Shown piece by piece: positions 1 to 64,000 of a stretch of 64,000 nt of DNA (within the stretch, counting starts at the first letter, position 1; each line of letters starts with the position of its first letter). A program made the translations under genes and the position numbers. The notes under the pieces are model-generated. The model was not told the origin of the DNA and searched no databases. It saw only the letters and a list, made by a program, of their open reading frames with translations. Origin of the DNA: an uncultured Anaeroplasma sp. (GTDB lineage Bacteria; Bacillota_I; Bacilli_A; Acholeplasmatales; Anaeroplasmataceae). The stretch lies in contig CAMEJG010000003.1 in assembly GCA_945919465.1 (NCBI GenBank), positions 1 through 64,000 of the forward strand, in the 5' to 3' direction.

Positions 1-188
1 AGTCTTGACTTTATTCCAACCAAAATTTTCAAATTTACTAATAAATAAAAAAGAGCCTTACTCGTGAATAAACGAGTGTGCGGCCCAGTCTCATCAACAT
101 AAAAAATAATACTTTGCTTTTCACTTATTAAAAGCTTTAATAAATCATTGATACCAATATTTTCTAATAATCTGTCATTAATATCCAT
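1..188 (-). CDS. partial ORF running off the window edge (MDINDRLLENIGINDLLKLLISEKQSIIFYVDETGPHTRLFTSKALFYLL...), function unknown
   Basis: Read manually: ATG at 188-186 (complement), GAGGTG-like RBS upstream, open to position 1. It contains a terminator-like hairpin, so coding status is uncertain. Confidence 0.35.
   Translation of the reverse strand, partial: MDINDRLLENIGINDLLKLLISEKQSIIFYVDETGPHTRLFTSKALFYLLVNLKILVGIKSR
47..92 (-). terminator. terminator-like hairpin (ACTCGT-N6-ACGAGT core, GAG/GCC...GGC-TC extension, U-run)
   Basis: Perfect 6-bp core at 60-65/72-77, followed on the minus strand by GGCTCTTTTTT. Confidence 0.45.
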
Positions 189-340
189 ACGACACCTCTA
201 TGTTTTTATTTTTTAATTATTAAATTGTATAAATGCTATTATTTCTAGACTTATTTTATAGTAGTTATTATAAAAAACAATAGAAATACTTATTTTAGAT
301 ATAATTCTATAAAATGAAACTTTTTTGATAATAAATATAG

Positions 341-379
341 AAAAAAACTCCGAAATTTTTTAGTAAAAATTTTGGAGTT
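341..379 (-). terminator. rho-independent terminator downstream of birA
   Basis: AACTCCGAAATTTTT / AAAAATTTTGGAGTT, 15-bp arms with one mismatch, U-run on the minus strand. Confidence 0.8.
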
Positions 380-387
380 AATTAATG

Positions 388-1089
388 TTATTTTATTATT
401 GCTTCCTTAAAGGTTATTTCATCACATTGTACTTCTTTTTTTATTCCATTATTGTCTAATAATAAATGTCCATCTTTTGTAATACCTAGGGCTTTATATT
501 CCTTATCATGATAAATTATTGTTCTATTAATAACCATACTATATTTAATGTATTCATTAATAATAGTATTATCATCTAAATGGATTAGCTTTTCGTATTC
601 TTCTAATATTGTTGAAATTATAATTTCTTTAGATAATTTTTTTATATCATTTATACCTATAGAATTAAATTCTTTTTTAGAAGTCATATTAATGCCAATA
701 CCAATTATTGATGCTTGAAATTTATCTTCATAAATATCTTCAATTAAGATACCTGAAAGTTTCTTTTCATTAAAATAAATATCATTTGGCCATTTTATTG
801 CAGGAACAAAGCCTAATCTAATAAAAGCAAGCTCCAGTGCTAGTGGAGCTATTATTTGATTAATATAATGCTTTTTAAAAACTATTGAAAAGCAAATATC
901 ATTATCACTTTTCCATACTCTATCAAATCTTCCTCTACCATTTGTTTGATTATCTGCAATTAAGATTGAATGGTCTTGAAATAAGATATGAGTAGCTTTT
1001 AAAAATGTATTAGTTGAATCTATTTCACTTACATGATAACATTTAAAATATTTAGAATAAGGATAATTATCTAAATATATACTAGTCAT
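388..1089 (-). CDS. birA: biotin--[acetyl-CoA-carboxylase] ligase
   Basis: GRGRFDRVW, KWPNDIYFNEKKLSGILIE motifs; last gene of an ACC/FAS cluster. Confidence 0.9.
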   Translation of the reverse strand: MTSIYLDNYPYSKYFKCYHVSEIDSTNTFLKATHILFQDHSILIADNQTNGRGRFDRVWKSDNDICFSIVFKKHYINQIIAPLALELAFIRLGFVPAIKWPNDIYFNEKKLSGILIEDIYEDKFQASIIGIGINMTSKKEFNSIGINDIKKLSKEIIISTILEEYEKLIHLDDNTIINEYIKYSMVINRTIIYHDKEYKALGITKDGHLLLDNNGIKKEVQCDEITFKEAIIK

Positions 1090-1990
1090 TTTTTAGATCC
1101 TTAATTAAGGCTTTATAGCCTTCTATATCAGATACATTATAGACCTTAATATTTCTATCAATTCTCTTAATAAAACCACTTAAGGCTTTTCCTGGTCCAA
1201 TCTCAACGAAGGTATCAACACCCATAGAAAGCATATAACGAATAGAATCCTCAAAATAAACACTATTACAAATTTGACGTTCTAATATTTCATTAAGATT
1301 ACCAGCTTCCTCATGACCTGATACATTATAGACAATCTTAACATTAGGAATATTTGGAATATAATTATCAAGCTTTTCTCTAAGCTTAAGTGATGCTGGT
1401 TTTAATAAAGAACTATGAAAAGCACCAGATACATTTAGTTCAATGATTCTTTTACAGCCAGCTTCATTTAGCTTTTTTATTGCATTATCTACTCCTAAAT
1501 TATCTCCAGTAATAGCTATTTGACCAGGACAATTATAATTAGCAATTTCACAAATACCATCAATATTCTTAATGCATTCTAAAATTGAATCTCTATCCAT
1601 TCCAATTACAGCTGCCATTTTAGTAGTACCAAGAGGTAGTGCATTTTGCATTAATTCACCACGAAAGGTAATAATTGAAATAGCATCCTCAATACTCCAA
1701 GTGTTTGCATATGCTAGTGCTGTATATTCTCCAAGTGAAAGACCACAAGCATATTCTGGAGTAATTCCTTCATTTTTAATTGCTGAGGATATAGCATAGC
1801 CTGTTAATAGCATTGCTTTTTGAGCATATGCTGTTTCATTAATTTTATTATCCTCATCATAAAAGCATAAATCTCTTATTTCTGGGAATTTATCATATAT
1901 TTCTTTTACTAATGGAAGCTCATTATAAAAATCTTGTCCCATTCCTTTAGCTTGACTACCTTGTCCAGCAAAGCAAAATCCAATTTTCAT
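1082..1990 (-). CDS. fabD: malonyl-CoA:ACP transacylase
   Basis: FCFAGQGSQAKGMG, GLSLGEYTAL, SGAFHSSLL, VEIGPGKALSGF. Confidence 0.95.
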   Translation of the reverse strand: MKIGFCFAGQGSQAKGMGQDFYNELPLVKEIYDKFPEIRDLCFYDEDNKINETAYAQKAMLLTGYAISSAIKNEGITPEYACGLSLGEYTALAYANTWSIEDAISIITFRGELMQNALPLGTTKMAAVIGMDRDSILECIKNIDGICEIANYNCPGQIAITGDNLGVDNAIKKLNEAGCKRIIELNVSGAFHSSLLKPASLKLREKLDNYIPNIPNVKIVYNVSGHEEAGNLNEILERQICNSVYFEDSIRYMLSMGVDTFVEIGPGKALSGFIKRIDRNIKVYNVSDIEGYKALIKDLKND

Positions 1991-1999
1991 ATAATTCTC

Positions 2000-2914
2000 C
2001 TATTTTATATTTCTGTATTTATTATATCTATTATCTAATAGTTCATTTAATGGAAGCTTTTGTAATTCAGTTATCTTATTATATAATCTATCCTTTAAAT
2101 CTGTAATAAAGGCATCAGATAAATGACGAATACCTCCAAGTGGTTCTTCAATGATTTCATCAACAATATTTACATCAACTAAGTCTTTACTTGTCATTTT
2201 CATCATTTCAGCTGCATCACTTACCTTAACAGTATCCTTAAATAGAATTGATGCAAAACCTTCAGGTGATAAAACTGAATATACTGCATTTTCAAACATA
2301 AATATATAATCTGAAACTGTAAGTGCTAAAGCACCACCACTTCCACCTTCTGATAATACTATCGCGATAACAGGGGTTTTTAATTTTGAAAATTCTAATA
2401 AATTCATAGCTATAGCACGAGCTTGACCACGCTCCTCTGCTCCCTTACCGGGATAAGCACCAGATGTATCTACTATAGTAATTATTGGTCTTTTAAATTT
2501 TTCTGCCTCATGAGCTAGTCTTAAGGTTTTTCTAAAACCCTCAGGTGAGGTCATTCCAAAGTTTCTTTTAATATTTTCTTGAGTATTACTACCCTTTGCT
2601 TGAGCTATAACTGTAACAGGCATATCCTTTAAAAAGCCTATACCTGCATAAATAGATTGATCTTCTGCATATAATTGATCGCCATGTAGCTCATAAAAAT
2701 CACTAATTAGAGCATCTACTAAAGCCTTACCCTTAACTCTTTTTTCACTTCTTGCAATACAAACTCTATCCCAAGCAGTTAAATTAGAATAGGTTTCCAT
2801 TTTTAAAGCTTCTAATTCCTTTTTTATAATTGGAAATTCCTCTGAATCAGTATCTAATGATACTAGTTTTTCCTTTAGGGCTTGTATTTTCTTTTCATTT
2901 TCATCTAATATCAT
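2000..2914 (-). CDS. accA: acetyl-CoA carboxylase carboxyltransferase subunit alpha
   Basis: AWDRVCIARSEKRVKGKALVDALI, GAYPGKGAEERGQARAIA, SEGGSGGALAL. Confidence 0.95.
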   Translation of the reverse strand: MILDENEKKIQALKEKLVSLDTDSEEFPIIKKELEALKMETYSNLTAWDRVCIARSEKRVKGKALVDALISDFYELHGDQLYAEDQSIYAGIGFLKDMPVTVIAQAKGSNTQENIKRNFGMTSPEGFRKTLRLAHEAEKFKRPIITIVDTSGAYPGKGAEERGQARAIAMNLLEFSKLKTPVIAIVLSEGGSGGALALTVSDYIFMFENAVYSVLSPEGFASILFKDTVKVSDAAEMMKMTSKDLVDVNIVDEIIEEPLGGIRHLSDAFITDLKDRLYNKITELQKLPLNELLDNRYNKYRNIK

Positions 2915-2915
2915 T

Positions 2916-3803
2916 TTATTTATAATTATGAAGTCTCAATAATAATGATAAAGTAGACTTCATATCCTTCCTTTCAACAATATTATCCATAAAGCCCTTA
3001 TCTAATAAAAACTCAGAGGTTTGGAATTCCTTAGGTAATACCTCTCTAATTGTTTTTTCAATAACTCTTTTTCCAGCAAAACCAATTAAGGTTTTAGGCT
3101 CAGCAAGAGTAATATCTGCTAAAGATGCAAATGATGCAGAAACACCACCAGTTGTTGGGTCTGTCAATACTGAAATATAAAGCTCTGATTCTTTAAGCTG
3201 ACCAATTGCCTGGCTAGTTTTTGCCATTTGGAATAAAGAAATTATTCCTTCTTGCATTCTAGCTCCACCAGAACAAGTGAATATAATTACAGGCAAATGC
3301 TCGCTAATAGCCTTTTCGCATAATAGGGTTATTTTTTCTCCACAAACACTACCCATACTTCCCATCATAAAATGACTATCCATAACACCAACTAAGGCAT
3401 TAATTCCATTTATTTTTCCTTTAGCACATAATACAGATTCATCAATTTCAGAATCCTTTTTAGCAGTTTCAAGCTTTTCCTTATATCCAGGGAAGTCTAA
3501 ATGCTTCTCCTCTAAATTTTCAAATAAAAGCTCATAGCCCTCATCTAAAACTAAATTCATTCTTTCTTTTGCATATAATCTATCATTATATCCACAAAAA
3601 GGACAAACCTTTAATGAGGAAATAAATTCCTCTTTAAAAATTCCTCTTCCACAATTACGACATTTAATCATTAAACCATCTGGAATTGTATTTATATTTA
3701 CCGCTGGTTCTTTTTTATTTCTAAGATTTAATTCCTCTAAAAGAGTATTAAACTCATCGATTTCTTCTTTACGCTTATTGAATACGTTTTGCATTATCAC
3801 CAA
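2916..3803 (-). CDS. accD: acetyl-CoA carboxylase carboxyltransferase subunit beta
   Basis: N-terminal Cys4 zinc motif (CRNC...CPFC), FTCSGGARMQEGI, DPTTGGVSASFA. Confidence 0.95.
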   Translation of the reverse strand: MVIMQNVFNKRKEEIDEFNTLLEELNLRNKKEPAVNINTIPDGLMIKCRNCGRGIFKEEFISSLKVCPFCGYNDRLYAKERMNLVLDEGYELLFENLEEKHLDFPGYKEKLETAKKDSEIDESVLCAKGKINGINALVGVMDSHFMMGSMGSVCGEKITLLCEKAISEHLPVIIFTCSGGARMQEGIISLFQMAKTSQAIGQLKESELYISVLTDPTTGGVSASFASLADITLAEPKTLIGFAGKRVIEKTIREVLPKEFQTSEFLLDKGFMDNIVERKDMKSTLSLLLRLHNYK

Positions 3804-5142
3804 GCTCCTTTAAAAATTTATCTATAAAGCCTGTATCATAATATCCTAAAATAAAGATAGGATGATGTAATAAGCCATAATGGAAATCTATTGTAGTCTT
3901 AACACCCTCAATAATCATTTCCTCTAAAGCCGCTCTCATTTTTCTTATACATTCCAATCTATTTGGAGCAAAAGCAATTAGCTTTAAGATCATAGAATCA
4001 TAATATGGTGGTATTTCATATCCAGAAAATACAGCACTATCAATACGAATTCCCTTACCACCAGGTAAATGTAGGAATGATATTTTACCTGGATTTGGTC
4101 TAAAATCATTTCTAATATCTTCAGCATTAATTCTACATTCCATTGCATATCCTAGTAAAGGTACATTTTCTTGCTTATATGATAAAGGTAGACCATAAGA
4201 TATTTTTATCATTTCTTTAACTAAATCGATATTTGTTATCGCTTCAGTAACAGAATGCTCAACCTGAATTCTTGTGTTCATTTCAATAAAATAATAATTT
4301 TCATCCTTATCTACCAAAAATTCAATTGTACCTACATTATCATAATTAACATATTTACAAGCCTTTATAGCATCCTCATAAAGTTTATTCTTTAGATTTC
4401 TTGAAATACTTTGACAAGGAGCTTCCTCAAGCATTTTTTGTTTACGACGCTGCATAGAGCAATTTCTTTCATATAAATGAATAGCATTACCATGAGTATC
4501 ACATAATACTTGGACCTCAATATGTTTTGGATTTAAAATATATTTTTCAATATATAATTCATCATTTGCAAAGAATTTTAATGCTTCTTCTTTTGCTTCA
4601 TTATATAAATTTTGAAAATCCTCATCATCCTCAACAAGACGAATTCCCTTACCTCCACCACCAGCAGAGGCCTTAATTAATACAGGATATCCTATTTCTC
4701 TTGCAATTTTTTGACCTTCTTCAATTCCTACTGCCTTATAAGAACCTGGTACAATAGATACACCAGCTTCCTTCATCATTTGAATTGCTTGACTTTTATT
4801 TCCCATTTTTTCCATCACAGATGGATTAGGACCAATCCATTTCATACCACACTTTATAACCATTGAGGCAAAAATAGGACTCTCTGATAAAAAGCCAAAG
4901 CCAGGATGTATCGCATCACAGCCTGTCAAACAAGCTGCTGATAAAATTCTTTCCATATTCAAATATGAATCTAAAGGGGATGCTCCTCCAATACAAACTG
5001 CTTCTGTTGCAAGCTCTCTATGTAGGGCATTCTCATCAGCCTTAGAATATACCGCAACTGTTTCAATACCCATTTCCTTACAGGCTCTAATGATTCTTAC
5101 TGCAATTTCCCCACGATTTGCAATTAAAATCTTTTTAAACAT
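3775..5142 (-). CDS. accC: acetyl-CoA carboxylase biotin carboxylase subunit
   Basis: MFKKILIANRGEIAVRIIRACKEMGI, KASAGGGGKGIR, EMNTRIQVEHSVTE. Confidence 0.96.
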   Translation of the reverse strand: MFKKILIANRGEIAVRIIRACKEMGIETVAVYSKADENALHRELATEAVCIGGASPLDSYLNMERILSAACLTGCDAIHPGFGFLSESPIFASMVIKCGMKWIGPNPSVMEKMGNKSQAIQMMKEAGVSIVPGSYKAVGIEEGQKIAREIGYPVLIKASAGGGGKGIRLVEDDEDFQNLYNEAKEEALKFFANDELYIEKYILNPKHIEVQVLCDTHGNAIHLYERNCSMQRRKQKMLEEAPCQSISRNLKNKLYEDAIKACKYVNYDNVGTIEFLVDKDENYYFIEMNTRIQVEHSVTEAITNIDLVKEMIKISYGLPLSYKQENVPLLGYAMECRINAEDIRNDFRPNPGKISFLHLPGGKGIRIDSAVFSGYEIPPYYDSMILKLIAFAPNRLECIRKMRAALEEMIIEGVKTTIDFHYGLLHHPIFILGYYDTGFIDKFLKELGDNAKRIQ

Positions 5143-5563
5143 TTTGAGCCTCTATTGCGAAAATATTAGCTCCAAATTCAACCATTTGACCTTCTTTAAC
5201 TAATATCTTCTTAACAATACCATCATAAGGAGCGTTAATTTCATTCATAACCTTCATAGCCTCAATAATACATAATTTTTGACCCTTTTTAACAAGGTCT
5301 CCTTCCTTAACAAAAGGTTCTCCTCCTTGATAAGGAGCTTCATGGAAGGTACCTACTAGTGGGGATGTAATATAAGAATCTGAATCAGTTGATTCTTGAT
5401 TATTACTTATTATAGTATTTGCATTATTTTCAAGAGGTAATATTACTTGAGGAGCATTATTTTTTTCAAGTTTAATCTTTATATTATCAATTTCCAAATC
5501 TATTGTATTAACATTAGATTTTTCAAACATTTGTATAATCTTTTCAACATCACTTAAATTCAT
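5135..5563 (-). CDS. accB: biotin carboxyl carrier protein of acetyl-CoA carboxylase
   Basis: Biotinylation motif EAMKVMNEI with C-terminal lipoyl/biotinyl fold. Confidence 0.93.
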   Translation of the reverse strand: MNLSDVEKIIQMFEKSNVNTIDLEIDNIKIKLEKNNAPQVILPLENNANTIISNNQESTDSDSYITSPLVGTFHEAPYQGGEPFVKEGDLVKKGQKLCIIEAMKVMNEINAPYDGIVKKILVKEGQMVEFGANIFAIEAQNV

Positions 5564-5564
5564 A

Positions 5565-5801
5565 TTACTTTTTCTCCTTTAGTTTAGCTTCTACTAAATC
5601 TACTACATCCTGAACTGTCTTTAAATCTTGAATATCTTCCCATGTCATTTGAATTTCAAATGATGTTTCAAGCTCAAGAATAAGCTCAACAGCATATAAG
5701 CTATCAATACCTAAATCATCCTTTAGCTTAGCGCTTGGCTTGATATTTTGATCATCAACATTAGCACATTCAATTAAAAGTCTTTTTATTTCTTCAAACA
5801 T
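5565..5801 (-). CDS. acpP: acyl carrier protein (start trimmed from the ORF track to MFEEIKRLL)
   Basis: LGIDSLYAVELILELE phosphopantetheine motif; the upstream extension in the track overlaps the end of bioY. Confidence 0.9.
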   Translation of the reverse strand: MFEEIKRLLIECANVDDQNIKPSAKLKDDLGIDSLYAVELILELETSFEIQMTWEDIQDLKTVQDVVDLVEAKLKEKK

Positions 5802-5817
5802 GGTAAAACCCTCATTT

Positions 5818-6381
5818 CTAATAAATTGGTTCAGCTTTAAGGAATATAAGATTACTAACACGTGAATATATAACTACCGCAATTACTACACTTATAGTAT
5901 CCTTTAAAAGGAATGGAAATAATCCTGCCTCTAATATAGAAATAACATTCTTATCCATACCTAAATAATAATTCATAATAATATACATATATATTAATCC
6001 TACAAAATCAATTATTAGTAAGCCTAATAACCCTTGAATCAAACCTAGAATATAGGATAATATTTTATTATTTGATTTTAGGCTTAATCCTGTTACAAAA
6101 ACAGATAATAAAAAGCCTAATATAAATCCGAAGCTTGGCTTAACTATATAATCAAATCCTCCTCCAGAAGAGAATACTGGAATTCCTAATAGTCCCATTA
6201 AAATATAGGCTAAAAATACAATCAAACCCTTTTTAAGCTTAAGTACATACCCAACCATAATAACTGCAAAGGTTTGTAAAGTAATAGGAATAGGACCAAT
6301 ATTTACACTTATTTTTGAACAAACAATCAATAAGGCAAGCATAATTGCCATTTGACATAGTTCATTAATTTTTATTTTCAT
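5818..6381 (-). CDS. bioY: biotin transporter BioY (ECF S component)
   Basis: BioY-like ...NIGPIPITLQTFAVIMVGYVL...GLLGIPVF; hydrophobic multi-TM; in an ACC/birA cluster. Confidence 0.88.
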   Translation of the reverse strand: MKIKINELCQMAIMLALLIVCSKISVNIGPIPITLQTFAVIMVGYVLKLKKGLIVFLAYILMGLLGIPVFSSGGGFDYIVKPSFGFILGFLLSVFVTGLSLKSNNKILSYILGLIQGLLGLLIIDFVGLIYMYIIMNYYLGMDKNVISILEAGLFPFLLKDTISVVIAVVIYSRVSNLIFLKAEPIY

Positions 6382-7105
6382 TTTTTTCTTCTTCCCAATG
6401 CATTGCTAAGAATGTTTTATAAGCTCCTACAGAAAAAGGTGGTTTTTTTAATAAAGACTTAGTTTCTTCTGATAAAAAACCATTATTAGCAAATTCTAAG
6501 CCTGCTTCTTTATATTTATTTAAAAACTTATTTAATTTATTTTCATTATGTAAATCAATTAATGTTTTAATTTGAGGTACATAAATACTGGTATAATTGT
6601 TTTTTCCACAAATACAATCATATTGAGTAGTTAATGAATCATATACAAAATAAGCCTCAGTATAGGCACATGAAGAAATAATAACAAGCTTTTGTCCTTC
6701 CTTAGGTGTTCTAATACCATGAAAAGGACTACCATCACTTGGTACTTCTTGACCACAATAGGTTGACATCATTGGCATCATTCTATCGGTAAATACCTTC
6801 ATAATTCCTGGCATTCCAAAAAAATATAAAGGAAATGATTCAATAACAATATCTGATTCTTCTATTTCTTTTTTTATATTATCAATATCATCATTATGAA
6901 TAACGCATTTACCCTCTGTTTTAGCCCAGCATGATAGACAACCAAGACATGGTGTTATTTTTAAATCAGCAATATTATAATACTTTACCTCATAACCACC
7001 ATCTTCAAGTCCTCTAACAAAAGCATTTGTAACATGTAAAGTAGAACTATTATTTCTTCTTGGACTGCCATTTAATACTATGGCTCTTTTAGAGCTTGAT
7101 GTCAT
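6365..7105 (-). CDS. NAD(P)H-dependent flavin oxidoreductase (flavodoxin-like fold), 246 aa
   Basis: LNGSPRRNNSST flavin-binding loop, PCLGCLSCW, SDIVIESFPLYFFGMPGIMKVFTDR; overlaps bioY and shares one nucleotide with fabZ. Confidence 0.75.
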   Translation of the reverse strand: MTSSSKRAIVLNGSPRRNNSSTLHVTNAFVRGLEDGGYEVKYYNIADLKITPCLGCLSCWAKTEGKCVIHNDDIDNIKKEIEESDIVIESFPLYFFGMPGIMKVFTDRMMPMMSTYCGQEVPSDGSPFHGIRTPKEGQKLVIISSCAYTEAYFVYDSLTTQYDCICGKNNYTSIYVPQIKTLIDLHNENKLNKFLNKYKEAGLEFANNGFLSEETKSLLKKPPFSVGAYKTFLAMHWEEEKNENKN

Positions 7106-7557
7106 TATTCTTCACTTCCATATATTTGAGATTTAAGAATCTGAGTGAATGTCATTTTACCCTTTGCATAAAGAGTACCCTCAACTAAAACACGCGCCTC
7201 AAACTCAGTTAAAGGTCCAATTACCTTTGATTTAGTAACAGTAATATCTAATTGATATCCTGGAATAACAGGCTTAATAAATTTAAATCCATCAACCTTT
7301 AATAATACATATACTTTATCAGTCGTAGTACCATCATCCTCCATTACAAGGCTAGATAATTGAGCACAAGCCTCAATTATTAATACACCTGGCATAATAG
7401 GCGAATCAGGAAAATGTCCCATGAAATATGGTTCATTAATTGAAACACATTTTATACCTCTAGCACTTTCATTTGGAGTTAATTCAATTACACGCTCAAT
7501 CATTTGAAATGGTGGGCGTTGTTTTAATCTTTTATTTATATCATTAATATTCATCAT
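7105..7557 (-). CDS. fabZ: 3-hydroxyacyl-ACP dehydratase
   Basis: PPFQMIERV, NEPYFMGHFPDSPIMPGVLIIEACAQ. Confidence 0.94.
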   Translation of the reverse strand: MMNINDINKRLKQRPPFQMIERVIELTPNESARGIKCVSINEPYFMGHFPDSPIMPGVLIIEACAQLSSLVMEDDGTTTDKVYVLLKVDGFKFIKPVIPGYQLDITVTKSKVIGPLTEFEARVLVEGTLYAKGKMTFTQILKSQIYGSEE

Positions 7558-8285
7558 AATGATAATCCTCCATCAATAGTAATTACTTGACCAGTAATAT
7601 AAGCCATTTCATCACTACATAATGAAGAAACTAAGGCTGCAACCTCACTTGATTTTCCTAGACGATGAAGTGGAATATTCTTTAAATATTCTTCCTTCTT
7701 TTCTTCTGGAATATGGTCAAGCATTTCAGTTTCTATAAATCCTGGAGCTACTGCATTAACTCTAATACCATATGGAGCAAGCTCCTTAGCTAGAGTATGA
7801 GTCATAGAATTAACTGCACCCTTTGTAGCACTATATACTCCTTGGCCTGGAAGTGCAAATTGACCACTAACAGATGACATATTTATAATAACACCTGATT
7901 TTTTCTTAAACATCTTAAGAGCACATTGTTGAGCACAATAAAAATAGCCCTTAACATTTAAATCAAAACAAGCATCAAGATTATCCTTATTAAGCATTAA
8001 TAATAATTCATCTCTAACAATTCCTGCATTATTAACTAATACATCAATTGTACCATAGGCTTTATAAACTTCTTTAACCATTCTTTTAACATCATCTAAA
8101 TTAGAAACATCAGCCTTACATACCATTCCATCGCCACCTAAAGCTTTTATTTCTTCAAGAGTATCTAAAGCCTTTTGGTCTGAATGACTATAATTAATTA
8201 CTACTGTATAGCCATCAGAAGCTAATCTAATAGCACATGCACGTCCAATTCCACGTGAAGCACCTGTAACAATCGCAACCTTCAT
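7554..8285 (-). CDS. fabG: 3-oxoacyl-ACP reductase
   Basis: SDR: TGASRGIG, NNAG, YSATKGAV, C-terminal ITGQVITIDGGLSL. Confidence 0.94.
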   Translation of the reverse strand: MKVAIVTGASRGIGRACAIRLASDGYTVVINYSHSDQKALDTLEEIKALGGDGMVCKADVSNLDDVKRMVKEVYKAYGTIDVLVNNAGIVRDELLLMLNKDNLDACFDLNVKGYFYCAQQCALKMFKKKSGVIINMSSVSGQFALPGQGVYSATKGAVNSMTHTLAKELAPYGIRVNAVAPGFIETEMLDHIPEEKKEEYLKNIPLHRLGKSSEVAALVSSLCSDEMAYITGQVITIDGGLSL

Positions 8286-8294
8286 AATATTCTC

Positions 8295-10688
8295 CTATTC
8301 TTTAGTTAATACTACAGCTGAATATGATCCACCAGAACCATATGCAGTAACTAAAATATTTTTGACATCCTTAGCATAAACAGTTGTATTAGAAATACTA
8401 TCACCATCAACTAAATAAGAACGCTTATCTTCTTTAATATCACCAGATAATAATAATGCAGCATGAGCACATGCTAAAGCAGCTGAATTAGCTCTACCCT
8501 CTCCCATTCTTTCCTTAACAGAAAAAATTGGAATATTCTTTAGCATATCACCAAATACCTCTTTATAAGCATTAAGCTCAAGTGAATCAACTGTCTTTGA
8601 ACCATTTGCAAATCCAGAGATAGCATCAATATCATTAATTGTTAAATTACTATCAGCTAATGCTTCCTTAATTGCACTAACTAAGGCAGCACCTGAACCC
8701 TCAAGAGTTGCAAATTCAACATTATGATGACATAAGCCATAGCCTGAAACATAACAATACTTTTTAGCATTACGATTATTAGCACTTGTTTCTTTCTCAA
8801 CCATAATAGTTGTAGAACCATCTGCTAAAGAGAATCCATAGCCATTAGAATAAGGCTTATTAACAGTATTAGCTACATAACCAAGCTTATGATATAATTC
8901 ATCAATAATTTCAATATTTTCATCACAGCCTGAAGCTAAAATTGCTTCTTCCTTACCAGCCTCAATTAAATTCTTAGCATAAGCTACTGCGTGAAGACCA
9001 GATTGAGCTCCATTTGTAATAGTTACATTATAGCCCTTAACACCAGAACAAATTGATAAATAACCACCAGCAGCATTATAAACTGTATTTGGGAACTTAA
9101 AGGCACTACCAAAAGCATTACCCTTTTCTGCAATAGATTCCTCAAAGACACAGCCCATTCCTAATGCACCCTCAGAAGTACCGACAACAATACCAATCTT
9201 AGTAGCATTTGAATCACTAATTTCATAATTAGAATTCTTTAATGCAGCCATACCAGATACAGCCTCTAATTGAGAGAAATTATCAAGCTTACGATAGAAT
9301 GCCATCTTTAATCCTAATTCGTTATAATCCTCACTAGAAATAGTAGAATGAACTGAGGTAGCATCAATCACTTTATCTTCATTTACTACATTAATATAAT
9401 TTGAAACACCATTACCAAGTGGTGATACAATACCAAAGCCAGTAATACAAGCTCTTTCTTTGTTTTCTGGTAATACTACATTACCCTCATTCTTAGAAAA
9501 AACAATACTAGCATTATTTCCACCAAAGGCAAATGAATTACTCATAACAGTATTTAATTCTTTTTTATGTGCCTCATTAGGTACAAAATCAATCTTTCCA
9601 GCCTTTTCCTTTAATGCCTCTAAATCCTCATCACTATAGCCTAATGTAGCAGGCACAACATTATCAGTTAAAGCCTTAATAGCAAAAACAGCCTCAATAG
9701 CACCAGCAGCACCTAAACAGTGACCAACCATTGCCTTAGTAGATGAAACACTTAAATTATCAGTTTCAGAATCAAAAATTGTATGAAGTGATAAGAATTC
9801 TGCATTATCATTCTTAGCTGTACCAGTACCATGAGCATTAATATAGCCAATTTCCTTAGCCTCAATACCAGATGATTCAATAGCCCAACGAATTGCATTC
9901 ATTTGACCCTCTCCATCTGGACGAGGTGCAGTAATATGGTGAGCATCACTTGATACACCACTACCTAAAATCTCACAATAAATCTTAGCATTTCTCTTCT
10001 TTGCATGTTCATAAGATTCAACAATCACACATCCAGAACCTTCACCTAAGGTAATACCTGTACAATGATTAAATGGTGAACATGGATTTGAATCTAGGGC
10101 ATGTAATGCTAAAAATCCTGAATATGGAACAGAAGCAAATGCATCAGCACCACCTGCAACAACAACATCAGCCTTTCCAGCACGAATCAAATCACAAGCA
10201 TATGCAATACTAATAGTACCTGCAGCACAAGCATTAGCTACATTTGTAACAACACCACCAGCATGACAATCACCTGCAACTGAAGATGCAATTGCAGAAA
10301 TAGGCATTTTTCTTACATCTGTTTCATCTCTATCATTTTTAAAATAATGTTCGATAGATACTACACCACCAACGCAAGAACCAATAATAACACTAACTCT
10401 AGGGTCATTATTAAAATCACCTAAGCCTGCATCAGCTAATGCCTCACGGCTAGCCTTAATACATAGCTTAGATACTCTATCCATATCCTCACTAACTTTT
10501 ACATCACTTAAGTCACTTTCTACTTCTGCAGCAAGTGTAGCATAACAATCCTTTGTATCTACACTAGTAGTGTTTTTAATACCACTAACTGAATTAAGAG
10601 CATTATTCCAACACTCATTAACATTATTTCCAATTGCACTAATCATACCAAGACCAGTAACAACACATCTATTTTTATCTAAAGTCAT
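8295..10688 (-). CDS. fused double beta-ketoacyl-ACP synthase: active KS (FabF-like) domain plus inactive KS / chain-length-factor-like domain
   Basis: Two KS-like halves (about aa 1-405 and 411-797). First half has Cys154 (ANACAAG), His286 (NAHGTGT), His323 (VGHCLGAAG). Second half has TNGAQSG, FANGSKT and MGEGRANSAA at the equivalent places. Confidence 0.9.
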   Translation of the reverse strand: MTLDKNRCVVTGLGMISAIGNNVNECWNNALNSVSGIKNTTSVDTKDCYATLAAEVESDLSDVKVSEDMDRVSKLCIKASREALADAGLGDFNNDPRVSVIIGSCVGGVVSIEHYFKNDRDETDVRKMPISAIASSVAGDCHAGGVVTNVANACAAGTISIAYACDLIRAGKADVVVAGGADAFASVPYSGFLALHALDSNPCSPFNHCTGITLGEGSGCVIVESYEHAKKRNAKIYCEILGSGVSSDAHHITAPRPDGEGQMNAIRWAIESSGIEAKEIGYINAHGTGTAKNDNAEFLSLHTIFDSETDNLSVSSTKAMVGHCLGAAGAIEAVFAIKALTDNVVPATLGYSDEDLEALKEKAGKIDFVPNEAHKKELNTVMSNSFAFGGNNASIVFSKNEGNVVLPENKERACITGFGIVSPLGNGVSNYINVVNEDKVIDATSVHSTISSEDYNELGLKMAFYRKLDNFSQLEAVSGMAALKNSNYEISDSNATKIGIVVGTSEGALGMGCVFEESIAEKGNAFGSAFKFPNTVYNAAGGYLSICSGVKGYNVTITNGAQSGLHAVAYAKNLIEAGKEEAILASGCDENIEIIDELYHKLGYVANTVNKPYSNGYGFSLADGSTTIMVEKETSANNRNAKKYCYVSGYGLCHHNVEFATLEGSGAALVSAIKEALADSNLTINDIDAISGFANGSKTVDSLELNAYKEVFGDMLKNIPIFSVKERMGEGRANSAALACAHAALLLSGDIKEDKRSYLVDGDSISNTTVYAKDVKNILVTAYGSGGSYSAVVLTKE

Positions 10689-10715
10689 TTAAACTTATCC
10701 TCCTAAAATTTGAAG

Positions 10716-10739
10716 TAGAGGTTGCACATGCAACCTCTA
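10716..10739 (-). promoter_or_regulatory. intercistronic perfect hairpin between the ACP and KS genes
   Basis: TAGAGGTTGC-ACAT-GCAACCTCTA, 10-bp perfect stem with 4-nt loop and no U-run. Confidence 0.7.
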
Positions 10740-10752
10740 ATCATAATAAAAA

Positions 10753-10995
10753 TTAATTATTTGCAACAATATAGCTTGCTAAAGTATCAATATTTAAGAA
10801 ATTTTCTTTAGCTACACCAGTCATTGAAACACCAAATGTGTCATCAATAAAAGAAATTAATTCAATTGAATCAATAGAATCAAGACCAATTCCTTCACCA
10901 AATAATGGAGTATCGAATTCTAATTCTGCTTCATCAATTCCTAAATCGTTACAAAAGAATTCTTTTAACTTTTCCTTAATTTCTAATTCTGTCAT
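10753..10995 (-). CDS. acyl carrier protein (second in cluster)
   Basis: GIGLDSIDSIELISFIDDTFG phosphopantetheine motif, 80 aa. Confidence 0.92.
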   Translation of the reverse strand: MTELEIKEKLKEFFCNDLGIDEAELEFDTPLFGEGIGLDSIDSIELISFIDDTFGVSMTGVAKENFLNIDTLASYIVANN

Positions 10996-11027
10996 TTTAA
11001 ATCTCCTTTAATTTTTATTTATAATTA

Positions 11028-11043
11028 ATTGAGCATGCTCAAT
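11028..11043. promoter_or_regulatory. perfect 16-bp palindrome ATTGAGCATGCTCAAT; candidate operator in the divergent ACP/TetR intergenic region
   Basis: Exact dyad symmetry in the shared upstream region of a TetR-type gene and the acyl cluster. Confidence 0.65.
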
Positions 11044-11103
11044 AATTATTTAAGTAATTTCTTCTTTATTTTTACCACAAAAAATTATATAATACTAATA
11101 ACT

Positions 11104-11676
11104 ATGTTATTAGGAAGTGGTAATTTGAATCAAAATATTGATGGACTTAAAAAATCCAATGAAGAAATAAATAAGCTGACAAGAGAATCTATTCAAGAAG
11201 CTCTTATTCTTTTAATGTCTAGTCAGGATTTAAACTCAATTTCAGTAACTGATATTGCTAATAAAGCTGGAGTATCACGCTCTGCCTATTATAAAAATTA
11301 TCAATTTAAAGAAGAAATCATTAGAGATTTTCTTAAAAGAGTCTATGATACCATTATGGCTGATGTCCTACTAGATGAACTAAATGATAATCCTTACAAA
11401 ACCTTCATTTCAATCTTTACCGCTATTAAAGATAATTTAAAGCTTATTGAGCAATTAATTCAAGCCAAGCTAAAATATCCTATTCATTACCTATGGAAAG
11501 GCAAAAACAATAATTATACAAAACTTGAAATATTCACTCTCAACTGCTTTGAAGTAAGCTTCACTCATCTTGTTAAAGAATGGGTTGAAGATAAAACTAC
11601 AGTTTCAATAGAGGATATAGCACTATTGTCGACCAATTTATATCCAGAAATAAAGCTTTTAAGCAAAAAGATTTAA
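11104..11676 (+). CDS. TetR/AcrR-family transcriptional regulator (start moved from TTG at 11029 to ATG at 11104)
   Basis: N-terminal HTH: LTRESIQEALILLMSSQDLNSISVTDIANKAGVSRSAYYKNYQFKEEIIRDFL; divergent from the FAS cluster. Confidence 0.85.
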   Translation: MLLGSGNLNQNIDGLKKSNEEINKLTRESIQEALILLMSSQDLNSISVTDIANKAGVSRSAYYKNYQFKEEIIRDFLKRVYDTIMADVLLDELNDNPYKTFISIFTAIKDNLKLIEQLIQAKLKYPIHYLWKGKNNNYTKLEIFTLNCFEVSFTHLVKEWVEDKTTVSIEDIALLSTNLYPEIKLLSKKI

Positions 11677-11729
11677 AAACTAAATATTGATCTAATATAT
11701 ACTATCACTAAATTATTTTTCTTACAAGA

Positions 11730-11784
11730 AAATGTAAAGCGGAGTGGACATTTTTATCAAAAATGTCAATTCCACTTTACATTT
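11730..11784. repeat. long imperfect inverted repeat (26-bp arms, 23/26 matching, 3-nt spacer)
   Basis: AAATGTAAAGCGGAGTGGACATTTTT-ATC-AAAAATGTCAATTCCACTTTACATTT. Confidence 0.75.
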
Positions 11785-11863
11785 GTAAAGCATATTTGAC
11801 ATTTCATCTCTATAAAATAGTAATTATTACATATATAAGTTTTTATAATTATAAAATAAAATT

Positions 11864-11917
11864 AAAAAGCTAGATATATTTTAGGTAATTAATAACCTAA
11901 ATTTATATCTAGCTTTT
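11864..11917. terminator. bidirectional terminator between TetR gene (+) and gltD-like gene (-)
   Basis: AAAAAGCTAGATATA...TTAGGT...ACCTAA...TATATCTAGCTTTTT long stem with A/U tracts on both sides. Confidence 0.85.
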
Positions 11918-11925
11918 TCTATATA

Positions 11926-13203
11926 TTATTTTTCTAATTCAATAATATATGAGGCAACCTCTCTTCCACATCTCATAGCTTGAACTACAGTTTTAGCCCC
12001 TAAATAAATATCTCCTCCAACAAAGATATTATCAACATTAGTTTTTAAGTTTGTAGCCTTAATATAATTATGATCAGTCTCTATTATTTTGCTATCATAA
12101 ATATCATCTGGTATTTGACCAATTGCAGAAATAATATAATCGCAGTCAATAGTAATATACTCATTAGTTCCTACAGGTCTTCTTCTGCCACTTTCATCAG
12201 GTTCCGTCAGTTTCATAACCTCACATTTAACCCCAGTCACCTTATCACTACCTAAAACCTCAACTGGATTAGTTAAAAACTTAAATTCAACACCTTCATT
12301 AATAGCATCATTAATCTCATGCTTAGTAGCAGGAGCCTCCTCAATACTTCTTCTATAAGCAATTATAGTTTTTGAAGCTCCAAGTCTTACAGCAGTTCTT
12401 GCTGCATCCATTGCTACATTACCAGCACCTACAACTACTACAGTACCACTTAATTTAGGTGCCTCACCTAAATTAAGCTTAATTGCCATATTACTCTTCA
12501 TTAAGAAATCCAAAGCATCATATACTCCCTCAATATTATCATTAGGAATTCCTAATTTTCTTACCTTAGTTAAACCAGTAGCTATAAAAATATATTTATA
12601 GGTTTCTTTAAGCTTTAATATATCAGATTCCATTAATTTAGTATTATAAATAACCTTAGCACCAAGTGAAGTAATTTCATCACTAATTCTTAAAACATCA
12701 CTATAATCTAATCTATAAGAAGGAATACCATAAGTCATTACTCCTCCTAAAAAATTCTGAGCTTCATAAATAGTTACATCAAAGCCATTTAATAATAACT
12801 CCTTACTACAAGCAAGCCCTGCAGGGCCTCCACCAATTACAGCAACCTTAATATTATTAGCTTCACTTTTTTCTCTTACATAATGAACTTTATTTTGAAC
12901 ATATTTTTCAAGCTTACCACAATTTATTGGTTTACCCTTTTTACCTAAAATACAATGTCCCATGCATTGATTTTCATGAGGACAAACAACTGAACAAATA
13001 TTACTTAAGCTTGAACAAGAATCAATAATTTTTGCAGCTTCCTCTAAATTATCATTTTTTATTTCTAAAATGAAATCTCTAATTCTCATTCCAGTAGGAC
13101 ATCCAGTTTGACACATAGGCTTTTTACATGATAGACAGCGTGAAGCCTCAAGCTTAGCCTCTTCATCATTATAATCTAAAGGCTTATTCCATAAATTATC
13201 CAT
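11926..13203 (-). CDS. NAD(P)-dependent oxidoreductase, glutamate synthase small-subunit-like (GltD/NfnB/PreT superfamily)
   Basis: N-terminal Fe-S motifs CLSCKKPMCQTGCPTG...; AVIGGGPAGLACSKELL; VVVGAGNVAMDAARTA; no gltB adjacent. Confidence 0.85.
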   Translation of the reverse strand: MDNLWNKPLDYNDEEAKLEASRCLSCKKPMCQTGCPTGMRIRDFILEIKNDNLEEAAKIIDSCSSLSNICSVVCPHENQCMGHCILGKKGKPINCGKLEKYVQNKVHYVREKSEANNIKVAVIGGGPAGLACSKELLLNGFDVTIYEAQNFLGGVMTYGIPSYRLDYSDVLRISDEITSLGAKVIYNTKLMESDILKLKETYKYIFIATGLTKVRKLGIPNDNIEGVYDALDFLMKSNMAIKLNLGEAPKLSGTVVVVGAGNVAMDAARTAVRLGASKTIIAYRRSIEEAPATKHEINDAINEGVEFKFLTNPVEVLGSDKVTGVKCEVMKLTEPDESGRRRPVGTNEYITIDCDYIISAIGQIPDDIYDSKIIETDHNYIKATNLKTNVDNIFVGGDIYLGAKTVVQAMRCGREVASYIIELEK

Positions 13204-13204
13204 A

Positions 13205-14200
13205 TTAATCCTCCCTATAGGCTTTATTAATTAAATAGCTATCACAAAGTGCAATTGCAACACAAGCCTCACATACAACCATAGCTCTTAAAATAATAGC
13301 AGCATCGTGTCTACCATTAATAACAAGCTCACTAACCTTTTCTTCTTTAAAATTATAAGTTTCTTGAGATTTTCCTATTGATGGAGTAGGCTTAATAAAC
13401 ACTTTTAATTCAATTGGATTTCCATTAGATATACCACCATTGATACCACCATTGTTATTAGTTTTAGTATGACCCTCATGATCAATTATTACATCATTAA
13501 AGCTACTACCCTTAAGGTTGACTCCATCAAAACCAATTCCAAATTCAACACCCTTTACACCACCAACACTAAATAACAAGTGAGAAATAGTAGATTCTAG
13601 TGAATCAAAATATGGTTCTCCAAGTCCCTTTAAAACATTATCTACTCTAATAGAAATAATGCCACCTAAAGAATCTTTTTCTGAAACTGCATCCATAAGC
13701 ATATTCTTAAATTTAGAAGAATCCTCTTCTCCGTTCAAATTAATAAGCTTAGTATTAAATTTAAAATCCTTTAATATTTTTTTAGCTATTACACCAGCAG
13801 AAACTAAGCCTAAGGTTAATCTTCCAGAAAAATGTCCTCCACCACGATAATCATTAAAACCATTATATTTTAATTTAGCAGTATAATCTGCATGAGAAGG
13901 TCTAGGTTGACTTACTAAATTTGAATAATCCTTACTTTTAGTATTATTGTTCTCAAATCTTAATAAAATAGGAGCTCCTGTAGTAAAACCATTAAAAACT
14001 CCACTTTCAATAATTATCTTATCATCTTCAATTCTTGGTGTAGTACCAATTCCACCTGATTTTCTTCTTAATAAGTCATTAGAAAAATCCTCTTCACATA
14101 AAGGAATACCAGGATTTACTCCATCAATTAAAATACCAACTGATTTTCCATGAGATTCACCAAAAATATTAATTTGAAACAATCTTCCAAAATGATTCAT
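13205..14200 (-). CDS. aroC: chorismate synthase
   Basis: NIFGESHGKSVGILIDGVNPGIPL, RPSHADYTAKLKYN, GGGHFSGRLT. Confidence 0.95.
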   Translation of the reverse strand: MNHFGRLFQINIFGESHGKSVGILIDGVNPGIPLCEEDFSNDLLRRKSGGIGTTPRIEDDKIIIESGVFNGFTTGAPILLRFENNNTKSKDYSNLVSQPRPSHADYTAKLKYNGFNDYRGGGHFSGRLTLGLVSAGVIAKKILKDFKFNTKLINLNGEEDSSKFKNMLMDAVSEKDSLGGIISIRVDNVLKGLGEPYFDSLESTISHLLFSVGGVKGVEFGIGFDGVNLKGSSFNDVIIDHEGHTKTNNNGGINGGISNGNPIELKVFIKPTPSIGKSQETYNFKEEKVSELVINGRHDAAIILRAMVVCEACVAIALCDSYLINKAYRED

Positions 14201-14964
14201 ATTTTTTTCCTCACATATTCTAAAACATCTTCACTATAATTAGATAATTTCTTATCTAACCATATTTCTTCTGCCTTAATAGCCTGTAGAACCAACATAT
14301 ATAATCCATTCATTTCTGAATTTGCATCACTTAAAAGCTTAGTTACACTAGGATTAAAAATAATATCCATTACATATTTACTATTTTTAGCAATATCACA
14401 ATTTACAGGAGATACACCCTCCTTAGGATGCATTCCAACAGGAGTTGTATTAACTAGTAAATAAATATCTCTTTTAGCTAATTCTAAATAAGAAATAATA
14501 TTATTCCCTGTTTTATTTCTAGAAACAAAATAAGTATTAGCTCCTAAATCTAATAATGCTTTATTTATTGCAAGGCTCGCTCCACCTGTACCTAAAATAT
14601 AACAATCCTTATTCTTAACATTAATATTATAGTATAATATTTCATTATAAAATCCATAATAATCAGTATTATATCCTACTATTTTCCCATTGATATTCGC
14701 AACAGTATTTACAGCTCCAATAGCTAAAGCCTCATCAGATATTTCATCTAAATACTTCATTATTTCCTTTTTATAAGGAATAGTAACATTAAATCCATAG
14801 TATTCATTATTTCTTAGGGCATCAATATATTTTTCAAGTTCATATTCTTGACATTCTAAAAGTAAATATTGATAATCTAATTCTAATAATTCATAAATTT
14901 TATTGTGAATTAATGGAGAATAGCTATGACCTAATGGATACCCTAAAAGACCATATTTTCTCAT
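14197..14964 (-). CDS. aroE: shikimate dehydrogenase
   Basis: YGLLGYPLGHSYSPLIHN, GFNVTIPYK, GAVNTV, LGTGGASLAI. Confidence 0.94.
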   Translation of the reverse strand: MRKYGLLGYPLGHSYSPLIHNKIYELLELDYQYLLLECQEYELEKYIDALRNNEYYGFNVTIPYKKEIMKYLDEISDEALAIGAVNTVANINGKIVGYNTDYYGFYNEILYYNINVKNKDCYILGTGGASLAINKALLDLGANTYFVSRNKTGNNIISYLELAKRDIYLLVNTTPVGMHPKEGVSPVNCDIAKNSKYVMDIIFNPSVTKLLSDANSEMNGLYMLVLQAIKAEEIWLDKKLSNYSEDVLEYVRKKI

Positions 14965-15242
14965 TTTATATCTCCTTTAATAATATCCTCCTGATAGCAT
15001 CTAGAAGATGCTAAAACAGCATTAAAAAAGGTTAAATAATATTTTTCTAAATTATTATCATTTAATAATTTAATATTTTTTTCAATAATTAATTCTTCTC
15101 TTTTAGAATCTAAAACAGGTAGATTATTTTCAATTTTGTATGAAGCAACCATTTCAACTGCTTTCATTCTTTCTTTAAAAAGCTCAATCATTTTCTTATC
15201 AATATCATTGATAATTATTCTTGCATCATCAAGCTTACTCAT
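14961..15242 (-). CDS. chorismate mutase (AroQ-type, 93 aa)
   Basis: ARIIINDIDKKMIELFKERMKAVEMVASYKIENNLPVLDSKREELII. Confidence 0.88.
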   Translation of the reverse strand: MSKLDDARIIINDIDKKMIELFKERMKAVEMVASYKIENNLPVLDSKREELIIEKNIKLLNDNNLEKYYLTFFNAVLASSRCYQEDIIKGDIK

Positions 15243-16497
15243 ATCTAATCTTACCTCCTAAAGCTTCAAATACTTCCCAAAAATGTGGAAATGATTTTGA
15301 AACACATTGAGCATTTAAAATTTTAATTTCTCCATCACATTTTAAAGATGCCATAGCTAATGCCATAGCGACTCTATGATCATTATGGGAATCAACTATA
15401 TTTCCCTTTAATCTCTCTACTCCATTAATAATCATACCATCAGGTAATTCTTTAATGTTAGCACCAAGCTTATTTAGCTCTTCTTTCATACAAGTAATTC
15501 TATCACATTCTTTTATTCTTAACCTAGAAGCATTAATAAAATTAGATTCACCTTTAGCTAAGCTTGCTAAAACAGTTAATGCAGGTCCTAAATCTGGTGA
15601 TTGAGAAAAATCAATTGTAGCACCATTAATAGAATTAGCATTACAATTAATATAATTAGTATTAACCTCTACATTTCCACCAAAGGCCTTAATATCCTCT
15701 AAAATCTTTTTATCACCTTGAAAAGAAGATAAATTCATAGCCTTTAAATTTATATGAGCCCCAAGCATATCAGCAACTAAAAAGAATGCAGATTGCGAGA
15801 AATCTCCTTCTATTTCATAATCATTTGGTATATATTTTTGATTACCCTTAATATAAAATTTATGATAATCTTCATTAACTATTTCAATTCCAAATTTAGA
15901 TAAAATATCTAATGTTAAATCAATATAGCCCTTTGATTCTAAATTTGTAGTAATTTCAATAACACTATCACCATCAAGTAAAGGTAGAGCATATAATAAT
16001 CCTGTTATAAATTGAGATGAAATATCACCTCTAATAGGATAATAACCTGGTTTTAATGATCCTTCAACCTCAAGTGGTAAATATTTATCATTTTTATTAT
16101 ATTTTATATTATCTCTATCAAATATTTCTAAAAAAGGATCAAGAGGTCTATTTACTAAATTATTCTTTCCAGTAAATGTAATTTTATCACCACAAACAAG
16201 CGCAATAGGAATCATAAATCTAATAGTAGAACCACTCTCATTTGCATCAATAATATTACATTTTCTAATAACTTTTGAGCCCTTAATATATAATTTATCA
16301 TTATCAATATCAATAGTAGCTCCACAAGCTCTCATACTATCAATAGTAGCTAATATATCCTTAGATAATAAAACATTAGAAATAACACTCTCACCCTCAG
16401 CAAGTGATGCAGCTATAATCGCTCTATGAGATAAACTCTTACTTGGGGGAATTATTACATCACCGTTAAGCTTATTAGGAGTAATAATTACATTCAT
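15235..16497 (-). CDS. aroA: 3-phosphoshikimate 1-carboxyvinyltransferase (EPSP synthase)
   Basis: PPSKSLSHRAIIAASLAEGES, NESGSTIRFM, DISSQFITGLL, DHRVAMALAMA. Confidence 0.95.
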   Translation of the reverse strand: MNVIITPNKLNGDVIIPPSKSLSHRAIIAASLAEGESVISNVLLSKDILATIDSMRACGATIDIDNDKLYIKGSKVIRKCNIIDANESGSTIRFMIPIALVCGDKITFTGKNNLVNRPLDPFLEIFDRDNIKYNKNDKYLPLEVEGSLKPGYYPIRGDISSQFITGLLYALPLLDGDSVIEITTNLESKGYIDLTLDILSKFGIEIVNEDYHKFYIKGNQKYIPNDYEIEGDFSQSAFFLVADMLGAHINLKAMNLSSFQGDKKILEDIKAFGGNVEVNTNYINCNANSINGATIDFSQSPDLGPALTVLASLAKGESNFINASRLRIKECDRITCMKEELNKLGANIKELPDGMIINGVERLKGNIVDSHNDHRVAMALAMASLKCDGEIKILNAQCVSKSFPHFWEVFEALGGKIRYE

Positions 16498-17519
16498 TTT
16501 TTAAGTCTCCTTACTTCTTCTTCAGTTAATTTATATATTATACATTCACCAACATTAGTTAATAATATAAAATTAACTACTCCAGAAATATTCTTTTTAT
16601 CGAATAATACCTCATCTAAAAAATCTAAATAATTATATTCTATAGTAGGTAAATTATATTTTTCTAAAATATTATAAATAATTGAATAGCATTCTTTATT
16701 AGTTATACCCAAATCAATACCCATTTTTATTGCCAAAAGCATACCAATAGCTACTGCTTCTCCATGCTTATAGCCATATTTAAGCTCAATAATATGACCA
16801 AAGGTATGACCAAAATTAAGCTTCATTCTATCTCCTAAATCAAATTCATCAGCCTCTACTACTAATTTTTTAACATTAAGACTTAAAGAAATTATCTCTT
16901 CATCAATATTAGGTTTATTTAATAATAAATTTAATAATTTTTTATTTCCTATCGCACCATGCTTTATTAATTCTCCCATTCCATTATTAAATTCTCTATT
17001 ATCAAGAGTATTTAATACTAAAGGATCAATTAAAACCATCAATGGCTGTTTAAAGGCTCCTAAAATATTTTTTCTATTAAAAAAATCAATACCTGTTTTA
17101 CCTCCAATAGAAGAATCCATTTGACTTAATAAAGTAGTAGGAATTCCTATATATGGTAAGCCTCTATATAGTGTTCCTGCAACAAATCCTGTAATATCTC
17201 CAACAACACCACCACCTAAGGCAATTAATAAATTACCTCTTCTAATATCACGTTTTAATAATTCCTCACATAAAAATGCATAAGTATTTATATTTTTTGA
17301 ATCTTCTCCATGAGGAAATACTACATAATCAACATCATAATTAGCTTTTAAATTATTAATTAAACTAGATAAATATAATTTTGAAACATTATCATCAGTA
17401 ATAATATATATTTTTTTATTTTTATAAACTTTATTAATATAATCTACTGCATTATTTAAAATACCTTTCTCTATATAAATAGAATAGGAATTATTATTAA
17501 GATTAATTTTTAGTTCCAT
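16494..17519 (-). CDS. aroB: 3-dehydroquinate synthase (start trimmed to MELKINLN)
   Basis: GGGVVGDITGFVAGTLYRG, PTTLLSQMDSSIGGKTG, LNFGHTFGHIIE, HGEAVAIGM. Confidence 0.94.
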   Translation of the reverse strand: MELKINLNNNSYSIYIEKGILNNAVDYINKVYKNKKIYIITDDNVSKLYLSSLINNLKANYDVDYVVFPHGEDSKNINTYAFLCEELLKRDIRRGNLLIALGGGVVGDITGFVAGTLYRGLPYIGIPTTLLSQMDSSIGGKTGIDFFNRKNILGAFKQPLMVLIDPLVLNTLDNREFNNGMGELIKHGAIGNKKLLNLLLNKPNIDEEIISLSLNVKKLVVEADEFDLGDRMKLNFGHTFGHIIELKYGYKHGEAVAIGMLLAIKMGIDLGITNKECYSIIYNILEKYNLPTIEYNYLDFLDEVLFDKKNISGVVNFILLTNVGECIIYKLTEEEVRRLKK

Positions 17520-18363
17520 CCTTTTCCATCCCTTTTCTAATTCTTGTAGATTCAATAAAATATTTCTTTAGACTATCCTTATCATTATTAGAAATAGCAT
17601 CTTTTACTAAATTTAATTGATTTTCAAATTCCTCAATATGCTTAATTAAAAAATCTTTATTTTCTAAAAATAATTCACTCCACAAATTTTCATTAATCAT
17701 TGCAATTCTAGTTAAATCACGATAAGAATCACCAATATATTTCTCAGTATTTTCATTAGTATCAGAATTAACTAACGCAACAGCAATAGCGTGAGCTAAC
17801 TGTGAAGTATAGGCAATCATATTATCATGAGAATCCATATTCATTGTAGTTACATTTTTAAATCCTAAATCAATACCAATTTTAGAAATAACCTTTATAC
17901 TTTCTTCTTTTGTATCATCAAGTGGTACTACTAAATAATTAGCTTCTTTAAATACAACTTTTTCAGAATATTCAATTCCTACCTTTTCTCTTCCGGCCAT
18001 TGGATGAGAAGAACAATAATCAGCAGGCAAAGCTAATTTTTTAGCCTTATTTAAAAAGCTTGATTTAACACCACTAATATCAGTAATAATTTGTCCTTCA
18101 TTAAATAAATCTCTATAATTTTCTAAAAAATGTAAAATAGCCTGAGGATATATAGCTAATATTATAACATCCATATTAGGAATAAATACTTCTGGTGAGG
18201 TATCTCCATCAATAATATATTTATGTTCAATAGCATAATCAATCGCTCTATAATTTACATCAACACCATAGACCTCATATTTATCTAATTTTGATAGGTT
18301 GTAGCAATACGCTCCACCCATTAATCCTAATCCAACAACTAAAATCTTCATATTACTATGCAA
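17503..18363 (-). CDS. tyrA: prephenate dehydrogenase
   Basis: ILVVGLGLMGGAYC, DISGVKSSF, SSHPMAGREKVG, TSQLAHAIAVAL; first gene of the aro operon. Confidence 0.9.
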   Translation of the reverse strand: MHSNMKILVVGLGLMGGAYCYNLSKLDKYEVYGVDVNYRAIDYAIEHKYIIDGDTSPEVFIPNMDVIILAIYPQAILHFLENYRDLFNEGQIITDISGVKSSFLNKAKKLALPADYCSSHPMAGREKVGIEYSEKVVFKEANYLVVPLDDTKEESIKVISKIGIDLGFKNVTTMNMDSHDNMIAYTSQLAHAIAVALVNSDTNENTEKYIGDSYRDLTRIAMINENLWSELFLENKDFLIKHIEEFENQLNLVKDAISNNDKDSLKKYFIESTRIRKGMEKDGTKN

Positions 18364-18462
18364 TAATGCATTTCAACTCCTTAATCATTCTATTAATAAG
18401 TATATTACCATAAAATGCTTATTAATTCAACAAAACTAAAAAAGAGTATTTACAATAAAAAG

Positions 18463-18487
18463 AAAAAGCTATCAAAACGATAGCCTT
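18463..18487 (-). terminator. terminator downstream of uracil permease-like gene
   Basis: AAAGGCTATCGTTTTGATAGCTTTTT on the minus strand. Confidence 0.75.
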
Positions 18488-18494
18488 TAAATAA

Positions 18495-19958
18495 TTATTC
18501 TGTTTTAGTAGTTCCCTCTACTGATGTATTTTCTTCTTTTTTAGGAATTTCATTTTTAGGTTCTCTTAAAACTAAATTCATTAAAATACCTAAAATCATA
18601 GCAACAGCAATTGATGTAATTGTGATAGCATATTTTCCAGCATCATTAGGGAAGAATAATAATTGTAAACCACCAATACCAGAAACTAGTATTACTGATG
18701 CAATAAAGATATTCTTACTTACACTAAAATCAATATGCTCATGAATTAACATTTTAACACCACTTGATGCAATAAAACCATAAAGAATTAAGGATACACC
18801 ACCAGTTACACATGATGGAATTGTAGATAATAAAGCGGTAAATGGAGTAATAAAGCCAATACCAATTGTTAATAATGCAGCAAGTAATACTACTTTTACT
18901 GATGCAATCTTAGTAGTACCAATAACCGCAACATTTTCACCATAGGTAGTATTTGCAGCACCACATAAGCATCCTGATACTGCAGTTGCAATACCATCAC
19001 CTAAAAGTGTTCTTTGCATACCAGGTTCACCATTTAATAAATCTCTATCAATGATTTGACCTAAATTCTTATGATCTCCAATATGCTCACAAATAGTAAC
19101 AAATGCTACTGGAACAAATAATAATGCCACTTCACCAATTGTTAACCAATCAAATTTAGAAATTTCATCAAAACGTAAGAAGATAAATGATTGATCATCA
19201 TTTGGAACAAATAATTTATAATTAATAATACTAGAGAAATCAAAATTCTTAAAAATACTTACAAGAGGTTCAAAATTAACAATATTGCAATATTCTGCTC
19301 CCCCAATAGTATAACCAAACAAAGTAATCAATACTGCAAGAACATATCCTGAAACCATACCAATTACAAATGGAATTAGGCTTAATAGTTTTCCCTTACC
19401 ATAATGACTTGATATTGCTGTAACAAATAAAGCTACAAGTCCGCATAATAACGCTAATAAATTATATGAACTACCACTACCAGATGCGCTAGTTAAATTA
19501 GACACTGCACTACCAGCTAGTGATAATCCAATAACCATAATAACTGGTCCAACAATAATTGGAGGTAAAAGCTTATTTAACCAAGCAGTACCTACATATT
19601 TAATAATAAGTGCAACTATTGCATAGATTGCACCAACCATTACCATACCTAAAATTAACGCAAGATAATTTCTTCCTCCTGCATTATTAATTAATCCAAC
19701 CGCAAGTGCAGATGACATAGGAGCCAAATATGCAAATGAGCTAGATAGAAATACTGGTGATTTTTGTTTAGTACATAAAATATAAACTAATGTACCAATA
19801 CCAGCAGCTATCAATGTTGCTGCTATAGGTAGTCCTGTAATTAGTGGTACAGTAATACAAGCAACAAGCATTGCTAAAATGTGTTGAACAGCAAATAACA
19901 GCCATTCAGAGATTTTTTTTGGATTTTCTTCAACATCCAAAACAAGTTTCTTTTCCAT
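18495..19958 (-). CDS. uraA: NCS2-family uracil/xanthine permease
   Basis: AVQHILAMLVACITVPL, LPPIIVGPVIMVIGLSLA, TICEHIGDHKNLGQI, GANTTYGENVAVIGTTK. Confidence 0.88.
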   Translation of the reverse strand: MEKKLVLDVEENPKKISEWLLFAVQHILAMLVACITVPLITGLPIAATLIAAGIGTLVYILCTKQKSPVFLSSSFAYLAPMSSALAVGLINNAGGRNYLALILGMVMVGAIYAIVALIIKYVGTAWLNKLLPPIIVGPVIMVIGLSLAGSAVSNLTSASGSGSSYNLLALLCGLVALFVTAISSHYGKGKLLSLIPFVIGMVSGYVLAVLITLFGYTIGGAEYCNIVNFEPLVSIFKNFDFSSIINYKLFVPNDDQSFIFLRFDEISKFDWLTIGEVALLFVPVAFVTICEHIGDHKNLGQIIDRDLLNGEPGMQRTLLGDGIATAVSGCLCGAANTTYGENVAVIGTTKIASVKVVLLAALLTIGIGFITPFTALLSTIPSCVTGGVSLILYGFIASSGVKMLIHEHIDFSVSKNIFIASVILVSGIGGLQLLFFPNDAGKYAITITSIAVAMILGILMNLVLREPKNEIPKKEENTSVEGTTKTE

Positions 19959-19975
19959 TTTTATAACCCTTCCTC

Positions 19976-20779
19976 TTAAATTTTTTTATATCCAACTCCA
20001 ATAGCCTTTTCACCAATAATATTAAAAAAGCTTGGAGAAATTTGGATCTTTTTTATTACTGCCATAGGATTTTTCGATAAAATCAATTTTTCAATATAAC
20101 TAATATAATTTGATTTTTGATTAACATATTCAATAAATACCTTAACCTTATTTTTAGTATTTAAAATAGGATTAATTAAACTATCAAAATTAGAATTTAT
20201 AGAAGTAAATTCTCCATTACTAATCTGATAATACTTTGCCTTTTTTAACGATTTTACTATTTCATTTTCAATATTATAATCATTTTTCTTATATTCTATA
20301 TCATTTTTTAATAATATATAAAAAGAAGAATAATTATTTTTTTCATTATTTAAATCACTAAATATATTCTCATGATTATTCATAATAGAATTATTTAGTG
20401 AAAGTGCCATAGACATTAATGCATTACCATATAAATCATAACTGAATGCATAAACATTATCATTACTTAATTCATTTGCATCCTCAAAAGAATAAAATTT
20501 GCTAAGAAGAATATAAATTTTCATATTATCCATTTTATCCTTCTTAATTATCTCATTTATTTCTTCAGTACTTCTTTTTTTAACTTTTCTTTGGTATCTT
20601 TTATCAAATCTAGCTCTAGTATAGAACATATCAATATTTAATTCATTATTTTCAAGATAACTTTCTAATAATGAAGGCTCTAATATTAATGGTATAGATT
20701 TAATAGTTGAGGGGTGAGATATATTATTAATTCCAGAACTTGAACAAACATATATTCTATAATTCATAATCTCCTCCAA
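19976..20779 (-). CDS. divergent DegV-family-like protein
   Basis: Overall layout resembles DegV with a C-terminal GEKAIGVGY, but the canonical N-terminal lipid-binding motifs are not recognisable. Confidence 0.5.
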   Translation of the reverse strand: MEEIMNYRIYVCSSSGINNISHPSTIKSIPLILEPSLLESYLENNELNIDMFYTRARFDKRYQRKVKKRSTEEINEIIKKDKMDNMKIYILLSKFYSFEDANELSNDNVYAFSYDLYGNALMSMALSLNNSIMNNHENIFSDLNNEKNNYSSFYILLKNDIEYKKNDYNIENEIVKSLKKAKYYQISNGEFTSINSNFDSLINPILNTKNKVKVFIEYVNQKSNYISYIEKLILSKNPMAVIKKIQISPSFFNIIGEKAIGVGYKKI

Positions 20780-20873
20780 ATAACCAAATTTTTATCTATT
20801 ATAACACAATTTTTTTATATATAAAATATAATATTAAATTTTTATTAAATTTTCATCAAAAATAGATATAAAA

Positions 20874-20896
20874 AAGAATAGGCCTAACCTATTCTT
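20874..20896 (-). terminator. terminator of the ABC exporter operon
   Basis: AAGAATAGG-N5-CCTATTCTT then U-run on the minus strand. Confidence 0.7.
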
Positions 20897-22670
20897 AATT
20901 ATTATTAAATTGACTATCATACATCTTTTTATATTGTGAACATTCATTATATAATGAATCATGATTGCCAAGTCCAACAATTTTTCCATCATGTAATACT
21001 AATATCTCATCAGCATTTTTAATAGTAGATAATCTATGAGCTATAATAAAGGTAGTTCTTCCATTAGCTACAACGTCCATTGCATTTTTGATTTTTTCCT
21101 CAGTCTCTGAATCGATATTAGCTGTTGCCTCATCTAATACTAGTATTTTAGGATTTCTTAATAATATTCTAGCAAATGATATTAATTGTTTTTCTCCTAA
21201 TGAAAGATTTTCTCCTCGAAATGAAATGGGCATATTAATTCCAAATTCGGTTTTATTAAGCATATATCCTGCTCCTACTGCATTTAATACATTAATAACC
21301 TCTATATCAGAATAATCTCTTTCCATAGTAATATTTGATTTTAGAGTACCTCTAAACAATGAAGGATTTTGAAGAACAATACCAATATTTTCTCTATAAG
21401 AAGCTTTATTATATTCTTTAATATCGATACCATCAACTAATATTTTTCCTTTTTGATAATCATTAAATGCTAATAATAAATTCATTAATGATGATTTACC
21501 ACTTCCGGTATGACCAACAATTCCAATCATTTTTCCAGATTCAACATTAAAGGATACATCCTTTAATACATATTTATCATCAACATATGAAAACCAGATA
21601 TTTTGAAATTCAATATTTCCATTTTGAATTTTAGGACATAATTTACCATCATTAATTCGTGTATCATTTTTCTCATTAATAAAATCAAAACTACGAGAAG
21701 CTCCAACTAATGAATCTTCCAGTTCATTTAGGTTATTAAATATTGCATTAATTGGATTTATCATTTTATCTAAATTATCAGTAAATGCTGAAATTAAGCC
21801 TATAGATACAATTACACTACCAATATTAATTGAGTTAAATCCTAAAAACATTAATAATGCTATTTCTGCTATTCTTTTAATTAATGATAATAGCTCCCAT
21901 CCAAAATAGATATTAACTGTATTAGCTAATCTATCATTTTTTACATATCTCCAGGCTAATGATTCATAATCCTCTAGCATTTCTTCTTCTTGATTAAAAT
22001 CTTGAATTATTAAAGTACCTGTAATCAATTCATTAAGCTTACCTGTAATTTTAGAACCAGTTTCTCTTAAATCAACAAAATAACGATGAACCTTTCTACG
22101 ATATAATGTAACCCATAATATTATAATTGGTACAATTAATAAAACTAATAAGCCTAGGATTGGTTCCATTATGATAACTCCAGTATAAACAATAGCAATA
22201 TTTACTATTGCATTAAATATAGTAAACATTGTTGTATAAAAGGTTCTAACTCCTGCAGTATCTGATGTAATTTTAGCTACAATTTTTCCATCTGGCTCAA
22301 GTGAAAAATAATCTACTGGGAGTTTATTTATTTTTGCCATTGCTTCTTCTCTAATAGCCTTTTCAATTTTCATACCTGTTAGGGTATTAACATATTGAAA
22401 TAAATATCGTGATAATGCAAGAAAGATTGTTATTAATAAATAAAATAATAAAGCATAAAAAATTGACCAATATTCTTTATTAGGTAAATATATATCTAAT
22501 ATGCTTTTAGTGATAAATGGGGTTAATGCTGATAATATAGAGATTATCAAAGTTAAAATTATTGTTAATATAAAGCTTTTATATTGTGTTTTTATATATG
22601 GTAATATAAATTTAAACAAATCCATTTTACCTAATAATTTATATTTTTTACTCATTATCATCACCTCCAT
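20895..22670 (-). CDS. ABC exporter, fused permease/ATPase (heterodimer half 2)
   Basis: GHTGSGKSS Walker A, LSLGEKQLISFARILL, ILVLDEATANID, N-terminal 6-TM domain. Confidence 0.93.
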   Translation of the reverse strand: MEVMIMSKKYKLLGKMDLFKFILPYIKTQYKSFILTIILTLIISILSALTPFITKSILDIYLPNKEYWSIFYALLFYLLITIFLALSRYLFQYVNTLTGMKIEKAIREEAMAKINKLPVDYFSLEPDGKIVAKITSDTAGVRTFYTTMFTIFNAIVNIAIVYTGVIIMEPILGLLVLLIVPIIILWVTLYRRKVHRYFVDLRETGSKITGKLNELITGTLIIQDFNQEEEMLEDYESLAWRYVKNDRLANTVNIYFGWELLSLIKRIAEIALLMFLGFNSINIGSVIVSIGLISAFTDNLDKMINPINAIFNNLNELEDSLVGASRSFDFINEKNDTRINDGKLCPKIQNGNIEFQNIWFSYVDDKYVLKDVSFNVESGKMIGIVGHTGSGKSSLMNLLLAFNDYQKGKILVDGIDIKEYNKASYRENIGIVLQNPSLFRGTLKSNITMERDYSDIEVINVLNAVGAGYMLNKTEFGINMPISFRGENLSLGEKQLISFARILLRNPKILVLDEATANIDSETEEKIKNAMDVVANGRTTFIIAHRLSTIKNADEILVLHDGKIVGLGNHDSLYNECSQYKKMYDSQFNNN

Positions 22671-24405
22671 GTGAGGTCATTTGTTGAGAAATAAATTGCT
22701 CATAGTACCAACCCTTCAATTCTAAAAGCTCATTATGAGTACCACTTTCAATTATCTCTCCATTGGCAAGTACTATTATTTTGTCAGCATGAATAACTGC
22801 TGATAATCTATGGGCAACTATAATATTAGTTTTATTACTTCTAAATTCTTTTATTGAATTAATAATATTAGCTTCTGTTTCACCATCAACTGCTGATAAA
22901 GAATCGTCTAAAATTAATACATCTGTATTTTTTAGAAAGGCTCTAGCCATAGCTAAACGCTGCTTTTGTCCTCCAGATAAAGTCACACCATATTCTCCTA
23001 CTATTGTATCAAGCCCATCTGATAAATAGGGTATATCCTTTTTAAAGTCTACTAATGTTATGGCTTTTTCAATTTCATCATCTGTTGCTCCTATTTTACC
23101 TAAGGCAACATTTTCTTTTACACTTCTTGAAAATAATATATGCTCTTGAGGCACATAGCTAATATGCCTTCTAATATCTTCCTTTTGATATTCCTCAATT
23201 AGTTTATCATTTATATATATTCCTCCATATTCGGTTGGCATTTGTCTTACAAGCTGCCTAATTAAAGTGGATTTTCCACTACCAGTTTTTCCTACTATAC
23301 CAATTGTTTGTCCTTTATTAATTTTTAAATTAATATTATAAACAGAATCGAAGGAATCATTTTCATAATGAAATGAGAAATTTTTAAATTCTATAGAATT
23401 AATTTCTCCTTCAATTAACTTGCCTTTAGTTTCTTCAATCCTACTTTTAGAATCATATACTTCATTTAATCTATCTGCAGATATTAATGATTGATAAAAA
23501 TTATTAAGCATATTTCCTATATTAGTTAAAGGATTTTGAAATAATGCTAAATACATCGCAAATTGAATTAATAATGAAATTGAAGAAATTTCTCCATTAG
23601 AATACAAATAAGCACCATAACCATAACAAATAATCATTGAAACTGCTACTATAGTTTGAAATAATGGTTGAAAAATAACATTTATTTTTAAGTTATTCTT
23701 TTCAACAATAAAGGCTTCATTACTATAAGATAAATTCTTATTTAAATTTTCTTCTTCCTTACTAAATGCTCGGATTGTTCTAACATTAGTAATACTTTCA
23801 AGTACTACATTTCCCATTAGAGAATTCTTTTCTCTAACCAATTTCCAATTTCTTTTAACCTTAGCTCTTAAATAGTAATTTGCAAAGAAAATAACTGTAA
23901 GTGGTAAAAAACAAAAAATTGCTAGTTTTAAATTTAATATACACATTGCGATAAATGTTGTTAATACTGTCATTGCCTCAATAAAAATATTTAATAATCT
24001 ATTACCACCACTAAATTTAACAGTATTAATATCCCCTAGGGCTCTTGTTAATAAATCACCTGCTTGATATTTTTCAAAAAAAGTTGCATCCTGATTTAAG
24101 ATAGATTCCATATATCTTTGATGTAGGGCATAATATAAAGTGGTTGTAAGTCTATTTTGACAAAATCTTTTTGTTGTAGCTATAATATATATTCCAATTA
24201 TTGTTAATATAAAAGGAATTAATACATTATATATTAAATAATCATTTGTTAGATTATTATTTTCTATACCATTAGTTAAATTAGCTATTATTTTGGCTGG
24301 TAAAAGGTTTAATAAAGTTAATAATAATCCAAAAAATACTACTAAAATATATCTATACCAATTCTTTTTGATAAACCAAGACATACTTTTGATAAATTTA
24401 AACAT
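22648..24405 (-). CDS. ABC exporter, fused permease/ATPase (heterodimer half 1)
   Basis: GKTGSGKST, LSGGQKQRLAMARAF, VLILDDSLSAVD. Confidence 0.93.
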   Translation of the reverse strand: MFKFIKSMSWFIKKNWYRYILVVFFGLLLTLLNLLPAKIIANLTNGIENNNLTNDYLIYNVLIPFILTIIGIYIIATTKRFCQNRLTTTLYYALHQRYMESILNQDATFFEKYQAGDLLTRALGDINTVKFSGGNRLLNIFIEAMTVLTTFIAMCILNLKLAIFCFLPLTVIFFANYYLRAKVKRNWKLVREKNSLMGNVVLESITNVRTIRAFSKEEENLNKNLSYSNEAFIVEKNNLKINVIFQPLFQTIVAVSMIICYGYGAYLYSNGEISSISLLIQFAMYLALFQNPLTNIGNMLNNFYQSLISADRLNEVYDSKSRIEETKGKLIEGEINSIEFKNFSFHYENDSFDSVYNINLKINKGQTIGIVGKTGSGKSTLIRQLVRQMPTEYGGIYINDKLIEEYQKEDIRRHISYVPQEHILFSRSVKENVALGKIGATDDEIEKAITLVDFKKDIPYLSDGLDTIVGEYGVTLSGGQKQRLAMARAFLKNTDVLILDDSLSAVDGETEANIINSIKEFRSNKTNIIVAHRLSAVIHADKIIVLANGEIIESGTHNELLELKGWYYEQFISQQMTSHGGDDNE

Positions 24406-24475
24406 TTTTTACCACCCCTTTACATTTTAATTATAGTTTAAAATAAAAAGAAAAAAAGGAAAAACTAGCACAAAA

Positions 24476-25309
24476 CTAGCTTCTCCAATTGTTTTTTAGT
24501 AGCTCTATTTCCTCTTTATAGCCATTAAGCTCGTTAGGAGTTTCTAAGTAAAATGGTAAATGCTTAAGCTTAGGATGATTTATAATATTAATTATTGCCT
24601 CAAGTCCAATTGTACCATATCCTATTTTTTCATGACGATCCTTATTTGATGCAAAAGGCATTTTAGAATCATTTAAATGAATAGCCTTTAATCTGTCAAG
24701 ACCAATTATTTTATCAAATTCATCTAATACTTCATCTAAATTATTTACTATATCATAGCCCGCACTAAAAACATGACAGGTATCTAAGCATACGCCTAAT
24801 TTATTATTTAATTTTACTCTATTAATAATATTTGCTATTTCTTCAAAGCTTCTTCCTATTTCAGAGCCTTTTCCTGACATTGTTTCTAGTAATACTGTTG
24901 TAGTCATTTCTTCATATAAAACATCATTAAGAATTTCTACAATTTCATCTGTACCTATTTCTACTCCTTGACCTGTATGGCTTCCTGGATGGAAATTATA
25001 TAATGCATTACCGAATGCTTCTAATTTAGCTAAATCATCTTTAAATATCATACTAGCGAATTCTCTAGTTTCTGGTGTTTTAGATGCAGCATTTAAGGTA
25101 TATGGTGCATGGCATAATAATATTTCTATACCATTTTCCTTTGCATATTCCTTGAAATTTAAAAAATCTGTTTGATTCCAAGGTTTAGAAGCACCTCCCT
25201 GAGGATTTCTCGAAAAGTATTGATAGGTATTTCCACCAATTGATACTATTTCCTTTGCAGCTCTTAAAAAACCATTACTTATTGATAAATGACAGCCTAT
25301 TTTAAACAT
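24476..25309 (-). CDS. nfo: deoxyribonuclease IV (endonuclease IV)
   Basis: [55 protein letters not shown]. Confidence 0.95.
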
Positions 25310-25323
25310 TTATACCTCCTAGA

Positions 25324-25353
25324 TAAAAATATGGCACTAATAAATAGTGCCAT
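25324..25353 (-). terminator. terminator downstream of pyk
   Basis: ATGGCACTA-N5-TAGTGCCAT followed by U-rich tract on the minus strand. Confidence 0.75.
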
Positions 25354-25369
25354 AAAATATTTTTAAAAA

Positions 25370-26770
25370 TTACTTAACATCAACGATTTCAACTTTTCTT
25401 CCTGATACAGCAAGAACTTGATCATCAGTAGTTAATTCTAACTTTTCCTTAGCTACTTTTAATGCATCTTCAAGTGTACCTAATACTGCATGAATACCAT
25501 ATAATACTGATAATGTACGGCAATCATCAGCATTATCGCATGCGAAGAAAATATCTGTTGCAGCACGATATTGAGATAATGCTAAAGCAAGCTCTACATT
25601 ACCCTCAGCAACTGTACAAGGGAAATCAAATACTGAAGACATAGAAGCAACAGCTAAACCAACTGCATCAGCCTCAGTCATATCTTCCTTACATTCAACA
25701 ACATTCTTAATCATAGCCTCATGATCAATATCATCCTCAGCTCTTTCATCAATCTTAGCCATGTAAGATACAGCCTCAAATGGATAATCACCTTGAGCAG
25801 ATTCACCAGAAAGCATTGTTGCAGAAGTACCATCTAATACTGCATTGTGAACATCTGAAACCTCAGCTCTTGTAGGTCTTGGATTTTGTTGCATAGAATC
25901 TAGCATTTGAGTTGCAGTGATTACAATCTTACCAGTTGATTGAGCCATGAAGATCATATCCTTTTGAATAGCAGGTAAATCCCATGCATCAACGTCAACA
26001 CCTAAATCACCACGAGCAACCATTACACCATCAGAAAGTCTAATGATTTCTTCCATATTAGCAACACCCTCTTGGTTTTCAATCTTAGAAATAACCTTAA
26101 TATGAGTGTTACCCTTTGCTGCTAAAATTTCACGAATTTGTCTAATATCATCTGGACGACGAACAAATGAAGCAAATATAAAATCTAAGCCTTGATCACA
26201 AGCAAATTCCATATCTGCCTTATCCTTTGGTGTAATATAAGGCATATTAAGAATTACACCTGGTACATTACAGTTTCTCTTATTCTTTAGCTTACGATCA
26301 TTTTGAGCCTCACAAACTAATTCATGATTAGCCTCATCCTTTTCCTTAACAACTAATGTTAAGTTACCATCTTCAATAAGGATTCTTCCACCAACTTGAA
26401 GATCATCATATAAACCAGCATAAGAAATAGCTACCTTATCAGCATTTCCTAAATAAGAGTAATCCATAGTAATACGGATAATATCACCCTTATGAAGCAT
26501 TACAGGTTCATCATTTTCTAAATAGCCAGTTCTGATTTCAGGCCCCTTAGTATCAAGAGCCATACCTGTAAACCAGCCCTTTTCAGCATTTAATGCTTTA
26601 ATATTCTTAATACGGAAGCCTTGCTCCTCATAATCGCCATGAGAGAAATTCATTCTCATAACGTTCATTCCTGCAGTACCAATTAATTTTTCTAAGCAAT
26701 CCTTTTGCTCACTTGCAGGACCAATTGTACAAACAACTTTAGTCTTTTTCATACTTTTCTCCTTTTTCAT
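25370..26770 (-). CDS. pyk: pyruvate kinase
   Basis: [57 protein letters not shown]. Confidence 0.96.
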
Positions 26771-26777
26771 CTCTAGT

Positions 26778-27731
26778 TTATGATATTTTTTGTACTAGCT
26801 TCTTTAATTCTTCCTTTGGCTCATTTTTCATTGCCAAAGCTTCTTCAATTGGTGTATAAATTAATGCATCACCCTTTACACCAACTGCAACTCCAGTAAT
26901 ACCTTCATGAAGTAAATCAACAGAATACTTACCTAATCTAGCAGCAAGTAATCTATCCTCTGGAGTAGGGGAACCACCTCTTTGGATATAACCTAATACG
27001 GTAGCTCTACATTCATATCCTGAATATTCCTCAACCTCTTTTGCAAGAGCATGAACATCAGTAATATTTTCAGACATAACAACAATCGCATGCTTTCTAC
27101 CAGCTAAACGATTTTGTTTTAAATCCTTAAGTAATTTTTCCTTATCAAGGCCAGTTTCATTTGTGATAATATATTCAGCACCACAGCATATTCCTGAATA
27201 TAATGCTAAATCACCACAATGTCTACCCATTACCTCAATAATAGAACATCTTTGATGAGATGATGATGTATCTCTTAATTTATCAATAGCTTCACAAGCA
27301 GTATTTAATGCAGTAGAAAATCCTATTGTATAATCAGAAGATGCAATATCATTATCAATTGTACCTGGAATACCAATAGTTTTGATACCCATTTCATGAA
27401 GCTTTAAGGCTCCTGTATAGGTACCATCACCACCAATAGTTATTAATGCTTCAATGTCGTTTCTTTCAAGCTGTTTAATAGCTAGCTGTCTTACAGTTTC
27501 ATATTTGAATTCTGGTAAGCGAGCTGTACCAAGTATTGTACCACCTCTACTGATAATTTCTGAAACATCCTTACGGGTGAATTCAGTCATTTTCCCTTCA
27601 ACTAGGCCTCGGTATCCGTCATAAATACCAAAGATAGTATCACCAGATTGGATAGCAGCACGAACGACAGCTCGAATTGTTGCATTCATTCCTGGTGCGT
27701 CTCCACCAGATGTTAAAACACCAATTCTCAT
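26778..27731 (-). CDS. pfkA: ATP-dependent 6-phosphofructokinase
   Basis: [50 protein letters not shown]. Confidence 0.96.
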
Positions 27732-27843
27732 AAAACATCACTCCAATACATTTCCGTATAACATTATATCACAATTTTTTCGACCTTCAAGAATTTTTAA
27801 TTATAGAATAAGTAATTTTTTGTAATTTTATATCAAAATATAA

Positions 27844-27859
27844 TGTAAAGCGTTTTACA
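27844..27859. promoter_or_regulatory. cre-like operator TGTAAAGCGTTTTACA upstream of pfkA-pyk
   Basis: TGTAAA-N4-TTTACA dyad 112 bp upstream of the pfkA start; resembles CcpA-type operators. Confidence 0.55.
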
Positions 27860-27924
27860 CAAATTCTAAATTAATATCTATAAATATTTAGCACTAATTA
27901 TTATATGCATTTTTATTAGAAATA

Positions 27925-27957
27925 AAAAAAGAAAATCATCCAAATAGATGATCTTCT
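27925..27957 (-). terminator. terminator-like hairpin downstream of pfp
   Basis: GAtcATC/GATgAT-containing stem (gatcatctatttggatgattttc) then U-rich run on the minus strand. Confidence 0.55.
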
Positions 27958-27967
27958 CATTTAATTA

Positions 27968-29635
27968 TTATTTTAAAGTTCCTTTTTCTAAAGCTAAGGT
28001 TACAGTAGTTAAATCACAAACCTCACTAGGTCCAAAATATTGAATAGCTCCTGGATAAGTATAACAAGTTTCAACACTCCATAAATCACGATGAGCCTCA
28101 AAATACTTGAATGGCTTCCCATCAAGTTCAACTAGAGCCTTTCTAATAACTGGCTTATCTTCACCATGTCTTCTTTCAATATTCATCATCTTAGTAATAG
28201 GCATACCACCTGCAACCCACTCTTCAGCAGGCTTAGATAAATTAGATACTTTAGATAAATATCCATTATATCCATATTGGATAAGCATAAATGCATTATA
28301 GCCTAATGAATAGCAATAATCTGCATCAAAATTAGATGGGAATGCACATCTACCCTCATATCCAAAGAAATGATGTAGTGCATTAAATTTACCATCATAT
28401 TCTCCATTCTTTTTTCTTTCATCAAGATTTGCTTTAACTAAAGCAGAAAATAGTTTTTCAGATTCAATCAATGATACCTGAACATTTCCATGTGGATCTC
28501 TATCTAAGAATAATTGTTGTTGTATATTTAATGGAAGAATAGCAAATACAGCCATTGATTCTTTTGTTAATCTTTCACTAATAAATTGATACTTATCATT
28601 CCAGCTAGATAATGCATTAAATTCATCTGCCTTACTTCCAGCAAGCATTTCATTAATTTCATGAATTAATGTAGAGAATTCTGGTACAAATTCAACAACA
28701 CCTTCTGGTATAATTGCAACACCAAAGTTCATTCCCTTCTTGCTTCTTGAAACAACGCTATCAGCAATATAATTTGCAATTGAAGCTAAAGACATTTTCT
28801 TTGCTGCTACCTCTTCAGAGATTAAGCAAATATTTGGCTGAGTCTCTAATGCGCACTCTAATGCTACATGAGAAGCAGATCTACCCATAACCTTAATAAA
28901 ATGCCAATATTTCTTTGCTGAATTACAGTCTCTTTCAATATTACCAATTAATTCAGAGTAAGTTTTTGTTGCAGTATCAAATCCAAATGAGCATTCAATA
29001 TCCTCATTCTTTAAATCTCCATCGATAGTCTTAGGACATCCAATAACTTGGACTCCAGTATTATTAGCTTGAAAATATTCAGCTAATACTGCAGCATTAG
29101 TATTAGAGTCATCACCACCAATAATAACTATTGCAGTAATGCCATGCTTCTTACAAACCTCACTAGCAACATTAAATTGTTCTTTAGTCTCAAGCTTAGT
29201 TCTACCAGAGCCAATAATATCAAAGCCTCCAGTATTTCTATATTGATTAATGTATTCATCATCAAATACTAAATAATCATCTTCAATTAAGCCACTAGGA
29301 CCCTTTTTAAATCCAATTAATACATTATCCTTGTTTGTAGCTTTTAAAGCATCATATAATCCACAAATAACATTATGTCCACCGGGAGCTTGACCTCCTG
29401 ATAAAATAACTCCTACTACTTGCTTCTTTGAAACTGAAGTATTTGTTCCTCTTTCAAATGTAATTTCTTTTTTTCCATAAGTATTAGGAAATAAAGCTTT
29501 AATCTTTTCTTGATCAGCTACACTTTGTGTTGCTTCTCCCTCTTTAACGCAAATTTCTGAAATACCATTTCTAAGCATACCAGGTAATTTTGGTTGATAT
29601 TGATATCTCGCAATTTGAAGTGGTGATAATTTCAT
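27968..29635 (-). CDS. pfp: diphosphate--fructose-6-phosphate 1-phosphotransferase (PPi-PFK, long form)
   Basis: GGDDSNTNA (GGDD instead of GGDG) and PKTIDGD instead of PGTIDND; 555 aa; SGGQAPGGHNVI. Confidence 0.92.
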   Translation of the reverse strand: MKLSPLQIARYQYQPKLPGMLRNGISEICVKEGEATQSVADQEKIKALFPNTYGKKEITFERGTNTSVSKKQVVGVILSGGQAPGGHNVICGLYDALKATNKDNVLIGFKKGPSGLIEDDYLVFDDEYINQYRNTGGFDIIGSGRTKLETKEQFNVASEVCKKHGITAIVIIGGDDSNTNAAVLAEYFQANNTGVQVIGCPKTIDGDLKNEDIECSFGFDTATKTYSELIGNIERDCNSAKKYWHFIKVMGRSASHVALECALETQPNICLISEEVAAKKMSLASIANYIADSVVSRSKKGMNFGVAIIPEGVVEFVPEFSTLIHEINEMLAGSKADEFNALSSWNDKYQFISERLTKESMAVFAILPLNIQQQLFLDRDPHGNVQVSLIESEKLFSALVKANLDERKKNGEYDGKFNALHHFFGYEGRCAFPSNFDADYCYSLGYNAFMLIQYGYNGYLSKVSNLSKPAEEWVAGGMPITKMMNIERRHGEDKPVIRKALVELDGKPFKYFEAHRDLWSVETCYTYPGAIQYFGPSEVCDLTTVTLALEKGTLK

Positions 29636-29729
29636 CTCTATATTCTCCTTTTTGTAAATGTAATTCTTTCCTATAGTATACCACGATACTTAAAAAAAGA
29701 ATAGAAAAATTTTTAAATGATAACACTTT

Positions 29730-30905
29730 CTATTTATTCAAAAATTTATTGATTCCATTCTTTAATCTAGTTAATGCATCATAAATATTTTCTCTTTGTG
29801 TTGCAATATTAATTCTAACAAAACCCCTACCAGATTTTCCATATTCATCTCCAGGAGTAATATATAATCCAGTTTCTTTTCTTAAGAAATTACAAAATTC
29901 CTTAGAATCATTAGTGATATTTTTAATATCTACCCATAATAAATAAGTAGCATCACCTTCAATTAAATGAATCATTGGTAATTCTTTTTCTAAATATTCT
30001 TTAAATATTCTTCTATTTTCATAAATATATTCTCTTAATTCATCAACCCAATATTCACATTTATAAGCAGCCTCAACTGCAGTTATCGCAAAACTATTAG
30101 GTTCTGCAATTTCATCAGTATTAATACCTCTATATACCTTGTGACGTATTAAAGGATTAACAACTGATATTGCAGAGCTTTGTAGACCAGCAATATTAAA
30201 GGTTTTAGTAGGAGAAATGCATACAATACTATTTTCCCTACATTCTTTTGAAACGGATTGAAAGGGAATGTATTCTAAATTAGGTCTTGTAATATCACAA
30301 TGGATTTCATCAGAAACAACTAATACATTATATTTGTAGCATAATTCTCCTATTTTCTTTAATTCCTCAAAGCTCCATATTTTACCAATTGGATTATGAG
30401 GATTACAAAATATCAACATTGAGGTTTGAGGGTCACTTAATGCTTCTTCTAACATATCAAAATCAATTTGATATTCATAATTTTCATATTTCAAAGGGCA
30501 TTCATAAATATATCTTCCATTATTATATATTGAATTAAAAAATATATTATAAACTGGAGTCAATAAAACAACCTTCTCAGCAGGACTTGTAAGTTTCCTA
30601 ACAATAGAGGAAATAGAAGGTACTACGCCTGTTGAAAACATAAGCCAATCCTTCTCCATTTTAAAATTATGTCTTTTATTCCACCAATTAATAATAGAAT
30701 CCTTCCAAGAATCAGGAATTATATTATATCCATAACATCCTTGATTAACTCTTTTAATTAAAGCCTCTTCTACTTCAACAGGACTTCTAAAATCCATATC
30801 AGCAACCCACATCGGAAGTTCATTAGAATTAACATCCCATTTTAATGAATTAACATTAAATCTATTAGTTTTTTCATCAAAATTAATCATTATTATCAAC
30901 CTCAA
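29730..30905 (-). CDS. MalY/PatB-family PLP-dependent aminotransferase / cystathionine beta-lyase
   Basis: LPMWVADMDFRSP, FCNPHNPIGKIW, VVSDEIHCD, SPTKTFNIAGLQ. Confidence 0.92.
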   Translation of the reverse strand: MRLIIMINFDEKTNRFNVNSLKWDVNSNELPMWVADMDFRSPVEVEEALIKRVNQGCYGYNIIPDSWKDSIINWWNKRHNFKMEKDWLMFSTGVVPSISSIVRKLTSPAEKVVLLTPVYNIFFNSIYNNGRYIYECPLKYENYEYQIDFDMLEEALSDPQTSMLIFCNPHNPIGKIWSFEELKKIGELCYKYNVLVVSDEIHCDITRPNLEYIPFQSVSKECRENSIVCISPTKTFNIAGLQSSAISVVNPLIRHKVYRGINTDEIAEPNSFAITAVEAAYKCEYWVDELREYIYENRRIFKEYLEKELPMIHLIEGDATYLLWVDIKNITNDSKEFCNFLRKETGLYITPGDEYGKSGRGFVRINIATQRENIYDALTRLKNGINKFLNK

Positions 30906-31755
30906 TTAATGTTTTATCTTTATCTACCATATCATGAGAAAATATAATATCATCTATACTTTTAGCATGAATATGTCCACTAATAGGATTCTTAATGCTA
31001 TCAATTTTAGTTAAAATATTAGCTTCAATATTACTACATAATTCAAATGCTAAATCAGTATTAGTAAGCTTACAATCTATAAGCTTTACATTATCCATAT
31101 AGCATAATCCCTGATTACTTTCAATTTCACAATTAATAAATGTAATATTATTACTATTCCAGGCTAAATATTCTCCAACAATTTTAGAATTATAAATTGT
31201 TACATTATTACAATTCCAAAAAGCATCCTTGCTATTTAATATTGAATTAAATATTGTAATATTACTACCTCCATCAAAGCAGTAATTACCATCTAAATAA
31301 AAATTATGAATTACAATATTACTACTATTCATTCCGAAATAATCACCAGTTGCCTTACAATTATTAAGTCTTATATTATTACAACTCCAAAATGTTTCTA
31401 AAGCATCACTCAATATAACATTGTTTAATTCAATATCATCACATCTTCTAAATTGCTTAGGAGCTATTATATTAGAATTATTTATTACTAAATGATTAGT
31501 ATACCAAATACCACTTCTTGCAGTATTTTCCCATAATGAATTATTGACAATTACATTCTTCGAGTACCATAATGGATACTTCCATCTGAATGTTGTATTA
31601 TTAACAACTAAATTACTACATTCCTTTAATGGAGACTCTCCATCCTCAAATACACATTCTGAAATAATTGTATCATTTATATGGTATAAGGCTCTTTCAC
31701 CTGTTAATGTTTTATTTTTAACCTCTTCCATAAACATTATTCCTTTCAAATTCAT
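30883..31755 (-). CDS. DUF3737-family right-handed beta-helix-like protein
   Basis: GERALYHINDTIISECVFEDGESPLKECSN; SKDAFWNCNNVTIYNSKIVGEYLAWNSNN; short N/I-rich repeats along the whole length. Confidence 0.85.
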   Translation of the reverse strand: MNLKGIMFMEEVKNKTLTGERALYHINDTIISECVFEDGESPLKECSNLVVNNTTFRWKYPLWYSKNVIVNNSLWENTARSGIWYTNHLVINNSNIIAPKQFRRCDDIELNNVILSDALETFWSCNNIRLNNCKATGDYFGMNSSNIVIHNFYLDGNYCFDGGSNITIFNSILNSKDAFWNCNNVTIYNSKIVGEYLAWNSNNITFINCEIESNQGLCYMDNVKLIDCKLTNTDLAFELCSNIEANILTKIDSIKNPISGHIHAKSIDDIIFSHDMVDKDKTLIEVDNND

Positions 31756-31850
31756 TTATAGATTATACCACATTATTTTACAATTTTTAATTAAGAAAAA
31801 AATTAATCTTTATTTATTGTAAATAATTTTTTCTTATAATAAATTTCATT

Positions 31851-31921
31851 AAAAAAAAGATGATTAGAAAATTAATTATTTAAAGATTCTAGGGGTCTTT
31901 AAACTCGAGCTTTCTAATCAT
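31851..31921 (-). terminator. nested double-hairpin terminator/attenuator between NUDIX and DUF3737 genes
   Basis: Outer 11-bp perfect stem 31860-31870/31911-31921, inner 8-bp perfect stem 31879-31886/31896-31903, U8 tract on the minus strand. Confidence 0.65.
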
Positions 31922-32002
31922 TTATTTGTATAATAATCATATATAAATTTCTACATTAATATTTATTGCTTAAGATATATTAGTTATTAATAGTATTTAT
32001 TT

Positions 32003-32482
32003 TTATACATTACGAGTCACAAAATGTTTAACTTCATTAGATGGATTGGATAGTTCTGTTTTAAAAAATTCAGGATAATATTTTTTATTATGATTTGCGC
32101 TAATCCATACCAAATTTTCTTTATTACCATCCTCTGTAAAACTATTACATACTGGCTCAAAATTAACTGGTACTTTCATATAAAAGAAGAAAGAAATCTC
32201 ATGAACAATATTCCCTTGTTTATTAAGTGAGTCACCTGGAAAAAAATTTTCATGAATGAAACCTAATCTGTCTATTTCCATTTTTACACCAGTTTCTTCA
32301 AAAACTTCTCTCCTTACTGCCTCTTCCGCTGTTTCACCAAATTTTATTCTTCCACCAACAGAATATAAATGATCAAAGTGGTCATTTTCTACCATAAGAA
32401 ATCTATTTTCTTTCATTATAATTGCACCTACACGGATATTAAGAATTCCATCATCTATTTTTACACATAAGTCATGTTTCAT
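32003..32482 (-). CDS. NUDIX hydrolase
   Basis: GGRIKFGETAEEAVRREVFEETGVKMEI NUDIX box. Confidence 0.92.
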   Translation of the reverse strand: MKHDLCVKIDDGILNIRVGAIIMKENRFLMVENDHFDHLYSVGGRIKFGETAEEAVRREVFEETGVKMEIDRLGFIHENFFPGDSLNKQGNIVHEISFFFYMKVPVNFEPVCNSFTEDGNKENLVWISANHNKKYYPEFFKTELSNPSNEVKHFVTRNV

Positions 32483-32605
32483 TTATAATATACCTCCACA
32501 AAATTCTAATTTAAGGATTTTGAATCCTATCATAATATGTTAATAAACATCAATCTATATTTAAAACATAAATTTAAAAATATATTATTATTCCTAATAA
32601 AAAAA

Positions 32606-32628
32606 ATCTCTGATTCTAAATCAGAGAT
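32606..32628 (-). terminator. terminator of the tRNA-Asp/tRNA-Arg unit
   Basis: ATCTCTGATT-CTA-AATCAGAGAT perfect 10-bp stem, U-run on the minus strand. Confidence 0.85.
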
Positions 32629-32640
32629 AAAATTTCAATC

Positions 32641-32717
32641 TGGCGCGCCCAAGAGGACTCGAACCCCTAACCTTTTGATCCGTAGTCAAACGATCTATCC
32701 AATTGATCTATGAGCGC
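32641..32717 (-). tRNA. tRNA-Arg (anticodon ACG)
   Basis: Reverse complement GCGCTCATAGATCAATTGGATAGATCGTTTGACTACGGATCAAAAGG...GGTTCGAGTCC...TGGGCGCGCCA folds as cloverleaf; CCA encoded. Confidence 0.95.
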
Positions 32718-32720
32718 AAA

Positions 32721-32796
32721 TGGCGGTTCGGACGGGACTTGAACCCGCGATCTCCAGTGTGACAGACTAGCATGTTAACCACTACACCACCGAACC
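32721..32796 (-). tRNA. tRNA-Asp (anticodon GTC)
   Basis: Reverse complement GGTTCGGTGGTGTAGTGGTTAACATGCTAGTCTGTCACACTGG...GGTTCAAGTCCCGTCCGAACCGCCA. Confidence 0.95.
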
Positions 32797-32860
32797 ACGT
32801 GCTCGTTTATTATAGCATAGTAAAAATGACTAATCAAGTATTATTTTATATTTTTTTTAT

Positions 32861-33556
32861 TTAAAGAATTAACTTCAATTCTTCATCAGTTAAAAATCTA
32901 TATTCTCCTTCTTGTAGATTTTCATCTAAAGTTAATGGTCCAAAGCTTATTCTTTTAAGATATGTAACCTTACAATCTAAAGCCTCCAGCATTCTTTTAA
33001 CCTGATGGTATTTTCCTTCTTTTATTGTTAATATTCCTTCATTATTATTAATTCTATTATAGCTTGCAGGCATACATAAATACCCATCATCAAGAATTAT
33101 CCCTTCTTGAAACTTAGATATTTTATCTAAAGTTAATTCACCTTCAAATTTTAAATAATAAGTCTTATCAACATGCTTTTTAGGTGATAACATTCTATGG
33201 GCTAAATCTCCATCATTAGTTATTAATAATAAGCCTACAGTATCTTTATCTAACCTTCCTACAGGAAATAGATTTCTTTTTTCATAACCTTCAATTAAAT
33301 CTAAAACAATAGGATCATGATTATCATAGGTTGCTGATATATATCCATCAGGTTTATTTAGCATAATATAAATATTTTTTTCATATTTAATAGTAGAATC
33401 TGCTATAGTTATTTCATCATTAATTTCATCAACCTTAAAATCATCATCAGTAATGATTTCTCCATTTACCATAACAAATCCTTTTCTTATTAATTCCTTT
33501 ACCTCTTTTCTAGAACCATATCCAGAATGAGCTAATATTTTATCTAATCTAATCAT
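32861..33556 (-). CDS. rsuA: 16S rRNA pseudouridine synthase (RsuA family; start trimmed to MIRLDKI)
   Basis: S4 domain RLDKILAHSGYGSRKEV, PVGRLDKDTVGLLLITNDG, EGKYHQVKRML. Confidence 0.9.
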   Translation of the reverse strand: MIRLDKILAHSGYGSRKEVKELIRKGFVMVNGEIITDDDFKVDEINDEITIADSTIKYEKNIYIMLNKPDGYISATYDNHDPIVLDLIEGYEKRNLFPVGRLDKDTVGLLLITNDGDLAHRMLSPKKHVDKTYYLKFEGELTLDKISKFQEGIILDDGYLCMPASYNRINNNEGILTIKEGKYHQVKRMLEALDCKVTYLKRISFGPLTLDENLQEGEYRFLTDEELKLIL

Positions 33557-33567
33557 AATCCACCTCA

Positions 33568-33597
33568 AGAAAAATATGTGCTAAAAAGCACATATTT
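33568..33597 (-). terminator. terminator downstream of galE
   Basis: AAATATGTGC-N6-GCACATATTT with U-run on the minus strand. Confidence 0.75.
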
Positions 33598-33602
33598 AAT
33601 AA

Positions 33603-34622
33603 TTATTTCTTATAGCCATTAGGGTTATTCTTTTGCCAATTCCAAGTATCTCTACACATATCCTCAAGACTTCTTTCAGTCTTCCATCCTAAAATCTCTA
33701 AGGCCTTATCTGAATTAGCATAGAATTCTGGTAAATCACCATCACGTCTTGGACCATATTCATACTTGATTTTAATATTATTTACCTTTTCAAAGGCATT
33801 AACTATTTCATTGACACTATAAGGAACACCAGTACCTAAATTAAATACCTCTACACCTTTATGCTCTAAAACATAATCTATAGCCTTAACATGACCTATT
33901 GCTAAATCAACAACATGAATATAATCTCTTCTACAAGTACCATCTAAAGTAGGATAATCATTTCCAAAAATAGTTAAATGATCTCTTCTTCCTACTGCTA
34001 CTTGTGAAATATATGGCATTAAATTATTAGGAATACCCTGAGGGTCTTCTCCAATTAATCCACTCTTATGAGCTCCAATAGGATTAAAATAACGCAATAA
34101 TACTACTGATAAATCCTTATTAGCTTTAGCTGAATCTTCAAGAATTTGTTCCATCATTACCTTTGTCCAGCCATAAGGATTAGTACAAGTGCCACGCTTC
34201 ATTGTTTCTAAATATGGAATAGGATTTTCAGCTCCATATACTGTAGCTGAAGAAGAGAAAATAATTGAATTAGTACCATATTCTCTCATACATTCTAATA
34301 AAGATAAAGTTGTATCAATATTATTTCTATAATATTCAATTGGTTTTGATACAGATTCTCCTACTGCCTTTAAACCTGCAAAATGAATAACTGCATCAAT
34401 ATTATTTTCTTCAAATATTTTAGATAATAATACCTTATCTTTAACATCAGCTTCATATGCGATAACTTTTTTTCCTGTAATTTTTTCAATTCTATTTATA
34501 GCCTCAGGACTACTATTAGAGTAATTATCTACAATTACAACATTATAACCAGAGTCAAGTAATTCTACTGCAGTATGTGAGCCTATATATCCAGCTCCAC
34601 CAGCTAAAAGTATAGTTTTCAT
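33603..34622 (-). CDS. galE: UDP-glucose 4-epimerase
   Basis: LLAGGAGYIGSHTAVELLD, SSSATVYG, NPYGWTKVMMEQI, YFNPIGAHKSGLIGE. Confidence 0.95.
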   Translation of the reverse strand: MKTILLAGGAGYIGSHTAVELLDSGYNVVIVDNYSNSSPEAINRIEKITGKKVIAYEADVKDKVLLSKIFEENNIDAVIHFAGLKAVGESVSKPIEYYRNNIDTTLSLLECMREYGTNSIIFSSSATVYGAENPIPYLETMKRGTCTNPYGWTKVMMEQILEDSAKANKDLSVVLLRYFNPIGAHKSGLIGEDPQGIPNNLMPYISQVAVGRRDHLTIFGNDYPTLDGTCRRDYIHVVDLAIGHVKAIDYVLEHKGVEVFNLGTGVPYSVNEIVNAFEKVNNIKIKYEYGPRRDGDLPEFYANSDKALEILGWKTERSLEDMCRDTWNWQKNNPNGYKK

Positions 34623-34703
34623 ATTATTCCCCTTTTTTTAATAGTTTATTTCTACCTAAATTTTACTATTTTTTTTTAATAAATACAAGTTGTTTTTATA
34701 AAA

Positions 34704-34726
34704 ATAAAGGCCCTGTAGGCCTTTAT
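34704..34726 (-). terminator. terminator downstream of the large ABC/FtsX protein
   Basis: ATAAAGGCC-N5-GGCCTTTAT. Confidence 0.65.
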
Positions 34727-34729
34727 ATG

Positions 34730-37700
34730 CTATTCAGTTCTTAACGCAACAACTGGATCACGCTTAGCAGCAGCACGTGCAGGTACTAATCCTGATATTA
34801 GAGTTAATATTACACTTAATGATACCATAATTAATGCTTGATACCATGGAAGTGTCGCAATTGTATATACACCACTTAAGCTACCAACTACCATATTAAT
34901 TAATATTGATAATAAATAAGTTATACCAATACCTAATAATCCTGCTGCAGTACCAATAATAAATGTTTCTGCATTAAATAGATGAGATACATCCTTCTTT
35001 CTACCACCTAATGCTCTAATTACACCAATTTCTTTTGTTCTTTCAACAACTGAAACATAAGTAATTATTCCAATCATTACTGTAGAAACTACTAGTGATA
35101 ATGCTGTAAAGGAAATTAATGCTATAGTAATAATTTGAATTAAATTATTTACTAAGCCAATAATTAAACCTATAACATCACTATATTCCATCTTTAAGCT
35201 ATCATCATATTCTAATATAGATAAATCAGATAATTCATCTCCTATTATCTTATTATTTAATAATTCATTAATTGTAGCTGCAGAATCAGAATAATTAGGA
35301 ATTAATGCCTCAAGACTACCATCATCATTAATATAATATTTTTCAGCAACATAAGAAGAAATATTTTCAATTGATGATAATGAATTATTATCAATGAAAT
35401 CAGAAACATCAGTAGCATTTAGCATTCCTCTTCCTACTTTTTCATCAAATTCATAATCAACATAGAAATAGGTTTCTCCATTGTCTAATATGTCTCTATA
35501 ATAGAAATCAAATTTAGAATAATCCTTAAAGGTAATTGTTTGAGTATCTGTATCAATAATAAAATCATTTAAACCAATTTCCCCTATACTTTGAGTATCT
35601 AAATAAAAGCCCTTAGTATCAATTGTATAGGTTTTATTATTAAAATCAATAGTAGGATTTTTAGTTACATTTGCATATGAATATAATTTATCACTATCAT
35701 ATAATTTAGGAATATCATCTTCTTCTACTAATGTAGATTCAATCTTATATATTTTACCATCCTCTAATACATAAGTATCATCAGGATTTTTATGATAATA
35801 TTCTTCTGTAGTTAATACATACTCATCTTTATAGAATTTATTCTCTAATTCATCAAAACGATATTTATCATATCCATTTTGAGTAGCTACAAGATTTCCA
35901 TTATTATCTAATTTAATCTTATAATAGCTTTGGTTAGTAACCTTCATTACATATTCATAATCCCCATCACTATTTTTATATCTATAAAGATTATTTCCAG
36001 AATTAGGAACTAATTCCTTATTATTAAAATTAATATTAGTATTAGGGAATTCTTTTCCTAAAATAGTAAATTTTGCAAGACTATAGGCATTAATAGAGAT
36101 ATTATCACTTATTTGAATAGAATCCTCAATATAAAATGCATCTCCTAAGGAATCACTCATTTTTAAATAAAATCCATATTCATCATTATCATCCTTTTCA
36201 AGTCGATATTGATTACCTAAATAATCCTCTGCGTAGCCATCTGAATTCACTTTGACTTCAAAGAATTTTTTAGTTGCTGGATCTCTATAATAATACAGTG
36301 TAGTTTCTGTACCATCATCATTTTTTATCTTTCCAGTATAGAAGCCATTTTTATCAACCTTATATAAACCTGATGTTTGAGAGTCATTCCAAATATCTAA
36401 ATAATTAGTAAGCTTATCCTTTTGTTCAAAATTATTGCAATAAAAATAAATTGTAATTGGATATTCTGCTCCACCTAGGGCTTGAGTAGAATAAGATACA
36501 AATTCTTTTTTATTTGAAGCTCCAGTATCACTAGACATAAATTGAGCTATCATATCCATAATAGCACTAGATGCATTAGAATTTAAATATGCTTTTTCAC
36601 AACTTGTTTTAGAATTACCATCAAATTTGAATTTATATCCTAATTCAACATTATATAATCCATCATTAGCAATTGCAGATGATACTATTTCTGATTGATT
36701 AATACCCTTCTTTTTATTACCAAAGGTATAATCTCTCATATGATTAGATAATTCATTTGTATAGTATAAGCCTCCTGAGGTTAAACATCCATAAGATAGG
36801 CTTGATTTAAGCTTTAATACACATTTAACATTTAAATCAACTTTACCATCAACCTCACCAAAGGCATTTCTTTTATAATTATTCCATTTTTCATCAGTTT
36901 CATTTGCTAAAGAACCGTCTGAATATGCAGAAGCATAATATTTATCACCTAAATCATCATCTTGAGATTCACCTTTTGTATATACTGTATCATTAGGATA
37001 CCATGTAAATTCCTTAGCGCCTAACTCTTCATAGCTTATTGTTTCTGGTAGTTGTAAAATTGGGGAAGAATTATAATTTGAATCATTACCAATTTTATAA
37101 CAATAGTTTAAGAATACCTCTTGAGAAAAATAACCATATTCTGCAAGCTCTAGATCATTTAGTGTATTTGAATTTTTACTAGCTACAGCTATTAAGCTTT
37201 CTTTACTATTAATAACATCTTCAAAGGTATAACCATCCTCTAAATATAAAACATCATATTGATCAAGAATATATTTAGCATTTGAAGGAATTTCAGTCAT
37301 TACAGTAACAGAATTAATCATATTAGCATAATCTTTGAAATCCTTAACATTATTTAAAACTGACGCATAAGTAGCTTGAATAGCTGAAACACTCATTTTA
37401 TGAGAAATACCATCTGAGGTTCTAAAATCAGTATAAAGATTTGGAGCTATTTTATAGCCATATAAATATTGAATTAGCTCACATGCATCATCTGGCATAT
37501 CAGCCAAAAATTCCATATATTCTTTGCCTACTTTATTAGTTGCAGTAACTCCATTCATATTATATAGAGTTCTAACTAGTGATGAAATAAAAATACTAGA
37601 TGTATCATTAGTTGGATTTACATCCTCTTTATTATTTGTTAATCCTCCACCCATAATGGAAGAATAATCAAGACTTGATGAGGTAATATATACGGGATTT

Positions 37701-38665
37701 CCTGATAGCATATCATTTTCCATTTCAGATATATAGCCTTGTACTCCATTTGATACTGAAAGTACTGTAGATACTCCTACTATACCGATACAGCCAGCTA
37801 GTGCTACCATTAAAGTTCTTTTAAATTTTGCTTGAAGGTTTCTTGCAGAAAGCTTAAATGAAGTGAAGAAGCTCATTTTAGATTTTTCTTTTTTTATTCT
37901 TTTTACTGCTTCATCAGCATTACTGGCTTTTTCTTCTTTTTCTTTTAAATATTCAAGTTCTTTTTCCTCATCCTCTTCTGATAAAGGATTAGAATCCTCA
38001 ATAACATTACCATCAAGACATTTAACAATTCTTGTAGAATATTTATATGCTAAATCAGGATTATGAGTAACCATAATTACTAATCTTTCTTCAGCTATTT
38101 CTTTTATTAAATCCATTATTTGGATACTAGTTTCAGTATCAAGTGCACCGGTAGGTTCATCTGCAAGAAGTATTTCAGGATCATTTACTAAGGCACGTGC
38201 TATTGCAACTCTTTGACACTGACCACCTGATAATTGATTAGGCTTTTTATAATATTGTTTAGCTAATCCTACTCTATCAAGTGCATGCTTAGCTCTTGCT
38301 TGACGTTCAGCTTTAGATACTCCTGAAATAGTTAAGGCAAGTTCAACATTGCCTAAAACTGTTTGGTGAGGTATTAAATTATAGCTTTGAAAAATAAAAC
38401 CAATTCTATGATTACGATAAACATCCCAATCATGATCATTAAAGTTTTTTGTGCTTTTTCCATTAATTACTAAGTCACCATCAGTATAATGGTCTAAGCC
38501 TCCAATGATATTTAATAATGTAGTTTTACCACAGCCAGAAGGTCCTAATATAGAGACAAATTCATTCTTTCTAAAGCATAAATTGATTCCCTTTAAAGCC
38601 TCTACTGTCATATCAGCAACATAATAATTCTTTTTTATGTTTTTTAATTTTAACATGTACGTCAC
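34730..38665 (-). CDS. fused ABC transporter ATPase + FtsX/MacB-type permease with a very large extracytoplasmic domain
   Basis: N-terminal GPSGCGKTTLLNIIGGLD, LSGGQCQRVAIARALVNDPEILLADEPTGALD; TM near aa 280-300; C-terminal FtsX-like TM bundle with VVERTKEIGVIRALGGRKKDV; about 800 aa between. Confidence 0.88.
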   Translation of the reverse strand: MTYMLKLKNIKKNYYVADMTVEALKGINLCFRKNEFVSILGPSGCGKTTLLNIIGGLDHYTDGDLVINGKSTKNFNDHDWDVYRNHRIGFIFQSYNLIPHQTVLGNVELALTISGVSKAERQARAKHALDRVGLAKQYYKKPNQLSGGQCQRVAIARALVNDPEILLADEPTGALDTETSIQIMDLIKEIAEERLVIMVTHNPDLAYKYSTRIVKCLDGNVIEDSNPLSEEDEEKELEYLKEKEEKASNADEAVKRIKKEKSKMSFFTSFKLSARNLQAKFKRTLMVALAGCIGIVGVSTVLSVSNGVQGYISEMENDMLSGNPVYITSSSLDYSSIMGGGLTNNKEDVNPTNDTSSIFISSLVRTLYNMNGVTATNKVGKEYMEFLADMPDDACELIQYLYGYKIAPNLYTDFRTSDGISHKMSVSAIQATYASVLNNVKDFKDYANMINSVTVMTEIPSNAKYILDQYDVLYLEDGYTFEDVINSKESLIAVASKNSNTLNDLELAEYGYFSQEVFLNYCYKIGNDSNYNSSPILQLPETISYEELGAKEFTWYPNDTVYTKGESQDDDLGDKYYASAYSDGSLANETDEKWNNYKRNAFGEVDGKVDLNVKCVLKLKSSLSYGCLTSGGLYYTNELSNHMRDYTFGNKKKGINQSEIVSSAIANDGLYNVELGYKFKFDGNSKTSCEKAYLNSNASSAIMDMIAQFMSSDTGASNKKEFVSYSTQALGGAEYPITIYFYCNNFEQKDKLTNYLDIWNDSQTSGLYKVDKNGFYTGKIKNDDGTETTLYYYRDPATKKFFEVKVNSDGYAEDYLGNQYRLEKDDNDEYGFYLKMSDSLGDAFYIEDSIQISDNISINAYSLAKFTILGKEFPNTNINFNNKELVPNSGNNLYRYKNSDGDYEYVMKVTNQSYYKIKLDNNGNLVATQNGYDKYRFDELENKFYKDEYVLTTEEYYHKNPDDTYVLEDGKIYKIESTLVEEDDIPKLYDSDKLYSYANVTKNPTIDFNNKTYTIDTKGFYLDTQSIGEIGLNDFIIDTDTQTITFKDYSKFDFYYRDILDNGETYFYVDYEFDEKVGRGMLNATDVSDFIDNNSLSSIENISSYVAEKYYINDDGSLEALIPNYSDSAATINELLNNKIIGDELSDLSILEYDDSLKMEYSDVIGLIIGLVNNLIQIITIALISFTALSLVVSTVMIGIITYVSVVERTKEIGVIRALGGRKKDVSHLFNAETFIIGTAAGLLGIGITYLLSILINMVVGSLSGVYTIATLPWYQALIMVSLSVILTLISGLVPARAAAKRDPVVALRTE

Positions 38666-38812
38666 CTCACGTCCTCATTAATTATACAATTTTATTATAA
38701 ATATTCAAATGATATTTTATGTGAAATTATGTAATTTGTATTAATATAATTTTTGTATTTTATATTTTAAAACTATTATATTCATAAATTAAAATAATTT
38801 ATAATTTAAAAT

Positions 38813-38837
38813 AAAAAAAGAGCGAAATAAATCGCTC
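38813..38837 (-). terminator. terminator of the pyr operon
   Basis: GAGCGA-N6-TCGCTC with U-run on the minus strand. Confidence 0.8.
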
Positions 38838-38843
38838 GAAATA

Positions 38844-39488
38844 TTATTCCATCCAAGATGGATCATTAGGATTCTTTTGAAATTTTAAAACCTTTTTTAT
38901 ATCTCTTTCACTAATATAATTTTCCTCTGCTGCAACCTGAACTAAGGTTTCAAAATTAGATAAAGAATGATTAATAACATTAGCATCAGCTAGTTTCTTA
39001 ATTCCCTTTTCTAAACCATAAGTAAATATTGAAGCAATACCTAAAACATTGCATCCGGCTTCTCTTAAAACCTCTACAACCTCAATTGAAGAGCCTGCAG
39101 TAGAAATCAAATCCTCAATAACTACAACATCCTGTCCTTCTGGTACTACACCCTCAATTTGATTTCCTCTACCGTGATCCTTTGCGCCACCACGAACATA
39201 GCCCATTGGCATATCTAGAATTTCAGATACATAAGCAGCATGGGCAATTCCTGCTGTTGATGTACCCATAACTACCTTACAGGTAGGATAATAGGTTTTA
39301 ATAATCTCTGCAAGACCATTTTCAACAACTCTTCTTACTGAAGGATAAGATAAAGTTAATCTATTATCACAATAAATTGGTGATTTAATACCTGATGCCC
39401 AAGTAAATGGATCATTTGGCTTTAAAAATACTGCTTTAATTTTTAATAGGTTTTTTGCAACCTCTACTGCTAATTGATTCTTTTCCAT
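38844..39488 (-). CDS. pyrE: orotate phosphoribosyltransferase
   Basis: [31 protein letters not shown]. Confidence 0.95.
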
Positions 39489-39489
39489 A

Positions 39490-40176
39490 TTAACAAAACT
39501 CCTTTACACATCTTAAATATGCCTCAAGTGGATTACTTGATGCAGTAATACTTCTTCCTACAACAATATAGGTTGAACCTAATTCCTTAGCATAGCTAGG
39601 AGTAGCCACTCTCTTTTGATCATTTACTGAATCATCCTGAAAACGAATACCAGGTGTAACTGAAATTAAGCCTAATTCTTTGATAATTGGTGCTTCAAGT
39701 GCTGAACATACAACTCCATCTAATCCTGCAGTTTTTGCATTTAAGGCATAAGTTTTTACAACATCAGCTAAAGGAGCTTTAATTAAAAGCTCATTTTCTA
39801 ATACATCTTGAGAAATTGAGGTTAATTGAGTTACCGCAATTAGCTTAGTATTTTTTCCACCCTCAACACTATCAAGTCCACGTCTTGCAGCCTTCATCAT
39901 TTCAATACCACCAGCAGCGTGTACATTTGTAATATCAACACCTAATGATGCAATATTTCTCATAGCCTTTTCTACTGTATTTGGAATATCATGAAGCTTC
40001 AAATCTAAGAATATTTTAAATCCCTTTTCCTTAAGCTCTCTAACAAGACTAGGTCCTTCCTTATAGAAAATCTCCATACCAATCTTTAAATATGGACTAT
40101 AACCATCAAATGGCTTTAAAAATTCAATTAAATCCTCACGATTCTTAAAATCGCATGCAATAATAACATCTCTCAT
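39490..40176 (-). CDS. pyrF: orotidine 5'-phosphate decarboxylase
   Basis: [37 protein letters not shown]. Confidence 0.95.
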
Positions 40177-40178
40177 TT

Positions 40179-41087
40179 TTACTTTGCCCTTCCTATAATA
40201 TCTTCTAAATTTTCAATACCTAATTCTTCCATTACTACTGGTAATTCTTCTATTATGTTTTTACAAGCTAATGGTTCAACTAAATTTAAAGCTCCAACCA
40301 TAACAAGGCTCGCACCAGCATACATCATTTCAATTACATCATAAGCATTTGAAATACCACCCATTCCAATAACAGGAATATTTACTGCATGAGATACTTC
40401 ATATACCATTCTTAAGGCAACTGGAAAAATACCAGGTCCACTATAGCCACCCTTTTTAACAGAAATAATAGGCTGACCAGTTTTTAAATTAATTCTCATT
40501 CCAACTAAAGTATTAATTAAGCTTATTGCATCAGCACCAGCTGCCTCAACTGCCTTTGCCATAGCTACAATATCAGTAACATTAGGTGAAAGCTTAACAA
40601 TAATTGGTTTAGTAGCTACTTTTTTAACCTCACGAACTAAATTAGCTGCTACCTCTTCATTAACACCAAATGCCATACCGCCTCCAGTAACATTAGGACA
40701 GCTAATATTTAATTCTACTGCAACAACCTCATCTACATCATTAAATTTTCTTACTGTTTCAACATAATCAGTAATACTATGGCCACCTACATTCGCAATA
40801 ACCTTATCACTAAATACCTTTTTTAGCTTAGGTATTTCTTCATTAATAACATTATCAACCCCTGGGTTTTGAAGTCCAATTGAGTTAATTAATCCAGAAG
40901 GACATTCAGCTATACGTGGCAAAGGATTACCATATCTAGGCTTTAAGGTAGTACCCTTTAAGGAAATACTACCTAAAATATTAATATCATAAATTTCACT
41001 GAATTCATATCCAAAGCCAAAGGTACCAGATGCAGGAATAACTGGATTTTTGAAGGTATGATTTAAAAAATTAATCTTAGTATTCAT
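40179..41087 (-). CDS. pyrD: dihydroorotate dehydrogenase B catalytic subunit
   Basis: NPVIPASGTFGFG, ELNISCPNVTGGGMAFG, VIGMGGISNAYDVIEMMYAGAS. Confidence 0.95.
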   Translation of the reverse strand: MNTKINFLNHTFKNPVIPASGTFGFGYEFSEIYDINILGSISLKGTTLKPRYGNPLPRIAECPSGLINSIGLQNPGVDNVINEEIPKLKKVFSDKVIANVGGHSITDYVETVRKFNDVDEVVAVELNISCPNVTGGGMAFGVNEEVAANLVREVKKVATKPIIVKLSPNVTDIVAMAKAVEAAGADAISLINTLVGMRINLKTGQPIISVKKGGYSGPGIFPVALRMVYEVSHAVNIPVIGMGGISNAYDVIEMMYAGASLVMVGALNLVEPLACKNIIEELPVVMEELGIENLEDIIGRAK

Positions 41088-41815
41088 TAAAATATTACCT
41101 CCCTAGCATCAAATACAGGTCCTTCCTTACAAACACGTTTAGGTCCATTTGTAGTTTCAATAGAACACCCCATACAAGCACCAAAGCCACAGCCCATTCT
41201 AGCCTCAAGTGATAAACAACCATTTTTATAGTTTTTAGCTAAAGCCTCAAGCATTCTATAAGGTCCACATGAATAATAGTATTCAATTTCAATATTATTA
41301 GCCTTTATACAATCAATTGCATTTCCATGATAACCAAAAGAACCATCATCAGTACATAAATATAAGTTTGTAAGCTCCTCTAAAACTTCAATTAATACTA
41401 AATCATCCTTACTTCTAGCGCCATATACTAAATTAGGTCTAATACCTAATTCATTATATTTTTTGGCAAGATTGATCATAGGAGCAATTCCAATACCACC
41501 TGCAATTAGTGTTGGAGTAATATCTTTTTTAATATCAAAGCCATTACCAAGTCCTACTAGAACATCAAGCTTCATTCCAGGAGTAAAGTTTGTCATATCC
41601 TTAGTTCCTAATCCTAAAACCTTATATAAAATATCAACATGATTTTCTGAATAATCACATACAGATATTGGTCTTCTTAAATATTTATTAGGTAGCTTAA
41701 TATTAATAAATTCACCAGAATTCTTTATTTCACTACAATCTCCTACTAATCTCATTAAGAATATATCCTTAGAAACTAAAACATTAGACTTTATTTCTAA
41801 AATTACGTTCTTCAT
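41087..41815 (-). CDS. pyrK: dihydroorotate dehydrogenase B electron-transfer subunit
   Basis: FAD/NAD reductase fold plus C-terminal CGFGACMGCSIETTNGPKRVCKEGPVF [2Fe-2S] motif. Confidence 0.93.
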   Translation of the reverse strand: MKNVILEIKSNVLVSKDIFLMRLVGDCSEIKNSGEFINIKLPNKYLRRPISVCDYSENHVDILYKVLGLGTKDMTNFTPGMKLDVLVGLGNGFDIKKDITPTLIAGGIGIAPMINLAKKYNELGIRPNLVYGARSKDDLVLIEVLEELTNLYLCTDDGSFGYHGNAIDCIKANNIEIEYYYSCGPYRMLEALAKNYKNGCLSLEARMGCGFGACMGCSIETTNGPKRVCKEGPVFDAREVIF

Positions 41816-41817
41816 AA

Positions 41818-44800
41818 TTACTCCTTATCAATTACAGAAATTCCCATAGTAATCTCTTCTAATACATCAAGTAAAACCTTAACAGTATCTAAGCAAGTAA
41901 ATACAGCTACATTATTATCAATAGCGGCACGGCGAATAATCTTTCCATCATTGTTAGGATTTACACCCTCACTAATCGTATTAATAACATAAGTAACATA
42001 ACCCTTTTTAATTGAATCAAGAATTTCCTCACTACCTTGAGATATTTTCTTTTTAATTCTTGTCTTTATACCATGCTGCTTAAGGAATTTAGCAGTACCA
42101 GAGGTAGCCTCAATATTAAATCCTAAATTATAGAATCTCTTAATTAAAGGTAATGCAGCTTCTTTATCCATATCTGATAATGTCGCAAGAATAGTACCAT
42201 AATTTGCAACACGAGTACCACTAGCCTTTAATGATTTATATAAAGCTCTATTTAATGAATAATCATAACCAATAGATTCACCTGTAGATTTCATTTCAGG
42301 TGATAAAACAACATCAAGTCCTGATAATTTTGTAAATGAGAAGGTAGGAGATTTAACATACCATCTCTTACGCTTTTTAGCAAGACCTACATATCCTAAA
42401 TCCTTAAGCTTAGCCCCAAGCATAACCTTTGTCGCAATATTCGCAATAGGAATACCTGTAGATTTTGCAAGGAATGGTACAGTACGACTTGAACGAGGAT
42501 TAACCTCAATAATAGATACCTCATTATTCTTATCTACAATAAACTGAATATTAAATAAACCAATCATATTTAATTTAATACCAATTCTTGTTGTATAATC
42601 GACAATAACCTTTTGAACCTCATCACTTAATGAATATGGAGGATATACTGACATACTATCGCCACTATGAACACCTGTTCTTTCAATATGCTCCATTATA
42701 CCAGGAATGAATACATCAGTTCCATCTGAAATAGCGTCAACCTCACATTCCTGACCTGATACATATTTATCAACTAAAATTGGATGTTCATTATCAAAGG
42801 CTACAGCCTCACTCACCTTTTCTACTAATACAGTCTCATCATGAACAATATGCATCATTCTTCCACCTAAAACAAAGGATGGACGAACTAATACTGGATA
42901 TCCAATTGTATTAGCAGCATTAACTGCCTCTTCTACTGAATAAACACCAAAGCCCTTTGGCATAGGAATACCTAATTCCACCATTGCTTCTTCAAATAAC
43001 GCTCTATCCTCAGCAGTATCAATTGCCAAAGCACTAGAACCAAATATTTTAACTCCAGCCTTATCAAGCTTAGAAGCTAGATTAATTGCAGTTTGACCAC
43101 CTAAGGCTACAATTACTCCATCAGGCTTCTCAAAATCAATAATATTCATTACATCCTCAAATGTTAATGGTTCAAAATATAGCTTATCTGATACTGTATA
43201 ATCGGTAGATACAGTTTCTGGATTATTATTAATAATTATAGCCTCATAGCCTGCCTCTTGAATACCCCAAATCGCATGAACAGTCGTATAATCAAATTCT
43301 ACACCCTGACCAATTCTAATAGGACCAGAGCCTAATACTACAATCTTCTTCTTATCACTTCTTATTGATTCATTTTCCTCTTCATAAGTTGAATAAAAAT
43401 ATGGAATATAGCTTGAGAATTCAGATGCACAGGTATCAATCATCTTATATACTGGATAAATATTATTATTTTTTCTTAAATTATAAATTTCAACATAACT
43501 TGAATTCCAAATTTTTGCTAAATAAGAATCTGCAAAGCCATATCTTTTTGCTAATCTAAGAGTTTCTAAATCCATAGGTTTAGCCTTAATTATTTCTTCA
43601 AGCTCAATAATATGAGCATATTTTTCTAAGAAGAATCTGTCAATCTTAGTCAAAAAATATAATTCATCAATAGTAACACCCTTACGTAGAGCCTCACCTA
43701 TTGCATAAATTCTTTCATCAGTATGTAATGAAATAAATTTCATCAAGTCCATTTCATTCATATTTTTTAAAGAATCAAGCTCGATATGATCAACCTTATT
43801 TTCTAAAGATCTAATAGCCTTAAGTAACGATTCTTCAATAGTTCTACCTATTGCCATTACCTCACCTGTAGCCTTCATTTGAGTTGAAAGACTACGATTA
43901 GCAGTTGCAAATTTATCAAATGGGAATCTAGGAATCTTTGTAACAACATAATCTAGGGTTGGCTCAAAGGATGCTAAAGTATTAGCAATCTTAATCTCAT
44001 CAAGTCTCAAACCACAAGCAATTTTAGCAGAAACTCTCGCAATAGGGTAACCTGATGCCTTTGATGCTAAGGCTGAGGAACGAGAAACACGAGGGTTTAC
44101 CTCAATTACATAATATTTAAATGAATATGGGTCAAGTGAGAATTGAACATTACAACCACCCTCAATTCCTAAAGCACGAATAATCTTTAATGCTGAATTT
44201 CTTAGCATTTGATATTCCTTATTAGTTAAGGTTTGACTTGGTGCTACTACAATGGAATCTCCTGTATGAATACCAACAGGATCAACATTTTCCATATTAC
44301 ATACTACAATTGCAGTATCATTTTTATCTCTTAATACCTCATACTCTATTTCTTTAAAGCCCTTAATAGATTTTTCAACTAATACCTGAGATACAGGAGA
44401 TAATTTTAAAGCATTTTTAGCTAAAGGAATTAATGCCTCTTCATTATCAGCGAATCCTCCACCTGTACCTCCTAAGGTAAATGCAGGTCTTAAAATTACT
44501 GGATATCCTACCTTTAAGGCAGCATCCTTAACCTCATCTAAAGTAGTTGCTGTAATAGATTCAAGAATAGGCTCATTTATTTCTAAGCATAGCTCTTTAA
44601 ATAATTCTCTATCCTCAGCACGCTCAATAGCTCTACTAGAAGTACCTAGTAATTCAACCTGACATTCATCTAAAATTCCCTTTTTAGCTAATTGCATACC
44701 TAAATTTAGGCCTGTTTGACCACCAATTGAACAAATCAATCCATCAGGACGCTCAAAACGAATAATCTTAGCTACATTCTCTAAGTCAAGTGGTTCCATA

Positions 44801-45009
44801 TAAACCTTATCAGCAATTTTAGTATCAGTCATTATAGTTGCAGGATTAGAGTTAACTAAAATAACCTCATATCCTTCTTCCTTCAAAGCAAGACAGGCTT
44901 GAGTACCAGCATAATCGAATTCTGCTCCCTGTCCAATAACAATAGGACCTGAACCAATCACCATAATTTTTTTAATATCTGTTCGTTTTGGCATAATCAT
45001 TTCCTCCAC
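41818..45009 (-). CDS. carB: carbamoyl phosphate synthase large subunit
   Basis: [42 protein letters not shown]; duplicated ATP-grasp domains. True start probably at about 44991. Confidence 0.97.
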
Positions 45010-46078
45010 ATTTCTTCATTAATTCCATGAATTTATTAAAGATATATTCACTATCCTCAGGACCTGCAGCAGATTCAGGATGATATTGAACTGAAATAAC
45101 ATTATTTTTCTTATCTCTCATTCCCTCAGCCTCATTATCTATTAAATTAATATGAGTTAATTCAAGCTCTGTATCCTTAAGAGACTTTATATCTATAGCA
45201 AATGAATGATTTTGACTTGTTATTTCCACCTTATCAGTTTCTAAATTTTTAACAGGATGATTTCCTCCACGATGACCAAACTTCATCTTATAGGTTTTAG
45301 CTCCATAAGCAAGACCAATAATTTGATGTCCTAAGCAAATACCTAAAATAGGCACAACACCCTTCATTTGACGTACAAGCTCAATAACAGGCTTAACATT
45401 TTCAGGATCACCAGGACCATTTGACAAAAATAATCCATCTGGCTTATATTTCATTATAACATCCTTTGGAGTATCATAAGGAACTACAACGACATTACAG
45501 CCACATTGATTTAATTTACGAATAATATTTAATTTAACACCACAGTCTACCGCAACAACAGTAAAAAGTGGATTAGGAGTTCTTGAATACCAAATCTTTT
45601 TAGAGGATACAGTAGGTACTTGATTTTTTGGATATTCATAATTATTTATTAATTCCATGCATTCATCAATAGGCTTATCAATATCACAAATTAATGCCTT
45701 CATAGAACCCTTATCTCTTATAAGGCGAACTATTTCTCTTGTATCAACACCACTAATTCCTACAGCGTGATTCTCTTCCATCACTTCTCCTAAAGTCCTT
45801 GTAAAACGGAAATTTGATGGAATATCATTATATTCACGAACAATGAATCCTGACATATAAATGTTCTTTGATTCATAATCTTCATCTGTTAATCCGTAAT
45901 TACCAATTAATGGATAGGTCATACAAACCATTTGTCCACAATAGGATGGGTCTGATAAAATTTCTTGATAGCCTACAACTGATGTGTTAAATACAATTTC
46001 AGCTACTTTCTCATCAAAAGAACCAAAGCCATCTCCTAAAAAGACATGTCCATCCTCTAATACTAGCTTTCTATTCAT
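44972..46078 (-). CDS. carA: carbamoyl phosphate synthase small subunit
   Basis: [61 protein letters not shown]. Confidence 0.97.
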
Positions 46079-47292
46079 TATTCTCCCTCTTTTCTATATA
46101 CTATTTTACCATTAAATATATTATATTTAGTAAATCCATAATAGGTTTGTCCTATAAATGGAGAATTCTTACTTTTTGATAATATTTCATCCTCACTATA
46201 GGTATGAGGATTAGTAATATCAATTGCGATGACATTCGCAACGCTACCCTCATATAATCCATATTTTGGTAAATTAAATATTCTCATTGGATTATATACT
46301 AATAAATCTAAAAATCTATCTAAAGAAATTAAATTATTTCTAACAAAATTTGTATAAATTATAGGAATCATTGTTTCAATTCCAATAATACCATTAGGAG
46401 CTTTATCATATTCTCTATTCTTTTCCTCTTTAGTATGAGGAGCATGATCAGAAGCTAAAACATCAACAGTACCATCAAGTAAAGCCTTAATAGTTTCTAA
46501 TCTATTTTCTTCACTCCTTAATGGGGGATTCATTTTATAATTAGTATTTTTAATCATAGTCTCATTTAATACTAAATGATGTGGTGCAACCTCACAAGTA
46601 ATATTATTATATCCATTCTTTTTAGCTTCTCTAATAGCCTCAAATGATTCCTTAGTTGACATATGACAAAAATGATATTTACATCCTACTTTTTTAGCAA
46701 GCTCGATTTCTCTTCTTACAGCTACATATTCACCAGCTGGCGCATATTTATAAACACTATCTTCAGCATGAGATGCAATAATTAAATTATATTTTTCAGC
46801 TAATTTCATAGCCTTTTCTAATAATTCTATATTATTTACACCTCTACCATCATCAGATAATGCATAAACCTTATCACTTAATAGATCTATATCACTAAGC
46901 TCCTTATCCTCCTCATTAACAGAAACTGAAGCATAAGGGTATACATTTATAACAGCATCACGCTTAATAATTTCTTCTTGCTTCCTCAAATTATCAACAT
47001 TATGAGGACAAGGCTTCAAATTAGGCATAGACATAACTACACTAAAGCCACCCTTAGCTGCGGCTTTAGTACCTGTAAGAATAGTTTCTTTATTCTCAAA
47101 GCCTGGTTCTCTTAAATGAACATGAACATCAATTGCCCCAGGCATAACTAATGTATTTTTACAATCTAAAACCTCATAATTATTATTATCAATTGAATCA
47201 TCTATCTTAATAATTAAATCTTTATCTATTAAAATATCTTTCTTAACAAGCTTATTATTTAAAACTATACTACCATTTTTTAAAAGAATCAT
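46078..47292 (-). CDS. pyrC: dihydroorotase
   Basis: VMPGAIDVHVHLREPGFENKETI, LASDHAPHTKEEK. Confidence 0.95.
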   Translation of the reverse strand: MILLKNGSIVLNNKLVKKDILIDKDLIIKIDDSIDNNNYEVLDCKNTLVMPGAIDVHVHLREPGFENKETILTGTKAAAKGGFSVVMSMPNLKPCPHNVDNLRKQEEIIKRDAVINVYPYASVSVNEEDKELSDIDLLSDKVYALSDDGRGVNNIELLEKAMKLAEKYNLIIASHAEDSVYKYAPAGEYVAVRREIELAKKVGCKYHFCHMSTKESFEAIREAKKNGYNNITCEVAPHHLVLNETMIKNTNYKMNPPLRSEENRLETIKALLDGTVDVLASDHAPHTKEEKNREYDKAPNGIIGIETMIPIIYTNFVRNNLISLDRFLDLLVYNPMRIFNLPKYGLYEGSVANVIAIDITNPHTYSEDEILSKSKNSPFIGQTYYGFTKYNIFNGKIVYRKEGE

Positions 47293-48161
47293 AGCTTACC
47301 CTCTAACTCCATAGAAATAATTGCCATACGGACATATACACCATTAGTCATTTGTTTATATATTCTACTTTTTTCTGCCTCAGCACATTCACTTGCAATT
47401 TCTACTCCTCTATTAATAGGGGCAGGATGCATAATAATCGCATTATCCTTCATTTGATTCATTCTTTCTAATGTCAAACCATATTTTTCATGATATTCTG
47501 AAACTGACATTTCCATTTTTTCTTGATGACGCTCAAATTGAACTCTTAATAGCATTATAATATCCATTGTTTTTATCGCTTCATCAAAAGGAATAAATAA
47601 AGCCGAATTATCATTAAATTCCTCAGGACCAGAAATATAAACCTTCATTCCTAATCTTTCCATAATCTCTATATTAGTATGAGCTACTCTAGAATGAGAA
47701 ATATCACCAACTATACAACATTTTAAACCTTCAAATCTTCCATACTCCTCATAAATAGTCATTAAATCTAATAATGACTGAGTAGGGTGATCACTTGCAC
47801 CATCACCTGCATTAAAAATTGGAATCTTTATACCCTCAAGCTCTTTATAATAGCCATCCTTAGAATGACGAATAATTACTCCGTCAACTCCAATAGATTC
47901 AAAGGTTCTTACAGTATCATATAAAGTTTCACCCTTTTGAACACTAGATGCGCTCACATTACAATCTAAAACCTGAATTCCTAAATTCATTAACGCAGAC
48001 ATAAATGAATAATGAGTACGAGTTGAATTTTCAAAGAAAAGTGTCGCAAATCTTTTATCAGGATAAGATACCTTATATCCACCCTTTAACTTTTCAGCAT
48101 AATCAATGATTTCTTGAATCTTTTCTGTTGATAAATCTCTTAATCTAAGTAAGCCTTTCAT
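47289..48161 (-). CDS. pyrB: aspartate carbamoyltransferase catalytic subunit
   Basis: FENSTRTHYSFMSAL, HPTQSLLDLMTI, MHPAPINRGVEI. Confidence 0.96.
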   Translation of the reverse strand: MKGLLRLRDLSTEKIQEIIDYAEKLKGGYKVSYPDKRFATLFFENSTRTHYSFMSALMNLGIQVLDCNVSASSVQKGETLYDTVRTFESIGVDGVIIRHSKDGYYKELEGIKIPIFNAGDGASDHPTQSLLDLMTIYEEYGRFEGLKCCIVGDISHSRVAHTNIEIMERLGMKVYISGPEEFNDNSALFIPFDEAIKTMDIIMLLRVQFERHQEKMEMSVSEYHEKYGLTLERMNQMKDNAIIMHPAPINRGVEIASECAEAEKSRIYKQMTNGVYVRMAIISMELEGKL

Positions 48162-48171
48162 ATTTCACCTC

Positions 48172-48300
48172 AAAAAAAATAGTTTTCCAATCCAAAAAGG
48201 ACTAGAAAACTAGTATCAACACAATAAAATTCATATTAATCTGGTATTCTTGTTAGCCTCTCTGGACTATCTTAAAGCTTTTCGGAATATATCTTACCAC
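48172..48300 (-). promoter_or_regulatory. pyr operon attenuator: PyrR-binding loop plus intrinsic terminator
   Basis: Minus strand carries AGUCCAGAGAGGCU (48255-48268), the PyrR-binding-loop consensus, followed by UAGUUUUCUAGUCC-UUUUU-GGAUUGGAAAACUA-U8 (48172-48212) before pyrB. Confidence 0.88.
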
Positions 48301-48346
48301 AAAGCTTCTTTATATTCAAGTTAAAATAAGAATAATAACAAAATTA

Positions 48347-48601
48347 TTATATCTCTAAAATACCATCCTTAACATCTAATAAAAAATCATATAAATCATC
48401 ATAATATTCCTTTTGAAGCATTAAATCATCATTAAAACCAAAATAAACTATTAATGCCTTATCAGAAACCTCATCTACTAATTTATTAATTTCATCAACC
48501 TCTATATCATTACAAATTTCTTCTTCCTTATAGGTATTTATAAACCAATCAGGATTATTAGCTCTTTTTAATGCTTCACTATATTTTAATATTCTCATCA
48601 T
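48347..48601 (-). CDS. hypothetical small acidic protein (84 aa)
   Basis: ORF overlapping the end of the PLP-like gene; acidic composition; no recognised motif. Confidence 0.5.
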   Translation of the reverse strand: MMRILKYSEALKRANNPDWFINTYKEEEICNDIEVDEINKLVDEVSDKALIVYFGFNDDLMLQKEYYDDLYDFLLDVKDGILEI

Positions 48602-49220
48602 TTTCTCCTAATATTATGATTGAATTGGGATATTTTTTATCTAAATATTCTAAATCAAAGCTATCTAATAATTCAAAATTATCCATAATATCATTATTAA
48701 TATTAGATAATTTAAAATCATAATTATTTTTTATTGATAAACCAATAATATTTATTTCTTTACTTATCTTAAGATACATTCCAATACTTCTAATTAAAAT
48801 TCCACTACCAATAGGAATAATAATATTATCAAAACTATTATTTATTTTCTTTAAATATGGAATAAATTCCTTATAAGATATATTAATATCTAAAAAATTC
48901 AAAACATAAGAATTATCTATTTCTAAAGAGATATCCTTAGCTAAGTCTAAAAGCTCTAAATATCCATATTTAGTAGGAGCCTTTACAATATCAGTCTGAT
49001 ATAATTCTAATTCATTAATAATGTTATTTTCTAAATCATCAGGAATAACTAAAATAAGCTTAATACCTTTATTGAATAAATATTTAGCTAAATACATAAT
49101 ATTAATTCCTTTACCAAAGGAGACAATAGTTGAATTTAAATTAATTGTCCCCTCATTTAATAAAGATTCTATTATATTTTTAATAATTATTTCTCTATGA
49201 TTAAATCTAAATATTTCCAT
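48579..49220 (-). CDS. degenerate fold-type-II PLP (cysteine synthase-like) protein, probably lacking the PLP lysine
   Basis: KYLFNKGIKLILVIPDDLENNIINELELYQTDIV and IIPIGSGILIRSIGMYLK resemble CysK; N-terminus is MEIFRFNHREIIIKN in place of the GGSVKDR region. Confidence 0.55.
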   Translation of the reverse strand: MEIFRFNHREIIIKNIIESLLNEGTINLNSTIVSFGKGINIMYLAKYLFNKGIKLILVIPDDLENNIINELELYQTDIVKAPTKYGYLELLDLAKDISLEIDNSYVLNFLDINISYKEFIPYLKKINNSFDNIIIPIGSGILIRSIGMYLKISKEINIIGLSIKNNYDFKLSNINNDIMDNFELLDSFDLEYLDKKYPNSIIILGENDENIKI

Positions 49221-50983
49221 TATTTTAATGTTTCCTCAAGCTCATCAAGTAATTCCTCTAATCTCTTTACTACTGCCATAAAGGCTTCCTTATTAGTTAA
49301 ATCAACACCAGCATTTTTAATTATTTCAACTGGATCATTACTTCCTCCAGCTTTTAATAAATTAAGATAATTATCAAGATCATTACTATTTCCATTCTTG
49401 ACCTTATTATATAAAGCTAAAGAAGCACTATAGCTTGTTGCATATTGATATACATAATAAGGGGTATGGAAGAAATGAGGAATACTAGCCCATACCATAT
49501 CCTTATATTTTTCATTATCTAAATCAATATCAAAATATGATAAATATAAATCATGCATAATCTTAGATAAACTAATAGAAGTAACTGCCTCGCCCTTTTC
49601 TACCATAGAATGAGCTTGATATTCATAATCTGCGAATAATGTTTGACGATAGAAGGTTGCGATTAAATCATCAATGGCTTGTTCTAATAAAACAATCTTT
49701 TCATTTTTATCATCAATATTTTTAACTAAATAATCTAAGAATAATTGTTCATTGAAAGTAGATGCTACTTCAGCTACAAAAATAACATAATCAGCAGTTT
49801 CAGGCTTTTGAGCCTCATTTGCATATAATGTATGAATTGAATGTCCACATTCATGAGCTATTGTAAACGCACTAGATAAATCATCATTATGATTCAATAA
49901 AATAAATGCACCTTCATTATATGTACCTGTAGAATATGCACCAGTAGATTTACCATCAGAAGAATATACAGAAACTCTACCAAATTCTAAAGCTTTAGAA
50001 GCTTTTTTATAATAATCACTACCCAATGATTTTGAAGCTTCTAATACCATATTTCTTGAATCAATATAAGAATATTTCTTATTAGATTCTTTCATATGTA
50101 AGAATCTATCATAAGTATGAATTTCATCTAAATTAAAATATTTTTTTCTAATATTATAATATCTTTTTAATAAATGGGTATTTTCCTTAGTAGTTTCTAC
50201 TAAAGAATGAAATACCTTAGGATCGATATTATCTTTATATAGCTTACAAGCTAAACAAGATTCATATCCCTTACTTTTAGCAATATTAAATTCATTACTA
50301 ATAATACCATTATAAATACCTGCAAAGGTATTTCTATGATCATAATAATATTTAAATATTCCTTCAAATATTATTCTTCTATCCTCTTGTTTATCCATTT
50401 TAGATAAATAATAACGATAATTAGAATTATTTATTACTAAATCACTTCCATCAGTTAATTTAACTGTGACATCAAAATTATCTTGAATTGCTAAGCTATC
50501 ATAAAGCTTAACAATATTATTTTGAGTATCCTCAAGTAAAGAAATTACTTCTTCTACTTCAGTAGTTCTTACATGTTCTTGCATTCTAAATAACTTATTT
50601 AAGCTATATAGATTAGCTTTAATATCTAAATCCTCATTAACCCAATCTAATACTTTCTTACCAATTGATAATATTTCAGGATTTGCAAATGCTAATTTTT
50701 GATTATAATCACTAAAAATACTATACATTAGATTAACATCCTTCTGAGAATCTAAATTCTTTTGATTTAAATCCTTCTTCATATGAGCATAACAAAAAGC
50801 TTTTGATAGAATTAATTCAGCATTAGTTTTCTTAATCAAAAATTCCTTAAATGAAGCTTTATCATTTAACTTATCTTTATAAGCTGCAAGCTCATTAATC
50901 ATATTATTTATTTTTTCTAAATCATTAGTCCATTCATTTCTATCCTTATAAATAAGACCTAAATTCCAATTTAAATTTTCCAT
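49220..50983 (-). CDS. pepF: oligoendopeptidase F (M3B metallopeptidase)
   Basis: HECGHSIHTLYANEAQ zinc motif, family layout. Confidence 0.92.
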   Translation of the reverse strand: MENLNWNLGLIYKDRNEWTNDLEKINNMINELAAYKDKLNDKASFKEFLIKKTNAELILSKAFCYAHMKKDLNQKNLDSQKDVNLMYSIFSDYNQKLAFANPEILSIGKKVLDWVNEDLDIKANLYSLNKLFRMQEHVRTTEVEEVISLLEDTQNNIVKLYDSLAIQDNFDVTVKLTDGSDLVINNSNYRYYLSKMDKQEDRRIIFEGIFKYYYDHRNTFAGIYNGIISNEFNIAKSKGYESCLACKLYKDNIDPKVFHSLVETTKENTHLLKRYYNIRKKYFNLDEIHTYDRFLHMKESNKKYSYIDSRNMVLEASKSLGSDYYKKASKALEFGRVSVYSSDGKSTGAYSTGTYNEGAFILLNHNDDLSSAFTIAHECGHSIHTLYANEAQKPETADYVIFVAEVASTFNEQLFLDYLVKNIDDKNEKIVLLEQAIDDLIATFYRQTLFADYEYQAHSMVEKGEAVTSISLSKIMHDLYLSYFDIDLDNEKYKDMVWASIPHFFHTPYYVYQYATSYSASLALYNKVKNGNSNDLDNYLNLLKAGGSNDPVEIIKNAGVDLTNKEAFMAVVKRLEELLDELEETLK

Positions 50984-51050
50984 ATAATTCTCCTTTTCAA
51001 ATCTTATAATTATTATACTATTTTAATATTAAACTGTAAAATAAAATAAT

Positions 51051-51512
51051 CTAATAAATGAAAAAAATCAGCAAAAAGCTGATTTTAAAAATGTCTCTAC
51101 GCCAATCTTCTTCACCTGAATTATAGGCTTTACAGGCTGAAATCCAACTATCTTTCTCATATTTTATATCATCAAGCATTTCTAAATAATCTTCTTTTGA
51201 TGCATAGTTCAATTCTACCATTAGCTTATAGAATTTCTTTAAGCTAAAAATATTTGATTTTATTAATACTGGAGTAGACCAAATTGCTTTTCTAATAAAC
51301 CAATCTGAAAAAAACTCACATATATGACTCATTCCTTTTTCCATTGGAATATATTCATAATAGGTTAAATAATCGTTTAAATAAAACCTAGTATTAAATA
51401 CATGCTCTTTAATTGTACTATTACTTAAGCCATCACTTTCAAGCTTATTCTTAAATAATTCTAAATACTTCATATTTTTCTTTTCATTAGTTTCATAATT
51501 TAATTCTTCCAT
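51051..51512 (-). CDS. stand-alone integrase N-terminal SAM-like / core-binding-domain-like protein
   Basis: YLELFKNKLESDGLSNSTIKEHVFNTRFYLNDYLTYYE resembles tyrosine recombinase N-terminal domains; 2 nt from jetD; no catalytic domain follows. Confidence 0.55.
   Translation of the reverse strand: MEELNYETNEKKNMKYLELFKNKLESDGLSNSTIKEHVFNTRFYLNDYLTYYEYIPMEKGMSHICEFFSDWFIRKAIWSTPVLIKSNIFSLKKFYKLMVELNYASKEDYLEMLDDIKYEKDSWISACKAYNSGEEDWRRDIFKISFLLIFFIY
51061..51086 (-). terminator. terminator at the end of the Wadjet operon, located inside the 153-aa ORF
   Basis: AAAATCAGC-N5-GCTGATTTT plus U7 on the minus strand. Confidence 0.8.
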
Positions 51513-51514
51513 AT

Positions 51515-52648
51515 TTACTTATTATAAAGGCTTTCCTGTTCTAGCCAAATTTTATTATCAATCATATAATTGATAACATCAAAATGTGATTTTAAATTAT
51601 TTATATTTAATAATGATTTTAATTTTAATATATATTTATCATCATTAATAATTTGAGTATATTCTATATTATTTAATAATGTAGTTAAATCCATATTAAT
51701 AGCTTCAATATTAATATTTAGATTATCAATTAAATTATTTAATATCATAAAGCCACCATAATCTATATCCCCAAAATGATAGAATTTATTACAATATAAT
51801 TTAAGCTTTTTTAATAATTCTATTTGACTTTTAGTAGGAAATCCTCCCAAATAAATTATTAAGCCATCATTTTTATAATTATAGAATGTTGTAAGATTTT
51901 CAATAGTAATAATCTTATTAATATTACTAAATGATATTATATTGATATCATCAATTGGAATAGCAATTGAGGTATTAAGATTTAATAAATTAATTTCTTG
52001 ATTGTTTATTATTATATTACCTTCGCCTTTAACATATAGATATGGGGTAGTATATATAATTCCTTTTTCCTCAAATATATTTTCATTATCATAAATACTA
52101 ATTATTATTCTTTTTAATGAATTTAATCTTTTAGAATCATTATAAATATAATTACTAGCATTTCTTTCATATACTATATGATCTAAATTTTCAATATAAT
52201 GAATAGCCTTAATAGAATCAATAAAATCATCATTTAAATATTGCTTAATAGATTTATTATTATTTATTTTATAATTAATATCATTTAATAAATCTACTAT
52301 TATTTTATCATTATATTTTTTTAATTCATTTAATAATCTTTCTCTTTTAATACTAACTGAATTAATATTTAATAATTCTTTTATTTCTTCTATCTTATCA
52401 AGATTCAATATAATAGAATCTATAACTGTATCATGAGGTATTTTCTTAATCCTTATATAATTTTTATTTAATAAATTATTAATCGCCTCATCATATTCTG
52501 AAATATTTTCAAAATATTTAGGATACTTTTCCTTAGTTAATTTAATTTTAATACTATTTTTGAAATTAGATGAATTTGCATCTCTTCTTTCATAAATATT
52601 AATTAAATCTCTTAATAATATTTCATCATATTTCATGACTAATATCAC
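51515..52648 (-). CDS. jetD: Wadjet JetD: TOPRIM-fold nuclease subunit
   Basis: ITIENLTTFYNY...LGGFPTKSQIELLKKL...FYHFGDIDYGGFMIL: Toprim Glu and DxD motifs present; fourth gene of a JetABCD order. Confidence 0.88.
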   Translation of the reverse strand: MILVMKYDEILLRDLINIYERRDANSSNFKNSIKIKLTKEKYPKYFENISEYDEAINNLLNKNYIRIKKIPHDTVIDSIILNLDKIEEIKELLNINSVSIKRERLLNELKKYNDKIIVDLLNDINYKINNNKSIKQYLNDDFIDSIKAIHYIENLDHIVYERNASNYIYNDSKRLNSLKRIIISIYDNENIFEEKGIIYTTPYLYVKGEGNIIINNQEINLLNLNTSIAIPIDDINIISFSNINKIITIENLTTFYNYKNDGLIIYLGGFPTKSQIELLKKLKLYCNKFYHFGDIDYGGFMILNNLIDNLNINIEAINMDLTTLLNNIEYTQIINDDKYILKLKSLLNINNLKSHFDVINYMIDNKIWLEQESLYNK

Positions 52649-55600
52649 TCACAATCGCAGTCTCTCCATCTCTAATAACCGCAAGAATAGTCTCAATATT
52701 ATCTATTAAAGAATCAAGCTTACCAGGGGTTGCTAAAATAAGCTGTAAATTAAGCTTATCACGATAGAATTCAAGCATTGCTTGAATACGTTGACTATCC
52801 ATTTTATCAAATGCTTCATCATATAATACAATACCTAAAGCATCCTTATTTCTCTTAAAATCTAGCGTTTGTTGGAAAGCAACACCTGATAATATATAAA
52901 ATGGCACCTGTACCTCACCACCAGATTGAGATTTCATTACTTCATTTAGCTTCTTTATACCTGTAGGAGTATTTACTTCTACATCAAATTTTAAATAATT
53001 TCGATAATCTACTATCATATTACTGATAGTTAGATCATTAGAAAACATATATTGATTTAATATATCTTGAATTTTATTTCTTTTTATATCTTCTTTTTCT
53101 CTATCAATAAATAATCCAGTATCAGAATTAGAAGAATTATATTCTTTAGCATAATCATAAATTAACTTAAAATCTAAATTATCAGTAATAGTCATTTTTA
53201 TCTTATAATAATCATTACCAAAATTAAAGGTTGATAAGCTATGATTTAAATTATCTATTTCTATTTTAGCTTTTTCTATTGAATTATATAATTTTGAAAT
53301 AAATTGTGTAAAGAATAATTTCTTATTCTTATTCTTAAAATCTAATAGCTTAGATTTATATTTAAATACTGATTGATCTATTTTATTTCTTTCTTCTTTA
53401 AATTGAACTAATGATTCCATATTAGGCTCATAATTAAGACTAAATTCATCACGAGCCTCCCTCATTTGGTATTCTAAATCAAGAGTATTTTTATTAATGC
53501 TATTTTCTAATGGTCTTTCTAAGGACTTAAGCTCATTAATAAATTTTGGTGATATCTTAATATCTAATAATTCATTATTTCCTAAATCTATTAGGCTTCT
53601 ATCAAAGCCTGATAATTCATCATTAAATAATTCTATATTGTTTTCTTTATTAGAAATTAATTCTTGATTCTTTTTTATTATTGCTAAATATTCACTAATA
53701 TTATCATCATGAGTCTTAATCAATTTATTTATATTTATTAATTCATTTTCAATATTAGATATTTTAGAAGATATTTCTATATATTGAGGATTAGATTCAT
53801 AGAATTTAATATCATTTCTTAAAGATTCCATTTTATCAAATAAAATAGAATCATTATTAATACTATTAATTAATGAATTATCCTCTAATATTGAAGATGA
53901 AAATTCAATTTCATTATCAATTATACTTAATTGTTCTTTATAAATATAAAATTGATTTTTTAATTCATTAGCTTCATCTATTAATTGAGCTAATTGTTTT
54001 TTTCTTTCTATTAGCTGACTTTTAATACCATTTTGTCCAATATATTGTTCACTACAAGCCTTAGGATTTAATCTTCCTAATGAATAATTTTGATAATGCA
54101 TACAATCCTTAGTAACTGAAATATCATAATTATCAAGCTCATAAATACTATTTACACAATGTACCCTATTAAGGATATATCTAGCATAATTTAATGCAGT
54201 TTGATTTGAAGATTCTATAAAGCTTCCTAATACTTCATCTACATATTCAATATCAGGAATTTTAGTGCCATTTATTATTCTAGTTTGATAAAAATCCTTT
54301 TTTTCATGATAGATTTTCATTGCCTCTTTATAATATTTATTTGGTACAATAATATAAAATCTTTGAGTATTTAAATATCCTTCAATTGCATTTTGCCAAG
54401 ATTTATCAGTAATATCTAAGTATTCACATAGATATTTAACCTCAATTTCTTCATTATGCTTATCCTCTAAAGTCTTTTTAAGATAATTCTTAAATTCTTC
54501 TAGTTTTGGATTAAAGGTAAGCTTATTATTTTCTAGATTAGTAATAATATTATTTATTTCACTAATATTATTTCTAATCTCATTTATTGAATTTTCAGTA
54601 TTATAGAAATTATTTTTAATAATATCTCTTATATTTGATAATTCATTTTTGAAATCCTTAAATAGTTTTCTAGTAATATTTGTCTCATATTTTGCATTCA
54701 TTAAATATGTATAAAAATCATTAAATATTTTATTTTTATATTTAGATAATAGAGAAATATTTTTTAATTCATTTTGACATTTAGTAACAAAGGTATTTAA
54801 ATCAATATGATTTTTATCATATTCTTTTTCTATTAATTCTAATTCTCTTCTTTTAATTGCTAAATCAGGAGATATTTTATCTAATGCATTTTTTAATTCT
54901 ACTTTATTATTTAATAAACTATTATAATCTTCATTAAGATTATTTTTCTTTTCTAATTCAAATTCTTTTAAGCTTTCGTTTGAATTAATATCATCCTTAA
55001 GCTTATTAATTTCATATTCATTTTGCATTATTAAAGATAAATTAATTTTTACCTTTAATAAATCAAGCTTTTTATTATCATCTATTATCTTATTACCAAG
55101 TGATACTATTTTAGATAAAGAATCTAATTTCTTTTCTTCAATTTCAATAGTAGAATTAACCTTTTCAATTTCAATAATATTTTTCTTAATAGAGTCAACA
55201 TCAATAGGACTTTCATCAAGAACAAATTCATTCATAAAATCATTACAATTTGTAATATTTTTAATTCCAACTGCTCTAGATAAAGTTTGAAAATATTTCT
55301 TTTCATCCTTTAGTCCTAAAATATCCTTTAGTTTAATTTGATATTGATATAATGTTGGAAAGGTATTAAATTCATAATTGGATTTCATTTCCTTTACAAA
55401 TATATCATATGTTTTAGGATAATCATCCTTTATAAATAGATTTTCATTTAATTCTAAATTCTTTATATAGAAATATTTAGGATCATTTAATTTGGATAAA
55501 TTAAATTTATAATCAATATTAATACCAAAAATATGCTTAACATCATTTAATTCTATTTCTAATGCTAAATAGCATACCACATCACCAGGTCGAAGGTATT

Positions 55601-55850
55601 CCTTCTGGTCAGTTCTAGTAGCACCTCTTACATAGGATTCTAGATTTCTTTTTTCAGCATTAGCATTGGCATTAAATTTAGAAGCCTTATTACCTAGTAA
55701 TAGCATTTGTATAGCATCTATTATTGTAGATTTACCAGAACCATTGATACCTACAATTGCAGCATTACCTGAAATAGGGAGAGTCGCCTTTTGAAAATAC
55801 ATCCAATTAATTAAAACAATTTTTGTTAAATTAATCATCTGAATCTTCAC
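52626..55850 (-). CDS. jetC: Wadjet JetC: SMC/MukB-like ATPase
   Basis: Walker A GINGSGKSTIIDAI, long coiled coils, SGGEVQVPFYILSGVAF signature, LYDEAFDKMD Walker B. Confidence 0.92.
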   Translation of the reverse strand: MKIQMINLTKIVLINWMYFQKATLPISGNAAIVGINGSGKSTIIDAIQMLLLGNKASKFNANANAEKRNLESYVRGATRTDQKEYLRPGDVVCYLALEIELNDVKHIFGINIDYKFNLSKLNDPKYFYIKNLELNENLFIKDDYPKTYDIFVKEMKSNYEFNTFPTLYQYQIKLKDILGLKDEKKYFQTLSRAVGIKNITNCNDFMNEFVLDESPIDVDSIKKNIIEIEKVNSTIEIEEKKLDSLSKIVSLGNKIIDDNKKLDLLKVKINLSLIMQNEYEINKLKDDINSNESLKEFELEKKNNLNEDYNSLLNNKVELKNALDKISPDLAIKRRELELIEKEYDKNHIDLNTFVTKCQNELKNISLLSKYKNKIFNDFYTYLMNAKYETNITRKLFKDFKNELSNIRDIIKNNFYNTENSINEIRNNISEINNIITNLENNKLTFNPKLEEFKNYLKKTLEDKHNEEIEVKYLCEYLDITDKSWQNAIEGYLNTQRFYIIVPNKYYKEAMKIYHEKKDFYQTRIINGTKIPDIEYVDEVLGSFIESSNQTALNYARYILNRVHCVNSIYELDNYDISVTKDCMHYQNYSLGRLNPKACSEQYIGQNGIKSQLIERKKQLAQLIDEANELKNQFYIYKEQLSIIDNEIEFSSSILEDNSLINSINNDSILFDKMESLRNDIKFYESNPQYIEISSKISNIENELININKLIKTHDDNISEYLAIIKKNQELISNKENNIELFNDELSGFDRSLIDLGNNELLDIKISPKFINELKSLERPLENSINKNTLDLEYQMREARDEFSLNYEPNMESLVQFKEERNKIDQSVFKYKSKLLDFKNKNKKLFFTQFISKLYNSIEKAKIEIDNLNHSLSTFNFGNDYYKIKMTITDNLDFKLIYDYAKEYNSSNSDTGLFIDREKEDIKRNKIQDILNQYMFSNDLTISNMIVDYRNYLKFDVEVNTPTGIKKLNEVMKSQSGGEVQVPFYILSGVAFQQTLDFKRNKDALGIVLYDEAFDKMDSQRIQAMLEFYRDKLNLQLILATPGKLDSLIDNIETILAVIRDGETAIVSDISHEI

Positions 55851-56448
55851 CTCCCTTTAGCATCTCAAATCTTGTAATCACTTCATTCATTTGCTTAAAA
55901 TCCATTGCTACTTCTATAGAAGGATATATTTCTATAGTAGTATTATCTAAAGATAAATCACCATTATAATAGATAATATTATGCTGCTTAAAGGTTTTAA
56001 GCATTTCTATTAATGTTGATTTTTTTACTCTATCATTATTTTGATTATCAAATCCTACTGAGAATAATTTATCTTGAAGCTCTTTAATAGTAATTTCTAT
56101 TTGATCTGATAATGATACAATATCAAGCTTCTCTTGATATAATAATCTTAATACTAATAAGCATAAAGTTTCATTCTTATTAATCCTATTAATTAATGTA
56201 TCATCATTAGATTTTATATAAGCTAATTCCTTATCTTCTCTTATAATAAATTCAAAATTAATATATTCAAAGAATAAAGATAATAACTCCTTATGATTAA
56301 TTATAAATAAATAATTATCATTATTATTTAATCTTAATAAGAAGTTTACCTTTAATAGCTTAATAGTAATATCTTTGAAACGATTCTTTTCATTTTCTGA
56401 TAAGATACAATATAATGAATTAAATCTATTACTATCCATATTAGTCAT
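55831..56448 (-). CDS. jetB: Wadjet JetB: MukE/MksE-like subunit
   Basis: Size, position and coupling (overlaps jetA and jetC); winged-helix-like content. Confidence 0.85.
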   Translation of the reverse strand: MTNMDSNRFNSLYCILSENEKNRFKDITIKLLKVNFLLRLNNNDNYLFIINHKELLSLFFEYINFEFIIREDKELAYIKSNDDTLINRINKNETLCLLVLRLLYQEKLDIVSLSDQIEITIKELQDKLFSVGFDNQNNDRVKKSTLIEMLKTFKQHNIIYYNGDLSLDNTTIEIYPSIEVAMDFKQMNEVITRFEMLKGGEDSDD

Positions 56449-57832
56449 AAATTATTACATCCTTTCTTTTAATAATAAAATCATTAAATGAAATATTTTC
56501 TTTATTAATTCTATCATTTAATAATTCTAAAGAATACAAAGCATTAGGTAATTTAGAATATATTAAAATTAATATAATCATTATTAGCTCATATTTAGAT
56601 TTTATTTCTAATTCAGAGATTTTTCTTTCATTTTTATTTTCTAAAAAATTATAAACAAAATCATTAACATAATGAATATTATATCCCTTATCCTCATGTA
56701 TTAATGACATAGTTTTTTCTTTTATTTCATTTGATATTTCTTTATCTAATTTGATCATTTCAGGTATTGGTTTTATACTAGATTTTCTAGGCTTATATAA
56801 ATAATCAAATCGATAATGCTTCATTTCAAATATAGAAATATAACTCTCATCCACATCATTTTCTTTAACATAATCAATTAGTCTATGTAAAATACCTTCA
56901 ATATCCTCTCCACGTTTAATCATATGGATAATTACACTAACTGTTCTAGCCACATATTTATCATTTTTAGAATCTATCATTTCAATTATAGAAGGAATTG
57001 TTTTTAAATTTGATAGGATTCTTTTTTGAGAATCCTTTATAGATTTTCTAGCAATGTTATAATCCTCAAAACCTTTTTCATTCATTTTAGCAGTTATTAG
57101 CTTTTCCATATTAAAATAATCATTAAAAATTAGTTCACATTGAGCCTCTATTTTAGGAATCTCAGCATCTACATTATCTCTAATTTTTAAATTCAAATAA
57201 GCAGAATCAAAAAAATATTCCTTATATTCTCCTGTAAATTCATCTAATAGTTCTTCAAGAATAATAGAATCCTTATTCTTAGTAATATTACGATAATATC
57301 TTTGAATACTAGATCTTAAGCTTCTTAATGAAACCACAAATTCATTTAAGCTTTTATCTATTATTTCTATATCATCAACCTTAGTATAATCGAATTTATA
57401 AATAACATTATTAATTATACGAATGTAGCTTGTATATTGAGGTTTTCTGTTTGCAATTAATTCCTCAATTAATGCAATAAAGCTATAGCTATGACTATTA
57501 AAATCTAATGCTTTTCTTCCATTACCAATTGATTCTTCTTCAAGCCAACCATAGTCTTCTAATTTATTTATTAAATAACTTGCTTTAGCATTATTATCTA
57601 AATTAAATTCAATTTCTTCATCACTATCTTCTGAAAACATTTTAATAGAAACTAAATCATCTAAATGAAATGCTAATGCTTCTATAATCTTTGATTTATC
57701 ATTTTCCTCGGATTCAAATAATTCATTTATTAATTTATTTAGATATAGGATTGTATCTAGATATATTTTTCTATTTTTACTAGCCAAAGGAATAAAAAAT
57801 CTTTCACCAGTAATATCATAAATTGAAGACAT
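56441..57832 (-). CDS. jetA: Wadjet JetA: MukF/MksF-like kleisin subunit
   Basis: 463 aa, first gene of the operon, strong AGGAGG RBS, helical kleisin-like content, Jet gene order. Confidence 0.85.
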   Translation of the reverse strand: MSSIYDITGERFFIPLASKNRKIYLDTILYLNKLINELFESEENDKSKIIEALAFHLDDLVSIKMFSEDSDEEIEFNLDNNAKASYLINKLEDYGWLEEESIGNGRKALDFNSHSYSFIALIEELIANRKPQYTSYIRIINNVIYKFDYTKVDDIEIIDKSLNEFVVSLRSLRSSIQRYYRNITKNKDSIILEELLDEFTGEYKEYFFDSAYLNLKIRDNVDAEIPKIEAQCELIFNDYFNMEKLITAKMNEKGFEDYNIARKSIKDSQKRILSNLKTIPSIIEMIDSKNDKYVARTVSVIIHMIKRGEDIEGILHRLIDYVKENDVDESYISIFEMKHYRFDYLYKPRKSSIKPIPEMIKLDKEISNEIKEKTMSLIHEDKGYNIHYVNDFVYNFLENKNERKISELEIKSKYELIMIILILIYSKLPNALYSLELLNDRINKENISFNDFIIKRKDVIIYD

Positions 57833-57920
57833 AAAATCCTCCTGAAATCAATACATTAAGTTATATTTAGTATAACATTATATTACAAAAAATACTATAA
57901 GAAATATAACATTTAGACAT

Positions 57921-57963
57921 AAAAAAAGATTATATACCTTTCCTTATAAGAAGATATATAATC
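57921..57963 (-). terminator. second terminator-like hairpin upstream of jetA
   Basis: GATTATATA / TATATAATC 9-bp stem, U7 on the minus strand. Confidence 0.6.
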
Positions 57964-58037
57964 ATTTCAAAAATAATATTTAATAGTATAAATATTTATA
58001 AATGAAAATATATATAGTTATTATTAGAAACAAAAGA

Positions 58038-58059
58038 AAAAACTGCAAAAGCAGTTTTT
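58038..58059 (-). terminator. terminator of the trigger-factor-like gene
   Basis: AAAAACTGC-AAAA-GCAGTTTTT. Confidence 0.8.
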
Positions 58060-58061
58060 CA

Positions 58062-58991
58062 TTAATTATTATTATCAAGTAAGAAATTAGCTGTTTTTCT
58101 TTTAATTAAATCATATCTAACATCTTCTTTTTTCTCATTGATAAAATTATTATAAGCTTCATCATCCATTTGATAATAATTCTTATATAAAGCAAGCTCA
58201 CTTAATACCTCATCTTCAGTTACTTCAAGCTTCTCAATATTTGCAATTTCATTAAAAAGACAATCAGCTTTACAGCTTGATACTGCCTCATTTGCTAATT
58301 GATCTCTAAATGATTCAATAGTTTGATTAGTCATAGATAAATAAGTATTTAAATCCATACCATATTGACTGATATTTTCTTCATAATAATTCATCATTTC
58401 ATCAATTCTATTTTTAACTGCTTCATCATTTGGTTCAATTTCAGATTCATTAATAATTTTTTCTATTAATAAACCTAAATATTTATTATCTTCATCATTC
58501 TTCTTTTTAGCATTCATTTGACGTTCTAATTCATTCTTTAGTTCATTAATAGTTGAAATACCATAACCTTTAGCAAATTCATCATTTAATTCAGGAGTAA
58601 CCTTCTTCTTAACCTCATTAATATGACATTTAAATACTACTGGTTTTCCTTTTAAATTCTCTGCATGATATTCTTTAGGGAATGTCACATGAACATCAAC
58701 ATCATCATTTTCAGAATAGCCAACTAATCCTTCCTCAAAGCCTGGAATAAATGAATGTGAACCTAATTCTAAATCATATCCAGAAGCCTTTCCACCTTCA
58801 AATGGTACACCATCTAAAAAGCCTTCATAGTCGATATTAGTAATATCTCCTAATTCACTTTTACCTTCTTTTTTAACAAAAGTACTTTTGCTTTTTAATA
58901 AATTAGCTAATTCATTATCTAATTCCTCTTTAGTTACTGGAATAAATTCATTTTTCCCAATAGAATTACCTTTATAATTACTTATTTTCAT
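58062..58991 (-). CDS. trigger-factor-like FKBP peptidyl-prolyl isomerase/chaperone without the N-terminal ribosome-binding domain
   Basis: GDITNIDYEGFLDGVPFEGGKASGYDLELGSHSFIPGFEEGLVG (FKBP) followed by a trigger-factor C-terminal region; 309 aa. Confidence 0.85.
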   Translation of the reverse strand: MKISNYKGNSIGKNEFIPVTKEELDNELANLLKSKSTFVKKEGKSELGDITNIDYEGFLDGVPFEGGKASGYDLELGSHSFIPGFEEGLVGYSENDDVDVHVTFPKEYHAENLKGKPVVFKCHINEVKKKVTPELNDEFAKGYGISTINELKNELERQMNAKKKNDEDNKYLGLLIEKIINESEIEPNDEAVKNRIDEMMNYYEENISQYGMDLNTYLSMTNQTIESFRDQLANEAVSSCKADCLFNEIANIEKLEVTEDEVLSELALYKNYYQMDDEAYNNFINEKKEDVRYDLIKRKTANFLLDNNN

Positions 58992-59114
58992 TTAAATTCT
59001 CTCTTTCTTTATTATTAATAACATTATACCTAAACATAATTGTTTTTTCTACTTTTTTATTATAAAAAAATAACAAATATCAATATTTTATGATAAAATA
59101 CTTTTGGTGATAAA

Positions 59115-59693
59115 ATGAATTTTCCTATTAAAAGAAGTAAAAGAGAAAAAATAATAAATAAAGCTAATCTAGGAATGGATTTAGAAGGAATAATAAATGA
59201 ATCTAATGATTTTTATTTAGCAAATGATATCGCGATCATTCATAAAAAGCCTACTCCTGTTCAAATTGTTAAGGTTGATTATCCAGCAAGAAATAAAGCA
59301 GTAATAACTGAAGCCTATTATAAGGTTCCCTCTACTACAGATTATAATGGAATCTATAAAGGAAAATATATTGATTTTGAAGCAAAGGAAAATCATAATA
59401 AAACAGCATTCCCTTTAGCTAATATTCATCCTCACCAAATTGAACATTTACGTAAAATAATTAATCATGGGGGAATTGGTTTTTTGATTGTAGCTTGGAG
59501 TCTTTATGATGAATATTATCTTTTGCCTTTTGAAGTTTGTGATGAATATTGGACAAATTCATTAAATGATGGTAGAAAATCTATTCCTTATGAAGTATTC
59601 AAAAAAAGAGCTTATTTAATTCCTCATGGATATTTACCAAGATTACCATATTTAAAAATAGTAGATAATATCTATTTCAAAAGCTCAAATTAA
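59115..59693 (+). CDS. recU: Holliday junction resolvase RecU
   Basis: TTDYNGIYKGKYIDFEAKENHNKTAFPLANIHPHQIEHL; followed by a class A PBP as in recU-ponA loci. Confidence 0.93.
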   Translation: MNFPIKRSKREKIINKANLGMDLEGIINESNDFYLANDIAIIHKKPTPVQIVKVDYPARNKAVITEAYYKVPSTTDYNGIYKGKYIDFEAKENHNKTAFPLANIHPHQIEHLRKIINHGGIGFLIVAWSLYDEYYLLPFEVCDEYWTNSLNDGRKSIPYEVFKKRAYLIPHGYLPRLPYLKIVDNIYFKSSN

Positions 59694-59702
59694 TGAGCTT
59701 TT
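59679..59702 (+). terminator. terminator at the end of recU
   Basis: AAAAGCTCA-N6-TGAGCTTTT then T-run. Confidence 0.75.
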
Positions 59703-59737
59703 TTTGTATAATAAAATAATATAAGTAAAAAATATAA

Positions 59738-61636
59738 ATGATTATTATGAAAAAAATTATTATAAGAATATCTATATTTTTTACAATATTAATAAATATT
59801 ATCTTAATTATTATTTCTTTATTTTTAGGATATTTATATATCTATCCTATTAATATAGAATTAATCCCAAATTATACTCCTACTAAAATCTATGATGAAG
59901 ATAATAATATAATATCCTCTGAAAATAATTATTATGAATATGTATCAATTAAAGATATTTCTCCTTATTTAATTAACGCAATAATTTCAATAGAGGATAA
60001 AAACTTTTTTAATCATAATGGCTATTCAATAAAAAATATAATAAAAGCTAGTATCTCTAATATAAAAAATCAAAGTTATGATTATGGTGCCTCTACTATC
60101 ACTCAACAGCTAGCAAAAAATAAATTTTTAACTAATGAAAAAACAATAGAAAGAAAAATAAAAGAATTAAAATATGCAATAGAGCTTGAAAATAAATATA
60201 CTAAAGAACAAATTCTTGAAGCGTATTTAAATACTATATTATTTGGTGGAAACATTTATGGATGTAAAATGGCATCTATCTATTATTTCAATACAAAACC
60301 AAATGAATTAACAATTTCAATGGCTGCCTATTTAGCTGGAATGATACAAGCTCCTAATAAATATAATTTATTCAAAAATTTAGATAGTGCAAATGAAAGA
60401 AAAAATAAAGTATTAAAGGAAATGTATAACGAAGGATATCTATCAAAAGATGAATATGAAAAAGAAATAGAAATAAATCTTAATAGTTTAATTAATAATA
60501 ATATAAATTATTATGAAGAAGAATATTTATATAGTTATTTAAACTATATTGATTCGTTAAAACTAAATCAAAAGGAAATATATACCTATTTAAATAAAAA
60601 TATTCAAAAGGATTTATTTGATATTGTTAATGAAACCTTAGATATAGATACAAATATAGCTATTGTTGTTTTAGATAATAATACCTATGGAATTAAAGCA
60701 TTAATAGGAAATAGAGAAAATTCTAGATTTAATCTTGATTATGCAACAAATGTAAAATTACAGCCTGGTTCTACTATAAAGCCTATCCTAGATTATGCCC
60801 CAGCTATAGAATATTTAGGGTATAATCCTGCAACAATACTAAATGATTCTCCCTATCATTATTCTAATGGAGAAAAAATAGAAAACTATGATAGAGAATA
60901 TAAAGGATTTATGACATTAAGAAGAGCATTAGTTGAATCTAGAAATATTCCTGCATTAAAATTATTTCAAGAGGTTAAAGCAGATAGAGCCTTTTATTTT
61001 GCAAATAAATTAGGTATTTATAGTGATGATTTATATGAGGCTAATTCAATTGGTGGAGCTACTTATGGCTATACTTTATTAGATTTAGCAAATGCTTATT
61101 TAGGCTTTAGTAATTTAGGATATTATAAAAAGGCTAGTGCCATTAAAAATAATATTAAGCCAACACTAGTAATGAAACCATCTACTGCATTTTTAATTAA
61201 TTCTATTCTTCATGATGTATTAAAGGATACTCCATATAATATAGATAATAATTATTTAATGGCAAAAACTGGACAAACTAATTATGATAATAAAACTAAA
61301 GAAAAATATAATATACCAGATAATGCTACAAAGGATGTATTACTTATTGCCTATACTAAGGATTTAACTATAGGTATTTGGATTGGATATAATGAAATTA
61401 AAGAAGGAAGATATTTAGATAAATATAAAAAAAATTTGCCTAAGGTGATTGCAAAATACATCTTAGACAAATATAGTATTAAAAATAATTATTATGATAT
61501 TTTAGATGATATTACCCTTAAATATATTGAAATAAAGGATAATAAAGCCTATTTAGCTAAAAATAATGGTTATTATGAATATTTCCAAAAAGGAAATGAA
61601 CCATTAACTTATTATAAGGATCTAATTAAAGCTTAA
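59738..61636 (+). CDS. class A penicillin-binding protein (transglycosylase/transpeptidase)
   Basis: IEDKNFFNHNG, GASTITQQLAKN (GT51); GSTIKP (SxxK), SRN, KTG motifs; N-terminal TM. Confidence 0.93.
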   Translation: MIIMKKIIIRISIFFTILINIILIIISLFLGYLYIYPINIELIPNYTPTKIYDEDNNIISSENNYYEYVSIKDISPYLINAIISIEDKNFFNHNGYSIKNIIKASISNIKNQSYDYGASTITQQLAKNKFLTNEKTIERKIKELKYAIELENKYTKEQILEAYLNTILFGGNIYGCKMASIYYFNTKPNELTISMAAYLAGMIQAPNKYNLFKNLDSANERKNKVLKEMYNEGYLSKDEYEKEIEINLNSLINNNINYYEEEYLYSYLNYIDSLKLNQKEIYTYLNKNIQKDLFDIVNETLDIDTNIAIVVLDNNTYGIKALIGNRENSRFNLDYATNVKLQPGSTIKPILDYAPAIEYLGYNPATILNDSPYHYSNGEKIENYDREYKGFMTLRRALVESRNIPALKLFQEVKADRAFYFANKLGIYSDDLYEANSIGGATYGYTLLDLANAYLGFSNLGYYKKASAIKNNIKPTLVMKPSTAFLINSILHDVLKDTPYNIDNNYLMAKTGQTNYDNKTKEKYNIPDNATKDVLLIAYTKDLTIGIWIGYNEIKEGRYLDKYKKNLPKVIAKYILDKYSIKNNYYDILDDITLKYIEIKDNKAYLAKNNGYYEYFQKGNEPLTYYKDLIKA

Positions 61637-62381
61637 TAATTAAATCAGTATTTCTTTCTAAATCCTTATGAAGAGCATCATTTAATTCCTTTAGCTTTTT
61701 AATTTGAATTCTTAATTCTGCTTCTTCACTAGCAATACTCATTTCATCTTTGAATACTTCTTTTTTCTTATATGGTAGTTGATTCATCATATTATTTCTT
61801 TGACCTACCATATTCTTTCTTAATCTATAATAATGTAATGATACATCATTATATTTATCTTGAGGAATTTCTCTATTATCAAATAAAGATTTCTTTTCTT
61901 CTAAATATTTAACAAAAGCATCATATTCATTTTCACTATATAATCTTTTTAAATTATTGTATATTTCTTCTTCCGGTTTAGTAATAATAGCTCTTACTGC
62001 AGGATGATGATTTATACAATAGTCATGATATAAATCCTCAAGTTCTTTATTTCCATTAGGAAAATATGGACTTGTATTATCATAAACTCTTTTATAATAA
62101 TTATCTCTTTCAACTAAAGAAGCGATAGTTCTTGTAAGCTGTTGTTTTTGTTCAATTACAAATTTTCTAACCTCTTCAATTTCGATACCAGAGGCAAGCT
62201 TTTCTAAAGAATCCTTAATTAATTGATTTTCTAATGTTAAAATATTTATTTCCTTTAAAAAAGAATTAAATAAAGTAATATAGCTAACCTCCGTAATATA
62301 ACAATCCTTTAAAAATTTCTCAAAGCTATATATTTCTTCTCCAAATTCTCTTACAAGCTCATTAAATTCAATCTTATTCAT
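61626..62381 (-). CDS. hypothetical protein, helical/coiled-coil-rich (251 aa)
   Basis: Long ORF with RBS region, convergent with and overlapping pbp by 11 bp; no recognised family. Confidence 0.7.
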   Translation of the reverse strand: MNKIEFNELVREFGEEIYSFEKFLKDCYITEVSYITLFNSFLKEINILTLENQLIKDSLEKLASGIEIEEVRKFVIEQKQQLTRTIASLVERDNYYKRVYDNTSPYFPNGNKELEDLYHDYCINHHPAVRAIITKPEEEIYNNLKRLYSENEYDAFVKYLEEKKSLFDNREIPQDKYNDVSLHYYRLRKNMVGQRNNMMNQLPYKKKEVFKDEMSIASEEAELRIQIKKLKELNDALHKDLERNTDLIIKL

Positions 62382-62532
62382 ATAATACCCCTTTTTATTT
62401 AATTAAAACTTATATCTATTTTATCATAAAAGATTGAAAATAAAAGAATTAATGACTTTTTTTTGAAAAAAGATATTTTATGCTTGAAAATGAATTTTAA
62501 ATGTTATATAATGATGGGGCTTTAGTAATAAT

Positions 62533-62609
<77 letters not shown>

Positions 62610-62620
62610 CTTAAAAATTT

Positions 62621-62645
62621 AAGGGATTAAAAAATCCCTTTTTTT
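62621..62645 (+). terminator. terminator of tRNA-Arg
   Basis: AAGGGATT-N4-AATCCCTT then T-run. Confidence 0.85.
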
Positions 62646-62648
62646 GTT

Positions 62649-63209
62649 TTATTCGCCCATACAGCTTTTTCTTAAATTAGCTGTTTTTTCTTTTCCAAAG
62701 AAATATTCATAGATACTAAAACCAAATTCTAAAGAATAATACATAGATTTTGCAGTAATAAAATTACCATCTACTACTACTCCTAATTCTCTTTGATAAT
62801 TTCCTCCAATAATATTACCTTCAAAGCCAGGATGTACTGTATAATTTCTATTTTTAAAATAGCCTAATTTTCCTACTAAATGAGGAGCTGCACATATAGA
62901 TGCAACAAGCTTATTACTATTAGCATAATAATTAATTATTTCATTTACAGCATCTAAATTAGGCATTATTTTAAAAGATCCTGGTCCTCCAGGAATAATC
63001 ACTCCAGAATAATCCTCTAAAGATACATCAGTAATTAATTTTTCTAAATTTAAATTAAGTCCTGTTTTAGTAATAATGTTTTTTCTTCCCATTAATGATA
63101 CTAAATCAACCTCTATATTACCTCTTTTTAATACATCAAGAGTACCAATAGCCTCAGTATCCTCAAAATTATCTACAATAAGCATTAATAATTTCATATT
63201 TTCCTCCAT
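62649..63209 (-). CDS. DJ-1/PfpI family protein
   Basis: MLIVDNFEDTEAIGTLDVL, GVIIPGGPGS, VASICAAPHLVGKLG. Confidence 0.92.
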   Translation of the reverse strand: MEENMKLLMLIVDNFEDTEAIGTLDVLKRGNIEVDLVSLMGRKNIITKTGLNLNLEKLITDVSLEDYSGVIIPGGPGSFKIMPNLDAVNEIINYYANSNKLVASICAAPHLVGKLGYFKNRNYTVHPGFEGNIIGGNYQRELGVVVDGNFITAKSMYYSLEFGFSIYEYFFGKEKTANLRKSCMGE

Positions 63210-63334
63210 TTTTTGTTTATTAATATTATACTTTTTTATTGAATTTTTAACAAGATAGTGTATATTTATTATTATTGTTTTTTTAATAAAATTATACTAT
63301 ACTATAAATAACAAAGGATATGGAGGTAATATAA

Positions 63335-64000
63335 ATGAAGGTTTTTGTTAGAGCTCAGGATTTTGGAAAAAAGGATCCTGTAAGTCTTGCCAAGGAAATA
63401 AAGGCTGTTGGCTTTGATGGACTTCAGCTAGCAATAAATAAGGCAATTGAAGGTGAAACAGCCTGGTATGGTGAATTAAGTGAAGAAAGAGCTAAAGAAA
63501 TAGCTAATGCATTTTTAAATGAAGGATTAGAAATTCCATTAATTGGTTCTTATTTTAATCCAGTTCATTCAAATAAAGAATTAGTTAAAAAGAATATTCA
63601 GAAATTTAAAATGCATTTAGAATATTCTCACTTCTTCAATACAAAATATATAGGTACTGAAACTGGCTCTTATAATGATGATAAATGGACCTATAATCCC
63701 TTAAATAGAACTGAGGAAGCATTTAATATTGTTGTTAGTACTTTTAAAGAGCTTGCAGCATATGCTAAAGAGGTTAATTCTAATTTATCAATTGAAGGTG
63801 CAGATGGACATTGTATGTATTCTCCTAAGCAATTAAAAAGATTCTTTGATGAGGTAGATAATGGTCATTTATTTATTACAGTTGATGTTTATAATTTTTT
63901 AAATGAAGAAAATTATAGTAAAGAATATCAACATCAAATTATTGATGAATGCATTAGTCTATTTGGTAATAAAATTAAAAATATTCATCTAAAGGATTTC
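63335..64000 (+). CDS. sugar phosphate isomerase/epimerase (TIM-barrel, xylose-isomerase-like), 3' truncated by window edge
   Basis: Read manually: GGAGG RBS, ATG at 63335, 222 open codons (MKVFVRAQDFGKKDPVSLAKEIKAVGFDGLQLAINK...IKNIHLKDF). Confidence 0.8.
   Translation, partial: MKVFVRAQDFGKKDPVSLAKEIKAVGFDGLQLAINKAIEGETAWYGELSEERAKEIANAFLNEGLEIPLIGSYFNPVHSNKELVKKNIQKFKMHLEYSHFFNTKYIGTETGSYNDDKWTYNPLNRTEEAFNIVVSTFKELAAYAKEVNSNLSIEGADGHCMYSPKQLKRFFDEVDNGHLFITVDVYNFLNEENYSKEYQHQIIDECISLFGNKIKNIHLKDF

Follow-up and report, generated by a model that had tools for sequence, protein, structure and literature searches.

Condensing enzymes in which an active ketosynthase (KS) is accompanied by a catalytically dead partner, the chain-length factor (CLF), are already known both as a single-chain KS-CLF, in PfaC, and as separate KS/CLF pairs in clusters that resemble those for fatty acid synthesis (FAS), such as the aryl polyene clusters. 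For type II polyketide synthases (PKS) it is established that priming occurs by transfer of malonyl to the KS cysteine and its subsequent decarboxylation (PMC12664062). Type II PKS, among them the actinorhodin KS/CLF (PDB 1tqy), combine an active KS with a dead partner and prime themselves with malonyl; the actinorhodin enzyme consists of separate subunits and serves a non-reducing aromatic polyketide pathway. In the aryl polyene system, the ApeO-ApeC KS/CLF is accompanied by FAS-like KR and DH functions and two ACPs (PMC8358021); the E. coli cluster was used for comparison. The KS-CLF of PUFA synthases has been proposed to pair inside one chain (PMC13311796), and in PfaC (PDB 6riw) an active KS is followed by a CLF in the same polypeptide.

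Here we report a fused KS-CLF gene in a window of 64,000 nucleotides, the whole stretch of DNA that was analysed, from the genome of an uncultured Anaeroplasma species. The initial annotation of this DNA had described KS/CLF pairs as normally being separate proteins, which omits the PUFA synthases, whose KS-CLF didomain lies in one chain. The fusion has the domain order of PfaC; however, PfaC is part of a megasynthase with DH domains, shares only 17-18% identity with it in the structural alignment, and is not accompanied by such a separate FabG/FabZ operon or by a flavoprotein. The aryl polyene system differs in that ApeC is a separate, half-size protein, whereas the C half of the fusion is full-size, and its cluster lacks ACC, FabD and PlsX and contains other export genes. 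Over its whole length the N half can be aligned with FabF (KAS II), and structural comparison with B. subtilis FabF gives about 40% identity; FabF, however, is homodimeric and has two active sites, and the fusion remains below the cut-off for FabF equivalogs.

Two further systems are close. Chain C of 9s5h/9s5i, the top sequence match in the PDB for the C-half profile, likewise carries Glu (TGE) in place of the second His, and chain B of the same entries is near the N half, but chains B and C are two separate proteins; a search of the open-access literature for a paper describing 9s5h found none. The fusion of Priestia megaterium pBM500 (L131, 13998-16427) is likewise a KS followed by a dead KS, of about 809 aa, beside FabD, FabG, ACP and FabZ. 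It differs in sharing 34% identity and in having Asn, Arg, Ser and Tyr as the motifs of its dead half, and its cluster, which also contains a GcvT-like protein, a PPTase and a thioesterase, looks like a natural-product cluster. Its KS half groups with those of the window-type fusions (98/86), and the CLF halves are joined weakly.

The fused gene and its operon

The fused ORF (8295-10688, minus strand) is open without interruption, and the plus strand in this region is full of stops. Pfam matches the KS N- and C-domains twice each and no domain beyond the KS-CLF, which bears out the earlier claim of a single 797-aa ORF with two KS-like halves. The active-site set of the N half is Cys154, His286, Lys318 and His323; the cysteine and both histidines lie where the initial annotation had placed them, and the lysine is also kept. 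The KS alignment spans the entire length of the C half, in which the matching positions are Ala561-Gln562 (Cys site), Asn695 (first His site) and Glu730-x-Arg732 (second His site), with Lys725 kept; the alignment therefore agrees with the annotation that this half lacks the catalytic residues. The whole fused protein scores 492.6 and the N half alone 364.7 against the NCBIfam FabF equivalog cut-off of 493.75. The features of the locus are as follows.

11029..11676, plus strand: TetR-type regulator, transcribed divergently from the operon; the TTG annotated as its start is uncertain (Pfam TetR_N below cut-off)
10753..10995, minus strand: ACP2, dedicated acyl carrier protein of 80 aa with a GIGLDSIDS motif, directly upstream of the fusion (Pfam PF00550)
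9477..10688, minus strand: N half of the fusion, active ketosynthase, residues 1 to about 404 (Pfam, NCBIfam, conservation, AlphaFold2 model)
8295..9476, minus strand: C half of the fusion, CLF-like pseudo-ketosynthase, residues about 405-797 plus the stop codon (Pfam KS domain, motif loss)
7554..8285, minus strand: FabG, 3-oxoacyl-ACP reductase (NCBIfam)
7105..7557, minus strand: FabZ, 3-hydroxyacyl-ACP dehydratase (NCBIfam)
6365..7105, minus strand: Cys-rich flavoprotein, flavodoxin fold, FMN_red-type (Pfam FMN_red and Flavodoxin_2)
5818-6381, in operon order between the flavoprotein and ACP1: BioY, membrane transporter
5565..5861, minus strand: ACP1, second acyl carrier protein, general FAS type (Pfam; NCBIfam ACP models just below cut-off)
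5135..5563, minus strand: AccB, biotin carboxyl carrier protein (from sequence only; biotinyl-domain EAMKVM motif at the end)
3775..5142, minus strand: AccC, biotin carboxylase (translation; same gene order in other Anaeroplasma loci)
2000..3803, minus strand: AccD and AccA, carboxyltransferase subunits, two ORFs at 2916-3803 and 2000-2914 (translation)
1082..1990, minus strand: FabD, malonyl-CoA:ACP transacylase (NCBIfam TIGR00128, score 256.3 bits, cut-off 260.9)
388..1089, minus strand: BirA, biotin--protein ligase, last gene of the cluster (translation; position conserved in Anaeroplasma loci)

The order of transcription is ACP2, KS-CLF, FabG, FabZ, flavoprotein, BioY, ACP1, AccB, AccC, AccD, AccA, FabD and biotin ligase. 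The ACP2 gene and the fusion gene are each preceded by a ribosome-binding-like AGGAG, and a hairpin, AGAGGTTGCA-ca-TGCAACCTCT, lies between them (10717-10738). Between the TetR-type gene and ACP2 there is a 16-bp perfect palindrome, ATTGAGCATGCTCAAT (11028-11043), which is possibly an operator; 16 other loci that were checked did not show it upstream of ACP2. TetR genes also adjoin some other fusion loci. The cysteines of the C-x2-C-x2-C-x7-C motif of the flavoprotein are conserved over 71 aligned sequences, and its PDB matches are weak and of the quinone-reductase type. By this motif it presumably resembles iron-sulfur flavoproteins, and we regard it as a candidate enoyl reductase or electron donor for the pathway.

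Elsewhere in the window, a shikimate-pathway run (13205-18363, minus strand) encodes AroC, AroE, chorismate mutase, AroA, AroB and a TyrA-like protein, these identities being taken from the translations; the organism is related to the wall-less Anaeroplasma. A PyrR-binding RNA element (Rfam RF00515; 48175-48282, minus strand) precedes a run of genes on that strand.

Conservation, ancestry and predicted structure

A search with the C-half profile, limited to one genome per species, gave 259 relatives; 80 loci were kept for neighbourhood counts, and residue conservation was counted over 77 full-length relatives. The fused architecture, sought across genomes, recurs in dozens of independent assemblies, distributed over Anaeroplasma, Lachnospiraceae, Ruminococcus, other Clostridia and Treponema. 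Two isolates are among the carriers: Anaeroplasma bactoclasticum ATCC 27112, and Lachnospira eligens ATCC 27750, which has the gene on a complete 627-kb plasmid. No relatives were found in a scan of viral contigs. The initial annotation had named an assembly or frame artefact as grounds for refutation; this is rejected, as the ORF is free of internal stops in the 77 relatives and L. eligens has it on a complete replicon.

The partners most often found over the 80 loci were FabG (77), FabZ (76), ACP2 (72, lying upstream of the fusion) and the flavoprotein (69), followed by FabD (41), a PlsC-like acyltransferase (36) and PlsX (16, the L. eligens locus included), with the reservation that contigs truncated at their edges lower these counts and that the PlsC-like acyltransferase is named from sequence alone. 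A homologous AccD/AccA pair adjoins the fusion in many loci.

The Cys/His/Lys/His set of the N half is kept in 77/77 relatives, one masked base stretch aside. All 77 C halves have Glu in place of the second His and Arg two residues further on (GExR motif); their first His site is never His (Asn, Cys, Asp or Gly), and their Cys site is variable (A, S, P, N, V, M, T or F), being Cys once. The Gln beside this last site is kept in 66 of the 77 but not in those of Treponema, which read SGP[VL]SG. The C half evolves faster than the N half (mean column identity 67% vs 83%), and long blocks of it, for example FPNTVYNAAGGYLSI, are conserved together with the GExR motif across two phyla. Since catalysis has been lost while these blocks have stayed, the C half fits a structural partner and not decay.

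In the phylogenetic tree the KS halves form one clade and the C halves another, with support of 100/100 each, a pattern consistent with one fusion event that preceded the spread of the gene. The KS halves cluster with KS-alpha-type proteins (9s5h_B, the fused KS of P. megaterium and ApeO; 98/94) and are separate from the FabFs that sister species have. It should be noted that several comparison rows are long-branched; dropping the ApeC, ApeO, ApeR, A. kunkeei and Streptomyces rows from a second tree left the main groups unchanged. In AU tests on a smaller tree, grouping of the KS halves with FabF was not rejected (p 0.24), and the hypothesis that the two halves arose when a single gene duplicated inside the fusion was rejected (p 0.003). 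Based on these trees, the N half is likely, though not proven, to be of KS-alpha ancestry.

The AlphaFold2 model of the fusion, built on an alignment of 43 relatives, has a mean pLDDT of 90.1 and a pTM of 0.94. The top match in a Foldseek search against the PDB is the KS-CLF didomain of PfaC (6riw; E 9.4e-53, 922 alignment columns), with both halves aligned; FabF matches rank below it and cover one half only, and a shallower model gives the same ranking. By prediction, the two halves would therefore pair as a pseudo-dimer within the chain, as in the PfaC KS-CLF. Sequence, tree and structure all support the reading of the protein as a KS joined to a CLF-like pseudo-KS, as had been suggested at the outset.

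Condensing enzymes of fusion-bearing genomes and rival explanations

The genome to which the window belongs (2.1 Mb, 97.7% complete) was searched by protein family, and the absences given here rest on these searches. The fusion is the only ketosynthase of the KAS I/II type that was found in it. FabH (PF08541) had no match, FabK one spurious match only (E 4e-4) and FabV none; FabI was sought via the SDR family only, whose matches are FabG, gluconate 5-dehydrogenase and others, FabI being the best fit for none. MadB was not found in the genomes of 40 relatives. PlsX is present with FakA beside it, and given this arrangement exogenous fatty acids may be used.

A replacement pattern is visible in related genomes. 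Within the Anaeroplasmataceae, FabH is present in 0/18 fusion-only genomes vs 7/8 genomes with a standalone FabF (Fisher p 1.2e-5). Over a wider set of 50 fusion genomes, 12 of the 16 without another KS have neither FabH nor FabK, and 26 of the 34 with further KS genes have FabH, FabK or both (p 0.0014); the genomes compared are related and mostly MAGs, so that these p values overstate independence and absence is not proof. In another genome of the same genus (G016), the place of the fusion operon is occupied by a canonical run of AccBCDA, FabH, FabK, FabD, FabG, FabF, FabZ and biotin ligase. At least eight fusion-only Anaeroplasma genomes keep FabK away from the operon, including that of A. 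bactoclasticum, which has neither a standalone KS nor FabH. Several genomes have the fusion plus the canonical set of FabH, FabF and FabK, and the fusion therefore cannot be the sole system there; a canonical set is likewise retained in many Lachnospiraceae. The fusion-bearing Treponema MAGs (e.g., L049 and L063) have several further KS genes and no FabH or FabK match.

On balance we think it probable that the fusion is a self-priming KS-CLF descended from type II PKS that stands in for FabF and FabH in a pathway of the fatty-acid type. The N half would be the catalytic KS and the C half a catalytically dead KS fold pairing with it in the chain, and this condensing enzyme would work with ACP2 (perhaps also ACP1), FabD, FabG, FabZ and the Cys-rich flavoprotein. 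As no FabH, FabF or MadB was found, we infer self-priming, in which malonyl would be loaded on Cys154 and decarboxylated to acetyl, the same site then performing the later condensations; in type II PKS, as in actinorhodin synthesis, a KS/CLF starts chains by malonyl decarboxylation, and a KS-CLF hence needs no FabH. The acyl tunnel is probably closed off and made longer by the C half, which may shape it such that chain length is limited; that a dead C half sets chain length is a fair extrapolation from KS/CLF enzymes. The product would pass via PlsX into membrane lipid. Enoyl reduction could be carried out by FabK in some genomes, and possibly by the flavoprotein where a known enoyl reductase is missing.

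This last step matters, since with no known enoyl reductase in the window's own genome the synthesis of saturated fatty acids would require an unproven reductase, and if enoyl reduction were absent the product would be a polyene. This leads to the chief rival, which we consider possible but rather doubtful, namely that a polyene or unusual lipid is made by a specialised type II polyketide pathway of the reducing kind, similar to the aryl polyene pathway, with the fusion as its KS-CLF, and that FabH, FabF and FabK are dispensable because gut fatty acids are taken up and activated by FakA. The missing enoyl reductase, the presence of FakA, the dedicated ACP and the canonical set kept in many Lachnospiraceae agree with such a pathway, as does the clustering of the KS half with KS-alpha proteins and not with local FabFs. 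The KS-alpha relatives ApeO and the 9s5h_C partner come from polyene or polyketide systems or are similar to such; however, the preference for KS-alpha over FabF is not decisive in the AU test. It is also countered by the position of the Anaeroplasma fusion, which sits with a complete ACC set, FabD and biotin ligase where sister genomes have the canonical FabH/FabK/FabF cluster, by the FabK retained at another locus in the fusion-only Anaeroplasma genomes mentioned above, and by the adjacency of PlsX in 16 loci.

A second rival, which appears improbable, is that the C half is a KSQ-like malonyl-ACP decarboxylase that makes the acetyl-ACP starter, the N half being responsible for elongation. 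A primer source is needed when neither FabH nor MadB is found, and the Cys site of the window protein reads Ala followed by Gln. However, KSQ-type decarboxylation depends on two active-site histidines, both of which are lost in all 77 relatives, and the Gln, which the Treponema proteins lack, does not align with the Cys. Finally, it is very improbable that the C half is drifting and only stabilises the N half, the protein being merely a FabF, as the faster evolution of the C half is countered by the blocks and GExR motif kept across two phyla, the score below the FabF equivalog cut-off and the rejected internal duplication.

Returning to the self-priming KS-CLF, a more far-reaching version of this reading can be put forward tentatively: a fatty acid synthase without FabH, FabF or a known enoyl reductase, in which the fused, self-priming KS-CLF works with its own ACP, FabG and FabZ and the iron-sulfur flavoprotein represents a new class of enoyl reductase, may be the sole de novo system in some gut and rumen anaerobes.

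Possible significance for fatty acid synthesis in gut anaerobes

In the open-access literature we found no description of a FabH-less, FAS-type operon whose apparent sole condensing enzyme is a free-standing KS-CLF fusion, and nothing relevant on KS-CLF/FAS fusions in gut Firmicutes or on the lipids of Anaeroplasma; the novelty is provisional, being judged on this open-access literature. If the favoured explanation is true, primary fatty acid synthesis has passed to a KS-CLF of the polyketide type, in which the initiating and elongating ketosynthases are merged in one chain with one active site, and the fusion would offer a simple one-gene KS-CLF for studies of chain-length control. The isolate A. 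bactoclasticum, which lacks a standalone KS and FabH, makes the question directly testable. If verified, this would change the predicted sensitivity to drugs directed against FabH and FabK, and would explain membrane lipid synthesis in many gut anaerobes that lack FabH.
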